DNA from: Bacillota bacterium
GTDB taxonomy: Bacteria; Bacillota; Clostridia; Oscillospirales; Feifaniaceae
NCBI GenBank assembly: GCA_030705925.1
Contig: JAUZPM010000014.1
Span: 1 to 40,525, forward strand
Direction: 5' to 3'
DNA length: 40,525 nt
Shown here piece by piece: positions 1 to 40,525 of the stretch. The notes beneath the pieces were generated by a model. That model searched no databases and was not told the origin of the DNA. It saw only the letters and a program-made list of their open reading frames with translations. A program made the position numbers and the translations under genes. The first letter of the stretch is position 1, and every line of letters starts with the position of its first letter.

Positions 1-912
1 ACACCTCGGCAGCATTTGACAGCGCAGCCGTGGGAGATGGAAAAACCGTTACGGTTTCGGGCATAACGCTTTCTGGCTCCAAGGCCGGAAACTACACTTT
101 AAGCTCAAATTCAGCTACGGCAAAGGCGTCTATAACCAAAGCGCCGATCACAGTCACCGCCTCGGCGGCAGGCAAAGTGTATGACGGCAGTCCGAATGCT
201 TCGGTTACGCTTTCATGCACAGGTATTATAAATAACGAAGACGTCAGCACCTCTTACACCTCGGCAGCATTTGACAGCGCAGCCGTGGGAGATGGAAAAA
301 CAGTCACGGTTTCGGGCATAACGCTTACAGGTGCTAAAGCCGGAAACTATACCTTAAGCACAAATTCAGCTACGACAAAGGCGTCTATAACCAAAGCGCT
401 CGTCACAGTCACCGCCTCTGCGTCAGACAAAGTGTATGACGGCAATACTAATGCTACAGCTACACTTTCATGCACAGGTATTATAAATAACGAAGACGTC
501 AGCACATCTTACACCTCGGCGGCGTTTGATTCACCAGACGCCGGAGACGGCAAAACCGTCACGGTTTCGGGCATAACGCTTACAGGCGCCAAAGCCGGAA
601 ACTACACTTTAAGCTCAAATTCTGCGACCGCAAAAGCATCAATAACTAAAGCGCCCGTCACAATCACCGCCACTGCGGTAAGCAAAGTGTATGACGGCAA
701 TCCGAATACTACAGCTACACTTTCATGCACAGGTATAATAAATAACGAAGACGTCAGCACCTCTTACACCTCTGCGGCATTTGACAGCGCAGCCGTGGGA
801 GATGGAAAAACAGTCACGGTTTCAGGCATTTCCCTAACAGGCTCCAAAGCCGGAAACTACACTTTAAGCTCAAATTCAGCTACGGCAAAGGCGTCTATAA
901 CCAAGGCGCAGT
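1..912 (+). repeat. 255-bp in-frame tandem repeats (YDG units)
   Basis: The same sequence recurs every 255 bp (85 codons). The KVYDG valine codon falls at 177, 432 and 687, and the string at position 1 returns at 256. Copies are nearly identical at the DNA level over long stretches, with variation concentrated just after KVYDG and in the SAAVGDG/SPDAGDG segment. The array runs off the left edge, so the copy number is unknown; about three and a half copies are seen. Confidence 0.92.
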
Positions 913-2513
913 CAGCTTCAACGCTTACAGTCGGCACGGTAAGCGGCTGCGGAGACAGCCGCAGTGTAACGCTCACAGCAAACGTTTCCGGCGTTTCGGG
1001 CGGCGAGATCCCAAGTGGAACCGTCACCTTCAAATCAGGCGAAACGGCGCTTGGCTCGGCAGCGCTTCAAAACGGTTCTGCTTCATTTGTCTGGAACGGT
1101 GTCACCGCAGGAAACTTTTCAATCACGGCTGAATACAACGGCTCAGGCAATTATAACGCCTCATCAAGCTCAAGCGGCAGCCTTGCGGTCGAAAAGCAAG
1201 CGCAAAGCCCGCTTTCGATAACCCCTCCCGCAAGCCTCACCTACGGCGGCTCGGCGTTTGACCTCGCTGTAGTCGGCGGAAGCGGCACGGGAGCGGCAAC
1301 CTATTCCGTAACCGGCACCGCAGTTTCAGTCTCTGCCGACGGAAAAGTTACGATTTTAAGCGCAGGCACCGCAAAAATAACCGTAACAAAAGCGGAAGAC
1401 GCAAATTATCTCCCCGCAAGCTGTGAGATCACTTTGACCGTGAACAAAGCCGCTCCTTCGATCACAAAACTGCCGCACGCAAACCCGATCCCGACAGGCA
1501 CAAAGCTTTCGGAGGCGAAGCTGCTAGACGGTGCAGCGGCAGGCGTGGACGGCGCTCCCTTATCCGGCGTATTCTCTTGGGAACAGCCCGACTTCAAGCC
1601 CCAGAATGCGGCGGACTATGACGAAAGCGTGATATTCACGCCAACGGATTTAAACTATGCGCCCGTCAAGGTCGGCGTAATAAGCATAAGGGCACAATCT
1701 GGAAGCGTCACAGGCGATCCATTCTCAGATACAGATGATACGACTGGAAATGAAGTTAAGCCCGTAAATCAGGTCAGTGACGCAGTCACCGGCACGGCGA
1801 TCACCAGTATAGCCTACACCCCTTCACCCAGTTTTGACACCGACATGCTGGTTGCGGGCGTCATAAACTCCGACGGCACTGTGGAATACCTGCCAAAAAG
1901 CGTTTACAAAGACGGCTCGGTGATTTTGAACGACAAAGTTTCCGGCAAGGTCGCCGTATTCTACCGCAGTATCAGATTCGTAGACACCGCTGGCAAGTGG
2001 TGTGACGAAGCCGCGACATACATGGCGGCAAGAGACGTCGTAAACGGCGTCGGCAACGCTCAGTTCGCGCCGGACAGCAATATCAAAAGAGCTGATTTTG
2101 TTCTGATGCTTGTAAGAGCCTTCGCAGGCGACACAGCCGGTAACGGAACATTCAGCGATGTCGATCAAAGCGCTTATTACGCTAAGGCAGTTTCAGTCGC
2201 AAAGGCGCTCGGCATCGCAACAGGTGCAGACGGGTTATTCAGCCCGGATGCGAACATCACCCGCCAGGATATGTTCGTTCTGTTTGAGAGAACGCTTGAG
2301 GCGTTCGGTCTTATCGATAAAAATGCAGACACCTCCCTAATTTCTTTCAGCGATATGGACAGCGCGGCGGACTACGCAAAAGAGGATATTATCCTTCTTG
2401 CCGCAAACGGCTATATCAACGGCACAGACGGAAAGATAAACCCGAACGGCACCGCAACAAGAGCTGAGGCGGCGCAGATGCTGATGAACTTCTTAAAAGC
2501 ATCGGCGAAGTAA
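1..2513 (+). CDS. SLH-anchored surface protein with YDG/Ig-like repeats (5' end missing)
   Basis: The reading frame is open from the left edge, so the true start and signal peptide lie outside the window; the GTG at 30 is an internal valine codon. About 830 residues are visible. The first 300 residues are tandem 85-residue repeats with KVYDG, SCTGIINNEDVS and GNYTLS motifs, of the YDG/MBG surface-repeat type. Two or more Ig-like segments follow (PSGTVTFKSGETALG, then a TYGGSAFDLAVVGG segment). The last 180 residues hold three SLH units (motifs FAPDSNIKRADF, FSPDANITRQDM and NPNGTATRAEA), which usually bind pyruvylated wall polymer. It is therefore probably an adhesin or stalk displayed on the S-layer. 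The gene ends in TAA followed by a strong terminator. The domain class is clear; the ligand is unknown. Confidence 0.9.
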   Translation, partial: TSAAFDSAAVGDGKTVTVSGITLSGSKAGNYTLSSNSATAKASITKAPITVTASAAGKVYDGSPNASVTLSCTGIINNEDVSTSYTSAAFDSAAVGDGKTVTVSGITLTGAKAGNYTLSTNSATTKASITKALVTVTASASDKVYDGNTNATATLSCTGIINNEDVSTSYTSAAFDSPDAGDGKTVTVSGITLTGAKAGNYTLSSNSATAKASITKAPVTITATAVSKVYDGNPNTTATLSCTGIINNEDVSTSYTSAAFDSAAVGDGKTVTVSGISLTGSKAGNYTLSSNSATAKASITKAQSASTLTVGTVSGCGDSRSVTLTANVSGVSGGEIPSGTVTFKSGETALGSAALQNGSASFVWNGVTAGNFSITAEYNGSGNYNASSSSSGSLAVEKQAQSPLSITPPASLTYGGSAFDLAVVGGSGTGAATYSVTGTAVSVSADGKVTILSAGTAKITVTKAEDANYLPASCEITLTVNKAAPSITKLPHANPIPTGTKLSEAKLLDGAAAGVDGAPLSGVFSWEQPDFKPQNAADYDESVIFTPTDLNYAPVKVGVISIRAQSGSVTGDPFSDTDDTTGNEVKPVNQVSDAVTGTAITSIAYTPSPSFDTDMLVAGVINSDGTVEYLPKSVYKDGSVILNDKVSGKVAVFYRSIRFVDTAGKWCDEAATYMAARDVVNGVGNAQFAPDSNIKRADFVLMLVRAFAGDTAGNGTFSDVDQSAYYAKAVSVAKALGIATGADGLFSPDANITRQDMFVLFERTLEAFGLIDKNADTSLISFSDMDSAADYAKEDIILLAANGYINGTDGKINPNGTATRAEAAQMLMNFLKASAK

Positions 2514-2558
2514 AAACTAAAACCAATAAATTTTCGTCTGAATTATATGTCCGGACAT

Positions 2559-2606
2559 AAAAATCCACTCAATCGCGCTTCCTGCGATTGAGTGGATTTT
2601 TAATTT
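2559..2606 (+). terminator. Rho-independent terminator after the SLH adhesin
   Basis: A perfect 18-bp stem (2559-2576 with 2584-2601) encloses a 7-nt loop, with A-tract and T-tract flanks. It lies 45 bp past the stop codon and separates the adhesin from the thioesterase gene. Confidence 0.93.
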
Positions 2607-2633
2607 TCAGACGGTGATATTCTTACCGTCATT

Positions 2634-2662
2634 TTTACAATATTCCTAATTTATGATATGAT
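2634..2662 (+). promoter_or_regulatory. Promoter of the thioesterase gene
   Basis: TTTACA (2634-2639), a 17-bp spacer and TATGAT (2657-2662), preceded by TGA as an extended -10. It lies about 30 bp upstream of the start codon and downstream of the previous terminator. Confidence 0.75.
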
Positions 2663-2692
2663 AAAATAAATATCCTTTAAAGGTGGTCAAAA

Positions 2693-3121
2693 ATGAAAAG
2701 CTTTATATATGAAAGAGCCGTCCAGTATCACGAAACGGATCAGATGAAATTCGTACACCATTCCAACTACATCAAATGGTTTGAAGAAGCGAGAACCGCG
2801 TTTCTAAGCGACCTCGGATTCGGGTATGACAAGATGGAAAGCATGGGTGTCATCTCCCCTGTCGTGTCCATTTCCTGCGAATATAAAAGTCCGTCGAAGT
2901 ATGGCGAAACTGTCTGTGTTGAAACCAAAATCAAAGAATACACCGGCGTCAAAGTCGTTTTTTCTTATACTGTCACCGGCAAAGCCGACTCAAAAATCAA
3001 AGCGACAGGCGAAAGCAAGCACTGCTTTTTAAGCAAAGACAGTAAAGTCGTCTCCGTCAAAAAGGATTTGCCCGAAATAGATAAACTGATAAGAGACTGC
3101 ATGGACATCACTGAACATTAA
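2693..3121 (+). CDS. Acyl-CoA thioesterase, 4HBT/YbgC-type hot-dog fold
   Basis: A 142-residue protein, the normal length for a single hot-dog-fold thioesterase. The N-terminal block (QYHETDQMKFVHHSNYIKWF, residues 11-30) matches the family pattern in which the Asp, here D16 of ETD, is the usual catalytic residue and HHSNY lines the active site. A second conserved block, SISCEYKSP, lies near residues 60-68. The family hydrolyses acyl-CoA or acyl-carrier-protein thioesters in the cytoplasm; the substrate cannot be told from sequence. The AGGTGG ribosome site sits 6 nt before ATG. It is monocistronic, and its last 14 bp overlap the convergent SLH gene. Confidence 0.88.
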   Translation: MKSFIYERAVQYHETDQMKFVHHSNYIKWFEEARTAFLSDLGFGYDKMESMGVISPVVSISCEYKSPSKYGETVCVETKIKEYTGVKVVFSYTVTGKADSKIKATGESKHCFLSKDSKVVSVKKDLPEIDKLIRDCMDITEH

Positions 3122-4658
3122 ACAGGCGTTTTATCGTCACAAGCGCCTGCTGTCTTGTATAAAAAAGCTCCGGCTCAAACTTTCCATCACCCATGCCGTT
3201 CATCACTTTAAGATGAGCGGCTTTGTCTTCCGCTGAGGAAACGTATGCAACCGCTTCTTTCGCCCAGTCGGCAAAGCTATCTCTATCGGCAAAATCCATC
3301 CCGCTTCCATCCGTCTTAAATCCGAGAACCTTTGCCGTTCTGTAAAGCATTGCCGCCGCCTCCTGCCTTGTGATATGATCGTCAGGGCAGAACCCGCCGC
3401 CGCCCCTGCCGTTAACAATGCCAAGCGCCGCCGCGGCAAGTATATTTTTATCGTCTGTATCTGTAAATGCACTTTGAGTGACCCCTTTGCCCGAAACCAG
3501 CTTATCAATCGTTTTGCCCGTTTTCTTTTCCATCATATTTACGGCAAGCGTGCAAAAGTCCTTTCGGGTTATGTCATAGTTATACCACTGCTCGAACCCC
3601 TCCGGCACAAGTGATAGTTTTTCCGTCTCACTCACTTCATCCTTCGCCCATGCCGCAGGTCTGTCAAGCAGATAATGGGACGGCACGATAGTTTTGATCT
3701 CCTTCCCGTTTTCATCTTTGACTGGATTCAAACTGAAAGTGCCATCGCCAGTGTTCAAATCTCCTATCGTGAATATATTGCCATCTTTTTTAACAAATAA
3801 AGCGTCAAAGCCGTCATTGTTATAATTATCTATAGACACAACGTCACTAATGCCGTTCAATTTAATCAGATCGGACGGATCGAGTTTAACAAAGCCATTT
3901 GTTTGGGATGTCTTTGCAAAGACGTTACTATTAGTATCTAAGATAAATTTTAACCCGTCAGTAAAATCCGCGACACCGTCGATTCCCTCAAACCTGCTCC
4001 ATTTTTTATCCTTCATATTATAATTCCAAACGGTTCCGTCATTTTTCAGTGCAATTATAGAAAAGAACGCTGGAGAAACTTTAATAATGCTGTCCATGCC
4101 TTCTGCCTGTACTATTTTATCCTCGTCAATATACCAAACCGTCCCGTCCGATTTAAGAAAAATATCATCGACACCGTTTACAACATTATCAATGTCTAAT
4201 TTCACAGGATTTATATATGAAATCAATACATCAACATTCCAAGTCCAAACTGTCCCATCAGCCTCTATTGCAATATTTCGGATCCTGCTGTTTATAAAAA
4301 CGATATTTTTAAGCCCAGGAACCTGCCACACACCCAGTTTATCAGAATCGGGTTCATAGCAGTATTCCCAAACTGTTCCATCATCTTTTAACAAAAGCAT
4401 TCCATCGACTGACGCAACATGGTCCATGATCTTTTTAGGGGTTCCCGTTTCATCCGGATAGGTTCCCCATGCGTATGCGTTCCCGTCTTTGTCGACAGTC
4501 ATGTATATGCCAACTTCAGCATTCTGACCAGATATAGTCTGCCTCTGTATCGAAAGCGGAAAAACATTTTGATCCGCGCCGCTTGCCGGAAACCCCGCAA
4601 AAGACAGCACAACAGCGAGCATCAAAATAAAAGATACCGCTTTTTTTAACTTTTTCAT
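3108..4658 (-). CDS. Secreted RCC1-like repeat protein with C-terminal SLH domains
   Basis: A 516-residue protein. The ATG at 4658 is preferred over upstream in-frame starts because GGAGGG lies 6 nt before it and the signal peptide (MKKLKK, then a hydrophobic run ending FPASGA) begins there. Residues about 30-340 contain recurring units of the form LKxDGTVWxY (LLKDDGTVW, AIEADGTVW, FLKSDGTVW, ALKNDGTVW), typical of RCC1-like beta-propellers. The last 155 residues hold two and a half SLH units (ITRKDFC, CPDDHITRQEAAAML, FEPELFYTRQQALV), predicting wall attachment. The stop codon overlaps the convergent thioesterase gene by 14 bp. It lies 108 bp downstream of another envelope gene with no clear terminator between, so co-transcription is possible. 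Its ligand is unknown. Confidence 0.85.
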   Translation of the reverse strand: MKKLKKAVSFILMLAVVLSFAGFPASGADQNVFPLSIQRQTISGQNAEVGIYMTVDKDGNAYAWGTYPDETGTPKKIMDHVASVDGMLLLKDDGTVWEYCYEPDSDKLGVWQVPGLKNIVFINSRIRNIAIEADGTVWTWNVDVLISYINPVKLDIDNVVNGVDDIFLKSDGTVWYIDEDKIVQAEGMDSIIKVSPAFFSIIALKNDGTVWNYNMKDKKWSRFEGIDGVADFTDGLKFILDTNSNVFAKTSQTNGFVKLDPSDLIKLNGISDVVSIDNYNNDGFDALFVKKDGNIFTIGDLNTGDGTFSLNPVKDENGKEIKTIVPSHYLLDRPAAWAKDEVSETEKLSLVPEGFEQWYNYDITRKDFCTLAVNMMEKKTGKTIDKLVSGKGVTQSAFTDTDDKNILAAAALGIVNGRGGGGFCPDDHITRQEAAAMLYRTAKVLGFKTDGSGMDFADRDSFADWAKEAVAYVSSAEDKAAHLKVMNGMGDGKFEPELFYTRQQALVTIKRLFNVQ

Positions 4659-4766
4659 AAACATCCCTCCGTCACTGAGCATTAAACAGCATTTAAAATA
4701 GCGCTAATGTCATTATCAATTTATAAATTTTGTCTGACTACTTTTTAAAGCATAAATCTTTCCCGT

Positions 4767-6167
4767 TCAGCCTATGTCTTGTTCAGGCTGCTTACTTACC
4801 TCTAGTCCCGGCATATCGTCGACAGGGCTGCCGTCAGGCTCGACATACGACCGACCCGATTTTCTTAACATGACGTTCTCCGACCCGTCCGTGCGCATCA
4901 TAAAGGTCTTTTCTTCATCATTATCATAAAATATGTGATTGCCTACCACAGACCAGCTGTAAACATTCTGATCCGATATTTTCACAGCATACGAAAAATC
5001 TAGCGGCGCGCGGTTAAGCTGATTTTTATATTTGTAAAATATCGTGTCATTTAAAATCTCAAAAATACTAACAGTTGCGCCCTCTGCCGACACCTGCATT
5101 ATTCCGTTATCTTTAGGATCGAGGCGGAACAGCTTTCCGCCGTCCTCAAAATACATATAGCCCTTGTAAGCCTGAACGCCACCTTGTTCTTTTAAAACGG
5201 TTATCATCTTCTTCTGTTTATTCTTAATGTCATACTGGTACAGATACGTATCTTTTTCTAACATGCCCTCAGTATAATAGATCATGTCGCCGCTTACCGT
5301 ATATTGGTACAGGATTTTATCGATGCTGCACAGATCTTCATCCTTGCCCGTGCTTAAATCCCTGCGGCATAGCCCGTCCTTTTCATAATACATATAGTTT
5401 CCAAATATCTTTTGCCCCCACATGCCACTATACTGCGTGATTTCCTTGCTTTTTGCCTTTAGATCCACGTCATATGTAACGTCCGCAGAGGAAACATATG
5501 CTTTCCCATCTTCATAACGCAAAATATTGTACAAATGCGGCGCAAATAACATTGTTCCTTTTGCCGTACTGACATTATATGCTTCAGCTCCGTCTATAAT
5601 TTTCACAGAGGTATTGCCGCCGAACTTGGTCAAGTAAATATCGGTTTTATAGTCCTTATCGTAATCCAGATATAAAACAGAATCGCCGACCCCTGCGGCA
5701 ATAGAAACATCTTCCTGAACGCTGTCATACTCATCAGGATTGCGCGGCTCTATGTAAACTTTCCGGTTATCGCCGTCCCAAAGCACGTCATATCCCGCAC
5801 TCTCGCTGACAAAGCGAAGAGGGACAAGCACCCGCCCATTATCGATTACAGGCGGCGCGTCAAGCGTTATATTTTTGCCGCCAGCGCTTGCTGTGCTGCT
5901 TCCCACTGTCAGCATTATCGAAGAATCTCCCTTTTGAGCTGTAATGGCTTCTGTCGAACCGTCCCAATCGACTATATACCCAAGCGTTTCAAAAATCGCG
6001 CGCATCGGAACCATCGTCCGTCCGTTAGTGATGCTTGGCGCGACGTCGAATGAAATCTGCGAACCTTTGAAATAAACCTCAATCCCTTTCTCCTGCCCCG
6101 CCGCTGCACCCGGCAGCATTGTTATAATCATTACCGCAATAAGCAAAAGTGCCTGAAAACGTTTCAT
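4767..6167 (-). CDS. Secreted protein: two copper-amine-oxidase-N-type domains plus DUF5050-like propeller
   Basis: A 466-residue protein. A signal peptide (hydrophobic run ending GAAAG) is followed by two tandem units (residues about 28-140). Their signatures are NGRTMVPMRAIFETLGY and NGRVLVPLRFVSESAGY, each leading to a VxWDG turn. These are copper amine oxidase N-terminal-like domains, common on clostridial wall proteins and not evidence of oxidase activity. The remainder has repeated Y-rich strands such as MIYYTEGM and GYMYFEDGGKLFRLD, resembling DUF5050-type beta-propellers. It starts 32 bp after the upstream SLH gene (6200-7711), so the two are probably one operon. There is no catalytic motif; a sensing or scaffolding role at the cell surface is inference. 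Confidence 0.82.
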   Translation of the reverse strand: MKRFQALLLIAVMIITMLPGAAAGQEKGIEVYFKGSQISFDVAPSITNGRTMVPMRAIFETLGYIVDWDGSTEAITAQKGDSSIMLTVGSSTASAGGKNITLDAPPVIDNGRVLVPLRFVSESAGYDVLWDGDNRKVYIEPRNPDEYDSVQEDVSIAAGVGDSVLYLDYDKDYKTDIYLTKFGGNTSVKIIDGAEAYNVSTAKGTMLFAPHLYNILRYEDGKAYVSSADVTYDVDLKAKSKEITQYSGMWGQKIFGNYMYYEKDGLCRRDLSTGKDEDLCSIDKILYQYTVSGDMIYYTEGMLEKDTYLYQYDIKNKQKKMITVLKEQGGVQAYKGYMYFEDGGKLFRLDPKDNGIMQVSAEGATVSIFEILNDTIFYKYKNQLNRAPLDFSYAVKISDQNVYSWSVVGNHIFYDNDEEKTFMMRTDGSENVMLRKSGRSYVEPDGSPVDDMPGLEVSKQPEQDIG

Positions 6168-6199
6168 ACCTCAACCCTTCTGTCCTTATTATTTTAGGT

Positions 6200-7711
6200 C
6201 TAAATAATTTTAATAAGGTTTGCTAACCTTACCATTGCTTCCGCGCATTCCTGCCGGCTCATGCAGGTATTCATATTGAGGTTTGACTGACTTATTATAG
6301 GAAAGAATCTGAACAGGGTGTCAATCTTGCCGTCCGAAATATAAGAATTTGCCTCCCCGACATTATTAATAAAAATCCCATTTGAGTCGTCTTCAAGCTC
6401 GATTTCCCTGCTGTCGTAGCCCTTCAACGTATAATTGAACAGCACCCGCAGCAGAACGGTTTCCGCGTCTTTGTATGTCATCGCCCCGCTTTGATCGCAG
6501 CTTTCGGCTATACCATATTTTTTTGCCCAGTCAAAAGCGGACTGATACCAGTTTGACCCGCCCGAAATATCCGCGCCGCAGGTTCTTGCCAGCATCACAT
6601 AAAATTCAGCCTGTGTAACGTTAGAACCCGGTCTGAAAAAACCATTTTCGTCGCCGTATACGACATTCATATCGTGCAGCCTGTTTATGAATTCCCATTT
6701 TCCGAATTTGTCAACGTCGTCAAAACACTGACGGTACGCCGAATCGGTCGTATCAATAATATCAATATCCATACTGCATGAATCATCGCCGAAAAAAGCG
6801 GTGATTTTTGTTTTGTCCCCGGCTTTGAAATCTTTAAAAAGATCCTTTGAAAGCTCGAGGTCATTAAACTGGTTGCCCTGCGTTATGTCCTTATCCCCCA
6901 GCACTATCTTATCCGGCATCTGACCTTTGTTATTGATAAAGTTTGCATAAATATTAGAGGAATAAAGGCTCCGTTTGTCAAAAACAGCAGAGGACGGAAC
7001 GATTTCAACCTTTCGTTTTGTCGTCTCGGGAACTCTTTCAAGCTTGATCACCCATTTATCCATATAAATTTCACACCCGTGTATTACCTTCATATATAAA
7101 TAGGTATCCTTTGAAAAGTCGATCGTTTCATTTTTCATAGATTTTTCAACGGCTTCAGTATTACAGCTTCCGTCAAGTTTCATATACTGCTCGTCAAAAT
7201 CGCTGACCTTATTGGAAAGATAAAATATTCCCTTATCTTCAGGCTCGATATATCCCCCAAGCTCAGTAAGGTCAACTGTTATATTTTTGCCCGCAGTGCT
7301 TTTGTTTTCAGGATAATACACATGAACAACTCTGTCTTTCCCGCAAACCGAATCGCCTATCTGTCCGTCGATATTAACAAAGACAGTAGCTTCACTATTT
7401 TCGTTTTCATATGGCTTCATATCGACCGGGTCGACCTTATAGCGCATATTTGATAAAACCCGTGAACCGTTGACATGCGCGGCAACCCTCATGAAACCGT
7501 CAGACGGGATATTGCTCAAATTCCAGCAGGTGTTCTCCCCTGCGCCTTCAAACTGCCTGTCAAGTTCGATATAAAAATAGCTTTTTGCAAAGTATGCCTC
7601 CCCGGTGGGCTGAAATCCGTAAAACGTATTCGCAAGCGGGGGTGATGCCGAAGCTGTTATAACGCTCGAAATCAGCATCAAAACAATAACAAAAGAAAAA
7701 CGTTTTTTCAT
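6200..7711 (-). CDS. Secreted protein of unknown function with C-terminal SLH-like domains
   Basis: A 503-residue protein. The signal peptide MKKRFSFVIVLMLISSVITA is preceded by a GGGGGG-type ribosome site. Residues about 25-320 are mixed beta-type sequence that I do not recognise. From about residue 330 SLH-like units appear (FFRPGSNVTQAEFYVMLART, AFDWAKKYGIAES, a weaker MTYKDAETVLLRV, and CMSRQECAEAMVRLA); spacing before the last unit is unusual, so the third SLH is degenerate or interrupted. It is the first gene of a likely two-gene operon with the copper-amine-oxidase-N protein downstream, driven by a good promoter at 7780-7808. A wall-anchored role is inferred from the SLH units; no enzymatic motif was seen. 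Confidence 0.8.
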   Translation of the reverse strand: MKKRFSFVIVLMLISSVITASASPPLANTFYGFQPTGEAYFAKSYFYIELDRQFEGAGENTCWNLSNIPSDGFMRVAAHVNGSRVLSNMRYKVDPVDMKPYENENSEATVFVNIDGQIGDSVCGKDRVVHVYYPENKSTAGKNITVDLTELGGYIEPEDKGIFYLSNKVSDFDEQYMKLDGSCNTEAVEKSMKNETIDFSKDTYLYMKVIHGCEIYMDKWVIKLERVPETTKRKVEIVPSSAVFDKRSLYSSNIYANFINNKGQMPDKIVLGDKDITQGNQFNDLELSKDLFKDFKAGDKTKITAFFGDDSCSMDIDIIDTTDSAYRQCFDDVDKFGKWEFINRLHDMNVVYGDENGFFRPGSNVTQAEFYVMLARTCGADISGGSNWYQSAFDWAKKYGIAESCDQSGAMTYKDAETVLLRVLFNYTLKGYDSREIELEDDSNGIFINNVGEANSYISDGKIDTLFRFFPIISQSNLNMNTCMSRQECAEAMVRLANLIKII

Positions 7712-7779
7712 AGTTAGCCCCCCTGAAATTTGTTCACCGCTCTTGTATCCCTTATGCCAAATATTTCACCACTATGTTT

Positions 7780-7808
7780 AATATACCAAAGCGGGCAGTA
7801 ATTGTCAA
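7780..7808 (-). promoter_or_regulatory. Promoter of the 7711-4767 operon
   Basis: Read on the minus strand: TTGACA (7808-7803), a 17-bp spacer and TATATT (7785-7780). It lies about 70 bp before the ATG at 7711 and just after the terminator of the upstream gene. Confidence 0.8.
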
Positions 7809-7821
7809 CGAATCGGGTATT

Positions 7822-7845
7822 AAAAAAGCGGCTTGTTCCAGCCGC
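7822..7845 (-). terminator. Terminator of the 741-residue secreted protein gene
   Basis: On the minus strand GCGGCT pairs with AGCCGC around a 6-nt loop, followed by TTTTTTAAT. It begins about 20 bp after the stop at 7867. Confidence 0.85.
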
Positions 7846-7866
7846 CTTTTTAAGTTATTCTTATTA

Positions 7867-10092
7867 TTATTTGTTTTCAGTCTCCGCCATTTTTGTCGAA
7901 ATCGTGATCGTTTTGGTCAGATCGTCCCAATCGACTGAATAGCCGAGCGCCTCTGACATGAACCTCAGCGGTATCAGCGTCCTTGCATTATAAAGCTGTG
8001 CCGGCACATCCATAGATTTTTCCACGCCGTTTACGAGCGCGGTTTTGCTGTCAATGGCAAACTCGATGACATCGCTGCCGCTAGTCACTTTCACGGTTCT
8101 CTTATCAGCGTCCCAGTCGACTTTAGCGCCGATGCTCTCGAAAAACAGGCGAAGCGGGACAAGCGTCCTTCCGTCCTTGATGATCGGTGCAACGTCGAAA
8201 TCGATATATTTGTCATTGCAAACCACAGAAATGGTCTTTTGAAGGTCTGGCTGGCTGGTAGCATAACTCCTGTCGCCAACAGTCGTTATTATCTTTCCGT
8301 CCTTCAGGTAAGTGTCGGACGGATAGTCCTTGTAATAATGCGTAGCTTTTAGATTAAAGCCCTCGTCGAAAAAGTAGACTCTGTTGAAAAGCTTAGGTGC
8401 AATTTCATAGAAATAGGGCGAATTGTCATAATCACACCATCTTGCGGTATATACCCCGTCTAAATATTTGATTTCATATCTGTCCCAGTTCCCGTCAAAT
8501 ATCTCCTTTGCGTCCTCGCTGATGCCCTGTTTTATCCAGTCGTCGCCGTCGCTTGAAAAGTAAAGCTCGCCGCCAAACCATGCATAATATTCTCTGCCCG
8601 TAGATTTAAGGGTTTCATCGACCTTCGTCATAGACTGTGGGTAAAATTCCAGCTTGGTTTCTTCATCGTTGATTTCGAAGGAATTTCCCATTCCGCCGGG
8701 AAAATTAGCGGGCAATATCTGCTCGATCGTAAACTTTGATGTCGTTTTAGCCGGCAGCTTTACACATGCCATTACTTTTTCTGATTTCGTTTCATAAGGA
8801 TTTTTCCTTACGGCATAACCATTAATGACATTCCCGTTCTCATCTTTAACAGTGACATAATTAGGAGAGCTGGAGCTGAGCTTATAGTAGAGATAGCGTG
8901 TCTTGTCGCCGGTATTGTTTATCGTGACATGATAATTCACACTGACGCCGTAGTTGCCGAGGTTGCAGCCGCTGCCCCTGTTGTCCTTGCCTATCGTCAG
9001 CGGATAGTTTGGAATCCCGCCAGCCGAATCTTTTGTGTCGCTGTGGAAATCATCGAACACCCAATACTGATCTTTTTGTGCATCTGCGACATTGCTTCCG
9101 TAGAAGCTTAGTTTTTCAGGGTCAAAATATTTGAAAGAGAGCATATCAGACTCTGTGCAGGAAGGCCTTGACCATATATCCTCCTGCGGATTGATATTTG
9201 TCATCCATTTTGTTACAACACTGCCTTCAGGGATATACTGATTATATACTTTAACGGGAAGCAGGGTGCCTGCCGTGATTTTGTCATTAATAGAATAACT
9301 CAAATCGGTGTTGACAGCGGGAAGCGTATCTGCTATCCCCTTGTACTGCCTGTCACGGTAATAAACGCCTCTTTTTGCGTTGTCGCAGTGGTGGCTTCTG
9401 TCCCCGAGGATGCCGTCTGATTTAAGAGCGGCAATATTGACGTCGACTTTGCCCTGCTTTATCTCAAAATCGCTCATCAGAAAGACCGGCTTTAAAAACG
9501 CCACCGTGCTGTAGTTGCTTATATATTTGCTAAGCCACATTTTCTCGCCTTTTTTAAGTTCCACCGTAACGGGCGTAAACTCATGCGGCTCACATTTTTC
9601 GTCAGACCTTTCGGTCAGCATCGGAACCTGCATATAATCAGACCAAGCATTGAAAAAGTCGGCGGATGACTGAAGCTTTAAAATTTTATCGCCGGATCGG
9701 AATGTTTCAAGCCTTTGCGCTTCAAACCCCACGGCGGTTATAACGACTGTTGAATCCTCTTTTGCAACGAACTGCGCGTCGAGCTCTATATCGAATCCCA
9801 TTTCCTTCATGCTTCCGTCGCTGTTTTGCAGTTCGGTATGGTTTAGATGCGAAACGAACATGGAATATTTGCCCGCCGCGAGATCATCGTTATTCATTAT
9901 ATAAGATGGGTTGGGGTTAGAGTCGTCTGAAAGGTCTCTGCGCCAGATCGCCTCTTCATTGTTGCAGTATATGTATTTACCGCCGCCCTCAGGCGTGAAT
10001 TTTATATTCTGCGCCGTGACAGAGTCAGACGCCGCGAATGTCATCATGCAGAAAAGCATAAAAACTGGCAAAACAAAAAAGAACTTCTTCAT
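7867..10092 (-). CDS. Large secreted protein with C-terminal copper-amine-oxidase-N-type domain pair
   Basis: A 741-residue protein. The ATG at 10092 opens a signal peptide (MKKFFFVLPVFMLFCMMTFA) with GGGTGA just upstream; an in-frame TTG 12 bp earlier is less likely. Residues 25 to about 620 are extracellular-type sequence rich in Y, D and N that I cannot assign. The last 110 residues are two copper-amine-oxidase-N-like units (KDGRTLVPLRLFFESIGAKV and YNARTLIPLRFMSEALGYSV, each followed by WD). The same domain pair sits at the N-terminus of the 4767-6167 protein, so the locus re-uses one wall-associated module in opposite orientations. The gene has its own terminator downstream. Surface location is well supported; function is unknown. 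Confidence 0.82.
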   Translation of the reverse strand: MKKFFFVLPVFMLFCMMTFAASDSVTAQNIKFTPEGGGKYIYCNNEEAIWRRDLSDDSNPNPSYIMNNDDLAAGKYSMFVSHLNHTELQNSDGSMKEMGFDIELDAQFVAKEDSTVVITAVGFEAQRLETFRSGDKILKLQSSADFFNAWSDYMQVPMLTERSDEKCEPHEFTPVTVELKKGEKMWLSKYISNYSTVAFLKPVFLMSDFEIKQGKVDVNIAALKSDGILGDRSHHCDNAKRGVYYRDRQYKGIADTLPAVNTDLSYSINDKITAGTLLPVKVYNQYIPEGSVVTKWMTNINPQEDIWSRPSCTESDMLSFKYFDPEKLSFYGSNVADAQKDQYWVFDDFHSDTKDSAGGIPNYPLTIGKDNRGSGCNLGNYGVSVNYHVTINNTGDKTRYLYYKLSSSSPNYVTVKDENGNVINGYAVRKNPYETKSEKVMACVKLPAKTTSKFTIEQILPANFPGGMGNSFEINDEETKLEFYPQSMTKVDETLKSTGREYYAWFGGELYFSSDGDDWIKQGISEDAKEIFDGNWDRYEIKYLDGVYTARWCDYDNSPYFYEIAPKLFNRVYFFDEGFNLKATHYYKDYPSDTYLKDGKIITTVGDRSYATSQPDLQKTISVVCNDKYIDFDVAPIIKDGRTLVPLRLFFESIGAKVDWDADKRTVKVTSGSDVIEFAIDSKTALVNGVEKSMDVPAQLYNARTLIPLRFMSEALGYSVDWDDLTKTITISTKMAETENK

Positions 10093-10326
10093 TCGATCAC
10101 CCAATCTATGTTATTGTAAAAGAGCTTAAAGCCCGCTCACTGTATTTTTAGACGGAATTTATAATGATATGTTTCAATAAAGATCACGAAAATCACAAAT
10201 CCAGAAAACTATCGTTTTAATAATATCAATTTAACCGTAAAACTTCAATTCACAAAAAATAAATATACTACGTCAAAATATACAACTTTTTCTTTCTAAA
10301 ATTATTAATTTTTGCTATTTTATGTA
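10093..10326. other. A+T-rich divergent intergenic region
   Basis: This is the space between the secreted-protein gene (minus) and the MarR promoter (plus). It is mostly A and T with no open frame worth calling. I could not find a convincing -35/-10 pair for the minus-strand gene; a TATAAA-like box near 10160-10165 lacks a well-spaced -35. Confidence 0.5.
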
Positions 10327-10383
10327 TTGAAAATTTAAATAGGTAAGCTTATAATTAGGACACAAAATAATTAGGCATCCTAA
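10327..10383 (+). promoter_or_regulatory. MarR-ABC operon promoter with overlapping palindromic operator
   Basis: TTGAAA (10327-10332), a 17-bp spacer and TATAAT (10350-10355). The expected transcription start is near 10362. A perfect palindrome TTAGG-CAT-CCTAA (10371-10383) lies just downstream, and a second ATTAGG half-site overlaps the -10 at 10354-10359. This layout suits autorepression by the MarR protein encoded next. Confidence 0.78.
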
Positions 10384-10418
10384 ATATTAAGTTATTTAAG
10401 AAATGAGGTGAAATTAGC

Positions 10419-10970
10419 ATGCAGGATAAGTCAGAAACAGAGATCATATCTAAAAAAGTCATAAGGGCATTTTTGCAGTTCAAGCGGCTGCGCATGAATG
10501 ACAGCGTAAAATTCAGTAGCGACCATCCCCATCATTTTCATGATAATATTGATCACCACCACCATTTTCATGAGGATAATAATCATTTTCTGAAGCCAAG
10601 CGAAATCATGCTTATGTATGAACTGAAAGATGTCGAAGACGAATATCCGAGTGGAATCAGCGTTTCGGATTTGAGTCATATTATGCGAGTCAAGCCCCCG
10701 TCAATCACATCTTTGATCACGAGCCTTGAGAAAAAAGATATGATCGAGCGGACAATGGATCCGAACGACCGACGGATCATCCGATTGAAGCTGACGGAAA
10801 CCGGCAGGCAATGCATCGAAAAACAGAATCAGCATACTGTAGAAAAAATAAATGGCCTGGTGGAATACCTTGGCAAAGAAAAAAGCGCTCAGCTTGCTAG
10901 CCTGATAAATGATGTATTTATGTATTTTATCAGCCAGGCTAATAACAAAAACATACCAAAGGATCAATAA
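10419..10970 (+). CDS. MarR-family regulator with histidine-rich segment
   Basis: A 183-residue protein with a GAGGTG ribosome site. The winged-helix core is clear: GISVSDLSHIMRVKPPSITS (recognition helix region, residues about 75-95), then DPNDRRIIRLKLTETG, the MarR wing. Inserted between the first helix and the core, residues about 28-52, is a run holding 11 histidines with acidic and Phe residues (HPHHFHDN, DHHHHFHEDNNHF). MarR proteins usually lack this; it could bind Zn, Ni, Cu or haem. The gene precedes two ABC exporter genes by 38 bp and very probably represses that operon through the palindrome at its promoter. Effector identity is inference: a metal acting through the His patch, or a drug. 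Confidence 0.9.
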   Translation: MQDKSETEIISKKVIRAFLQFKRLRMNDSVKFSSDHPHHFHDNIDHHHHFHEDNNHFLKPSEIMLMYELKDVEDEYPSGISVSDLSHIMRVKPPSITSLITSLEKKDMIERTMDPNDRRIIRLKLTETGRQCIEKQNQHTVEKINGLVEYLGKEKSAQLASLINDVFMYFISQANNKNIPKDQ

Positions 10971-11008
10971 GCTGCAACGCTTCTTGACCTAAACGATGGA
11001 GGCATCTA

Positions 11009-12736
11009 ATGCTTAAAATCTATAAAAATCTAAAGCCATATATCCCCTATATTTTCGGGATCTTGGTTTTTCAGGCACTTCAGTCGATGGCAAACCTTTA
11101 CCTGCCGACGCTGATGTCCGATATCACAAACAACGGCATAATGAAGTCCGATGTCCCCTATATCTGGCGGATGGGAGGGCTTATGCTGCTCATTGCGGCA
11201 GGCGGCGTCATATGCGCGATCGGCGCAAGCCTTCTTGGCTCGAAAACAGCGGTAGGGCTCGGACGGAGACTGCGCAACAAGATCTTCCGCAAGGTTGAGG
11301 GATTCTCACTGCACGAGTTTGACAAGCTCGGCGCTTCGACCCTTATCACAAGAACGACGAATGACATCATTCAGATACAGACGACAACGATACTTATCTT
11401 CAACATGATGGTCGGCGCGCCGATAACGGCGATAGGCGGAACGATACTTGCATACAGCGAAGATAAAAGCATGACCTTAATCCTTGCTGTCGCCCTGCCG
11501 GTCATAGGCTGTGTCGTCGCATTCTTTGCCACAAAGGGAATGCCGCTCTTCAAAATGGTGCAAAAAAAGATCGATAAGGTGAATTTGGTCGTCCGTGAAA
11601 ACCTCACCGGCATTCGTGTAATACGCGCTTTCAATCAGATCGACCGTGAAAAAGCCCGTTTTGACGAGGCAAGCAGCGATCTTACAAACAACTATATCAA
11701 AGTAAACCGCATAATGGCATTCATGATGCCCATAATGATGCTAATAATGAACCTCGTCACGATGAGCATACTGTGGTTCGGCGCTATGCGTGTCAATGAC
11801 GGCACATCTAACATCGGAAACCTTATGGCATTCATGCAGTATGCAATGCTTATCCTGATCTCCCTTTTGATGCTGACCATGATGTTCATCATGGTTCCGC
11901 GCGCGCAGGCTGCCGCTGAGAGAGTCAACGAAGTGCTTGCGACAAAAAGCGAGATAATAGATCCTAAGGAGATACGCCATGCCAACGATCAGGCGGGCTA
12001 TATCGAATTTAATAATGTAACGTTCAGATACCACGGCGCAGAGGAACCTGCCGTCAGCAATATCTCATTTGCTGCAAAACCCGGCGAAACAACAGCAATA
12101 ATAGGCGGAACGGGCAGCGGCAAATCCACGATAGTCAACCTTATGCCCCGTTTTTACGATACAGACAGCGGCGAAGTATTGGTTGACGGCGTCAATGTCA
12201 AGGAAATGTCACAGGAAGAATTGCGTGCGAAGATAGGTTTTGTGCCGCAGAAGGCCGTTCTCTTTACGGGAACGATCACCGAAAACCTTAAGTACGGCAA
12301 GCTTGACGCAACCGACGAGGAAGTGCGTCATGCCGCAGAAGTTGCACAGGCATCTGATTTTATAGAGAATATGAAAGATTCCTACGATACAATGCTTTCA
12401 GAGGGCGGACTCAACCTGTCAGGCGGACAGAAACAGCGTCTTTCCATCGCCCGTGCTCTGGTTAGAAAGCCGGAAATATACGTATTCGACGACAGCTTTT
12501 CAGCCCTTGACTTCAAGACCGACGCAAAACTCCGCGCCGCTCTGAAAAAGGAAACCGGCAATTCCACCGTTATTATTGTCGCGCAGAGGGTCGGCACGGT
12601 CATGGACGCGGACCGCATCATAGTGCTCGACGAGGGCAAGGTCGCCGGTATCGGCACACATAAAGAACTGATGAGCAGCTGCGAAGTATATCGTGAGATC
12701 GTATCCTCTCAGTTGTCAGAGGAGGAATTGGCATGA
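11009..12736 (+). CDS. ABC exporter half-transporter, degenerate-site subunit
   Basis: A 575-residue protein with an N-terminal six-helix exporter membrane domain (residues about 15-305) and a C-terminal ATPase domain. Motifs: Walker A GGTGSGKST (about 366-374), intact signature LSGGQ (about 470), Walker B YVFDD where the catalytic Glu is replaced by Asp, and a Gln in place of the switch His (IIVAQR). This pattern is that of the TM287/LmrC/BmrC-type partner of a heterodimer, contributing the degenerate ATP site. Its stop overlaps the next start (ATGA), so the two subunits are translationally coupled. The likely role is drug or lipid-like substrate export across the plasma membrane, controlled by the MarR gene upstream. 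Substrate is unknown. Confidence 0.93.
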   Translation: MLKIYKNLKPYIPYIFGILVFQALQSMANLYLPTLMSDITNNGIMKSDVPYIWRMGGLMLLIAAGGVICAIGASLLGSKTAVGLGRRLRNKIFRKVEGFSLHEFDKLGASTLITRTTNDIIQIQTTTILIFNMMVGAPITAIGGTILAYSEDKSMTLILAVALPVIGCVVAFFATKGMPLFKMVQKKIDKVNLVVRENLTGIRVIRAFNQIDREKARFDEASSDLTNNYIKVNRIMAFMMPIMMLIMNLVTMSILWFGAMRVNDGTSNIGNLMAFMQYAMLILISLLMLTMMFIMVPRAQAAAERVNEVLATKSEIIDPKEIRHANDQAGYIEFNNVTFRYHGAEEPAVSNISFAAKPGETTAIIGGTGSGKSTIVNLMPRFYDTDSGEVLVDGVNVKEMSQEELRAKIGFVPQKAVLFTGTITENLKYGKLDATDEEVRHAAEVAQASDFIENMKDSYDTMLSEGGLNLSGGQKQRLSIARALVRKPEIYVFDDSFSALDFKTDAKLRAALKKETGNSTVIIVAQRVGTVMDADRIIVLDEGKVAGIGTHKELMSSCEVYREIVSSQLSEEELA

Positions 12737-15603
12737 GTGCAGAAAGCAGAAGATATACAAGGTCATCAAAATCCGGCGGCCGGCACGCGGGCGGACACGG
12801 CCCCGGCGGCGCGATCGGGAGACCTGTTGAAAAAGCAAAAGATTTCAAAGGCACGTTAAAACGCCTTTTACAATACCTAAAGCCCCAGAGAACAAGCCTT
12901 ACTATTGTTATAATATTCGCGATCCTTTCGACAACCTTTACCGTTTTAGGGCCAAAGATATTAGGCAACGCAATGAACCAGCTTACCAACGGTTTCATCG
13001 CCAAAAATATAGTAAACGGCTTAAACGATGCCCAGCCGAAGATGCAGGACGCGCTCAAAGCTTATAACGATGCGATAGACACCGCCGTTAAAAAGGCTGA
13101 CGAAGCCGTTGAAAGCGGCGTTAACTCAACCGTTGCCACACAGAAGCAGGGTGCATATGACCAGGCAATGAAACAAGCTGACGCGATAGCGGTGCAGAAA
13201 TTCAACGAGGCAGTCGCCGCGCAGAAGCAGGCCGCTTACAGCCAGGCAATAAAGCAGGCGGACGCTGTGGCAGTTCAGAAATTCAATGAAGCCACCGCTT
13301 CCCTAAAGCAGGGCGCATACGCGCAGGCGAAAACTCAGGCTGAAGCCGCCGCCAAGGCTCAGGTCGACCAGAAATTCATGGCCGCTGTGCCGGGAATCAC
13401 GGCAGATAAGCTTTCGGGAGTGCCCGGTTACTCAGACGCGTTGAAGCAGGCATATGCCGCCGCCGATACAAAGGCTGTAGAAGCGGTGGACGCACAGTTT
13501 GCATCACAGCTTGCCGGCGCTAAAAAGACAGCAGAAACACAAGCGAAAGCCGCTGTAGATTCCGGCTTTGCGGCAAAGAAATCCGTAATGGACACACAGC
13601 TTGCAAACGCCAAGAAGATGGCTGAAGACAAAGCAAAAGCCGCTGTCGACGAGGCATTCGTTTCTAAACAGTCGGATATCGACTCAAAGATCACATCGGC
13701 AAAACAGGAAGCCGAACAGAAGGCAAGAGATGCTGTCGATAAAGCGTTCATGGACAAACAGAACATGACGAAAGAACAGCTCGACACCTTTCTCTCGCTT
13801 GCAAAGCTTCCGCTCATCAAAAGTACGAACGATTTTAACCAGCGTGCTGATATAGCCAAAACCTTCTTCGATGATCTTAAAAAGCTTCCACAAAACATGG
13901 TTTCCGGCGACGCATCGGTCAAATCATCCAACCTTAATCTCTCAAATATTTCAGACGAAAACCTTAACACTTATATAAAAGATATACGTGAAACAGGCGG
14001 AAGCATTCCCTTTGCCGCAGTCGCCAGGATTCTTATCTTCCTGCTCTTTATATACGTCTTGAGCTCAGTTTTTGCCTTTGTCATGCAATATATCATGTCA
14101 TCCGTTGCGCAGGGCGTCGTTTACAATATGCGTAAAGACGTTGACGAAAAACTTTCCCGCCTGCCGCTCAAGTATTTCGATTCACACTCAAACGGTGAGA
14201 TCCTGAGCCGCATGACGAACGATATAGATACAGTTTCATCGACCCTCCAGCAGAGTTTGACCCAGCTGATCCAGGCGGTACTCCAGATCGTCGGTTATCT
14301 CATCATGATGCTGACGATAAGCCCGATACTGACGCTCATCGTTATGCTGACTCTGCCGCTGTATGTCCTCGTCACCGCTCTGATAGCGAAGAAATCGCAG
14401 AAATTCTATGCCGCTCAGCAGAAATACTTGGGCGAGCTCAGCGGACACACCGAGGAGATGTACACCGGTCATAAGATCGTCAAGGCCTTCGGACACGAGA
14501 AGGATTCTATCGAAACCTTCGAGACAATCAACGACGACCTTTACAACGCAGGCTGGAAAGCTCAGTTCCTCTCCGGCTCAATGTTCCCGCTCATGAATTT
14601 TATAAGCAATATCGGTTATGTCATCATTTCAGTGGCGGGCGGCATATTCGTAACAAAGACATGGCTCAACATCGGCGACATAACAGCATTCATCCAGTAT
14701 TCGAGACAGTTCTCGATGCCGATAGTTCAGACCGCTAATATTGCGAACATCATCCAGTCCACCGTTGCATGCGCTGAGCGTGTATTCGAGGTGCTGGACG
14801 AGGAGGAAGAGATCTCTGACACAGAAAATGCCAAGGTCATCGAAGCTCCGCGTGGCGATATCAAATTCGATCATGTCAAATTCAGCTATAAAGAAACCGA
14901 GCCACTTATCGAGGATATGAACCTTGATATCAAAAAAGGCGAAACCATCGCCATCGTCGGTCCTACAGGCGCCGGAAAGACCACGCTCGTCAATCTGCTC
15001 ATGCGTTTTTATGAGATCAATGGCGGAAATATCACCTTTGACGGCGTGAATGTCCGTGACATAAAGCGGGGCAGCCTGCGCACGATGTTCGGCATGGTGC
15101 TTCAGGACACATGGCTCTTCAACGGCTCTATCGAAGACAACATCCGTTACGGCCGTGAAGGTGCGACACATGAACAGGTCGTTGCGGCGGCTAAGGCGGT
15201 TCATGCCGACAGATTCATAAGAAGCCTGCCTGACGGTTACAAGACCGTCCTCAACGAGGAAGCCTCAAACATCTCGCAAGGACAGAAACAGCTTCTCACG
15301 ATCGCGCGTGCCATCCTTGCCGACCCTGCCGTGCTGATACTCGACGAGGCAACAAGCTCAGTCGACACACGTACAGAGGTGCTTATCCAAAAGGCTATGG
15401 GCAGACTTATGGAAGGCCGCACAAACTTTGTTATAGCTCACAGACTTTCGACGATCCGCGACGCCAAGCTGATACTGGTTATGAACCACGGTTCCATCAT
15501 AGAAAGCGGAACGCATCAGCAGCTGCTTGAAAAGAAAGGCTTTTATGCCGACATTTACAACAGCCAGTTCACCGGCCCGTCAATTGATGAACAGGCTGTA
15601 TAG
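12733..15603 (+). CDS. ABC exporter half-transporter with large extracytoplasmic repeat insertion
   Basis: At 956 residues this is some 330 residues longer than a usual half-exporter. TM1 lies at about 53-78 and TM2 at about 425-455; the extra residues fall between them, in what should be the first extracytoplasmic loop. The insertion is Ala/Lys/Gln-rich and helical, with two repeat families (27 and 30 residues). The ATPase domain has Walker A GPTGAGKTT (about 742-750), a degenerate signature ISQGQ (about 845), a full Walker B LILDEA with catalytic Glu, and switch His in IAHR. It therefore complements the upstream subunit, giving one active composite ATP site. The N-terminus before TM1 is Gly/His/Arg-rich. 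The ATG overlaps the upstream stop by 4 bp with GAGGAGGA just before it. A terminator follows. Confidence 0.93.
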   Translation: MSAESRRYTRSSKSGGRHAGGHGPGGAIGRPVEKAKDFKGTLKRLLQYLKPQRTSLTIVIIFAILSTTFTVLGPKILGNAMNQLTNGFIAKNIVNGLNDAQPKMQDALKAYNDAIDTAVKKADEAVESGVNSTVATQKQGAYDQAMKQADAIAVQKFNEAVAAQKQAAYSQAIKQADAVAVQKFNEATASLKQGAYAQAKTQAEAAAKAQVDQKFMAAVPGITADKLSGVPGYSDALKQAYAAADTKAVEAVDAQFASQLAGAKKTAETQAKAAVDSGFAAKKSVMDTQLANAKKMAEDKAKAAVDEAFVSKQSDIDSKITSAKQEAEQKARDAVDKAFMDKQNMTKEQLDTFLSLAKLPLIKSTNDFNQRADIAKTFFDDLKKLPQNMVSGDASVKSSNLNLSNISDENLNTYIKDIRETGGSIPFAAVARILIFLLFIYVLSSVFAFVMQYIMSSVAQGVVYNMRKDVDEKLSRLPLKYFDSHSNGEILSRMTNDIDTVSSTLQQSLTQLIQAVLQIVGYLIMMLTISPILTLIVMLTLPLYVLVTALIAKKSQKFYAAQQKYLGELSGHTEEMYTGHKIVKAFGHEKDSIETFETINDDLYNAGWKAQFLSGSMFPLMNFISNIGYVIISVAGGIFVTKTWLNIGDITAFIQYSRQFSMPIVQTANIANIIQSTVACAERVFEVLDEEEEISDTENAKVIEAPRGDIKFDHVKFSYKETEPLIEDMNLDIKKGETIAIVGPTGAGKTTLVNLLMRFYEINGGNITFDGVNVRDIKRGSLRTMFGMVLQDTWLFNGSIEDNIRYGREGATHEQVVAAAKAVHADRFIRSLPDGYKTVLNEEASNISQGQKQLLTIARAILADPAVLILDEATSSVDTRTEVLIQKAMGRLMEGRTNFVIAHRLSTIRDAKLILVMNHGSIIESGTHQQLLEKKGFYADIYNSQFTGPSIDEQAV
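13141..13383 (+). repeat. Three 81-bp in-frame repeats in the exporter insertion
   Basis: Units begin at 13141, 13222 and 13303, exactly 81 bp (27 codons) apart. The consensus is QKQxAYxQAxKQADAxAVQKFNEA; the third copy is the most diverged. The heptad-like Ala and hydrophobic spacing suggests long amphipathic helices or coiled coil. Confidence 0.88.
13507..13776 (+). repeat. Three 90-bp in-frame repeats in the exporter insertion
   Basis: Units begin at 13507, 13597 and 13687, exactly 90 bp (30 codons) apart, with a core such as QLANAKKMAEDKAKAAVDEA. This family is distinct from the 81-bp units upstream and separated from them by a Pro/Gly-containing stretch. Confidence 0.87.
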
Positions 15604-15621
15604 ACCTTCACTTTATAAACA

Positions 15622-15656
15622 GGGCGCCGGCTTTTCTTAAGCCGACGCCCCTTTTA
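15622..15656. terminator. Terminator between convergent ABC exporter and MFS genes
   Basis: Arms at 15622-15633 and 15639-15650 pair over 12 bp with one mismatch and a 5-nt loop, followed by CTTTTATT on the plus strand. It lies 18 bp after the exporter stop and its T-run touches the MFS stop codon. Confidence 0.88.
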
Positions 15657-16946
15657 TTCATCAAGGCCTCTGAATATCGCATCTTTTAGGCAAAGCAAGT
15701 TTGAAACCATCCCCACGATTCCCGTTATAAGGAAGATCACAGCCATTCCGGAACCCTTTCCGGTTCCAACTATCGCCGACAGCGCATTTCGCACAGGCGA
15801 CGGCGAGAGCATGAACGGCTCGAAAACATGATCGGCAAGAACCCCGCCGAGGAACAGCCCGACAGGTATCGTAGAAAACTGAAAGGTATCTCTTGCCGAG
15901 AACACTCTCCCCTGCATTTCAAGCGGCACTTTAGTCCTCATTATTGCTGTAATGTTAGCGTTTATGAATGGCATAGGCAGATTTCCGGCAAAGGCGGCAA
16001 ATATCCAAACCGCTTTGCTTTTCCCGACACCCCACAGGATGTCGCATATCATAAAGGATATTGCGCAGGAAATAAAGATGACTTTTGTGCGGCTTTTTGC
16101 CGGTCTTGCAGCCGTAACAAGAACGCTTCCGGCAAGCGCGCCCGCCCCTATTGCGGTGGATACCAGCCCAAGCGTGACCCTGTTCTGATTTGTCCTTGCA
16201 AGAATCATTGCCGGCATTATAGCGTTGCCCGCCATAGATGCCAACAGGTTGACAAATGAGAAGAAGAGTATCATCTTAAAAAGGGGCATATGCTCTTTCA
16301 AAAAACGAAACCCCGACGAAATGCCTTTCAAAAACGGCTCGGCTATGTTTTCCGCCGTTATTTTCGGTATCCTTATAAAAAACATAAGCGCCGTAAATGC
16401 GACGGCAAAAGTCAACAGGTCAATAATGAACACCGTTCGTATCCCTCCAAAAGACATGACGGCTGTCGCAAGCGCAGGCGTAAGGATCGTAACTAGAGAA
16501 TTTGAAAAAGCCTGCATTCCTCCCGTTCTGACGTAATATTTCTTAGGGATGATAAGCGACTGGGCAACATTCGCCGCCGGATTTTGAAACGCGTTCATAA
16601 AGCTCAAGATGAAATTGATGATATAAAGATGCCAGATCTCAAGCCTTCCGGTGCCGTACAGAATGAAGATCGTCAGCGTCCCCAAAGCCGCTGTGAAATC
16701 GCTTACAAGCACGACTTTCTTCTTATCCCATCTGTCGGCAAGCGTGCCCGCCGCAAAGCAGAACAGGATAGACGGCAGATAAGAGCAGACAGAAAGCAGA
16801 GTGATGCTCGTTGCTGTCCCCTTACGTCCGTATGCCCAAATGATAAGTGCAAAATTGGTCATAGCTGTGCCGAGAGAGGAAACGGACTGACTGCTCCAAA
16901 GTATCAAAAAGCTTTTAAGCTCTTTTAATTTATTTAATTTTATCAT
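15654..16946 (-). CDS. MFS exporter (macrolide-efflux/enterobactin-exporter-like)
   Basis: A 430-residue protein of about 12 membrane segments. The cytoplasmic loop after TM2 reads GTLADRWDKKKVVLVSD, the MFS motif A. Overall order and the N-terminal LILWSSQSVSSLGTAMTNFA resemble the MFS_3 group, which includes Mef-type macrolide exporters. AAGGAG lies 7 nt before the ATG. A roughly 150-nt leader upstream holds a 12-codon peptide and competing hairpins, suggesting induction by a translation inhibitor. It is divergent from an alpha/beta hydrolase gene and convergent with the ABC exporter. Exporter identity is solid; substrate is inference. Confidence 0.88.
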   Translation of the reverse strand: MIKLNKLKELKSFLILWSSQSVSSLGTAMTNFALIIWAYGRKGTATSITLLSVCSYLPSILFCFAAGTLADRWDKKKVVLVSDFTAALGTLTIFILYGTGRLEIWHLYIINFILSFMNAFQNPAANVAQSLIIPKKYYVRTGGMQAFSNSLVTILTPALATAVMSFGGIRTVFIIDLLTFAVAFTALMFFIRIPKITAENIAEPFLKGISSGFRFLKEHMPLFKMILFFSFVNLLASMAGNAIMPAMILARTNQNRVTLGLVSTAIGAGALAGSVLVTAARPAKSRTKVIFISCAISFMICDILWGVGKSKAVWIFAAFAGNLPMPFINANITAIMRTKVPLEMQGRVFSARDTFQFSTIPVGLFLGGVLADHVFEPFMLSPSPVRNALSAIVGTGKGSGMAVIFLITGIVGMVSNLLCLKDAIFRGLDE

Positions 16947-16987
16947 GACTTTGCTCCTTAAATCCTTATTGAATCATAAGCTGCAAA

Positions 16988-17032
16988 GCCCGATTTTGGG
17001 CGGTGGTTTTACCGCTCCATGCAAATCCGCCC
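16988..17032 (-). promoter_or_regulatory. Mutually exclusive hairpins in the MFS mRNA leader
   Basis: On the minus strand, directly after the leader peptide stop, GGGCGG (17032-17027) can pair with CCGCCC (17003-16998). Alternatively GCGGT (17015-17011) pairs with ACCGC (17004-17000), or GCCC (17001-16998) with GGGC (16991-16988), the last followed by TTTGCAG. All three share the CCGCCC stretch, so only one can form at a time. This is an attenuator-like or stability-control layout, although no strong T-run follows. Confidence 0.5.
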
Positions 17033-17037
17033 TTGAA

Positions 17038-17076
17038 TCAGACCCTGCATAGAGCAAAGACAGCGCAGATTACCAT
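17038..17076 (-). CDS. Putative leader peptide of the MFS gene
   Basis: A 12-codon frame reading MVICAVFALCRV then TGA. A GAGGT ribosome site lies 6 nt before its ATG, and it starts about 23 nt after the predicted transcription start. It sits 91 bp before the exporter gene, with competing hairpins beginning within 10 nt of its stop. Short leader peptides of this kind stall ribosomes to induce macrolide and phenicol resistance genes; whether this peptide stalls is inference. No database homologue was checked. Confidence 0.5.
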   Translation of the reverse strand: MVICAVFALCRV

Positions 17077-17105
17077 AATGTTACCTCGTTTTTCAGAATA
17101 TCATT

Positions 17106-17134
17106 ATTATATCAGCTGATTTTATAAAGTTCAA
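17106..17134 (-). promoter_or_regulatory. Promoter of the MFS gene, spacer contains a palindrome
   Basis: On the minus strand: TTGAAC (17134-17129), a 17-bp spacer and TATAAT (17111-17106), with TGA before the -10. The perfect palindrome ATCAGCTGAT (17111-17120) fills the spacer end and could be an operator. Confidence 0.78.
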
Positions 17135-17165
17135 TGACAGCAGATGACATAATGCGCATTCGACG

Positions 17166-17174
17166 TGATATAAT
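17166..17174 (+). promoter_or_regulatory. Extended -10 promoter of the hydrolase gene
   Basis: TGA-TATAAT (17166-17174). The -35 is poor; ATGACA at 17144-17149 sits 19 bp upstream. The start of transcription would be near 17181, only about 12 nt before the ATG at 17193, which favours the downstream GTG start. Confidence 0.6.
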
Positions 17175-17207
17175 ATAGAAAATCATATCTTCATGGAAGT
17201 GATAAAA

Positions 17208-17972
17208 GTGACTTTTGAAACGTTCGGAGACGAAAGCAAGCCCTCCCTCCTGCTTTTACACGGCATGGTCTGCACGTGGGAGCAGAATTTCAGCCATCTA
17301 ATCGGCGACCTTCAAAGGAATTACTATCTCATTCTTCCGGCATATGACGGACACAATCCGAAAGAGGACAAAGACTTTGCCGATATCGAGCAGACCGCAG
17401 TGGAAATCGACGACTATATCGCCACGCATCACGGCGGAAAAATCTATGCGGCATACGGTTTTTCGATGGGCGCAAACGTCCTTGCGGAGATCCTTGCAAG
17501 CAATAGAACGGCAATTGAAAAAACGATCCTCGACGCGCCCTATCTTCTGCCCCGCCCCCGCTTTCTGGCAATGCCCTTTTCAAAAATCATCGCAGCGATA
17601 GCGGTTAAAATAATCAAAAGCCCTGAGAAAACAAGCCCAATTTTACTGAACCTCGTGACCGGCAGCTTCACAAGTGAAAGCTGCCCTGAAAAGCTTAATT
17701 CCGTCGTATTCTCAAACATTACGAAAAAGACTTTTTACAACGCATATTATTTCGACCATATCCAAAAGATAAGAGCTGAGATTAAAGACACCAAAACGGA
17801 AGTATACTGCTGGTGCGGCAGTAAGGAATACTTTGCGATAAAATCTATAAATAAACTGAAAAAGTATATCCCTGATCTGCAATTCAAACAGTTTGACGGG
17901 CTTAAACACGGCGGGCTTATCTACTCGGACAGATTCAAACAAGAGCTTGACGCAGTCCTGCTTCCCTCATAA
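17208..17972 (+). CDS. Alpha/beta-hydrolase
   Basis: 254 residues if it starts at GTG 17208, which has GGAAGTGA about 8 nt upstream; the ATG at 17193 lacks a ribosome site and lies very near the predicted transcript start. The oxyanion motif LLLHGM is followed by the nucleophile elbow GFSMG and a late His in LKHGG, giving a plausible Ser-acid-His triad; the acid is probably in CWCGSKEYF. There is no signal peptide, so it is cytoplasmic. The family covers esterases, lipases and hydrolases of many small esters, and the substrate is not readable. It is divergent from the MFS exporter gene, sharing a 230-bp regulatory region, so joint control is possible. A terminator follows. Confidence 0.87.
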   Translation: MTFETFGDESKPSLLLLHGMVCTWEQNFSHLIGDLQRNYYLILPAYDGHNPKEDKDFADIEQTAVEIDDYIATHHGGKIYAAYGFSMGANVLAEILASNRTAIEKTILDAPYLLPRPRFLAMPFSKIIAAIAVKIIKSPEKTSPILLNLVTGSFTSESCPEKLNSVVFSNITKKTFYNAYYFDHIQKIRAEIKDTKTEVYCWCGSKEYFAIKSINKLKKYIPDLQFKQFDGLKHGGLIYSDRFKQELDAVLLPS

Positions 17973-17974
17973 CA

Positions 17975-18016
17975 AAAAATGCCGGCTTCGGGTCAGTCCC
18001 CAGCCGGCATTTTTAT
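17975..18016. terminator. Bidirectional terminator between hydrolase and A2M genes
   Basis: A 13-bp perfect stem (17975-17987 with 18002-18014) holding TGCCGGCT/AGCCGGCA, with a 14-nt loop. There is an A-run on the left and a T-run on the right, so it can serve both convergent genes. Confidence 0.9.
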
Positions 18017-18018
18017 AT

Positions 18019-21000
18019 TCAGTTGATTATCACGCTCTGCCGCTCGCCCTGACCCCATTCATTCGTCTGTTCAGCCTTGACAATGGGAGCTTCGCAGATA
18101 TAGACCCCGGGCGTCACGTTGCGGACATAATAAGAGAAAGTGACCATTCCCGGGCTATCATTATAAGTTTTAAAACGCAGATTCTGCTTTTCAGAGCTGT
18201 TAAGGTATACCTTCCATGAGTCTTTTCCGCTGTATCTAGCGCCGGTCGGAACATAATCCTGAATGCTAATATAGCCTTTGGGCGCGTTCTCAACAGTTAC
18301 CGTGACCTTTTCCTCATCGCCGACGTTGCTTTCGGGCGTTACCTTCTTTGTGATTCTAAGGTCTTTTCTTCCTGTGCTCTTATTCTCCGAGGCATAGCCG
18401 GTGTAGAATGCCATAACACCGACATCCCCGGAAATCTTGCTGAAGGATGTGTCGGCAAACTGTTCCTTTGTAAAGGAGAGACACTCAAAACCGCGCTTAT
18501 CAAGCTCTGCCGTTTCCGTCTTGCCGCCCTGCGTATATGAGAAGGATGCGCTGGCGCTGGATTTAGGTTTAAAATGGGTTACATAGACCATCTGTTCGAG
18601 GACGGTTAAGTCTGTCTGCGACTCAGCGCTGCACAGGTATCTTACCAGAAGATCGGCTGACGGCAGCCTCAAAATCGAAGCTGTTATAGAAGCGGCGGCC
18701 GTCATTTCGATATTCATGTCGTTGTCGTCGCCAGCTTTGTAGTATAACGCCGGATCTCCCCATTTATCATATGTGTCTGTAAGCTTTGGGGCGATCAGCT
18801 TATTATAATAATCCTTAGCGCCTTCAAAATCGCCCGCAAGCGCAAGCCCGGCGGTAAGGCGCAGTTTATCAAGCTCTGAGAATCCGCCCCCGTTCTTTAA
18901 TAATGACTTAATGTCAATAAGCACCGGGGAGCCGAGCGAAGCAAGCCCCATATACGCAGCCGCGACCTGTTCGGGCGTTGAATCTTCACCGGAAATTACA
19001 CCATACAGCGCCGAATTCACCGAACTTTTATTGATATAATCGGGAGCCGCCGACGCAATTCGCCCTGTAAGAACAGGGTCGCCCTTTTTGTCTTCACTCA
19101 AAAGCGGTATAAGTCCATCTGCATTCTTTATTTCATAAGGCACGTCATTTTCAGGGCTTTTTCCATAGATATCACTATAGATTCGGTTCCATGCAAAAGA
19201 GCTTGCAATCTCCGCGTCCGAGCGCCAACTGCCATTATGGGCGAGGTTTGAAAGCACCCGGTTATATACCAGATAATCATTGCTAAAAAACTCAAGATAG
19301 ACCGGATAGCGGACTGGCTTTATATTCTTTATGTCGTCAAAGTTTATGATGTCCGAATACTGTGCCTGCAATCCGCAGTCTATCACCGAAAACGGCTTTA
19401 AAATGCTGTCTGAAAGATTTCCGTTCGAGCCGGTTATCGTCAGTGTATAGTTGCCCGCAGAAAGCGTTCCGAATTTGAAAATCGCATCGTCCATGGCTTT
19501 TGCGGACACATCAACCGACTTTGAAACGCCGTTTCCCTCTACTGTGGCTGTGTAACTAATATCCTGTGTTCCCTCGACCTCTGTGCCATATGCGCGGGAC
19601 GAGAAATTCACCGTATCCCCCGTTATGAAGGTATCAGGCACCACGGGCGACACGAACATAGCAAGCTTGCTCGTGATATCGATCTTGCTTGAACCTGCGC
19701 CAAGATCAGGGCTTACGGCAAGTGTTGTTATTCGCCATGACGTAAGGTTGTCGGCAAGGGTGAATTCTGTCTTAGCCTTTCCGTCTTTATCGGTTTTGAG
19801 AGTCAAAAAGGCAGTGTTGTCAACAAATTTAGAGCGCGGTTTTGGTGAAGCAGGCGCTGTAGGAGAAACATCACTTGCGCTATCGCTTGCGCCCCCTCCG
19901 CCGGATGCAGAGCCGTAATATTGCGTGTATGAAACATAACTGCATAGACTGGGATAATATATTCTGCCGTACAGGGTAGCGAGCATATTGACCCCCTGCG
20001 GAGCGATTGCGAACTGCGCCTCGTCGACAACACTCATGCAAATGTCAGCGTTCGGGACAGGTTTTCCGCTTTTGTCCAAAACCGTAACTTCCGCATTCAC
20101 CTTGTCTGATGGACGGTAAACCTCTTTATCAGTCTTGACGTTAACAGTAAGCTCTTTTTCGGAAGGATCGTAACTGATTCCACTTCCCTCTATCGGGAAT
20201 ATATGCTTACCGTCAAAATATGCCCCGATAAGCTCGAAATTAGGAATAAGCTTTTTATCGAAGTTTACCGTGAATTCATCTTTTGTGCTTAAAGTCACGT
20301 CAAAGGTATCGCTCTGCACCTTTGCGGTAAGATACCTGCCGTTATTTCCAAGCTTCAGCTTGCTGTTGTTTTCATTTATAAAAAAGGTAAGAGGGTTCTT
20401 TTCGTTAATCGTCAGTCTGTTCGGATTTCCGACAGCTTCAAACGAGTAATTCTTATATTGAGACGGTTCTGGTCTGCCGCAATAGTACGGTTCATAAGCA
20501 CTTAGCCCTGATATTGTGTCACGCCCCCGCCCGTCCTTATATGAGAACTCGTATTCATCCCAAGCGTTATCTGATATGTAAGGAAGATCAGTGACCTTGA
20601 ACTTGCCGTTCACAGTCTTGAAAGTTCTGGTTGTCACATCAGTTCTGACTTCATAAGTTTGGAAACTTATCGTCTTCTTGTTGATAAAATCATAATCAGA
20701 ATACGTGCCTGTGGACACATAGTAGTAATGGGTTTTTGTGAGCGTAACGTCTATATCCACCGGCTCGCCTTTGATATTTTCAGGAAAGTTGTCGCTGTGA
20801 TAATCAGCTTCTGTGTGGATACCGGACAGGTTCATTTTATTTGTTTCAACGTCGATCGTTCTGTCCTGATTTACTGTTGCGTAGAGCATCGTATCTCGGT
20901 TGAAGGTCATCACCGAGCCGGACGCAACTTGCTCTTTGTTTTCGGCGCTGTCGGTATAGATGCGATAATCCAGTGAATCCGGCTCCCACCATTCCGCTTT

Positions 21001-22890
21001 TTCAACACTTTGCTTTATCCAGACTTTTCCGCTGCCGTCCCTGCCGAGGTTGAATTTCTTAGTATATTTAAGATTTCCGTCTCCGGAAGCGTCTACAGAA
21101 ACAGGAAGATTTGATGTGGGCGAACCCTCGAAGAACTGGCAGTTTACATCAACGACGACCGGATTTTCAGAGGGTTCGACATAAACCTCTTGCTCAGGCT
21201 TTGCAGAAAAAACATAAACAGGTTTTACATAATCAGATATTTCCACATATGTGCCGAAGATCGCATCGTCCCCATCAACAACCCTGATGCTGTAATAATC
21301 AGACTTGAGATCTGAAAAGGAAAGCTCGCAGCTGAACGTGCCGCTGTCGCTCAAAGTCACCGGCGTCTCATACAAATCATCATCGCCGTCACTTATCACA
21401 GCCTTAAGATTTTCGGGTTTTTTTACGCCATCCTTTCTCGGGCGGATCAAACCCCACATCTGCACTTTATCCGTAGGAAGATACATCTCTCTGTCCGTAT
21501 ACAAATATGAATAGTAATCTTCAGAGCTAGACCCGTAATAGCCTCCGTAATAGTCACAGCAATAATAACTGCTCAGATCTGCAATATCTATAAAAATATC
21601 GCCTCCGTTTTGAATCTTTAAAACGCAGTCATCCTGATAATAATAATTATCCCCTCTGATCTTGTCCCATTTGATTATGGTGCTGCCGTTCTTGCCAGTC
21701 ACGCCGGAATCCGTGCCTTTTTCATTTTTGAATTTGACCGTGGCGCCAGAAACCGCCCCGCTCGACCTGTTCACCCAGACGAGTCCGTCATTGTCGTTGA
21801 ATGAACCGTAAACAGAAAGGTTTGACACCTGAAAATACTTATATACACTCTGCTGTTTGCCCTTGTTGTCCGTCGCTGAGATAACAGCACAGTAAAATCC
21901 GAGGTTAAAATTCTGCGGCATAACTATATATCTATCCCAGCTTTGCCCTTTTGTCAGCTCGCTTGTAAATGTCATGAATTCCGATGACTTGTAAAGATCG
22001 GGTTTAAAATCAAAGCCATGGCTGTCGCAGTATGCAGAAAGCTCTGCAAGGTAATCATCAGGGGAAAACCGGTAGACAGAAACCTTGAATTTTTCATTTT
22101 TATAATCGTCCGCAACCGAAAGCCCCAAAGCAATCGGATCAGAGGGTATGAATGTGCCGAAACTGTATTTATTGCTGTAGAAAATCGTATCTTCCGGCTC
22201 TTCTATCGTTTTAAACCTGAACTCTATTCCGCTTTCAACCTTTTCGCCTTCATTGTTTTTGACGTTAGTGGAAACAGTCACTTTATAAACGGTGCCATAC
22301 GAAAGCTCAGCGTCAGGGATAAAAGCAGCCGTATCTGCGAACATTTTAAACTGACCGGTAACATTCGGCGTAATGCTGAAAGCTGATTTTAGGCTGTCAA
22401 GGTCGACGTCACTTTCTGAAAACTCAAGCTCTATACCCGCATTCAGATGTACGGATGAATCCTCGTCGTCCGGCCTTGTGCCCAGAATCTTGAATTTCTG
22501 CTCGGTCTGGAATGCCCATTTGTTTACGGTATCCCCATTTTCATCAGTCAGCGACACCGTAACGAGGACATTGCTTTCAAACGGTTTGTCAGGCGTAATG
22601 ATATATGTACCGTCAGGCTGTGCCTCTGTCTTAAACGTCCTTTTAGGCGTTATTACTATTCTTTTCTGAATAAAATCCTCTGTAATGCCGTCTCCCTTTA
22701 CAATGAATCCCGAATCGACGGCAATGCCCTTTTTTGTTTCCTTTTGCGCTGTAACCGTCACAGACTGTCCATCAATACTATCCGCCGCCGTGGAACCTAG
22801 CGGAAAGACTGATAATATCATTGAAACCGATAGGAATATCGTAAGCATTTTGCCCGACAGCCTATTTTTGAATTCGAAAAATCCAGCCAT
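18019..22890 (-). CDS. Secreted alpha-2-macroglobulin family protein (paralogue A)
   Basis: A 1623-residue protein. Start chosen at ATG 22890: GGAGGGG precedes it and the signal peptide (hydrophobic run ending GSTAAD) follows. Order: an SbsA/Big_5-type Ig domain near 150-230 (ELEFSESDVDLDSLKSAF); the A2M MG2-like signature YTDREMYLPTDKVQMWGLIR near 460; further macroglobulin-type domains; the diagnostic LTSWRITTLAVSPDLG near 1090; an alpha-helical thioester-domain-like region; and a C-terminal receptor-binding-like domain ending GERQSVIIN. The CxEQ thioester motif is absent, so covalent trapping of proteases is unlikely. There is no lipobox and no wall anchor. It has its own promoter, conserved with its neighbour, and was probably born by tandem duplication. 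A protease-trap or envelope-guard role is inference. Confidence 0.88.
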   Translation of the reverse strand: MAGFFEFKNRLSGKMLTIFLSVSMILSVFPLGSTAADSIDGQSVTVTAQKETKKGIAVDSGFIVKGDGITEDFIQKRIVITPKRTFKTEAQPDGTYIITPDKPFESNVLVTVSLTDENGDTVNKWAFQTEQKFKILGTRPDDEDSSVHLNAGIELEFSESDVDLDSLKSAFSITPNVTGQFKMFADTAAFIPDAELSYGTVYKVTVSTNVKNNEGEKVESGIEFRFKTIEEPEDTIFYSNKYSFGTFIPSDPIALGLSVADDYKNEKFKVSVYRFSPDDYLAELSAYCDSHGFDFKPDLYKSSEFMTFTSELTKGQSWDRYIVMPQNFNLGFYCAVISATDNKGKQQSVYKYFQVSNLSVYGSFNDNDGLVWVNRSSGAVSGATVKFKNEKGTDSGVTGKNGSTIIKWDKIRGDNYYYQDDCVLKIQNGGDIFIDIADLSSYYCCDYYGGYYGSSSEDYYSYLYTDREMYLPTDKVQMWGLIRPRKDGVKKPENLKAVISDGDDDLYETPVTLSDSGTFSCELSFSDLKSDYYSIRVVDGDDAIFGTYVEISDYVKPVYVFSAKPEQEVYVEPSENPVVVDVNCQFFEGSPTSNLPVSVDASGDGNLKYTKKFNLGRDGSGKVWIKQSVEKAEWWEPDSLDYRIYTDSAENKEQVASGSVMTFNRDTMLYATVNQDRTIDVETNKMNLSGIHTEADYHSDNFPENIKGEPVDIDVTLTKTHYYYVSTGTYSDYDFINKKTISFQTYEVRTDVTTRTFKTVNGKFKVTDLPYISDNAWDEYEFSYKDGRGRDTISGLSAYEPYYCGRPEPSQYKNYSFEAVGNPNRLTINEKNPLTFFINENNSKLKLGNNGRYLTAKVQSDTFDVTLSTKDEFTVNFDKKLIPNFELIGAYFDGKHIFPIEGSGISYDPSEKELTVNVKTDKEVYRPSDKVNAEVTVLDKSGKPVPNADICMSVVDEAQFAIAPQGVNMLATLYGRIYYPSLCSYVSYTQYYGSASGGGGASDSASDVSPTAPASPKPRSKFVDNTAFLTLKTDKDGKAKTEFTLADNLTSWRITTLAVSPDLGAGSSKIDITSKLAMFVSPVVPDTFITGDTVNFSSRAYGTEVEGTQDISYTATVEGNGVSKSVDVSAKAMDDAIFKFGTLSAGNYTLTITGSNGNLSDSILKPFSVIDCGLQAQYSDIINFDDIKNIKPVRYPVYLEFFSNDYLVYNRVLSNLAHNGSWRSDAEIASSFAWNRIYSDIYGKSPENDVPYEIKNADGLIPLLSEDKKGDPVLTGRIASAAPDYINKSSVNSALYGVISGEDSTPEQVAAAYMGLASLGSPVLIDIKSLLKNGGGFSELDKLRLTAGLALAGDFEGAKDYYNKLIAPKLTDTYDKWGDPALYYKAGDDNDMNIEMTAAASITASILRLPSADLLVRYLCSAESQTDLTVLEQMVYVTHFKPKSSASASFSYTQGGKTETAELDKRGFECLSFTKEQFADTSFSKISGDVGVMAFYTGYASENKSTGRKDLRITKKVTPESNVGDEEKVTVTVENAPKGYISIQDYVPTGARYSGKDSWKVYLNSSEKQNLRFKTYNDSPGMVTFSYYVRNVTPGVYICEAPIVKAEQTNEWGQGERQSVIIN

Positions 22891-22933
22891 AATCCCCTCC
22901 AACAAATATCTTATTTTGTCACCCATCAAGTCA

Positions 22934-22961
22934 ATTGTAACATTTTTCCTCGATATGTCAA
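22934..22961 (-). promoter_or_regulatory. Promoter of A2M paralogue A
   Basis: On the minus strand: TTGACA (22961-22956), a 16-bp spacer and TACAAT (22939-22934), with TGT before the -10. The spacer core GAGGAAAxATGT is shared with the promoter of paralogue B at 27952-27979. Confidence 0.85.
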
Positions 22962-22974
22962 TAAATCCCTGCAA

Positions 22975-23006
22975 AAAAAGAGGCTTTCTTACGAAAGCCT
23001 CTTTTT
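22975..23006 (-). terminator. Terminator of A2M paralogue B
   Basis: A perfect 14-bp stem (22975-22988 with 22993-23006) around a TTAC loop, with A- and T-runs at the ends. It lies 5 bp past the stop at 23011, so the two large genes are separate transcription units. Confidence 0.93.
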
Positions 23007-23010
23007 AAAT

Positions 23011-26000
23011 TTAATTGATTATCACGCTCTGCCGCTCGCCCTGACCCCATTCTGGATAATCTTCGGAAGTCACGATAGGCGCCTCACTTACATAAACACC
23101 GGGGGTGACGTTTCGGATATAATATACGATTTGTGAAGTTTCAGAACAATGGATGAATATCTTTATGTTCTGCTTTTCAGATGAAGCAAGAAAATAATTT
23201 CGATCATAATCGTCACTTCCAAAGCCGCAGAACCGCGCCCCTGTCGGAATATAATCCTGTATCAAAAAGTCGCCGTATGGCTCGCCACCAATATCTATTA
23301 CGACTTTTTCCATATCGCCGACGTTGCTCTCTTTTGTGACTGTTTTCGTCACTTCGAGCGTTTTTTTGTCTGTATCCTTGATCTCAGACGGCAGCCCGGT
23401 GTAATAAGCCGCAACGCCCACGTTTCCCGACTCTTTAAAGTCTGCGTTTTCAAACTGCTCTTTCGAGAATGAAACAAACTTTATGCCGAGCTTTGAAAGA
23501 TCGACCGTCTCAGTCTTTCCGTTATCGTTATATGAAAATGATGCGTTATTATTTGAAGCCGGCTTGAAATTCCTGACATAAATCACCTGTTCAAGAACTG
23601 GGAGATATGTTTCAGACTTGTTTTCGCAGAGATAACCCGCCATTTTATCGGCAGATGGCAGATGCAGCAGCGATGCCGTTACCAAAGCCGCCCCTGTTGC
23701 CGGAACGTTCCAGTAATTGTTTCCGGTATCGTAATACACGCCCGTGTTTCCCCTGTCGTCTTTCCAGTCGAGCAGTTTCGGCACAATCAGTTTATCAAAA
23801 TACTTTTTCGCGCCATCAAAGTCCCCTGCATAGGCAAGCCCGGCAATCAGCCGCAGCGTGTCTATCTCTGTAAAACCTTTGTTGTTTTTCAGCAGCGACT
23901 GTATGTCGATAAGCACAGGATCTCCAAGCGCCGCAAGCCCCATGTAGGAGGAGGCAACATCGATCGAAGTCGCCTCGGGATTAACGATTTCCGAATAAAG
24001 AGCTGATTCCATGCTTGTTTTGTTTATATATTCGGGCAGCGCGGCTGCTGCGAGCGCAGATAGAGTGGCATCTTCGTTATTCTGGTCGGCATAATAATTG
24101 TTCGGATTATATGTAAATGTCAACAAATCATAATCATTTTTAATATCGGCTATCTTGTCTAAGCTGCTTCTGTCGATGCCTGTGCACTCTTTATAGATCA
24201 GGTCGTTTGCGAATACACTTGCCATTCTTGCGTCCGTCCGCTCGCCGTAACCTCCCGCAAGCTTTGAAAGCACCTTGCTGTACATGGCGTAATCGCTGTT
24301 ATAAAATCCAAGGCTTACCGGGAAACGTGCGGCATTTATATTTTTAATGTCGTCAAAGGTCGTGATTTTCGAGATAGTCGCCTCAAGCCCGCTGTCAACA
24401 ACTGAAAACGGCTTCGCTATCCCGTCTGAAAGCTTTCCGTCTGTGCCTTTTATCGTAAGCGTATAATCTCCGACAGGAAGCGTTCCGAATTTGAATATTG
24501 CGTCTTCACACGCCGCGGTCTTTACATCTACTGTTTTGTTGACGCCGCTGCCCGTGACGGTCGCCGTATAGTTCACATCATCCTTGCCGTCAACACTGCT
24601 TCCGTATGCCCTTGATGAGAAGTTGACCGTGTCGCCCGAAATGAACTTCTCCGGCACTATCGGCGACAGGAACATCGCAAGCTTAGTCGAAACGTCGGTC
24701 GTGCTTGAGCCCGCCTTAAGATCACTGCTCACTGCAAGCGCCGTTATCCGCCATGTCGTCAGGTTGTCGGCAAGGGTGAACTCCGTTTTCGCCTTTCCGT
24801 CTTTATCTGTCTTAATTGTTAAAAACGCAGCGTTGTCATTGAATTTCGTCCTCACTTCACCGCTGCCGTCTCCGCCGCCCATTCCATCTCCGCCGCCATA
24901 ATCTTGAGGCACAGAAGAAGATGAATAGGTCGTAATTTCCGGATAATATATTTCACCGTAAAGTGTTCCCAGCACATCGGCATACTGCTGGTTTACGGCA
25001 AAATTAGCCTCATCGACAACGCTCAGGCACACATCGGCATTTGGAATAGGGGTCCCGTATTTATCCTTGACTTCGACATCCGCGTTCACCTTATCTGATG
25101 GGCGGTAAACGTCTTTATCCGTCTTGACGCTGATAGAAAGCCCTTTTTCAGAGGGATCATAGTCAACGTAGTTATACTGAATGCCGTATGTATTCGTTCC
25201 GTCGAAACACGCCCCTACCAACATAAAGTTCGGCATGTATTTTTTATCATAATTAATCGTGAACTCGTTGGTGCTTAAAGTGTTTACATCAAACGTATTC
25301 TTCTGAACCTTTGCAACAAGTATCCTTGCGTCGCCGCTCAAATCAAATTTTTGCTCGTTTTTCATGACGTCAACGGTCAGCGGTTTTTTTTCATTGAATC
25401 CCAGATCATAGTTTTCGCCGCTTTCGGCTGAGTAGAAGTCATATCTGTTTACGCCGTCAAAGTAATCATTATAATCGTTGAAAAACGAAGTTGAATATTT
25501 TGTATTGCGCCCCTTGCCGTCTTTATAATTGAAATCAAATTCATACCATCCGTTCTCATACGGGATGTCCGCAAGCGTATATTTCCCGCCCGACGTTTTA
25601 AATGTCATGGTATCTGTTTTTTTTGCCTCTTCATACGTCGGGATATAAATCGTCTTCTTGTTTAAAAAATCGTAATATGCCTCATTGCCGGTCTGCTGAC
25701 TGAAGTGGCGTGTTATTGTCAGCGTAACGTCGACGTCAGCCGGAGCTCCCATTATGTTTTTGGGATATTTGTCGCCGTTAAGATCGTCTGCGGATTTTAA
25801 GTTAGTCAGATCCATTTTGTTTGTCGTAACATCGATCGTAGCTTTGCCATCCTTATGCTTAACGTCGGCTTGAAGCATTGTGTCACGATTTACGGTGATG
25901 ACCGAGCCGTCCGCTCCAAATCCATCGTCATAATAATCTTCAGCGCTTTCGGCACTGACATAAAAATTTAAATTTTCAGGCTTCCACGACATGATATCAG

Positions 26001-27906
26001 CGTCCTGCTTTATCGAAAAAGTGCCGTTACCGTCACGGTCAAGCTTTAAATGGTATTCTTTCCTCTCTCCGCTTTCATACATAGACACCTTAACAGGAAG
26101 CCCTGAGGCGGGCGTCCCCTCAAAAAACTGGCTATTCACATCGATAACAGCTGGATTTTCAGCCGTATCTATATTGACCTCTTTTTCAGGTTTTGCCGTC
26201 ATTACATAGGTCGGTTTTTCATAATCCGAAATATTGATATAGCTGCTTGACAGCTCACTTTTCCCGCTGGTAAGAGTGATTCTGTAATAATCCGCCGCAA
26301 GACCGGTGACAGGGATTTCACATTTATAAACCCCGCTGTCACTGAGTGTCACCGGCGCTTCATAAATACTGTTGTCAAACAAACTGTTGTTATCTGCATC
26401 CAGCTTTATCTTGAGGTTTTCCGGCTTTTTGGCGGTGTCAGTCCTCGGGCGCAGAACGCCCCATATCTGTATCTTATCGGTAGGCAGATATAATTCTCTG
26501 TCAGTATATATGTATGAGTAATAATCATCGCCGGCATAGTTTTCATCGCCGTCAAAAGCATAAAAGCCTTCTTTATCGGCAAAATCTATGAAAACGCCGC
26601 CGTCCTTTTCTATCTTTAAAATAAGGCTGTTATTCCTGCAAGTGTTGTCAAACTTTTTGCCCCATTTTACAACTGCGCTCCCGTCACTGCCGGTTTTCCC
26701 GGAATCAGTATTCTTATCATATATAAATTTGACCGACGCGCCCGAAACAGGTTTTTTTGTATCCGCGCTGTTGACCCAGACTAAAGCGTCATTTCCGTTT
26801 AAAGACGAATAGACGGAAAGGTCTGACACCTGAAAATACATCGAGACGCTCTGCGGATTGCCGTCACTATCTGTGATCGTTGCCTTCATATAGTAATAGC
26901 CTTTGTCAAGTTTTTGCGGCGCGGGGATATACCTGAAATCGTCCCATTCGCTCTGCCCCTTGTATAAAGGAGAATCGAATGAAAGCTTTAAGGTCATTTT
27001 TTTCATATCAGGCTCAAAAGCTATTCCCCTGTCCGAGGCATAAGCGTCAAGCTCGTCAAGATAAGCCTTGTCATCCTTTAAGCTGTAGATTTCGACGTTC
27101 GCCTTTTTGTCCTCATAGCCACTGGCAACATAAGTGGACATCACCGGCGTTTCAGACGGAAGGAAAGATGAAAAGCTGTACTTTTCCCAGTAAAAAACAG
27201 TATCGTCATCGTTTTTATCCTCGACGCTGAAGGAAAATTCCTTTTTATCGCCTATCGTTTCGCCAACGCTGTTTTTGACATCTTTATCGATCGTGACACT
27301 GTATGTGGTGCCGCCCTTGAGCGGTTCAGACGAGATGAAGACAGCGGCGTTGCCGAACATTTTGAATGTTCCCTTGACCTCCGGATTTATATGGAACGAT
27401 GACGTCAGGCTTGCAAGGTCGACATCACTCTGTGAAAAATAAAGCTCGATGCCGGCATCATTTGCAACATAAGTATTACCGTTTCTCGGGATGGTGTTCA
27501 AAATTTCAAATTTGCTCTCGGTTTGGAATGCCCACTTGTTGAGCGTGCCCCCATTTTCATCGGCAAGCGTTAGGATGACAAGCTTGTCGCTGTCAAACGG
27601 AATATCGGGTTTAATTTTATATGTACTGCCTGATTTTGAGACTTTAAACGTCACTGCAGGCGTGATCGTAATCCTTTTTTCAACGATATTCTGAGTAAGC
27701 CCCTTGCCCGAAACCGTAAATGAAGTGTCTTCGGCAATGCCTCTTTTTGCATTTGAATCAGCCGTAACAGTGACCGAGGATGGGTCATAGGCAGAATCGT
27801 CAGCCATGACATTTACAGGAACAAGAGAAAAAATCATCGAAACCGCAATGATCACCATGAGCAGCTTTTTTGCAGGGCTTTTTCTTTTTTTCCAGAACTC
27901 TTTCAC
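23011..27906 (-). CDS. Secreted alpha-2-macroglobulin family protein (paralogue B)
   Basis: A 1631-residue protein with a GTG start and GGAGGGG 5-6 nt upstream. The signal peptide (SPAKKLLMVIIAVSMIFSLV) is followed by the same architecture as paralogue A: a Big_5-type domain (ELYFSQSDVDLASL), MG2 signature YTDRELYLPTDKIQIWGVLR, the A2M signature LTTWRITALAVSSDLKAG, a helical thioester-domain-like region and an ending identical to A (GERQSVIIN). Where thioester-bearing relatives have a CxEQ motif it reads GYGERTDARMAS, so the Cys and Gln are lost. The two proteins align end to end by eye. Bacterial A2Ms often sit beside a PBP1C gene; none is present here. Released or loosely wall-bound localisation is inferred. 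Confidence 0.88.
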   Translation of the reverse strand: MKEFWKKRKSPAKKLLMVIIAVSMIFSLVPVNVMADDSAYDPSSVTVTADSNAKRGIAEDTSFTVSGKGLTQNIVEKRITITPAVTFKVSKSGSTYKIKPDIPFDSDKLVILTLADENGGTLNKWAFQTESKFEILNTIPRNGNTYVANDAGIELYFSQSDVDLASLTSSFHINPEVKGTFKMFGNAAVFISSEPLKGGTTYSVTIDKDVKNSVGETIGDKKEFSFSVEDKNDDDTVFYWEKYSFSSFLPSETPVMSTYVASGYEDKKANVEIYSLKDDKAYLDELDAYASDRGIAFEPDMKKMTLKLSFDSPLYKGQSEWDDFRYIPAPQKLDKGYYYMKATITDSDGNPQSVSMYFQVSDLSVYSSLNGNDALVWVNSADTKKPVSGASVKFIYDKNTDSGKTGSDGSAVVKWGKKFDNTCRNNSLILKIEKDGGVFIDFADKEGFYAFDGDENYAGDDYYSYIYTDRELYLPTDKIQIWGVLRPRTDTAKKPENLKIKLDADNNSLFDNSIYEAPVTLSDSGVYKCEIPVTGLAADYYRITLTSGKSELSSSYINISDYEKPTYVMTAKPEKEVNIDTAENPAVIDVNSQFFEGTPASGLPVKVSMYESGERKEYHLKLDRDGNGTFSIKQDADIMSWKPENLNFYVSAESAEDYYDDGFGADGSVITVNRDTMLQADVKHKDGKATIDVTTNKMDLTNLKSADDLNGDKYPKNIMGAPADVDVTLTITRHFSQQTGNEAYYDFLNKKTIYIPTYEEAKKTDTMTFKTSGGKYTLADIPYENGWYEFDFNYKDGKGRNTKYSTSFFNDYNDYFDGVNRYDFYSAESGENYDLGFNEKKPLTVDVMKNEQKFDLSGDARILVAKVQKNTFDVNTLSTNEFTINYDKKYMPNFMLVGACFDGTNTYGIQYNYVDYDPSEKGLSISVKTDKDVYRPSDKVNADVEVKDKYGTPIPNADVCLSVVDEANFAVNQQYADVLGTLYGEIYYPEITTYSSSSVPQDYGGGDGMGGGDGSGEVRTKFNDNAAFLTIKTDKDGKAKTEFTLADNLTTWRITALAVSSDLKAGSSTTDVSTKLAMFLSPIVPEKFISGDTVNFSSRAYGSSVDGKDDVNYTATVTGSGVNKTVDVKTAACEDAIFKFGTLPVGDYTLTIKGTDGKLSDGIAKPFSVVDSGLEATISKITTFDDIKNINAARFPVSLGFYNSDYAMYSKVLSKLAGGYGERTDARMASVFANDLIYKECTGIDRSSLDKIADIKNDYDLLTFTYNPNNYYADQNNEDATLSALAAAALPEYINKTSMESALYSEIVNPEATSIDVASSYMGLAALGDPVLIDIQSLLKNNKGFTEIDTLRLIAGLAYAGDFDGAKKYFDKLIVPKLLDWKDDRGNTGVYYDTGNNYWNVPATGAALVTASLLHLPSADKMAGYLCENKSETYLPVLEQVIYVRNFKPASNNNASFSYNDNGKTETVDLSKLGIKFVSFSKEQFENADFKESGNVGVAAYYTGLPSEIKDTDKKTLEVTKTVTKESNVGDMEKVVIDIGGEPYGDFLIQDYIPTGARFCGFGSDDYDRNYFLASSEKQNIKIFIHCSETSQIVYYIRNVTPGVYVSEAPIVTSEDYPEWGQGERQSVIIN

Positions 27907-27951
27907 GTTATCCCCTCCAAATTATACCTTCATAGGGCATATTACCTAATT

Positions 27952-27979
27952 ATTGTAACATATTTCCTCTACCTGTCAA
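27952..27979 (-). promoter_or_regulatory. Promoter of A2M paralogue B
   Basis: On the minus strand: TTGACA (27979-27974), a 16-bp spacer and TACAAT (27957-27952), with TGT before the -10. The same boxes, spacing and GAGGAAA core occur upstream of paralogue A. Confidence 0.85.
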
Positions 27980-27981
27980 GA

Positions 27982-28009
27982 TAATAAAAGGGGCGTCATT
28001 TGACGCCCC
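27982..28009 (-). terminator. Terminator of the SUV3-like helicase gene
   Basis: GGGGCGTCA (27990-27998) pairs with TGACGCCCC (28001-28009). On the minus strand the stem is followed by TTTTATTAT. It lies 12 bp after the helicase stop. Confidence 0.88.
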
Positions 28010-28020
28010 AAAATCTATTA

Positions 28021-29781
28021 TTATAATTTTAATAGCAGCTCGTTTATCTTTTCGCTGACATTTTTGCGTTCGTCATAGACCCATTGCTCGTTGAAGGAGA
28101 GTTTGAGATTTTTTGAAAAAGAATAATATAGGTTTATTTTCTGATAGTAAATCTCGAGATCCGAAAGCGTGTTTTCGGTGAAGAGCGGTTTAGTCACCCT
28201 GCTTTTATTAAGTCTGAAAATCTCGTCGACATAGTCGACGAAGCTTGCCAGAATCTCGGGATTTCCCACGTCAAACGGCAGTTTCATCAGCCTATACTGG
28301 ATCTCCTCCGGCAGTTTATACCGCTTTATCGAATCGAGAATCAATAGGTAATCGCTGACGTCCATTTTTCTGTAATAGTCGAGCTTTTCCTGACGTGTGC
28401 TCCACAGAGCAAGCTTTTCATTTAATGGCAGATTGCCGATTTTCAGAATTGTCTCGCTGGGGCCGACGACGGCCTCTAAAAGCTCATCATCCGGCGTTTC
28501 GAGGCACTCTCTGATATAGGGCTGATAGGGGCCGTAAACGCCGACAAAGCCAACCTCGTATATGCCCTTTCTTCCGGCTCTGCCGCCTATCTGCTTTACC
28601 TCCTGCGTCGTGAGATAGCGAAAATCCTCGCCGTCGAACTTCTTTATATCCATGAAAATGATCCTGCGGATAGGAAGGTTCACGCCCATGCCGATAGCGT
28701 CCGTCGTCACTAGCACGCCATTTTCGCCGCTTATGAAAGCGTCATACTGCATTCGCCGCACCTCGGGCGGAAGGTCGCCGTAAATAACGCTGTTCTTCAC
28801 GCCCTTCTCGTTGAGAAATTTAGACAGCTCTAAAACACGCCGCTTTGAAAAGACGACGAGAGCATCCCCCTTGACGGTGGTTTTGAGCTCGAAAGATTTG
28901 TCATAGAGTTTGAGTGGTATTTCCCTGTGGTATTCCCTCACTTCCGCCTCGTCGCCGCAGTCTTCGATTATTTTCAGTATCAGCTCTTTAGCATTAAGCG
29001 CGCCGCAGACATGTATCTCGGGGCATTTCAATCCCAAAAGCGCCCTTGTCCACGCCTGTCCACGCTGTGAATTTTCTATCATCTGTATCTCGTCGATGAC
29101 TGCAATGTCATATTCACGGCTCAAATCGAGCTTTTCTATCGTAGAGCTGACATGCTTTGCATCGGCAACGTCGATCTCTTCCTCGCCTGTAAGCAGGTCA
29201 CAGGGCACGCCGTCACGGTTGAGCTTTTCAAAATTTTCAAGCGCAAGTATGCGCAAAGGGGCGAGATAAACACCGTTTTCCGCAGTTTTGAGCCTTTCAA
29301 GGGCGTTATACGTCTTGCCGGTATTCGTTGCGCCGAGATGCAGGAAGAACTTTCTTTTGATTTTTCTTGCGTCTTCAAACTCGTCCTTCGGATTATCGGG
29401 GAAATATTTTTCAAACTGCGCCGCAACAAGGTTTGGAATATGGCTTTTGATAAGAACGGACATGATGCCAGAGCTGATATATCCCTTCATATCAGTCTTT
29501 ATGATGTCCTCAAACTCGTATGAGCTGTTGTTGCGCCTGTTATATAACTCGATAAGCTTTTGGGAGATATAATTAAGCAGCCCGATATAATCCTCATAGA
29601 CGATGTCGTAATCCTTAAGACCTTTGTCCTTAAGGTCTTTGAGGGATTTTATCTTTTTTCTGACGCTCGCCTCATGCTTCCACAGATTTGAGTTTCTGGT
29701 ATTATTAACGATCTCTTCGATCTGTTTAAATTGTGATCTCAGCCTTTCGAAATCTCGTGAGGCTCTCTGCGCTTTTTTCAT
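28021..29781 (-). CDS. SUV3-like superfamily 2 RNA helicase
   Basis: A 586-residue protein. After a basic helical N-terminal region (1-140), helicase motifs appear in order: I LGATNTGKT (149-157), Ia APLRILALE, II DEIQ (230-233), III-like GALNA, a second RecA domain with TTDAIGMGVNLP (359-370), and VI QIGGRAGR (397-404). DEIQ rather than DEAD, the GATNTGKT box and the later PFDVGNPE segment match the SUV3/SUPV3L1 family, known from the mitochondrial RNA degradosome (NTP-dependent RNA unwinding for decay). Bacterial members exist but are little studied. It is cytoplasmic; AGGTGC lies before the ATG. Divergent from the ABC-F gene; no partner RNase is encoded in the window. Confidence 0.9.
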   Translation of the reverse strand: MKKAQRASRDFERLRSQFKQIEEIVNNTRNSNLWKHEASVRKKIKSLKDLKDKGLKDYDIVYEDYIGLLNYISQKLIELYNRRNNSSYEFEDIIKTDMKGYISSGIMSVLIKSHIPNLVAAQFEKYFPDNPKDEFEDARKIKRKFFLHLGATNTGKTYNALERLKTAENGVYLAPLRILALENFEKLNRDGVPCDLLTGEEEIDVADAKHVSSTIEKLDLSREYDIAVIDEIQMIENSQRGQAWTRALLGLKCPEIHVCGALNAKELILKIIEDCGDEAEVREYHREIPLKLYDKSFELKTTVKGDALVVFSKRRVLELSKFLNEKGVKNSVIYGDLPPEVRRMQYDAFISGENGVLVTTDAIGMGVNLPIRRIIFMDIKKFDGEDFRYLTTQEVKQIGGRAGRKGIYEVGFVGVYGPYQPYIRECLETPDDELLEAVVGPSETILKIGNLPLNEKLALWSTRQEKLDYYRKMDVSDYLLILDSIKRYKLPEEIQYRLMKLPFDVGNPEILASFVDYVDEIFRLNKSRVTKPLFTENTLSDLEIYYQKINLYYSFSKNLKLSFNEQWVYDERKNVSEKINELLLKL

Positions 29782-29851
29782 AATGCACCTGCGATTTTGT
29801 TATAATAATATTATTATGTGAAATTTACTGCAAATTATAGAATAACTGGTC

Positions 29852-29880
29852 TTGACACAGAAATTAAGTTTTGATAAAAT
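29852..29880 (+). promoter_or_regulatory. Promoter of the ABC-F leader transcript
   Basis: TTGACA (29852-29857), a 17-bp spacer and TAAAAT (29875-29880), with TGA before the -10. It implies a leader of about 175 nt before the ABC-F start. Confidence 0.8.
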
Positions 29881-29950
29881 CAAATAAAATAATAATGATT
29901 TGAGATGAAAAGATGCGCAATAATTTCCGCTGATAATTTAATACAGGCTG

Positions 29951-30004
29951 ATGGATAACGGTTTATTTGTCATGCCTTGTGCGGAAATGTTGCTTTATAT
30001 TTGA
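29951..30004 (+). CDS. Putative leader peptide of the ABC-F gene
   Basis: A 17-codon frame, MDNGLFVMPCAEMLLYI, ending in TGA; an internal ATG at 29972 gives a 10-residue version. The ribosome site is weak (ACAGG just upstream). The frame lies inside the 5' leader, between predicted pairing partners 29924-29930 (TTTCCGC) and 29981-29987 (GCGGAAA), and stops 6 nt before the terminator stem. Such leaders couple drug-stalled ribosomes to readthrough for several antibiotic-resistance genes; function here is inference. Confidence 0.55.
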   Translation: MDNGLFVMPCAEMLLYI

Positions 30005-30010
30005 TCCTTT

Positions 30011-30050
30011 GGGATACGGGAAGTGGCTTTCCGTATCCCTGTTATTTTTT
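30011..30050 (+). terminator. Attenuator terminator directly before the ABC-F ribosome site
   Basis: The 13-bp stem (30011-30023 with 30027-30039, one G-U pair) has a 3-nt loop and is followed by CTGTTATTTTTT. The AAGGAGG of the ABC-F gene starts at the next base. A competing pairing is possible: GGATAACGG (29953-29961) with CCGTATCC (30031-30038), leaving one A bulged. That pairing would destroy the terminator, giving an on/off switch in the leader. Confidence 0.85.
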
Positions 30051-30063
30051 AAGGAGGAATATT

Positions 30064-31530
30064 ATGTCACAAATCACGATTAAAAACCTTACCTTTGCCT
30101 ATGACGGCAGTTATGATAATATCTTTGAAAACGTATCGCTGAACATCGACACCGACTGGAAGCTAGGTTTCACCGGGCGAAACGGTCGTGGCAAAACGAC
30201 ATTTTTAAAGCTGCTCACGGGTGGCTTTGAATATTCCGGCAGCATAAGCTCGTCAATCAAATTCATGTACTTCCCATTCGACGTCCCCGATAAAAGCATG
30301 GATACCGTAAACGTCGTTGAAAACATCTGTCCGGGATTTGAGCTTTGGCGGCTTTTAAAGGATTTGCCGAAGCTTGAAGTATCGGAAGACGTGCTTTACC
30401 GCCCCTTCGAAACGCTCAGCAACGGCGAGCAGACAAAGGTACTCATCGCATCGCTTTTCTTAAACGACAGCAGCTTTCTGCTTATAGACGAGCCGACAAA
30501 CCACCTTGACGTAAAGGGGCGAAAGCTTGTGAGCGATTATTTGAACAGCAAGAAGGGCTTCATACTCGTTTCGCACGACAGGGTTTTCCTCGACAACTGC
30601 ATAGACCATATTCTTTCGATAAATAAGACGGATATCGAGATTCAGCAGGGCAATTTTTCGACATGGCTGCTCAATAAAGAGTATCAAGATAACTTTGAGA
30701 TTTCCGAAAACGACAAACTAAAAAAGGACATAAAGCGCCTTTCAGAGGCTGCAAAGCGCACTGCCTCATGGTCGGACAAAACCGAGAAAAGCAAAAAATC
30801 GGGCGATGTACCGGACAAGGGATATGTCGGGCATAAAGCCGCCAAAATGATGAAACGCTCAAAATCCGCCGAAGCCCGCAAGCTTTCGGCTGTCGAGGAA
30901 AAGTCAAAACTTTTGAGGAATATTGAGGAGTCGGAAGACCTTAAAATCACGCCGTTGAAGCATCACAGCAGGCGGCTTATCGAGGCAAAAGACCTCTCTA
31001 TATTTTACGGCGACAAAAAAGTCTGCTCTGATATAAACTTCACACTAACTGAGGGCGAGCGGATAGCGCTTACCGGGAAAAACGGAAGCGGCAAATCTAG
31101 CATTTTAAAGCTGATAACCGGCGAGGGCATCTCCCACTGCGGCCAACTTGAAACCGCATCCGGACTTGTCATCTCATATGTTCCGCAGGACACGTCCTTT
31201 TTACAGGGCGATCTCAAGAGTTTTGCCGAGGACAGCAACATCGACGAAAGCCTTTTTAAGGCGCTGCTTCGCAAAATGGATTTTTCAAGGGTGCAGTTTG
31301 AAAAAGACATGTGCGATTTCAGCGGCGGTCAGAAGAAAAAAGTGCTCATTGCGAAAAGCCTGTGCGAAAAGGCGCATATATATATCTGGGACGAACCGCT
31401 CAATTTTATCGACGTAATGTCCCGCATACAGATCGAAAATTTGATAACACAGTATAAACCAACGATGCTCTTTGTCGAGCACGACTTATCCTTTGTGAAT
31501 AATATCGCAACAAAATGTATTGAATTTTAG
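30064..31530 (+). CDS. ABC-F ribosome-protection protein, Lsa-like
   Basis: A 488-residue soluble protein with two ATPase domains and no membrane segment. Start is ATG 30064, with AAGGAGG 6-7 nt upstream. Domain 1: Walker A GRNGRGKTT (about 38), signature LSNGEQ (about 117), Walker B LLIDEPTNHLD. An interdomain linker of about 90 basic residues follows. Domain 2: GKNGSGKSS (about 338), FSGGQ (about 418) and IYIWDEPLNFID. The first residues (ITIKNLTFAYD) and the DEPLNFID variant recall Lsa/CplR-type proteins, which dislodge lincosamides, pleuromutilins and streptogramin A from the ribosome. The leader with attenuator fits drug induction. The ABC-F class is firm; the drug spectrum is inferred from remembered resemblance. 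Confidence 0.9.
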   Translation: MSQITIKNLTFAYDGSYDNIFENVSLNIDTDWKLGFTGRNGRGKTTFLKLLTGGFEYSGSISSSIKFMYFPFDVPDKSMDTVNVVENICPGFELWRLLKDLPKLEVSEDVLYRPFETLSNGEQTKVLIASLFLNDSSFLLIDEPTNHLDVKGRKLVSDYLNSKKGFILVSHDRVFLDNCIDHILSINKTDIEIQQGNFSTWLLNKEYQDNFEISENDKLKKDIKRLSEAAKRTASWSDKTEKSKKSGDVPDKGYVGHKAAKMMKRSKSAEARKLSAVEEKSKLLRNIEESEDLKITPLKHHSRRLIEAKDLSIFYGDKKVCSDINFTLTEGERIALTGKNGSGKSSILKLITGEGISHCGQLETASGLVISYVPQDTSFLQGDLKSFAEDSNIDESLFKALLRKMDFSRVQFEKDMCDFSGGQKKKVLIAKSLCEKAHIYIWDEPLNFIDVMSRIQIENLITQYKPTMLFVEHDLSFVNNIATKCIEF

Positions 31531-31589
31531 TAAAATTTTAAAAATCCTGAGCAAACTATAGTCAAAACAATTTTGAAGATGGTGATTAT

Positions 31590-32018
31590 ATGTCAAAGGA
31601 TACCGAACTGTTAAATTATATCTACAAAAATGCCGAAATGGGCAAAAACTCGATTTCACAGCTCATCGACATTTCAGACGACACAAATTTTAGAAATGTG
31701 CTGAAAAGCCAGCTTACCGAGTATCAGAATATTTTCGACAAATCGAAAGACAAGATGAAAGCGCTTAACCACAACCCGGACAGCATCGGCGCCATTGCAA
31801 AAGTGTCGACCTACATGTCGGTAAAGGGCAATACGCTGATCGACAAGACTTCGTCTCACATGGCGCAGATGATGATTCAGGGCAGCACGATGGGTGTGAC
31901 CGACATCACAAGACATCTTAAGGATTATGATAATTCAGACCCCGAAGTCAAAGGCCTTGCTGACAAACTGCTCAAAACCGAACAAACCAACATCGACGAA
32001 ATGAAAAAATATCTGTAA
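31590..32018 (+). CDS. Small all-helical cytoplasmic protein, conserved hypothetical
   Basis: A 142-residue protein with no signal peptide, membrane segment or cysteine. Sequence character (ELLNYIYKNAEMGKNSISQL, then long amphipathic helices with Met-rich HMAQMMIQGSTMG) suggests a four-helix bundle, perhaps ferritin-like in overall shape, but no metal ligands are arranged convincingly. I recall similar short clostridial proteins of unknown function. GGTGAT precedes the ATG. It lies 59 bp after the ABC-F gene with no terminator between, so it may be co-transcribed. The structured RNA candidate starts right after its stop codon. Confidence 0.75.
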   Translation: MSKDTELLNYIYKNAEMGKNSISQLIDISDDTNFRNVLKSQLTEYQNIFDKSKDKMKALNHNPDSIGAIAKVSTYMSVKGNTLIDKTSSHMAQMMIQGSTMGVTDITRHLKDYDNSDPEVKGLADKLLKTEQTNIDEMKKYL

Positions 32019-32285
32019 AGCTGGCAGACGCTCGAAAAAGGCAGGCAGACGAAGAACAGGCGCTCGTCGCTGTATGCAGATACAGCAGGGCGCCTGTTAA
32101 CGAAGTAAGCAAAAGTGCCACAGGTATGGGGTGGCAGAGCCATTTTGTGTTTAAAAACACAACCTGAAGATCACGTTTAAATATCTGATACTTCAATGTT
32201 GTCTTATCATATATGTGCAATCACTTTTGCGGCGCGTGTACTTTTTCGACAGTCTGAAACCCGCACAGGCGGGCTTTTTATTATA
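32019..32285 (+). ncRNA. Candidate structured non-coding RNA
   Basis: The non-coding stretch has a long-range closing stem: 32025-32040 pairs with 32241-32256 (5 bp, a 2x2 internal loop, 9 bp). Inside it is a compound hairpin, 32055-32063 with 32090-32098 (9 bp) enclosing 32069-32075 with 32080-32086 (7 bp). Two more hairpins follow: TGCCAC/GTGGCA (32116-32121, 32131-32136) and TTGTGTTT/AAACACAA (32145-32162). The closing stem is followed by a terminator (32260-32283). No reading frame fits. I could not match it to 6S, tmRNA, RNase P or SRP RNA. It may be a free-standing RNA or the processed 3' end of the upstream mRNA; no convincing promoter of its own was found. Confidence 0.55.
32260..32283 (+). 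terminator. Terminator of the candidate RNA
   Basis: CCCGC (32260-32264) pairs with GCGGG (32269-32273) around ACAG, followed by CTTTTTATT. It is short but G+C-rich and placed 3 nt after the closing stem of the candidate RNA. Confidence 0.75.
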
Positions 32286-32330
32286 TTCCAATAAAAAATA
32301 ATAATTTTTTTATACATATTAAATAAAACA

Positions 32331-32353
32331 TGTTATAATAGGTAATCGATTAC
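32331..32353 (+). promoter_or_regulatory. ThuA-like gene promoter with LacI-type palindrome
   Basis: An extended -10, TGT-TATAAT (32331-32339), is followed at 32342-32353 by the perfect palindrome GTAATCGATTAC. A central CG inside an even-length palindrome is typical of LacI/GalR-family operators. The -35 (TATACA, 32311-32316) is weak. Overlap with the start of transcription suggests repression. Confidence 0.7.
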
Positions 32354-32377
32354 AACATTATGTCTGGAGTGACGATC

Positions 32378-33112
32378 ATGGTAAAAGTAACAGTGTGGAA
32401 CGAATACATCCACGAAAGAGAGCGTGAAAACGTTGCGGCAATATACCCGAGCGGTATACATAATTGCATCGCCGAATTTCTAAAAGCAGCCGGCATGGAT
32501 GTAAAAACGGCGACTCAGGACATGCCTGAACACGGTTTGACCGAAGATGTTTTGAATGATACCGATGTTTTGATTTGGTGGGGACATGCGGGACATAAAA
32601 ACGTTGACGACGAAATAGTAGACCGTGTATATCACCGTATCATGGAAGGAATGGGTCTCATAGTCCTTCACTCCGGCCACGCTTCCAAGATATTTAAGAA
32701 GATATGCGGAACCCAGTCGCAAAAGCTCAAATGGCGTGAGGACGGCGATAAAGAGATATTGTGGGTCGTTGATCCCGGACATCCGATCGTGTCCGGTCTT
32801 GACGAAAAGATAGTCCTTGAGCATGAGGAGACCTACGGCGAGCATTTCTGCATCCCCCAGCCGGACGAGCTTGTATTCATAAGCTGGTTTGAAGGCGGCG
32901 AGGTATTCAGAAGCGGCTGCTGCTATCACAGGGGCAAAGGCAAGATATTTTATTTCAGACCCGGTCATGAAACCTTCCCTATTTACCATAACCCAGAGAT
33001 ACAAAAAGTTATCACCAACGCCGTAAACTGGGCGAACACAAGCGGCGCTCCGACCGTTGAATACGGTCACACAAAGCCGTATGTGCCTATCGCCAAATAC
33101 GAACAAAAATGA
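32378..33112 (+). CDS. ThuA-like domain protein
   Basis: A 244-residue protein. Start at ATG 32378, since GGAGTGA lies 5-6 nt before it and overlaps the upstream in-frame ATG at 32360. The sequence follows the ThuA (trehalose utilisation, class-I-glutamine-amidotransferase-like) fold: an N-terminal strand [45 protein letters not shown] and [14 protein letters not shown]. The repeated GH motifs and HEETYGE are typical. The family is linked to sugar keto-modification in rhizobia and carbohydrate breakdown elsewhere; its reaction is not firmly known. The LacI-type palindrome at its promoter fits sugar control, but no LacI gene or sugar transporter is near. A shared terminator hairpin lies at its 3' end. 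Confidence 0.88.
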
Positions 33113-33117
33113 TTTTA

Positions 33118-33145
33118 AGCAGACCTGTGCATCACAGCGTCTGCT
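33118..33145. terminator. Hairpin between convergent ThuA-like and A+T-rich genes
   Basis: AGCAGAC (33118-33124) pairs with GTCTGCT (33139-33145) and CTGTG with CACAG inside it, giving 12 pairs, one bulge and a CAT loop. The minus-strand side is followed by TTAAAATC. It overlaps the last codons of the minus-strand gene. The T-runs are modest. Confidence 0.6.
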
Positions 33146-35726
33146 CTTCTATAATTAGAGCTTCCGTCATATCTTCAATAAAAATCCCCGCTCCGATTAT
33201 ATCATCGTTAAAACCGTACTCGATTTCAATTTCACCATGTATTTTACATTTGTTTTCAAGAATGTACTTTTCTAATTCTTCTTCTCCGAAAGGTAAATAT
33301 TTGCCATTTACTTCAAATAAGAATCTGCCCGAATCATCCTTTCTTAAATTTTTATAATCTTCCAAATATGCTTTTTCTTTTTTTAAATCTAAACTGAGAA
33401 TTTTTAAATAAAATTTTTGACTATCAATTGCTATAGCAAATTGAGATGCGCAAGCAATTTTATTTTTACCCTTTTCAAAACTTCTAAAGTCATCAGTTCT
33501 ATCTTCATAATAAAAGATATTATAGTAACCCATTAAGGTATCCGGGCTGACTTTTGAATTCTTAAGATTATCGAAAAATACGTTAAGCTTATTTTTATCT
33601 TTTTTTAAGACTTTTTCTATCTTTAAGTGATCACGAATATTTACTATTAATACATTAATAAAATCAGTTTTTATAAATTGGAGAATCCTATTTTCATGAT
33701 ATTTTTCAGCCAAAAGGGTATCATCGGATAGATATTTTAAATCAATCATTTGTGTTGAGATGTTCTGATATTTATTATTAAATGAGGCTGTAGCCTCATT
33801 TAATATAGTTAACGTCCTAGCCTTTATGTTTTCAGTTATTCCATCAAAATTTATATTTTTTCGTTTTTCCTTTCTTTTTTCGATTTCCTTTACTTTATAT
33901 ATTTGTATCATTGCGTTTTCAAACAGATCCATTTTTTCATTAATGTCATCTTCAACAATATCTAAATTAAAAAATGTCAAAAACGAATTATAACTTTGTC
34001 TTGTTTTATCAATTTTTTTCCCTGTGAAATAATTATAAAAATAAAGGTAATCATCGTTTGCAATACTTAACAATTCGTTAAATATTGTTTCCGGGCTGTC
34101 ATTCTTATATAGTTTCAAGAATATTATAAACTCATATACAGCATCGTCCATAATTACATATTTCATTTTAGTATTTTCTAAAACATCGTCTTCGTTTTCT
34201 TCATAATGTTCCCTGGGTCCTAAAATTTCAATAGTATTTTCAATAAATGATAAATCTAATTTTTCTGTTTTAATTTTTGAGAAAAAGGACTCGATTGCAT
34301 TTTTTTGTTCCTTCAATAAGTTTTCAATAGAAGTTTTCAAATCGCTTTTAATAATTTCATCTTTATGTAAGTAATAAAAATAGCAAAAGATTCTTACATA
34401 ATAATCTAAAAACTTTTCCTCGCTATATGCTAAATAACTAAAAACCGTGTTTTCAAGAATTTTAATTTCCGCGTAATCTGCTAATACAATAGTGTAATTT
34501 AAAAGTTCGCTCAGTAAAACTTTTTCCTTTTCAATTTTGAATTCTTTATAATTATTAAATGATATTTTGTTATATAAACTTTGATATAAATCTTTTTTTA
34601 AACAGAGCGCATCTTTTCCTGTCCATATTAAAGGCGGGTTTCTTAGAATACTGAAATATATTCTTGTTGACCAATTATCCAGGTCATGATTTTTCTGCTG
34701 AACAAATCCATTTTCTTTATTAATGAAAAATAGATTATTATATAACGAAGATCTTAATGTTAATGCTATATCAAACTGCTTACGATTCAACTTTGTAATT
34801 GATTCAAAAAATTGTAAATATATATAATCCCATATATTCAAATAAACCTTAGAATTTTTATTGCAATCTTCATAAATTAAATTTAATGTATTTAGGTATT
34901 TATATATGTATTCCGCATTTGATGTATTAGAGATTTCTTTAAATATGTCACCCATGGTTGTTTGATAAATATTTAAAATATCATCATTTCCCTTAATGTT
35001 TTTAAACAGTTCATAAAGTATATCCAAATCTTTATAAAAATACAAAGTATTATTACTATAATTAAAGCCAATTATTTCTTCTTTCAACTGATTTAGAATA
35101 TCTTCCTGCACTCTATTATTTTTTAAATTAGAATTAGAAAATTTTAGTCCTTTATTATCTTTTATTTTTGCTATTATTTCTTCTTTTAATTGTTTAAGGA
35201 CATCTTTTATACTATTATTTTTCAAATCAGTAAGCAGATATTCTTTTATTTCTTCTTCGAGATATTGCTTTCCCTGAAACATCTTAAATATGTCTGCAGT
35301 CATTATTGATAAAATAAAAATACTTATAAAAAATACAGCCGTCAGAGAATTGTAAAATCCTAAAAATAAAAATATGTAACTAACGACTATAAGGGCTAGC
35401 TGCAGCAATACAACATTTTTATGTTTAAATATTGACGGTTTAATGTGCATTATGTATCTCGTTACCGAAATGCCGAATATCGTATCCTTTATCGTGCTCG
35501 ACATTATAGATATCAGTGCTATCCCCAATGTACCAACAGTGGCTTGAACCGTAAAAAGTGTATTCATTAAATCTTCTATATTATCGACTTTGATTTTTAT
35601 AATTCCTAGTAAATGAATGTTAGTTAAGTCAAATATGCAACTAACGATTAAGATGACTAAGAATATGATGCTTGTAATAAAGTCAAAAGCTCTTTTTTTA
35701 TCAAAAGTATTTACCATATAAATCAT
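33132..35726 (-). CDS. Large A+T-rich membrane-anchored protein of unknown function
   Basis: An 864-residue protein with GGAG 4 nt before the ATG. Four membrane segments are predicted near 16-35, 56-76, 104-123 and 128-147; the remaining 700 residues are soluble, helical and rich in Lys, Asn, Ile and Asp, probably cytoplasmic. The stretch between TM2 and TM3 (TLGIALISIMSSTIKDTIFG) faintly recalls DUF2254-type membrane proteins, but I cannot assign a family. It has no nuclease, ATPase or protease motif that I can see. Base composition and codon use are visibly far more A+T-rich than every neighbour, suggesting recent acquisition. It stands alone with its own promoter. Anti-phage defence would be one possibility for such an orphan, purely as inference. 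Confidence 0.85.
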   Translation of the reverse strand: MIYMVNTFDKKRAFDFITSIIFLVILIVSCIFDLTNIHLLGIIKIKVDNIEDLMNTLFTVQATVGTLGIALISIMSSTIKDTIFGISVTRYIMHIKPSIFKHKNVVLLQLALIVVSYIFLFLGFYNSLTAVFFISIFILSIMTADIFKMFQGKQYLEEEIKEYLLTDLKNNSIKDVLKQLKEEIIAKIKDNKGLKFSNSNLKNNRVQEDILNQLKEEIIGFNYSNNTLYFYKDLDILYELFKNIKGNDDILNIYQTTMGDIFKEISNTSNAEYIYKYLNTLNLIYEDCNKNSKVYLNIWDYIYLQFFESITKLNRKQFDIALTLRSSLYNNLFFINKENGFVQQKNHDLDNWSTRIYFSILRNPPLIWTGKDALCLKKDLYQSLYNKISFNNYKEFKIEKEKVLLSELLNYTIVLADYAEIKILENTVFSYLAYSEEKFLDYYVRIFCYFYYLHKDEIIKSDLKTSIENLLKEQKNAIESFFSKIKTEKLDLSFIENTIEILGPREHYEENEDDVLENTKMKYVIMDDAVYEFIIFLKLYKNDSPETIFNELLSIANDDYLYFYNYFTGKKIDKTRQSYNSFLTFFNLDIVEDDINEKMDLFENAMIQIYKVKEIEKRKEKRKNINFDGITENIKARTLTILNEATASFNNKYQNISTQMIDLKYLSDDTLLAEKYHENRILQFIKTDFINVLIVNIRDHLKIEKVLKKDKNKLNVFFDNLKNSKVSPDTLMGYYNIFYYEDRTDDFRSFEKGKNKIACASQFAIAIDSQKFYLKILSLDLKKEKAYLEDYKNLRKDDSGRFLFEVNGKYLPFGEEELEKYILENKCKIHGEIEIEYGFNDDIIGAGIFIEDMTEALIIEEQTL

Positions 35727-35756
35727 GTTTCTCCAAATATTATATAATTATTATTT

Positions 35757-35785
35757 ATTCTACCACCATTCTGTAATTATTACAA
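35757..35785 (-). promoter_or_regulatory. Promoter of the A+T-rich membrane protein gene
   Basis: On the minus strand: TTGTAA (35785-35780), a 17-bp spacer and TAGAAT (35762-35757), with TGG before the -10. A small palindrome, TGTAA-TTA-TTACA (35772-35784), overlaps the -35. A second TATAAT (35744-35739) lies too close to the start codon to be used. Confidence 0.55.
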
Positions 35786-35845
35786 ACTTCCAATATGTAT
35801 ATTTCAACTTTTAATAGGCAAATAATAGCTTTCCGTTCGTTTTTT

Positions 35846-35875
35846 TTGTTCACAAGGCTCAAATTCTGTTATAAT
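35846..35875 (+). promoter_or_regulatory. Promoter of the EamA transporter gene
   Basis: An extended -10, TGT-TATAAT (35867-35875), has a poor -35 (TTGTTC, 35846-35851) 18 bp upstream. Transcription would start about 50 bp before the TTG start codon. Confidence 0.65.
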
Positions 35876-35932
35876 AGAACCGCTAAATATTCAAAGCATC
35901 ACTTTTTTGCTTAAGGGAAATGGGGAACAATT

Positions 35933-36919
35933 TTGAAAAAGGGCTACTTATATATTCTTTTGACTACTATTTTTTTCAGTTCAATGGAGATCGCGCTGAA
36001 GCTTGTAACGAACGAGTTTAATCCGATACAGATAACATTTTTGCGCTTTTTTATCGCCTCTCTTATTTTGATGCCGCTTGCAGTTAAAGGGCTCAAAAAA
36101 AGGAATGTCCGCCTTAACCGGTCAGACATCGCATATTTTGCCCTGACGGGCTTTATCTGCATCGTAGTCAGCATGATATTATATCAAATGGCAATCCTGT
36201 ATGCTCATGCGTCTGTCGTTGCCGTGCTGTTTAGCTGTAACCCGATATTCGTTATTCTGTTTGCTTATTTGATGCTTCATGAAAAAATATACAAGCATAC
36301 TATCGTTTCGCTTATCGTCAATATTGCCGGAATAATAGTTATAATGAATCCGCTGCACATGTCCGGCACTATTACCGGAATAGTTTTGACTATACTGTCC
36401 GCGATAACGTTTGCGCTTTACAGCGTCATGGGTCGCAAGCTGAGCGAAAAATACGGCGGCATCGCGCTCACCTGCTTCAGCTTCCTGTTCGGAAGCCTTG
36501 AAATGCTGCTGCTAATCTTCGTGTCTAAGGTCGGCGCGGTGTCGGGATTTTTGACACAGGCTGGACTTAAAGCATTCGCCGACGTGCCGATCTTGCAGGG
36601 AATAACTCTGCATTCACTGCTCAGCCTTGTTTACGTCAGCTTATTTGCCACCGGTCTTGGATATGCGTTTTACTTTCTCGCTATGGAAGAAACTTCGGCG
36701 TCAACAACGTCACTTGTCTTTTTCATCAAGCCTGCGCTTGCCCCGATCATGGCTCTTGTCATACTCGGCGAGCCGATCACGCTTAACATGGCGATAGGGA
36801 TAATCCTTATCATAACCGGTTCACTTATATCATTCATCCCGGGGTACAGGATGAGCAAAGAAAATGCCAACGCTGAAAATATAGAAGCGCCTATAGAGAA
36901 AATACCTGTAAAGTCATAA
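35933..36919 (+). CDS. DMT-superfamily (EamA) transporter
   Basis: A 328-residue protein with a TTG start preceded by GGGGA; no in-frame ATG is better placed. It has about ten hydrophobic segments in two EamA halves. The first half includes EIALKLVTNEFNPIQITFLR and VVAVLFSCNPIFVILFAYLM; the second includes ALYSVMGRKLSEKYGGIAL and FFIKPALAPIMALVILGEPI. These PxFV/PALAP-ILGEPI signatures at the ends of each half are typical of drug/metabolite transporters exporting amino acids or small metabolites. The substrate cannot be predicted. It is monocistronic, with its own promoter and a strong terminator. Confidence 0.92.
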   Translation: MKKGYLYILLTTIFFSSMEIALKLVTNEFNPIQITFLRFFIASLILMPLAVKGLKKRNVRLNRSDIAYFALTGFICIVVSMILYQMAILYAHASVVAVLFSCNPIFVILFAYLMLHEKIYKHTIVSLIVNIAGIIVIMNPLHMSGTITGIVLTILSAITFALYSVMGRKLSEKYGGIALTCFSFLFGSLEMLLLIFVSKVGAVSGFLTQAGLKAFADVPILQGITLHSLLSLVYVSLFATGLGYAFYFLAMEETSASTTSLVFFIKPALAPIMALVILGEPITLNMAIGIILIITGSLISFIPGYRMSKENANAENIEAPIEKIPVKS

Positions 36920-36977
36920 TATCGATATGAAAAAGATTGCAGTCTGTTTTGACGCTGCAAAAAACTTTGGTATAAAG

Positions 36978-37014
36978 AAGTGCGTTTCCATCACCAGGAA
37001 ACGCACTTTTCATT
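36978..37014 (+). terminator. Terminator of the EamA gene
   Basis: A perfect 12-bp stem (36978-36989 with 36997-37008) with a 7-nt loop, followed by TTCATTTC. The opposite strand has CTTCTTTAT, so it may also serve the convergent DUF421 operon. Confidence 0.88.
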
Positions 37015-37055
37015 TCATATAAAAATAGAAGCGGCAAAAAAACTCGGTTATTATA

Positions 37056-37745
37056 TTAAATATACTTTTGCAGATAAAGCGTTCCGTCACTTTGAATCTC
37101 AGCGTACATCACCTCGTCCACTGAATTTACATTTTGGGATGAAAGTGCGTTTTTTAGCCAGTTTTCACTTAAATTAAGCTCTTTTAAATTCTTATATACC
37201 ACTTTGCCGTCGGTGATGATTTCAGATGGAAGGTATGCTGTGGAAGAGAGCTCTGCCTTCACATCTTTTTTTGTAGCCAGCTGAACTTCCGGTTTTTTAA
37301 GTATGCTTAGCTTTCCGTCAGGCTCAAGTATCGCATAGTCGATGTCAGTTATTGAAAAAACGTTTTGCTCTCTAAGCATCATAGAAACATCGTCGAGGTT
37401 GAGCCTAGAGATTTTTAAAGTTTTATAGTTGATAAGTCCCTTTTTTATTATTATCGCAGGCTCACCATCAAGAAGTGTCCTTACCTTGCTTGATTTCAAA
37501 CTTAAAACACTTATAAGGTCGGTCAACAGGCACCAAGAGGCAAGCCCAATGAATTCATCAAGAAAGGGTTGATTTGTCCGGCTTATGATGTTTGCGGCTA
37601 TCGAGCCTATTGTGATGCCAGTTATATAGTTGAAGTATGTCAGCTGGCTGAGTTGTTTTTTGCCTAAAAACCTTGCAAGAAACAACAGTACAAAAAATAT
37701 CAAAACAGTGCGGCTGATCAAGTTCAAAATCTGATTAAAACTCAA
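37056..37745 (-). CDS. DUF421 (YetF-like) membrane protein
   Basis: 229 residues if it starts at TTG 37745, which has GGGGAGG 8 nt upstream and gives the usual family length. An in-frame ATG at 37805, 1 nt after the upstream stop, would add 20 residues with a weaker ribosome site. Three membrane segments (RTVLIFFVLLFLARFLG, YFNYITGITIGSIAANII, a third near 60-80) precede a soluble part with LLDGEPAIIIKKGLIN, LDDVSMMLREQNVFSITDID and YAILEPDGKLSIL, all typical of DUF421. Bacillus relatives are linked to spore-envelope and stress genes, but no molecular function is established. It is the last gene of a three-gene minus-strand operon. Confidence 0.88.
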   Translation of the reverse strand: MSFNQILNLISRTVLIFFVLLFLARFLGKKQLSQLTYFNYITGITIGSIAANIISRTNQPFLDEFIGLASWCLLTDLISVLSLKSSKVRTLLDGEPAIIIKKGLINYKTLKISRLNLDDVSMMLREQNVFSITDIDYAILEPDGKLSILKKPEVQLATKKDVKAELSSTAYLPSEIITDGKVVYKNLKELNLSENWLKNALSSQNVNSVDEVMYAEIQSDGTLYLQKYI

Positions 37746-37806
37746 TATTAAATCCTCCCCGATTGTACTGTTTATATTATTGGCAGGAGAGGAAACATAA
37801 TACATA

Positions 37807-38277
37807 TTATTCTCGGGCTTTTGCCGACAGCGCGATTACCTCAAGCTTTAACACCAGAATCTTATTCATCTCACCCTCAGTGAAAGTGAAATCACCGCGC
37901 CCGGTCATATGCTCCATTATCCTATTAAGCGCGTAAGCTTTTTTGGAATCGTCTTCAATGCTGATAACGCCTTTGCCCATAATACTTGCGTATCTATAGC
38001 TGTAGCCGCAGGCATTGTCACCAGCCGAAATCAATTCGTGAGAGCAGTCCATTTCTATTGCGGCATTTGGGTTTTCCCTCATAAGCTCAAGCTTTTTGCC
38101 TTCCTTAGCGCAGTGAAAATAAAATGTCAATTTTTCGCCGTCTCTCATATACCCGAAGTTCATCGGAACGATATAGGGCATTCCTTCGTCGATAAGCCCT
38201 ATCCTGCATACTCCGCACTTTTGCACGATCTCTTCGATTTTGTTGATATCGGTAACTTCCCTTTCTTTTCTACGCAT
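37807..38277 (-). CDS. NimA-like / pyridoxamine-phosphate-oxidase-fold flavoprotein
   Basis: A 156-residue protein with ATG 38277 chosen over an in-frame TTG 9 bp upstream; GGA lies 9 nt before it. The split-barrel flavin-binding pattern is clear: CRIGLIDEGMPYIVPMNFGY, FYFHCAKEGKKLELMRENPN, a conserved Cys-rich middle (DCSH, NACGYSYRYASIMGKG) and KILVLKLEV near the end. Relatives include 5-nitroimidazole reductases (Nim) that inactivate drugs such as metronidazole, and many uncharacterised FMN-binding proteins. Whether this one confers resistance cannot be said. It starts 16 bp after the MBL hydrolase gene, consistent with an operon. Confidence 0.87.
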   Translation of the reverse strand: MRRKEREVTDINKIEEIVQKCGVCRIGLIDEGMPYIVPMNFGYMRDGEKLTFYFHCAKEGKKLELMRENPNAAIEMDCSHELISAGDNACGYSYRYASIMGKGVISIEDDSKKAYALNRIMEHMTGRGDFTFTEGEMNKILVLKLEVIALSAKARE

Positions 38278-38293
38278 TAATATCAATCCTTTT

Positions 38294-38986
38294 TTATTTT
38301 TTATATATCCCGCCGTGAAAACAGATATAGGTTGTTGCGGGAAGATTTAAAAGTTTTTCTATATCCTCTTTCGCCCTTTCCATATCGAGTGTGTAAATGG
38401 GGTTTGCGACTCCAATTTTGCCGTTTTCGACACATGCGGCGTCGCCTGTTATAACAGTTTTATGCTTTTTAAGATAAAGTGAGATGTGCCCGGGCGTATG
38501 TCCGGGGGTGTCGACTATTTCACAGCCTCCGCACCAGCCAAAAGTATCGCCGCCTTTGACAGTTGTATTTACTCGGCAGGGCTCAACATTTCTGAGCATA
38601 TTAATAAACGCCTCGCCGAATGTCTTTTGCTCCTCCGGCAGATGCTTTTGTCTTTCTTCAGCCTGCAGAAGCCTTGCTGATTTCATTTTTCCCGAAATAT
38701 ACGGCTCTTCCGTTTCTCCTGCAATGACCTCTATATGGGGATACTTTCGCTTTAAAGCCGCAAGAGAGCCCATGTGGTCGTGATCCTGATGGGTTATTAT
38801 GACTTTTGTAAGATCGCCACACTTTAGATTATGTGATTCAAAGGCCTTCTCGATATTCTCTAAAAAGCCGATGAATGCAGTGTCGACCAATATCATTTCC
38901 CTTTCGTCTATAAGTATCACCGGATGGACAGGGTTTTTATTTGCCCTAAACTGCGCCTCTATATCCAGCACTATAATCTGTTCCAT
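38294..38986 (-). CDS. Metallo-beta-lactamase-fold hydrolase
   Basis: A 230-residue protein with AGAGG 6 nt before the ATG. Metal-binding motifs: THQDHDHMG (residues 65-73, the HxDxDH variant seen in YflN-type members, with Asp for the second His), DTPGHTPGH (third ligand His), TGDAA (bridging Asp) and a terminal CFHGG His. No signal peptide, so a cytoplasmic hydrolase of the glyoxalase II/lactonase-like group is expected rather than a beta-lactamase. It is the first gene of the operon with the NimA-like and DUF421 genes. Its substrate is unknown. Confidence 0.9.
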   Translation of the reverse strand: MEQIIVLDIEAQFRANKNPVHPVILIDEREMILVDTAFIGFLENIEKAFESHNLKCGDLTKVIITHQDHDHMGSLAALKRKYPHIEVIAGETEEPYISGKMKSARLLQAEERQKHLPEEQKTFGEAFINMLRNVEPCRVNTTVKGGDTFGWCGGCEIVDTPGHTPGHISLYLKKHKTVITGDAACVENGKIGVANPIYTLDMERAKEDIEKLLNLPATTYICFHGGIYKK

Positions 38987-39014
38987 ATCCTACCTCTTAT
39001 AAAAATATATTTCT

Positions 39015-39042
39015 ATTATAAAGGGAATTTTGTAAATTACAA
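39015..39042 (-). promoter_or_regulatory. Promoter of the MBL-NimA-DUF421 operon
   Basis: On the minus strand: TTGTAA (39042-39037), a 16-bp spacer and TATAAT (39020-39015), about 30 bp before the ATG at 38986. Confidence 0.6.
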
Positions 39043-39067
39043 TTTATTTTTTATTTAGGTAATAAAA

Positions 39068-39133
39068 ATGGAAAGTCTGCTTGACATCGTTTGAGCAAAG
39101 TGTTATCATATTTATGTAAAGTATGCTTTCCAT
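39068..39133 (+). promoter_or_regulatory. Promoter of the XRE/membrane-protein pair, flanked by inverted repeats
   Basis: TTGACA (39081-39086), a 17-bp spacer and TATCAT (39104-39109), with TGT before the -10. An 8-bp inverted repeat brackets it: ATGGAAAG (39068-39075) and CTTTCCAT (39126-39133). Spacing suits a DNA loop or two half-sites for the regulator encoded next. Confidence 0.78.
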
Positions 39134-39149
39134 CAACGGAGGTGATAAT

Positions 39150-39362
39150 TTGAGAAACAGACTTGAAGAGATAAGAAAGAAAAGTGGGATAACGCAAGAA
39201 GAACTTGCCGATATTCTACAGGTTTCGAGACAGACGATCGGGTCGCTCGAAAACGGGAGGTATAATCCGTCAATAAATCTTGCTTATAAAATTGCAAAAT
39301 ATTTTAAAATGAGCGTTGAGGAAATTTTTATTTACGAGGAGGAGACAGATAATGAAAAATAA
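39150..39362 (+). CDS. Small XRE-family transcriptional regulator
   Basis: A 70-residue protein. The TTG at 39150 is the start because GGAGGTGAT, a near-perfect ribosome site, lies a few bases upstream; an in-frame ATG at 39123 has none and overlaps the promoter's repeat. It is nearly all helix-turn-helix: GITQEELADILQVSRQTIGS, then LENGRYNPSINLAYKIAKYF, matching the short YgzD-type XRE regulators. It overlaps the downstream membrane-protein gene by 11 bp, so the two are translationally linked. It probably represses its own promoter at the flanking inverted repeats. Confidence 0.92.
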   Translation: MRNRLEEIRKKSGITQEELADILQVSRQTIGSLENGRYNPSINLAYKIAKYFKMSVEEIFIYEEETDNEK

Positions 39363-39777
39363 AAAATGGCTCTATCTGCTGTCGGCAGTTGTAGGAGCGG
39401 CTCTACTGTGCTTAGGAAAATTTGTTTTCAGTGATGAAAGTGTTAAAATGATTTCAGGTTTATGTTACGGTGTTGGCGCGGCTGTTTTTGCGCTCGGCAT
39501 TGGTAAATTCATAGACGCATTTATAGTTTCTAAGACGGAAAAAGAAGAGTTCACCCGCAAAAAAAACATAGAAGTCAATGATGAGCGGAATATCCGAATC
39601 CGTGAAAGAGTCGGCTCTAAAATAAACCACGTAATGATTTACGCAATTACGGCTGTAATGCTGACTATGGCATACATGGACATGGGTATAACAGCGATAT
39701 TGCTAGTTGCATCCCTGTTTTTGATAGAACTTGTGCTTTGTATTGTGCTGTTTGATTACTATTCAAAGAGGATGTAA
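39352..39777 (+). CDS. Small membrane protein paired with an XRE regulator (DUF2178-like)
   Basis: A 141-residue protein; ATG 39352 has GAGGAGGAG upstream inside the regulator gene. Four hydrophobic segments occur in two pairs (WLYLLSAVVGAALLCLG, GLCYGVGAAVFALGIG; then VMIYAITAVMLTMAYM, TAILLVASLFLIELVLCIVL). They are separated by a charged cytoplasmic loop with VNDERNIRIRERVGSK, a DER-x-I motif typical of DUF2178-type proteins encoded next to small XRE regulators in Firmicutes. Function is unknown; the pair may sense envelope state, but this is inference. Confidence 0.85.
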   Translation: MKNKKWLYLLSAVVGAALLCLGKFVFSDESVKMISGLCYGVGAAVFALGIGKFIDAFIVSKTEKEEFTRKKNIEVNDERNIRIRERVGSKINHVMIYAITAVMLTMAYMDMGITAILLVASLFLIELVLCIVLFDYYSKRM

Positions 39778-39811
39778 AAAATAGATTTCAATAATTTAAA
39801 TATATGCATTT

Positions 39812-39847
39812 TAGCTTGTTCAGCTTGCTGAACAAGCTATTATTTTG
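39812..39847 (+). terminator. Terminator of the XRE/membrane-protein operon
   Basis: A perfect 12-bp stem, TAGCTTGTTCAG (39812-39823) with 39828-39839, around a CTTG loop, followed by TTATTTTGC. Confidence 0.9.
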
Positions 39848-39910
39848 CTTTTGTGAGCCATGACCCGTTTGTATAGCAAGTTCCCCGCTTGCGAAAAACC
39901 CAAAATAGAT

Positions 39911-39940
39911 TTGGTAAAATCAAAAACTTGGTATTATAAT
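39911..39940 (+). promoter_or_regulatory. Possible promoter upstream of the SDR remnant and flavoprotein gene
   Basis: TTGGTA (39911-39916), an 18-bp spacer and TATAAT (39935-39940). It would transcribe through the remnant into the flavoprotein gene, giving an mRNA leader of about 135 nt. The rest of 39848-39910 shows only a small GCAAG/CTTGC hairpin (39876-39892). Confidence 0.5.
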
Positions 39941-39942
39941 GT

Positions 39943-40041
39943 AATAAAAGACTTAAAGGGTTGGATTTCATAACAGGCAAAAATATAGCCATTGACGGCG
40001 GCATGTCAAAACAGACGATATATCATAACGACATCGGATGA
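39943..40041 (+). pseudogene. 3' remnant of a short-chain dehydrogenase/reductase gene
   Basis: The frame reads GLDFITGKNIAIDGGMSKQT and then IYHNDIG before TGA. FITGxNxxIDGGM is the hallmark C-terminal segment of classical SDR enzymes, which run to about 250 residues; fewer than 35 codons remain and an in-frame TAA lies at 39937. There is no start codon or ribosome site, and the upstream bases do not continue the SDR sequence. It therefore looks like a gene end left by deletion. No insertion sequence is visible at the break. Confidence 0.8.
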
Positions 40042-40083
40042 GCTATAATCTGAAAAATCAACGCAGTTTTAAGGAGAACTTTA

Positions 40084-40525
40084 ATGAAAATAGTTTCGAT
40101 CACAAGCAGCTTAAGGCAGTCAGGCAACACTGAAACAATCGTTCAAATGCTGGAGGGCAGCCTTGCAAAGCTTGATGAATCAGTTCAGATAACCCATATT
40201 TCACTTGCCAAAACAAAGGTAGAACAATGTCGAGGCTGCCGTATCTGCTTTGACAGAGATGAAAGCTTCTGCCCCATCAAAGACGAGCTTTCAGGAATAA
40301 TCAAGGAAATAAAGGACGCAGACGCGATTATTATTGCAAGCCCAGTATATGTTGAAGATGTAAACGGCACAATGAAAAGCTTTATCGACCGTATGGCTTT
40401 TAACTCACACCGCCCATCATTATACGGTAAATGCGCAGCTTTGATAACAACGTCCGGCGCGGGTTCTTCAAACCATGCGTTAAACACTATGAAAAACGCC
40501 TTTAGCTCGTGGGGCGCAAATATTA
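40084..40525 (+). CDS. Flavodoxin-fold NAD(P)H-dependent reductase, iron-sulfur-flavoprotein-like (3' end missing)
   Basis: 147 codons are visible before the window ends; AAGGAGA lies 6-7 nt before the ATG. The N-terminal strand and phosphate loop MKIVSITSSLRQSGNTE binds FMN. Near residue 42-60 is CRGCRICFDRDESFCPIKDE, with cysteines spaced C-x2-C-x2-C-x7-C, like the 4Fe-4S site of iron-sulfur flavoproteins. This is followed by ADAIIIASPVYVEDVNGTMK, the second FMN contact, and TTSGAGSSNHA. The family carries out electron transfer or quinone/azo/nitro reduction in anaerobes. The usual full length is about 180-210 residues, so the missing part is short. Context: the next gene after an SDR remnant, possibly sharing its promoter. 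Confidence 0.88.
   Translation, partial: MKIVSITSSLRQSGNTETIVQMLEGSLAKLDESVQITHISLAKTKVEQCRGCRICFDRDESFCPIKDELSGIIKEIKDADAIIIASPVYVEDVNGTMKSFIDRMAFNSHRPSLYGKCAALITTSGAGSSNHALNTMKNAFSSWGANI

Follow-up and report, generated by a model that had tools for sequence, protein, structure and literature searches.

A probable IS1182-type MITE with a conserved inner fold at a terminator hairpin of a Bacillota bacterium

The feature described here lies between two + strand genes of the window, i.e., the whole 40,525-nucleotide stretch of DNA that was analysed. The upstream gene (31590-32018) encodes a 142-aa protein with no Pfam match, and its TAA stop codon abuts the feature. The downstream gene (32378-33112, +) belongs to the ThuA family (PF06283). 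Positions 32019-32256 (+) hold what we interpret as a mobile element copy with a truncated left end, followed directly by a hairpin, T2, at 32257-32279 (+; AAACCCGCACAGGCGGGCTTTTT), whose sequence differs at every copy of the element. The terminator within it, from 32260, is the sole + strand terminator-like site in 31500-32500, and we regard T2 as the intrinsic terminator of the gene before the element. The ORF list contained no + strand reading frame of at least 50 aa within the element, and a promoter search inside it returned no clear candidate. Elsewhere in the window, we observed four 255-bp direct repeats at the contig start (1-909; 83-92% identity in the compared part). Two further stretches within 18010-28000, ~ 5 kb apart, were 71-76% identical over several blocks, and each holds a 51-bp block (18010-18060 and 23002-23052, 94%).

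A sequence-only reading of this DNA had described a candidate structured RNA, and its individual stems were recovered. The long-range stem pairs 32025-32040 (CAGAC-GC-TCGAAAAAG) with 32241-32256 (CTTTTTCGA-CA-GTCTG), forming 5 + 9 = 14 pairs around a 2x2 loop. The compound hairpin contains a 9-bp part (AACAGGCGC, 32055-32063, with GCGCCTGTT, 32090-32098) and a 7-bp part (GCTGTAT, 32069-32075, with ATACAGC, 32080-32086). The fold was non-random, as that reading had supposed: the 267-nt stretch reached -99.8 kcal/mol against -71.6 ± 4.8 for shuffled sequences (z = -5.87), and none of the 200 shuffles was as good. The terminator placed 3 nt past the stem is also present (CCCGC-ACAG-GCGGG-CTTTTT from 32260), but it is not the element's own, being the downstream copy of the target's hairpin.

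In the comparative structure, the closing stem P1 is formed by a 5′ strand at 32025-32039 (+; CAGAC GC TCGAAAAA), where the inverted-repeat motif occurs in an inner copy, and a 3′ strand at 32242-32256 (+; TTTTTCGACAGTCTG), which is the right terminal inverted repeat (TIR) and carries the motif seen in IS1182-family right ends. P1 thus includes the inverted-repeat ends, with the right TIR pairing with the inner copy of the TIR motif. P2 is the compound hairpin (32055-32098, +) with the conserved internal loop TCGTC / AGG. A second long-range stem, P3, was seen by comparison and missed by the single-sequence fold; its strands are GCAAAAGTG at 32109-32117 (+) and CACTTTTGC at 32222-32230 (+). 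P4, a CCAC...GTGG hairpin read from the sequence at 32118-32134 (+), is short in this genome and reaches 13 bp in relatives.

No known family had been recognised by eye, and the Rfam covariance-model search of the window gave no match either. At the gathering score, none of 4227 Rfam families, including 6S, SRP, RNase P, raiA, riboswitches, HEARO and the group II intron, matched the window or five relative loci, and permissive scans yielded nothing reaching that score. A known RNA family was ruled out by these searches.

With the stretch as query, BLAST against the same genome gave 13 matches on different contigs (78-100% identity), nearly all of which stop at or near the position equivalent to 32256. 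At that sensitivity, BLAST returned nothing from another 58 genomes belonging to the family and order. A covariance model of the own-genome copies detected about 17 near-full-length copies and additional fragments in this genome; the element is short (~ 240 bp), non-coding and dispersed, as a MITE should be. The covariance model R2 matched the window at 32013-32256 with 135.6 bits (E = 1.5e-35, a rough value from a home-made model). A wider-range search found relatives in another genus of the order, and an exact-pattern scan of gut Clostridia MAGs returned at least 120 stretches; the same kind of scan did not find the element in viral contigs. A 43-copy model had matches in 47 of the 391 class genomes sampled, representing 31 genera, and since at most five matches were scored per genome, copy number in this search is underestimated. 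In the Ruminiclostridium MAG RGIG8806 (G394), a first look gave 85 candidate places. Five contigs of this MAG (C1, C8, C18, C76 and C78) end inside the element, which indicates that the repeats break assemblies and that copy numbers are again underestimated. Two tandem element copies with CTGA common at the junction were observed in the genome studied here (G000:C105:272-615). These searches did not support the proposal of one large RNA gene, regulatory or structural, with its own terminator, and the locus instead appears to carry one copy of a dispersed mobile element.

The aligned copies share one layout, in which hairpin T1 precedes the element and hairpin T2 follows it. T1 and T2 have one and the same sequence, that of a whole terminator-type hairpin, and this sequence differs per locus. 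A complete element starts with CAGCTTGTCGAAAAA, which folds back as hairpin H, and terminates in TTTTTCGACAGTCTG, and the inverted ends of complete copies read CAGnnTGTCGAnAAA…TTTTTCGACAGTCTG. Other subfamilies have CAGCGTGTAGACAAAG or CAGCGTGTCGATAAA as their left starts. T1 equalled T2 at 86 of the 136 right ends of the first set, although a few of the lowest-scoring among the 86 may be chance; many right ends without this identity sit at the end of a locus or contig. The two hairpins were also identical at 28 of 29 distant loci, each from a separate genome. The duplicated hairpin ranges from 16 bp (AAGCCCGTAAGGGCTT) to 36 bp, tracking hairpin size, so that the target-site duplication expected of a MITE takes here the form of a whole hairpin. 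In one case an empty site was found: a locus occupied in SIG529 has a single hairpin at the orthologous site of RGIG2157 (72% identity). The A/T content of the flanks was symmetric. The sense:antisense ratio in tandem contexts was 11:1 for this genome and 5:19 and 7:3 for relatives, and no rule of orientation with respect to neighbouring genes held across lineages.

The window copy retains only the right TIR, the inner copy of the left motif and the downstream hairpin. It lacks H and T1, and no target-site duplication is present at the copy itself. Because it has one hairpin and no left TIR, its identity rests on the relatives; the left hairpin and the upstream hairpin copy have presumably since been lost. 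We must also note that the H-less copies (window 32019, L003, L004, L005, L013, L042 and L043) start near-identically with (A)GCTG(A/G)CAG, and not at scattered deletion points. This common start may reflect a second usable left end, or a single deletion followed by amplification.

The TIRs are shared with autonomous insertion sequences of the IS1182 family, of which four (L232, L233, L235 and L270) were compared. In the Sutcliffiella plasmid locus (L235), which has an annotated IS1182 transposase, the hairpin AAAGCACTTGTCTAAAAAGACAGGTGCTTT stands on both sides of CAGCTTGTAGACAAA...CTACGGTCTG. In the Peribacillus plasmid locus (L233), an annotated IS1182 transposase lies between identical whole hairpins, and the TIR is CAGACTGTAGACAAA. 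L232, from a viral contig, is flanked by two different hairpins; its left TIR, CAGACTGTCGAAAAA, shows the motif that the window element has. L270 comes from G409, a genome that also bears the element; its IS1182-type gene is enclosed by the TIR-like CAGATTGTTGAAAAA and TTCTTCGACAGTCTG, and one hairpin stands at either side, the two not identical. Moreover, the left hairpins of L234 and L236 resemble H. A PF13751 (IS1182-type) fragment was found in the genome studied here; it is decayed, AAGCGCGGTTTAACCGCGCTT and CAGCCTGAAGACAAAAG stand before it, and it has a hairpin and a left end of the form CAG...TGAAGACAAA. Its protein is ~ 75% identical to annotated IS1182 family transposases. The search of this genome turned up no intact IS1182, and a PF13751 match was present in only 6 of 27 element-rich genomes, which are MAG assemblies in which repeats assemble badly.

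The element shares the palindromic or terminator target of IS1182 and encodes no DDE transposase (PF13751) of its own. We filed it as a MITE of IS1182, and not as an IS1182, because the transposase partners occur only at separate loci. The inner core was looked for in seven IS1182-type loci and was not found there. The unpaired left ends in G394, considered as candidates for an autonomous element with the same core, were all 240-340 bp long or cut by a contig end. An IS3-type transposase was also considered as the partner; at L032 (G000:C2:1-452), next to a contig start, its C-terminus stops ~ 50 bp before the right end of an element. This candidate was dropped since IS1182 elements have the ends and the hairpin duplication, and at L032 the probable event was the insertion of an IS3 into an element copy.

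Since complete IS1182s share both the ends and the hairpin duplication, we read the window feature as a non-autonomous transposable element (MITE) of IS1182 type, and give this reading a probability of about 0.87. Sequence comparison shows multiple copies, IS1182-type ends, whole-hairpin duplication and a conserved fold, and the window copy would be an insertion in the terminator of the 31590-32018 gene. In the mechanism that we infer, an IS1182-family DDE transposase acting in trans would bind the CAGnnTGTCGAnAAA ends and would recognise the palindromic, cruciform-prone terminator by shape, not by sequence. Joining of the element would take place at the hairpin's feet, and the entire hairpin would be duplicated by gap repair. 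As a result of the duplication, the upstream gene would keep a terminator with its T-run. A transposase other than that of IS1182 is possible as the mobiliser.

As reported for IS1272, a member of the IS1182 family, insertion occurs at terminators without sequence preference (PMC4923244, PMC5678879) and replaces or deletes the target stem-loop (PMC5678879, PMC4923244). Our elements and the IS1182s L233 and L235 differ from IS1272 in duplicating the whole hairpin. Such a duplication corresponds to "pathway b", which was only modelled in PMC5678879, and the elements presented here display its outcome. The IS1182 family, including IS1272 / TnSha1, has inverted ends of the CAGnnTGT(C/A)GAnAAA type like those of our element, in some members a left-end hairpin beside the TIR, and terminator hairpins targeted by shape (PMC4923244; PMC5678879). 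Unlike IS1182, the window element is ~ 240 bp long and has no transposase gene. The 2024 MITE review (PMC10969869) does not mention IS1182. The BOX elements of Streptococcus pneumoniae (PMC3049150) are similarly short, multi-copy and intergenic, with a stable predicted RNA fold and modular inserts; our element differs from them in its ends and sequence, in the whole-hairpin target duplication and in a fold kept across at least 31 genera. It is possible that the element was listed previously as an unnamed motif, e.g., among the thousands in PMC8040213.

The covariance analysis that the sequence-only reading had proposed revealed a structure conserved in related genomes with strong covariation. 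The alignment comprised 43 copies, and H, P1, P2, P3 and P4 were drawn from one sequence, which favours this structure over slid versions, although the margin is large. Paired cells amounted to 95.3%, compared to 83.2% in shuffled and at most 47% in slid versions, and the covariation score was 0.336, compared to 0.130 and at most 0.079, respectively. Of the 67 pairs, 39 had changes on both sides. Among the conserved nucleotides are CGTCGGCGTAC...GTACGGTAGAG in P2, and loop sequence is conserved in P2 and around P3. The apical loop of P2 is the site of extra hairpin modules in other subfamilies. Optional nested modules of P2, e.g., GGCAAGGATGCC followed by a second long hairpin, were observed in L095, L102, L112, L119, L189 and others, giving element lengths near 242, 310 and 337 bp, and L119 holds tandem repeats of a module of ~ 80 nt.

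Were double-stranded DNA the sole constraint, G-U and A-C intermediates would be expected at equal rates. Counted on the tree, WC>GU changes in P1-P4 outnumbered WC>AC changes 47 to 11 (p = 2e-6), and for P2-P4 alone 30 to 8 (p = 0.0005). This excess suggests that one strand is selected to fold, and we conclude from the aligned copies that the inner ~ 200 nt is under such selection, as RNA or as single-stranded DNA. A strongly conserved, covarying core of ~ 200 nt is unusual for a MITE. The fold could instead be a by-product, arising from DNA palindromes or a passive spacer and not from selection for an RNA or single-strand function, and two observations point that way: changes in H are symmetric (WC>GU 7, WC>AC 5), as in a DNA palindrome, and MITEs often fold strongly (review PMC10969869). 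The difference of the inner stems from H did not itself reach significance (p = 0.13). Nevertheless, the inner stems stay paired through many double changes, and the 47:11 preference for G-U over A-C intermediates is not predicted by a constraint on double strands only, which leaves the by-product explanation improbable in our judgement. We favour a role of the core, as RNA or single strand, that would serve the element in cis, in mobility or in host tolerance of the insertion. The more specific idea that the core works as an RNA, or as a single strand of DNA in folded form, and takes part in the element's own movement or in its targeting of terminator hairpins is tentative, and we hold it to be rather unlikely.

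The same strong fold, the covariation with strand asymmetry and the conserved loops in P2 and around P3 would suit a host structured non-coding RNA gene or a cis-regulatory RNA (riboswitch, 6S-like or raiA-like). Such an RNA would not be expected to recur many times within a genome, next to unrelated genes and with a duplicated hairpin flanking every copy, nor with an orientation to its neighbours that varies by lineage, and no Rfam family matched, so that we consider a host RNA very unlikely. A SINE-like retroelement, whose RNA would enter terminators through target-primed reverse transcription, duplicating the hairpin as its target and leaving 5′ truncations, might account for L107, in which a hairpin is joined directly to mid-element, for the several copies in this genome that start at the same point beside H, and for selection on one strand. 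The junction in L107 has a short shared GGT, however, and a deletion would account for it equally well. Inverted ends on both sides are held in common with a DDE insertion-sequence family that makes identical hairpin duplications, and the copies do not keep one direction with respect to the terminator: those seen first lay one way, the relatives did not, and a SINE-like version with terminator-tied orientation was rejected. Judging from the ends, the L107 junction and the orientation, we regard the retroelement origin as very unlikely. HEARO / IscB and TnpB guide RNAs are structured non-coding RNAs inside small multi-copy mobile elements. In Rfam the window element matches neither HEARO nor IS605-type RNAs; its ends and hairpin duplication are of IS1182 DDE type, and no guide segment was recognised in it.

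A sequence that resembles a classic orphan structured RNA would thus be a mobile element, which motif-discovery pipelines may split into many orphan RNAs listed as unrelated. The IS1182-type MITE proposed here joins three themes: shape-based targeting of terminators, whole-hairpin duplication of variable length, and a fold kept in at least 31 genera within an element that lacks a transposase. If the core is active as RNA, one may ask why a DDE-type element would need one. If it acts in movement or targeting, it would represent a structured-RNA-bearing DDE transposon system across a whole bacterial class. With copies in the 3′ ends of many genes, the element may alter gene ends across genomes.
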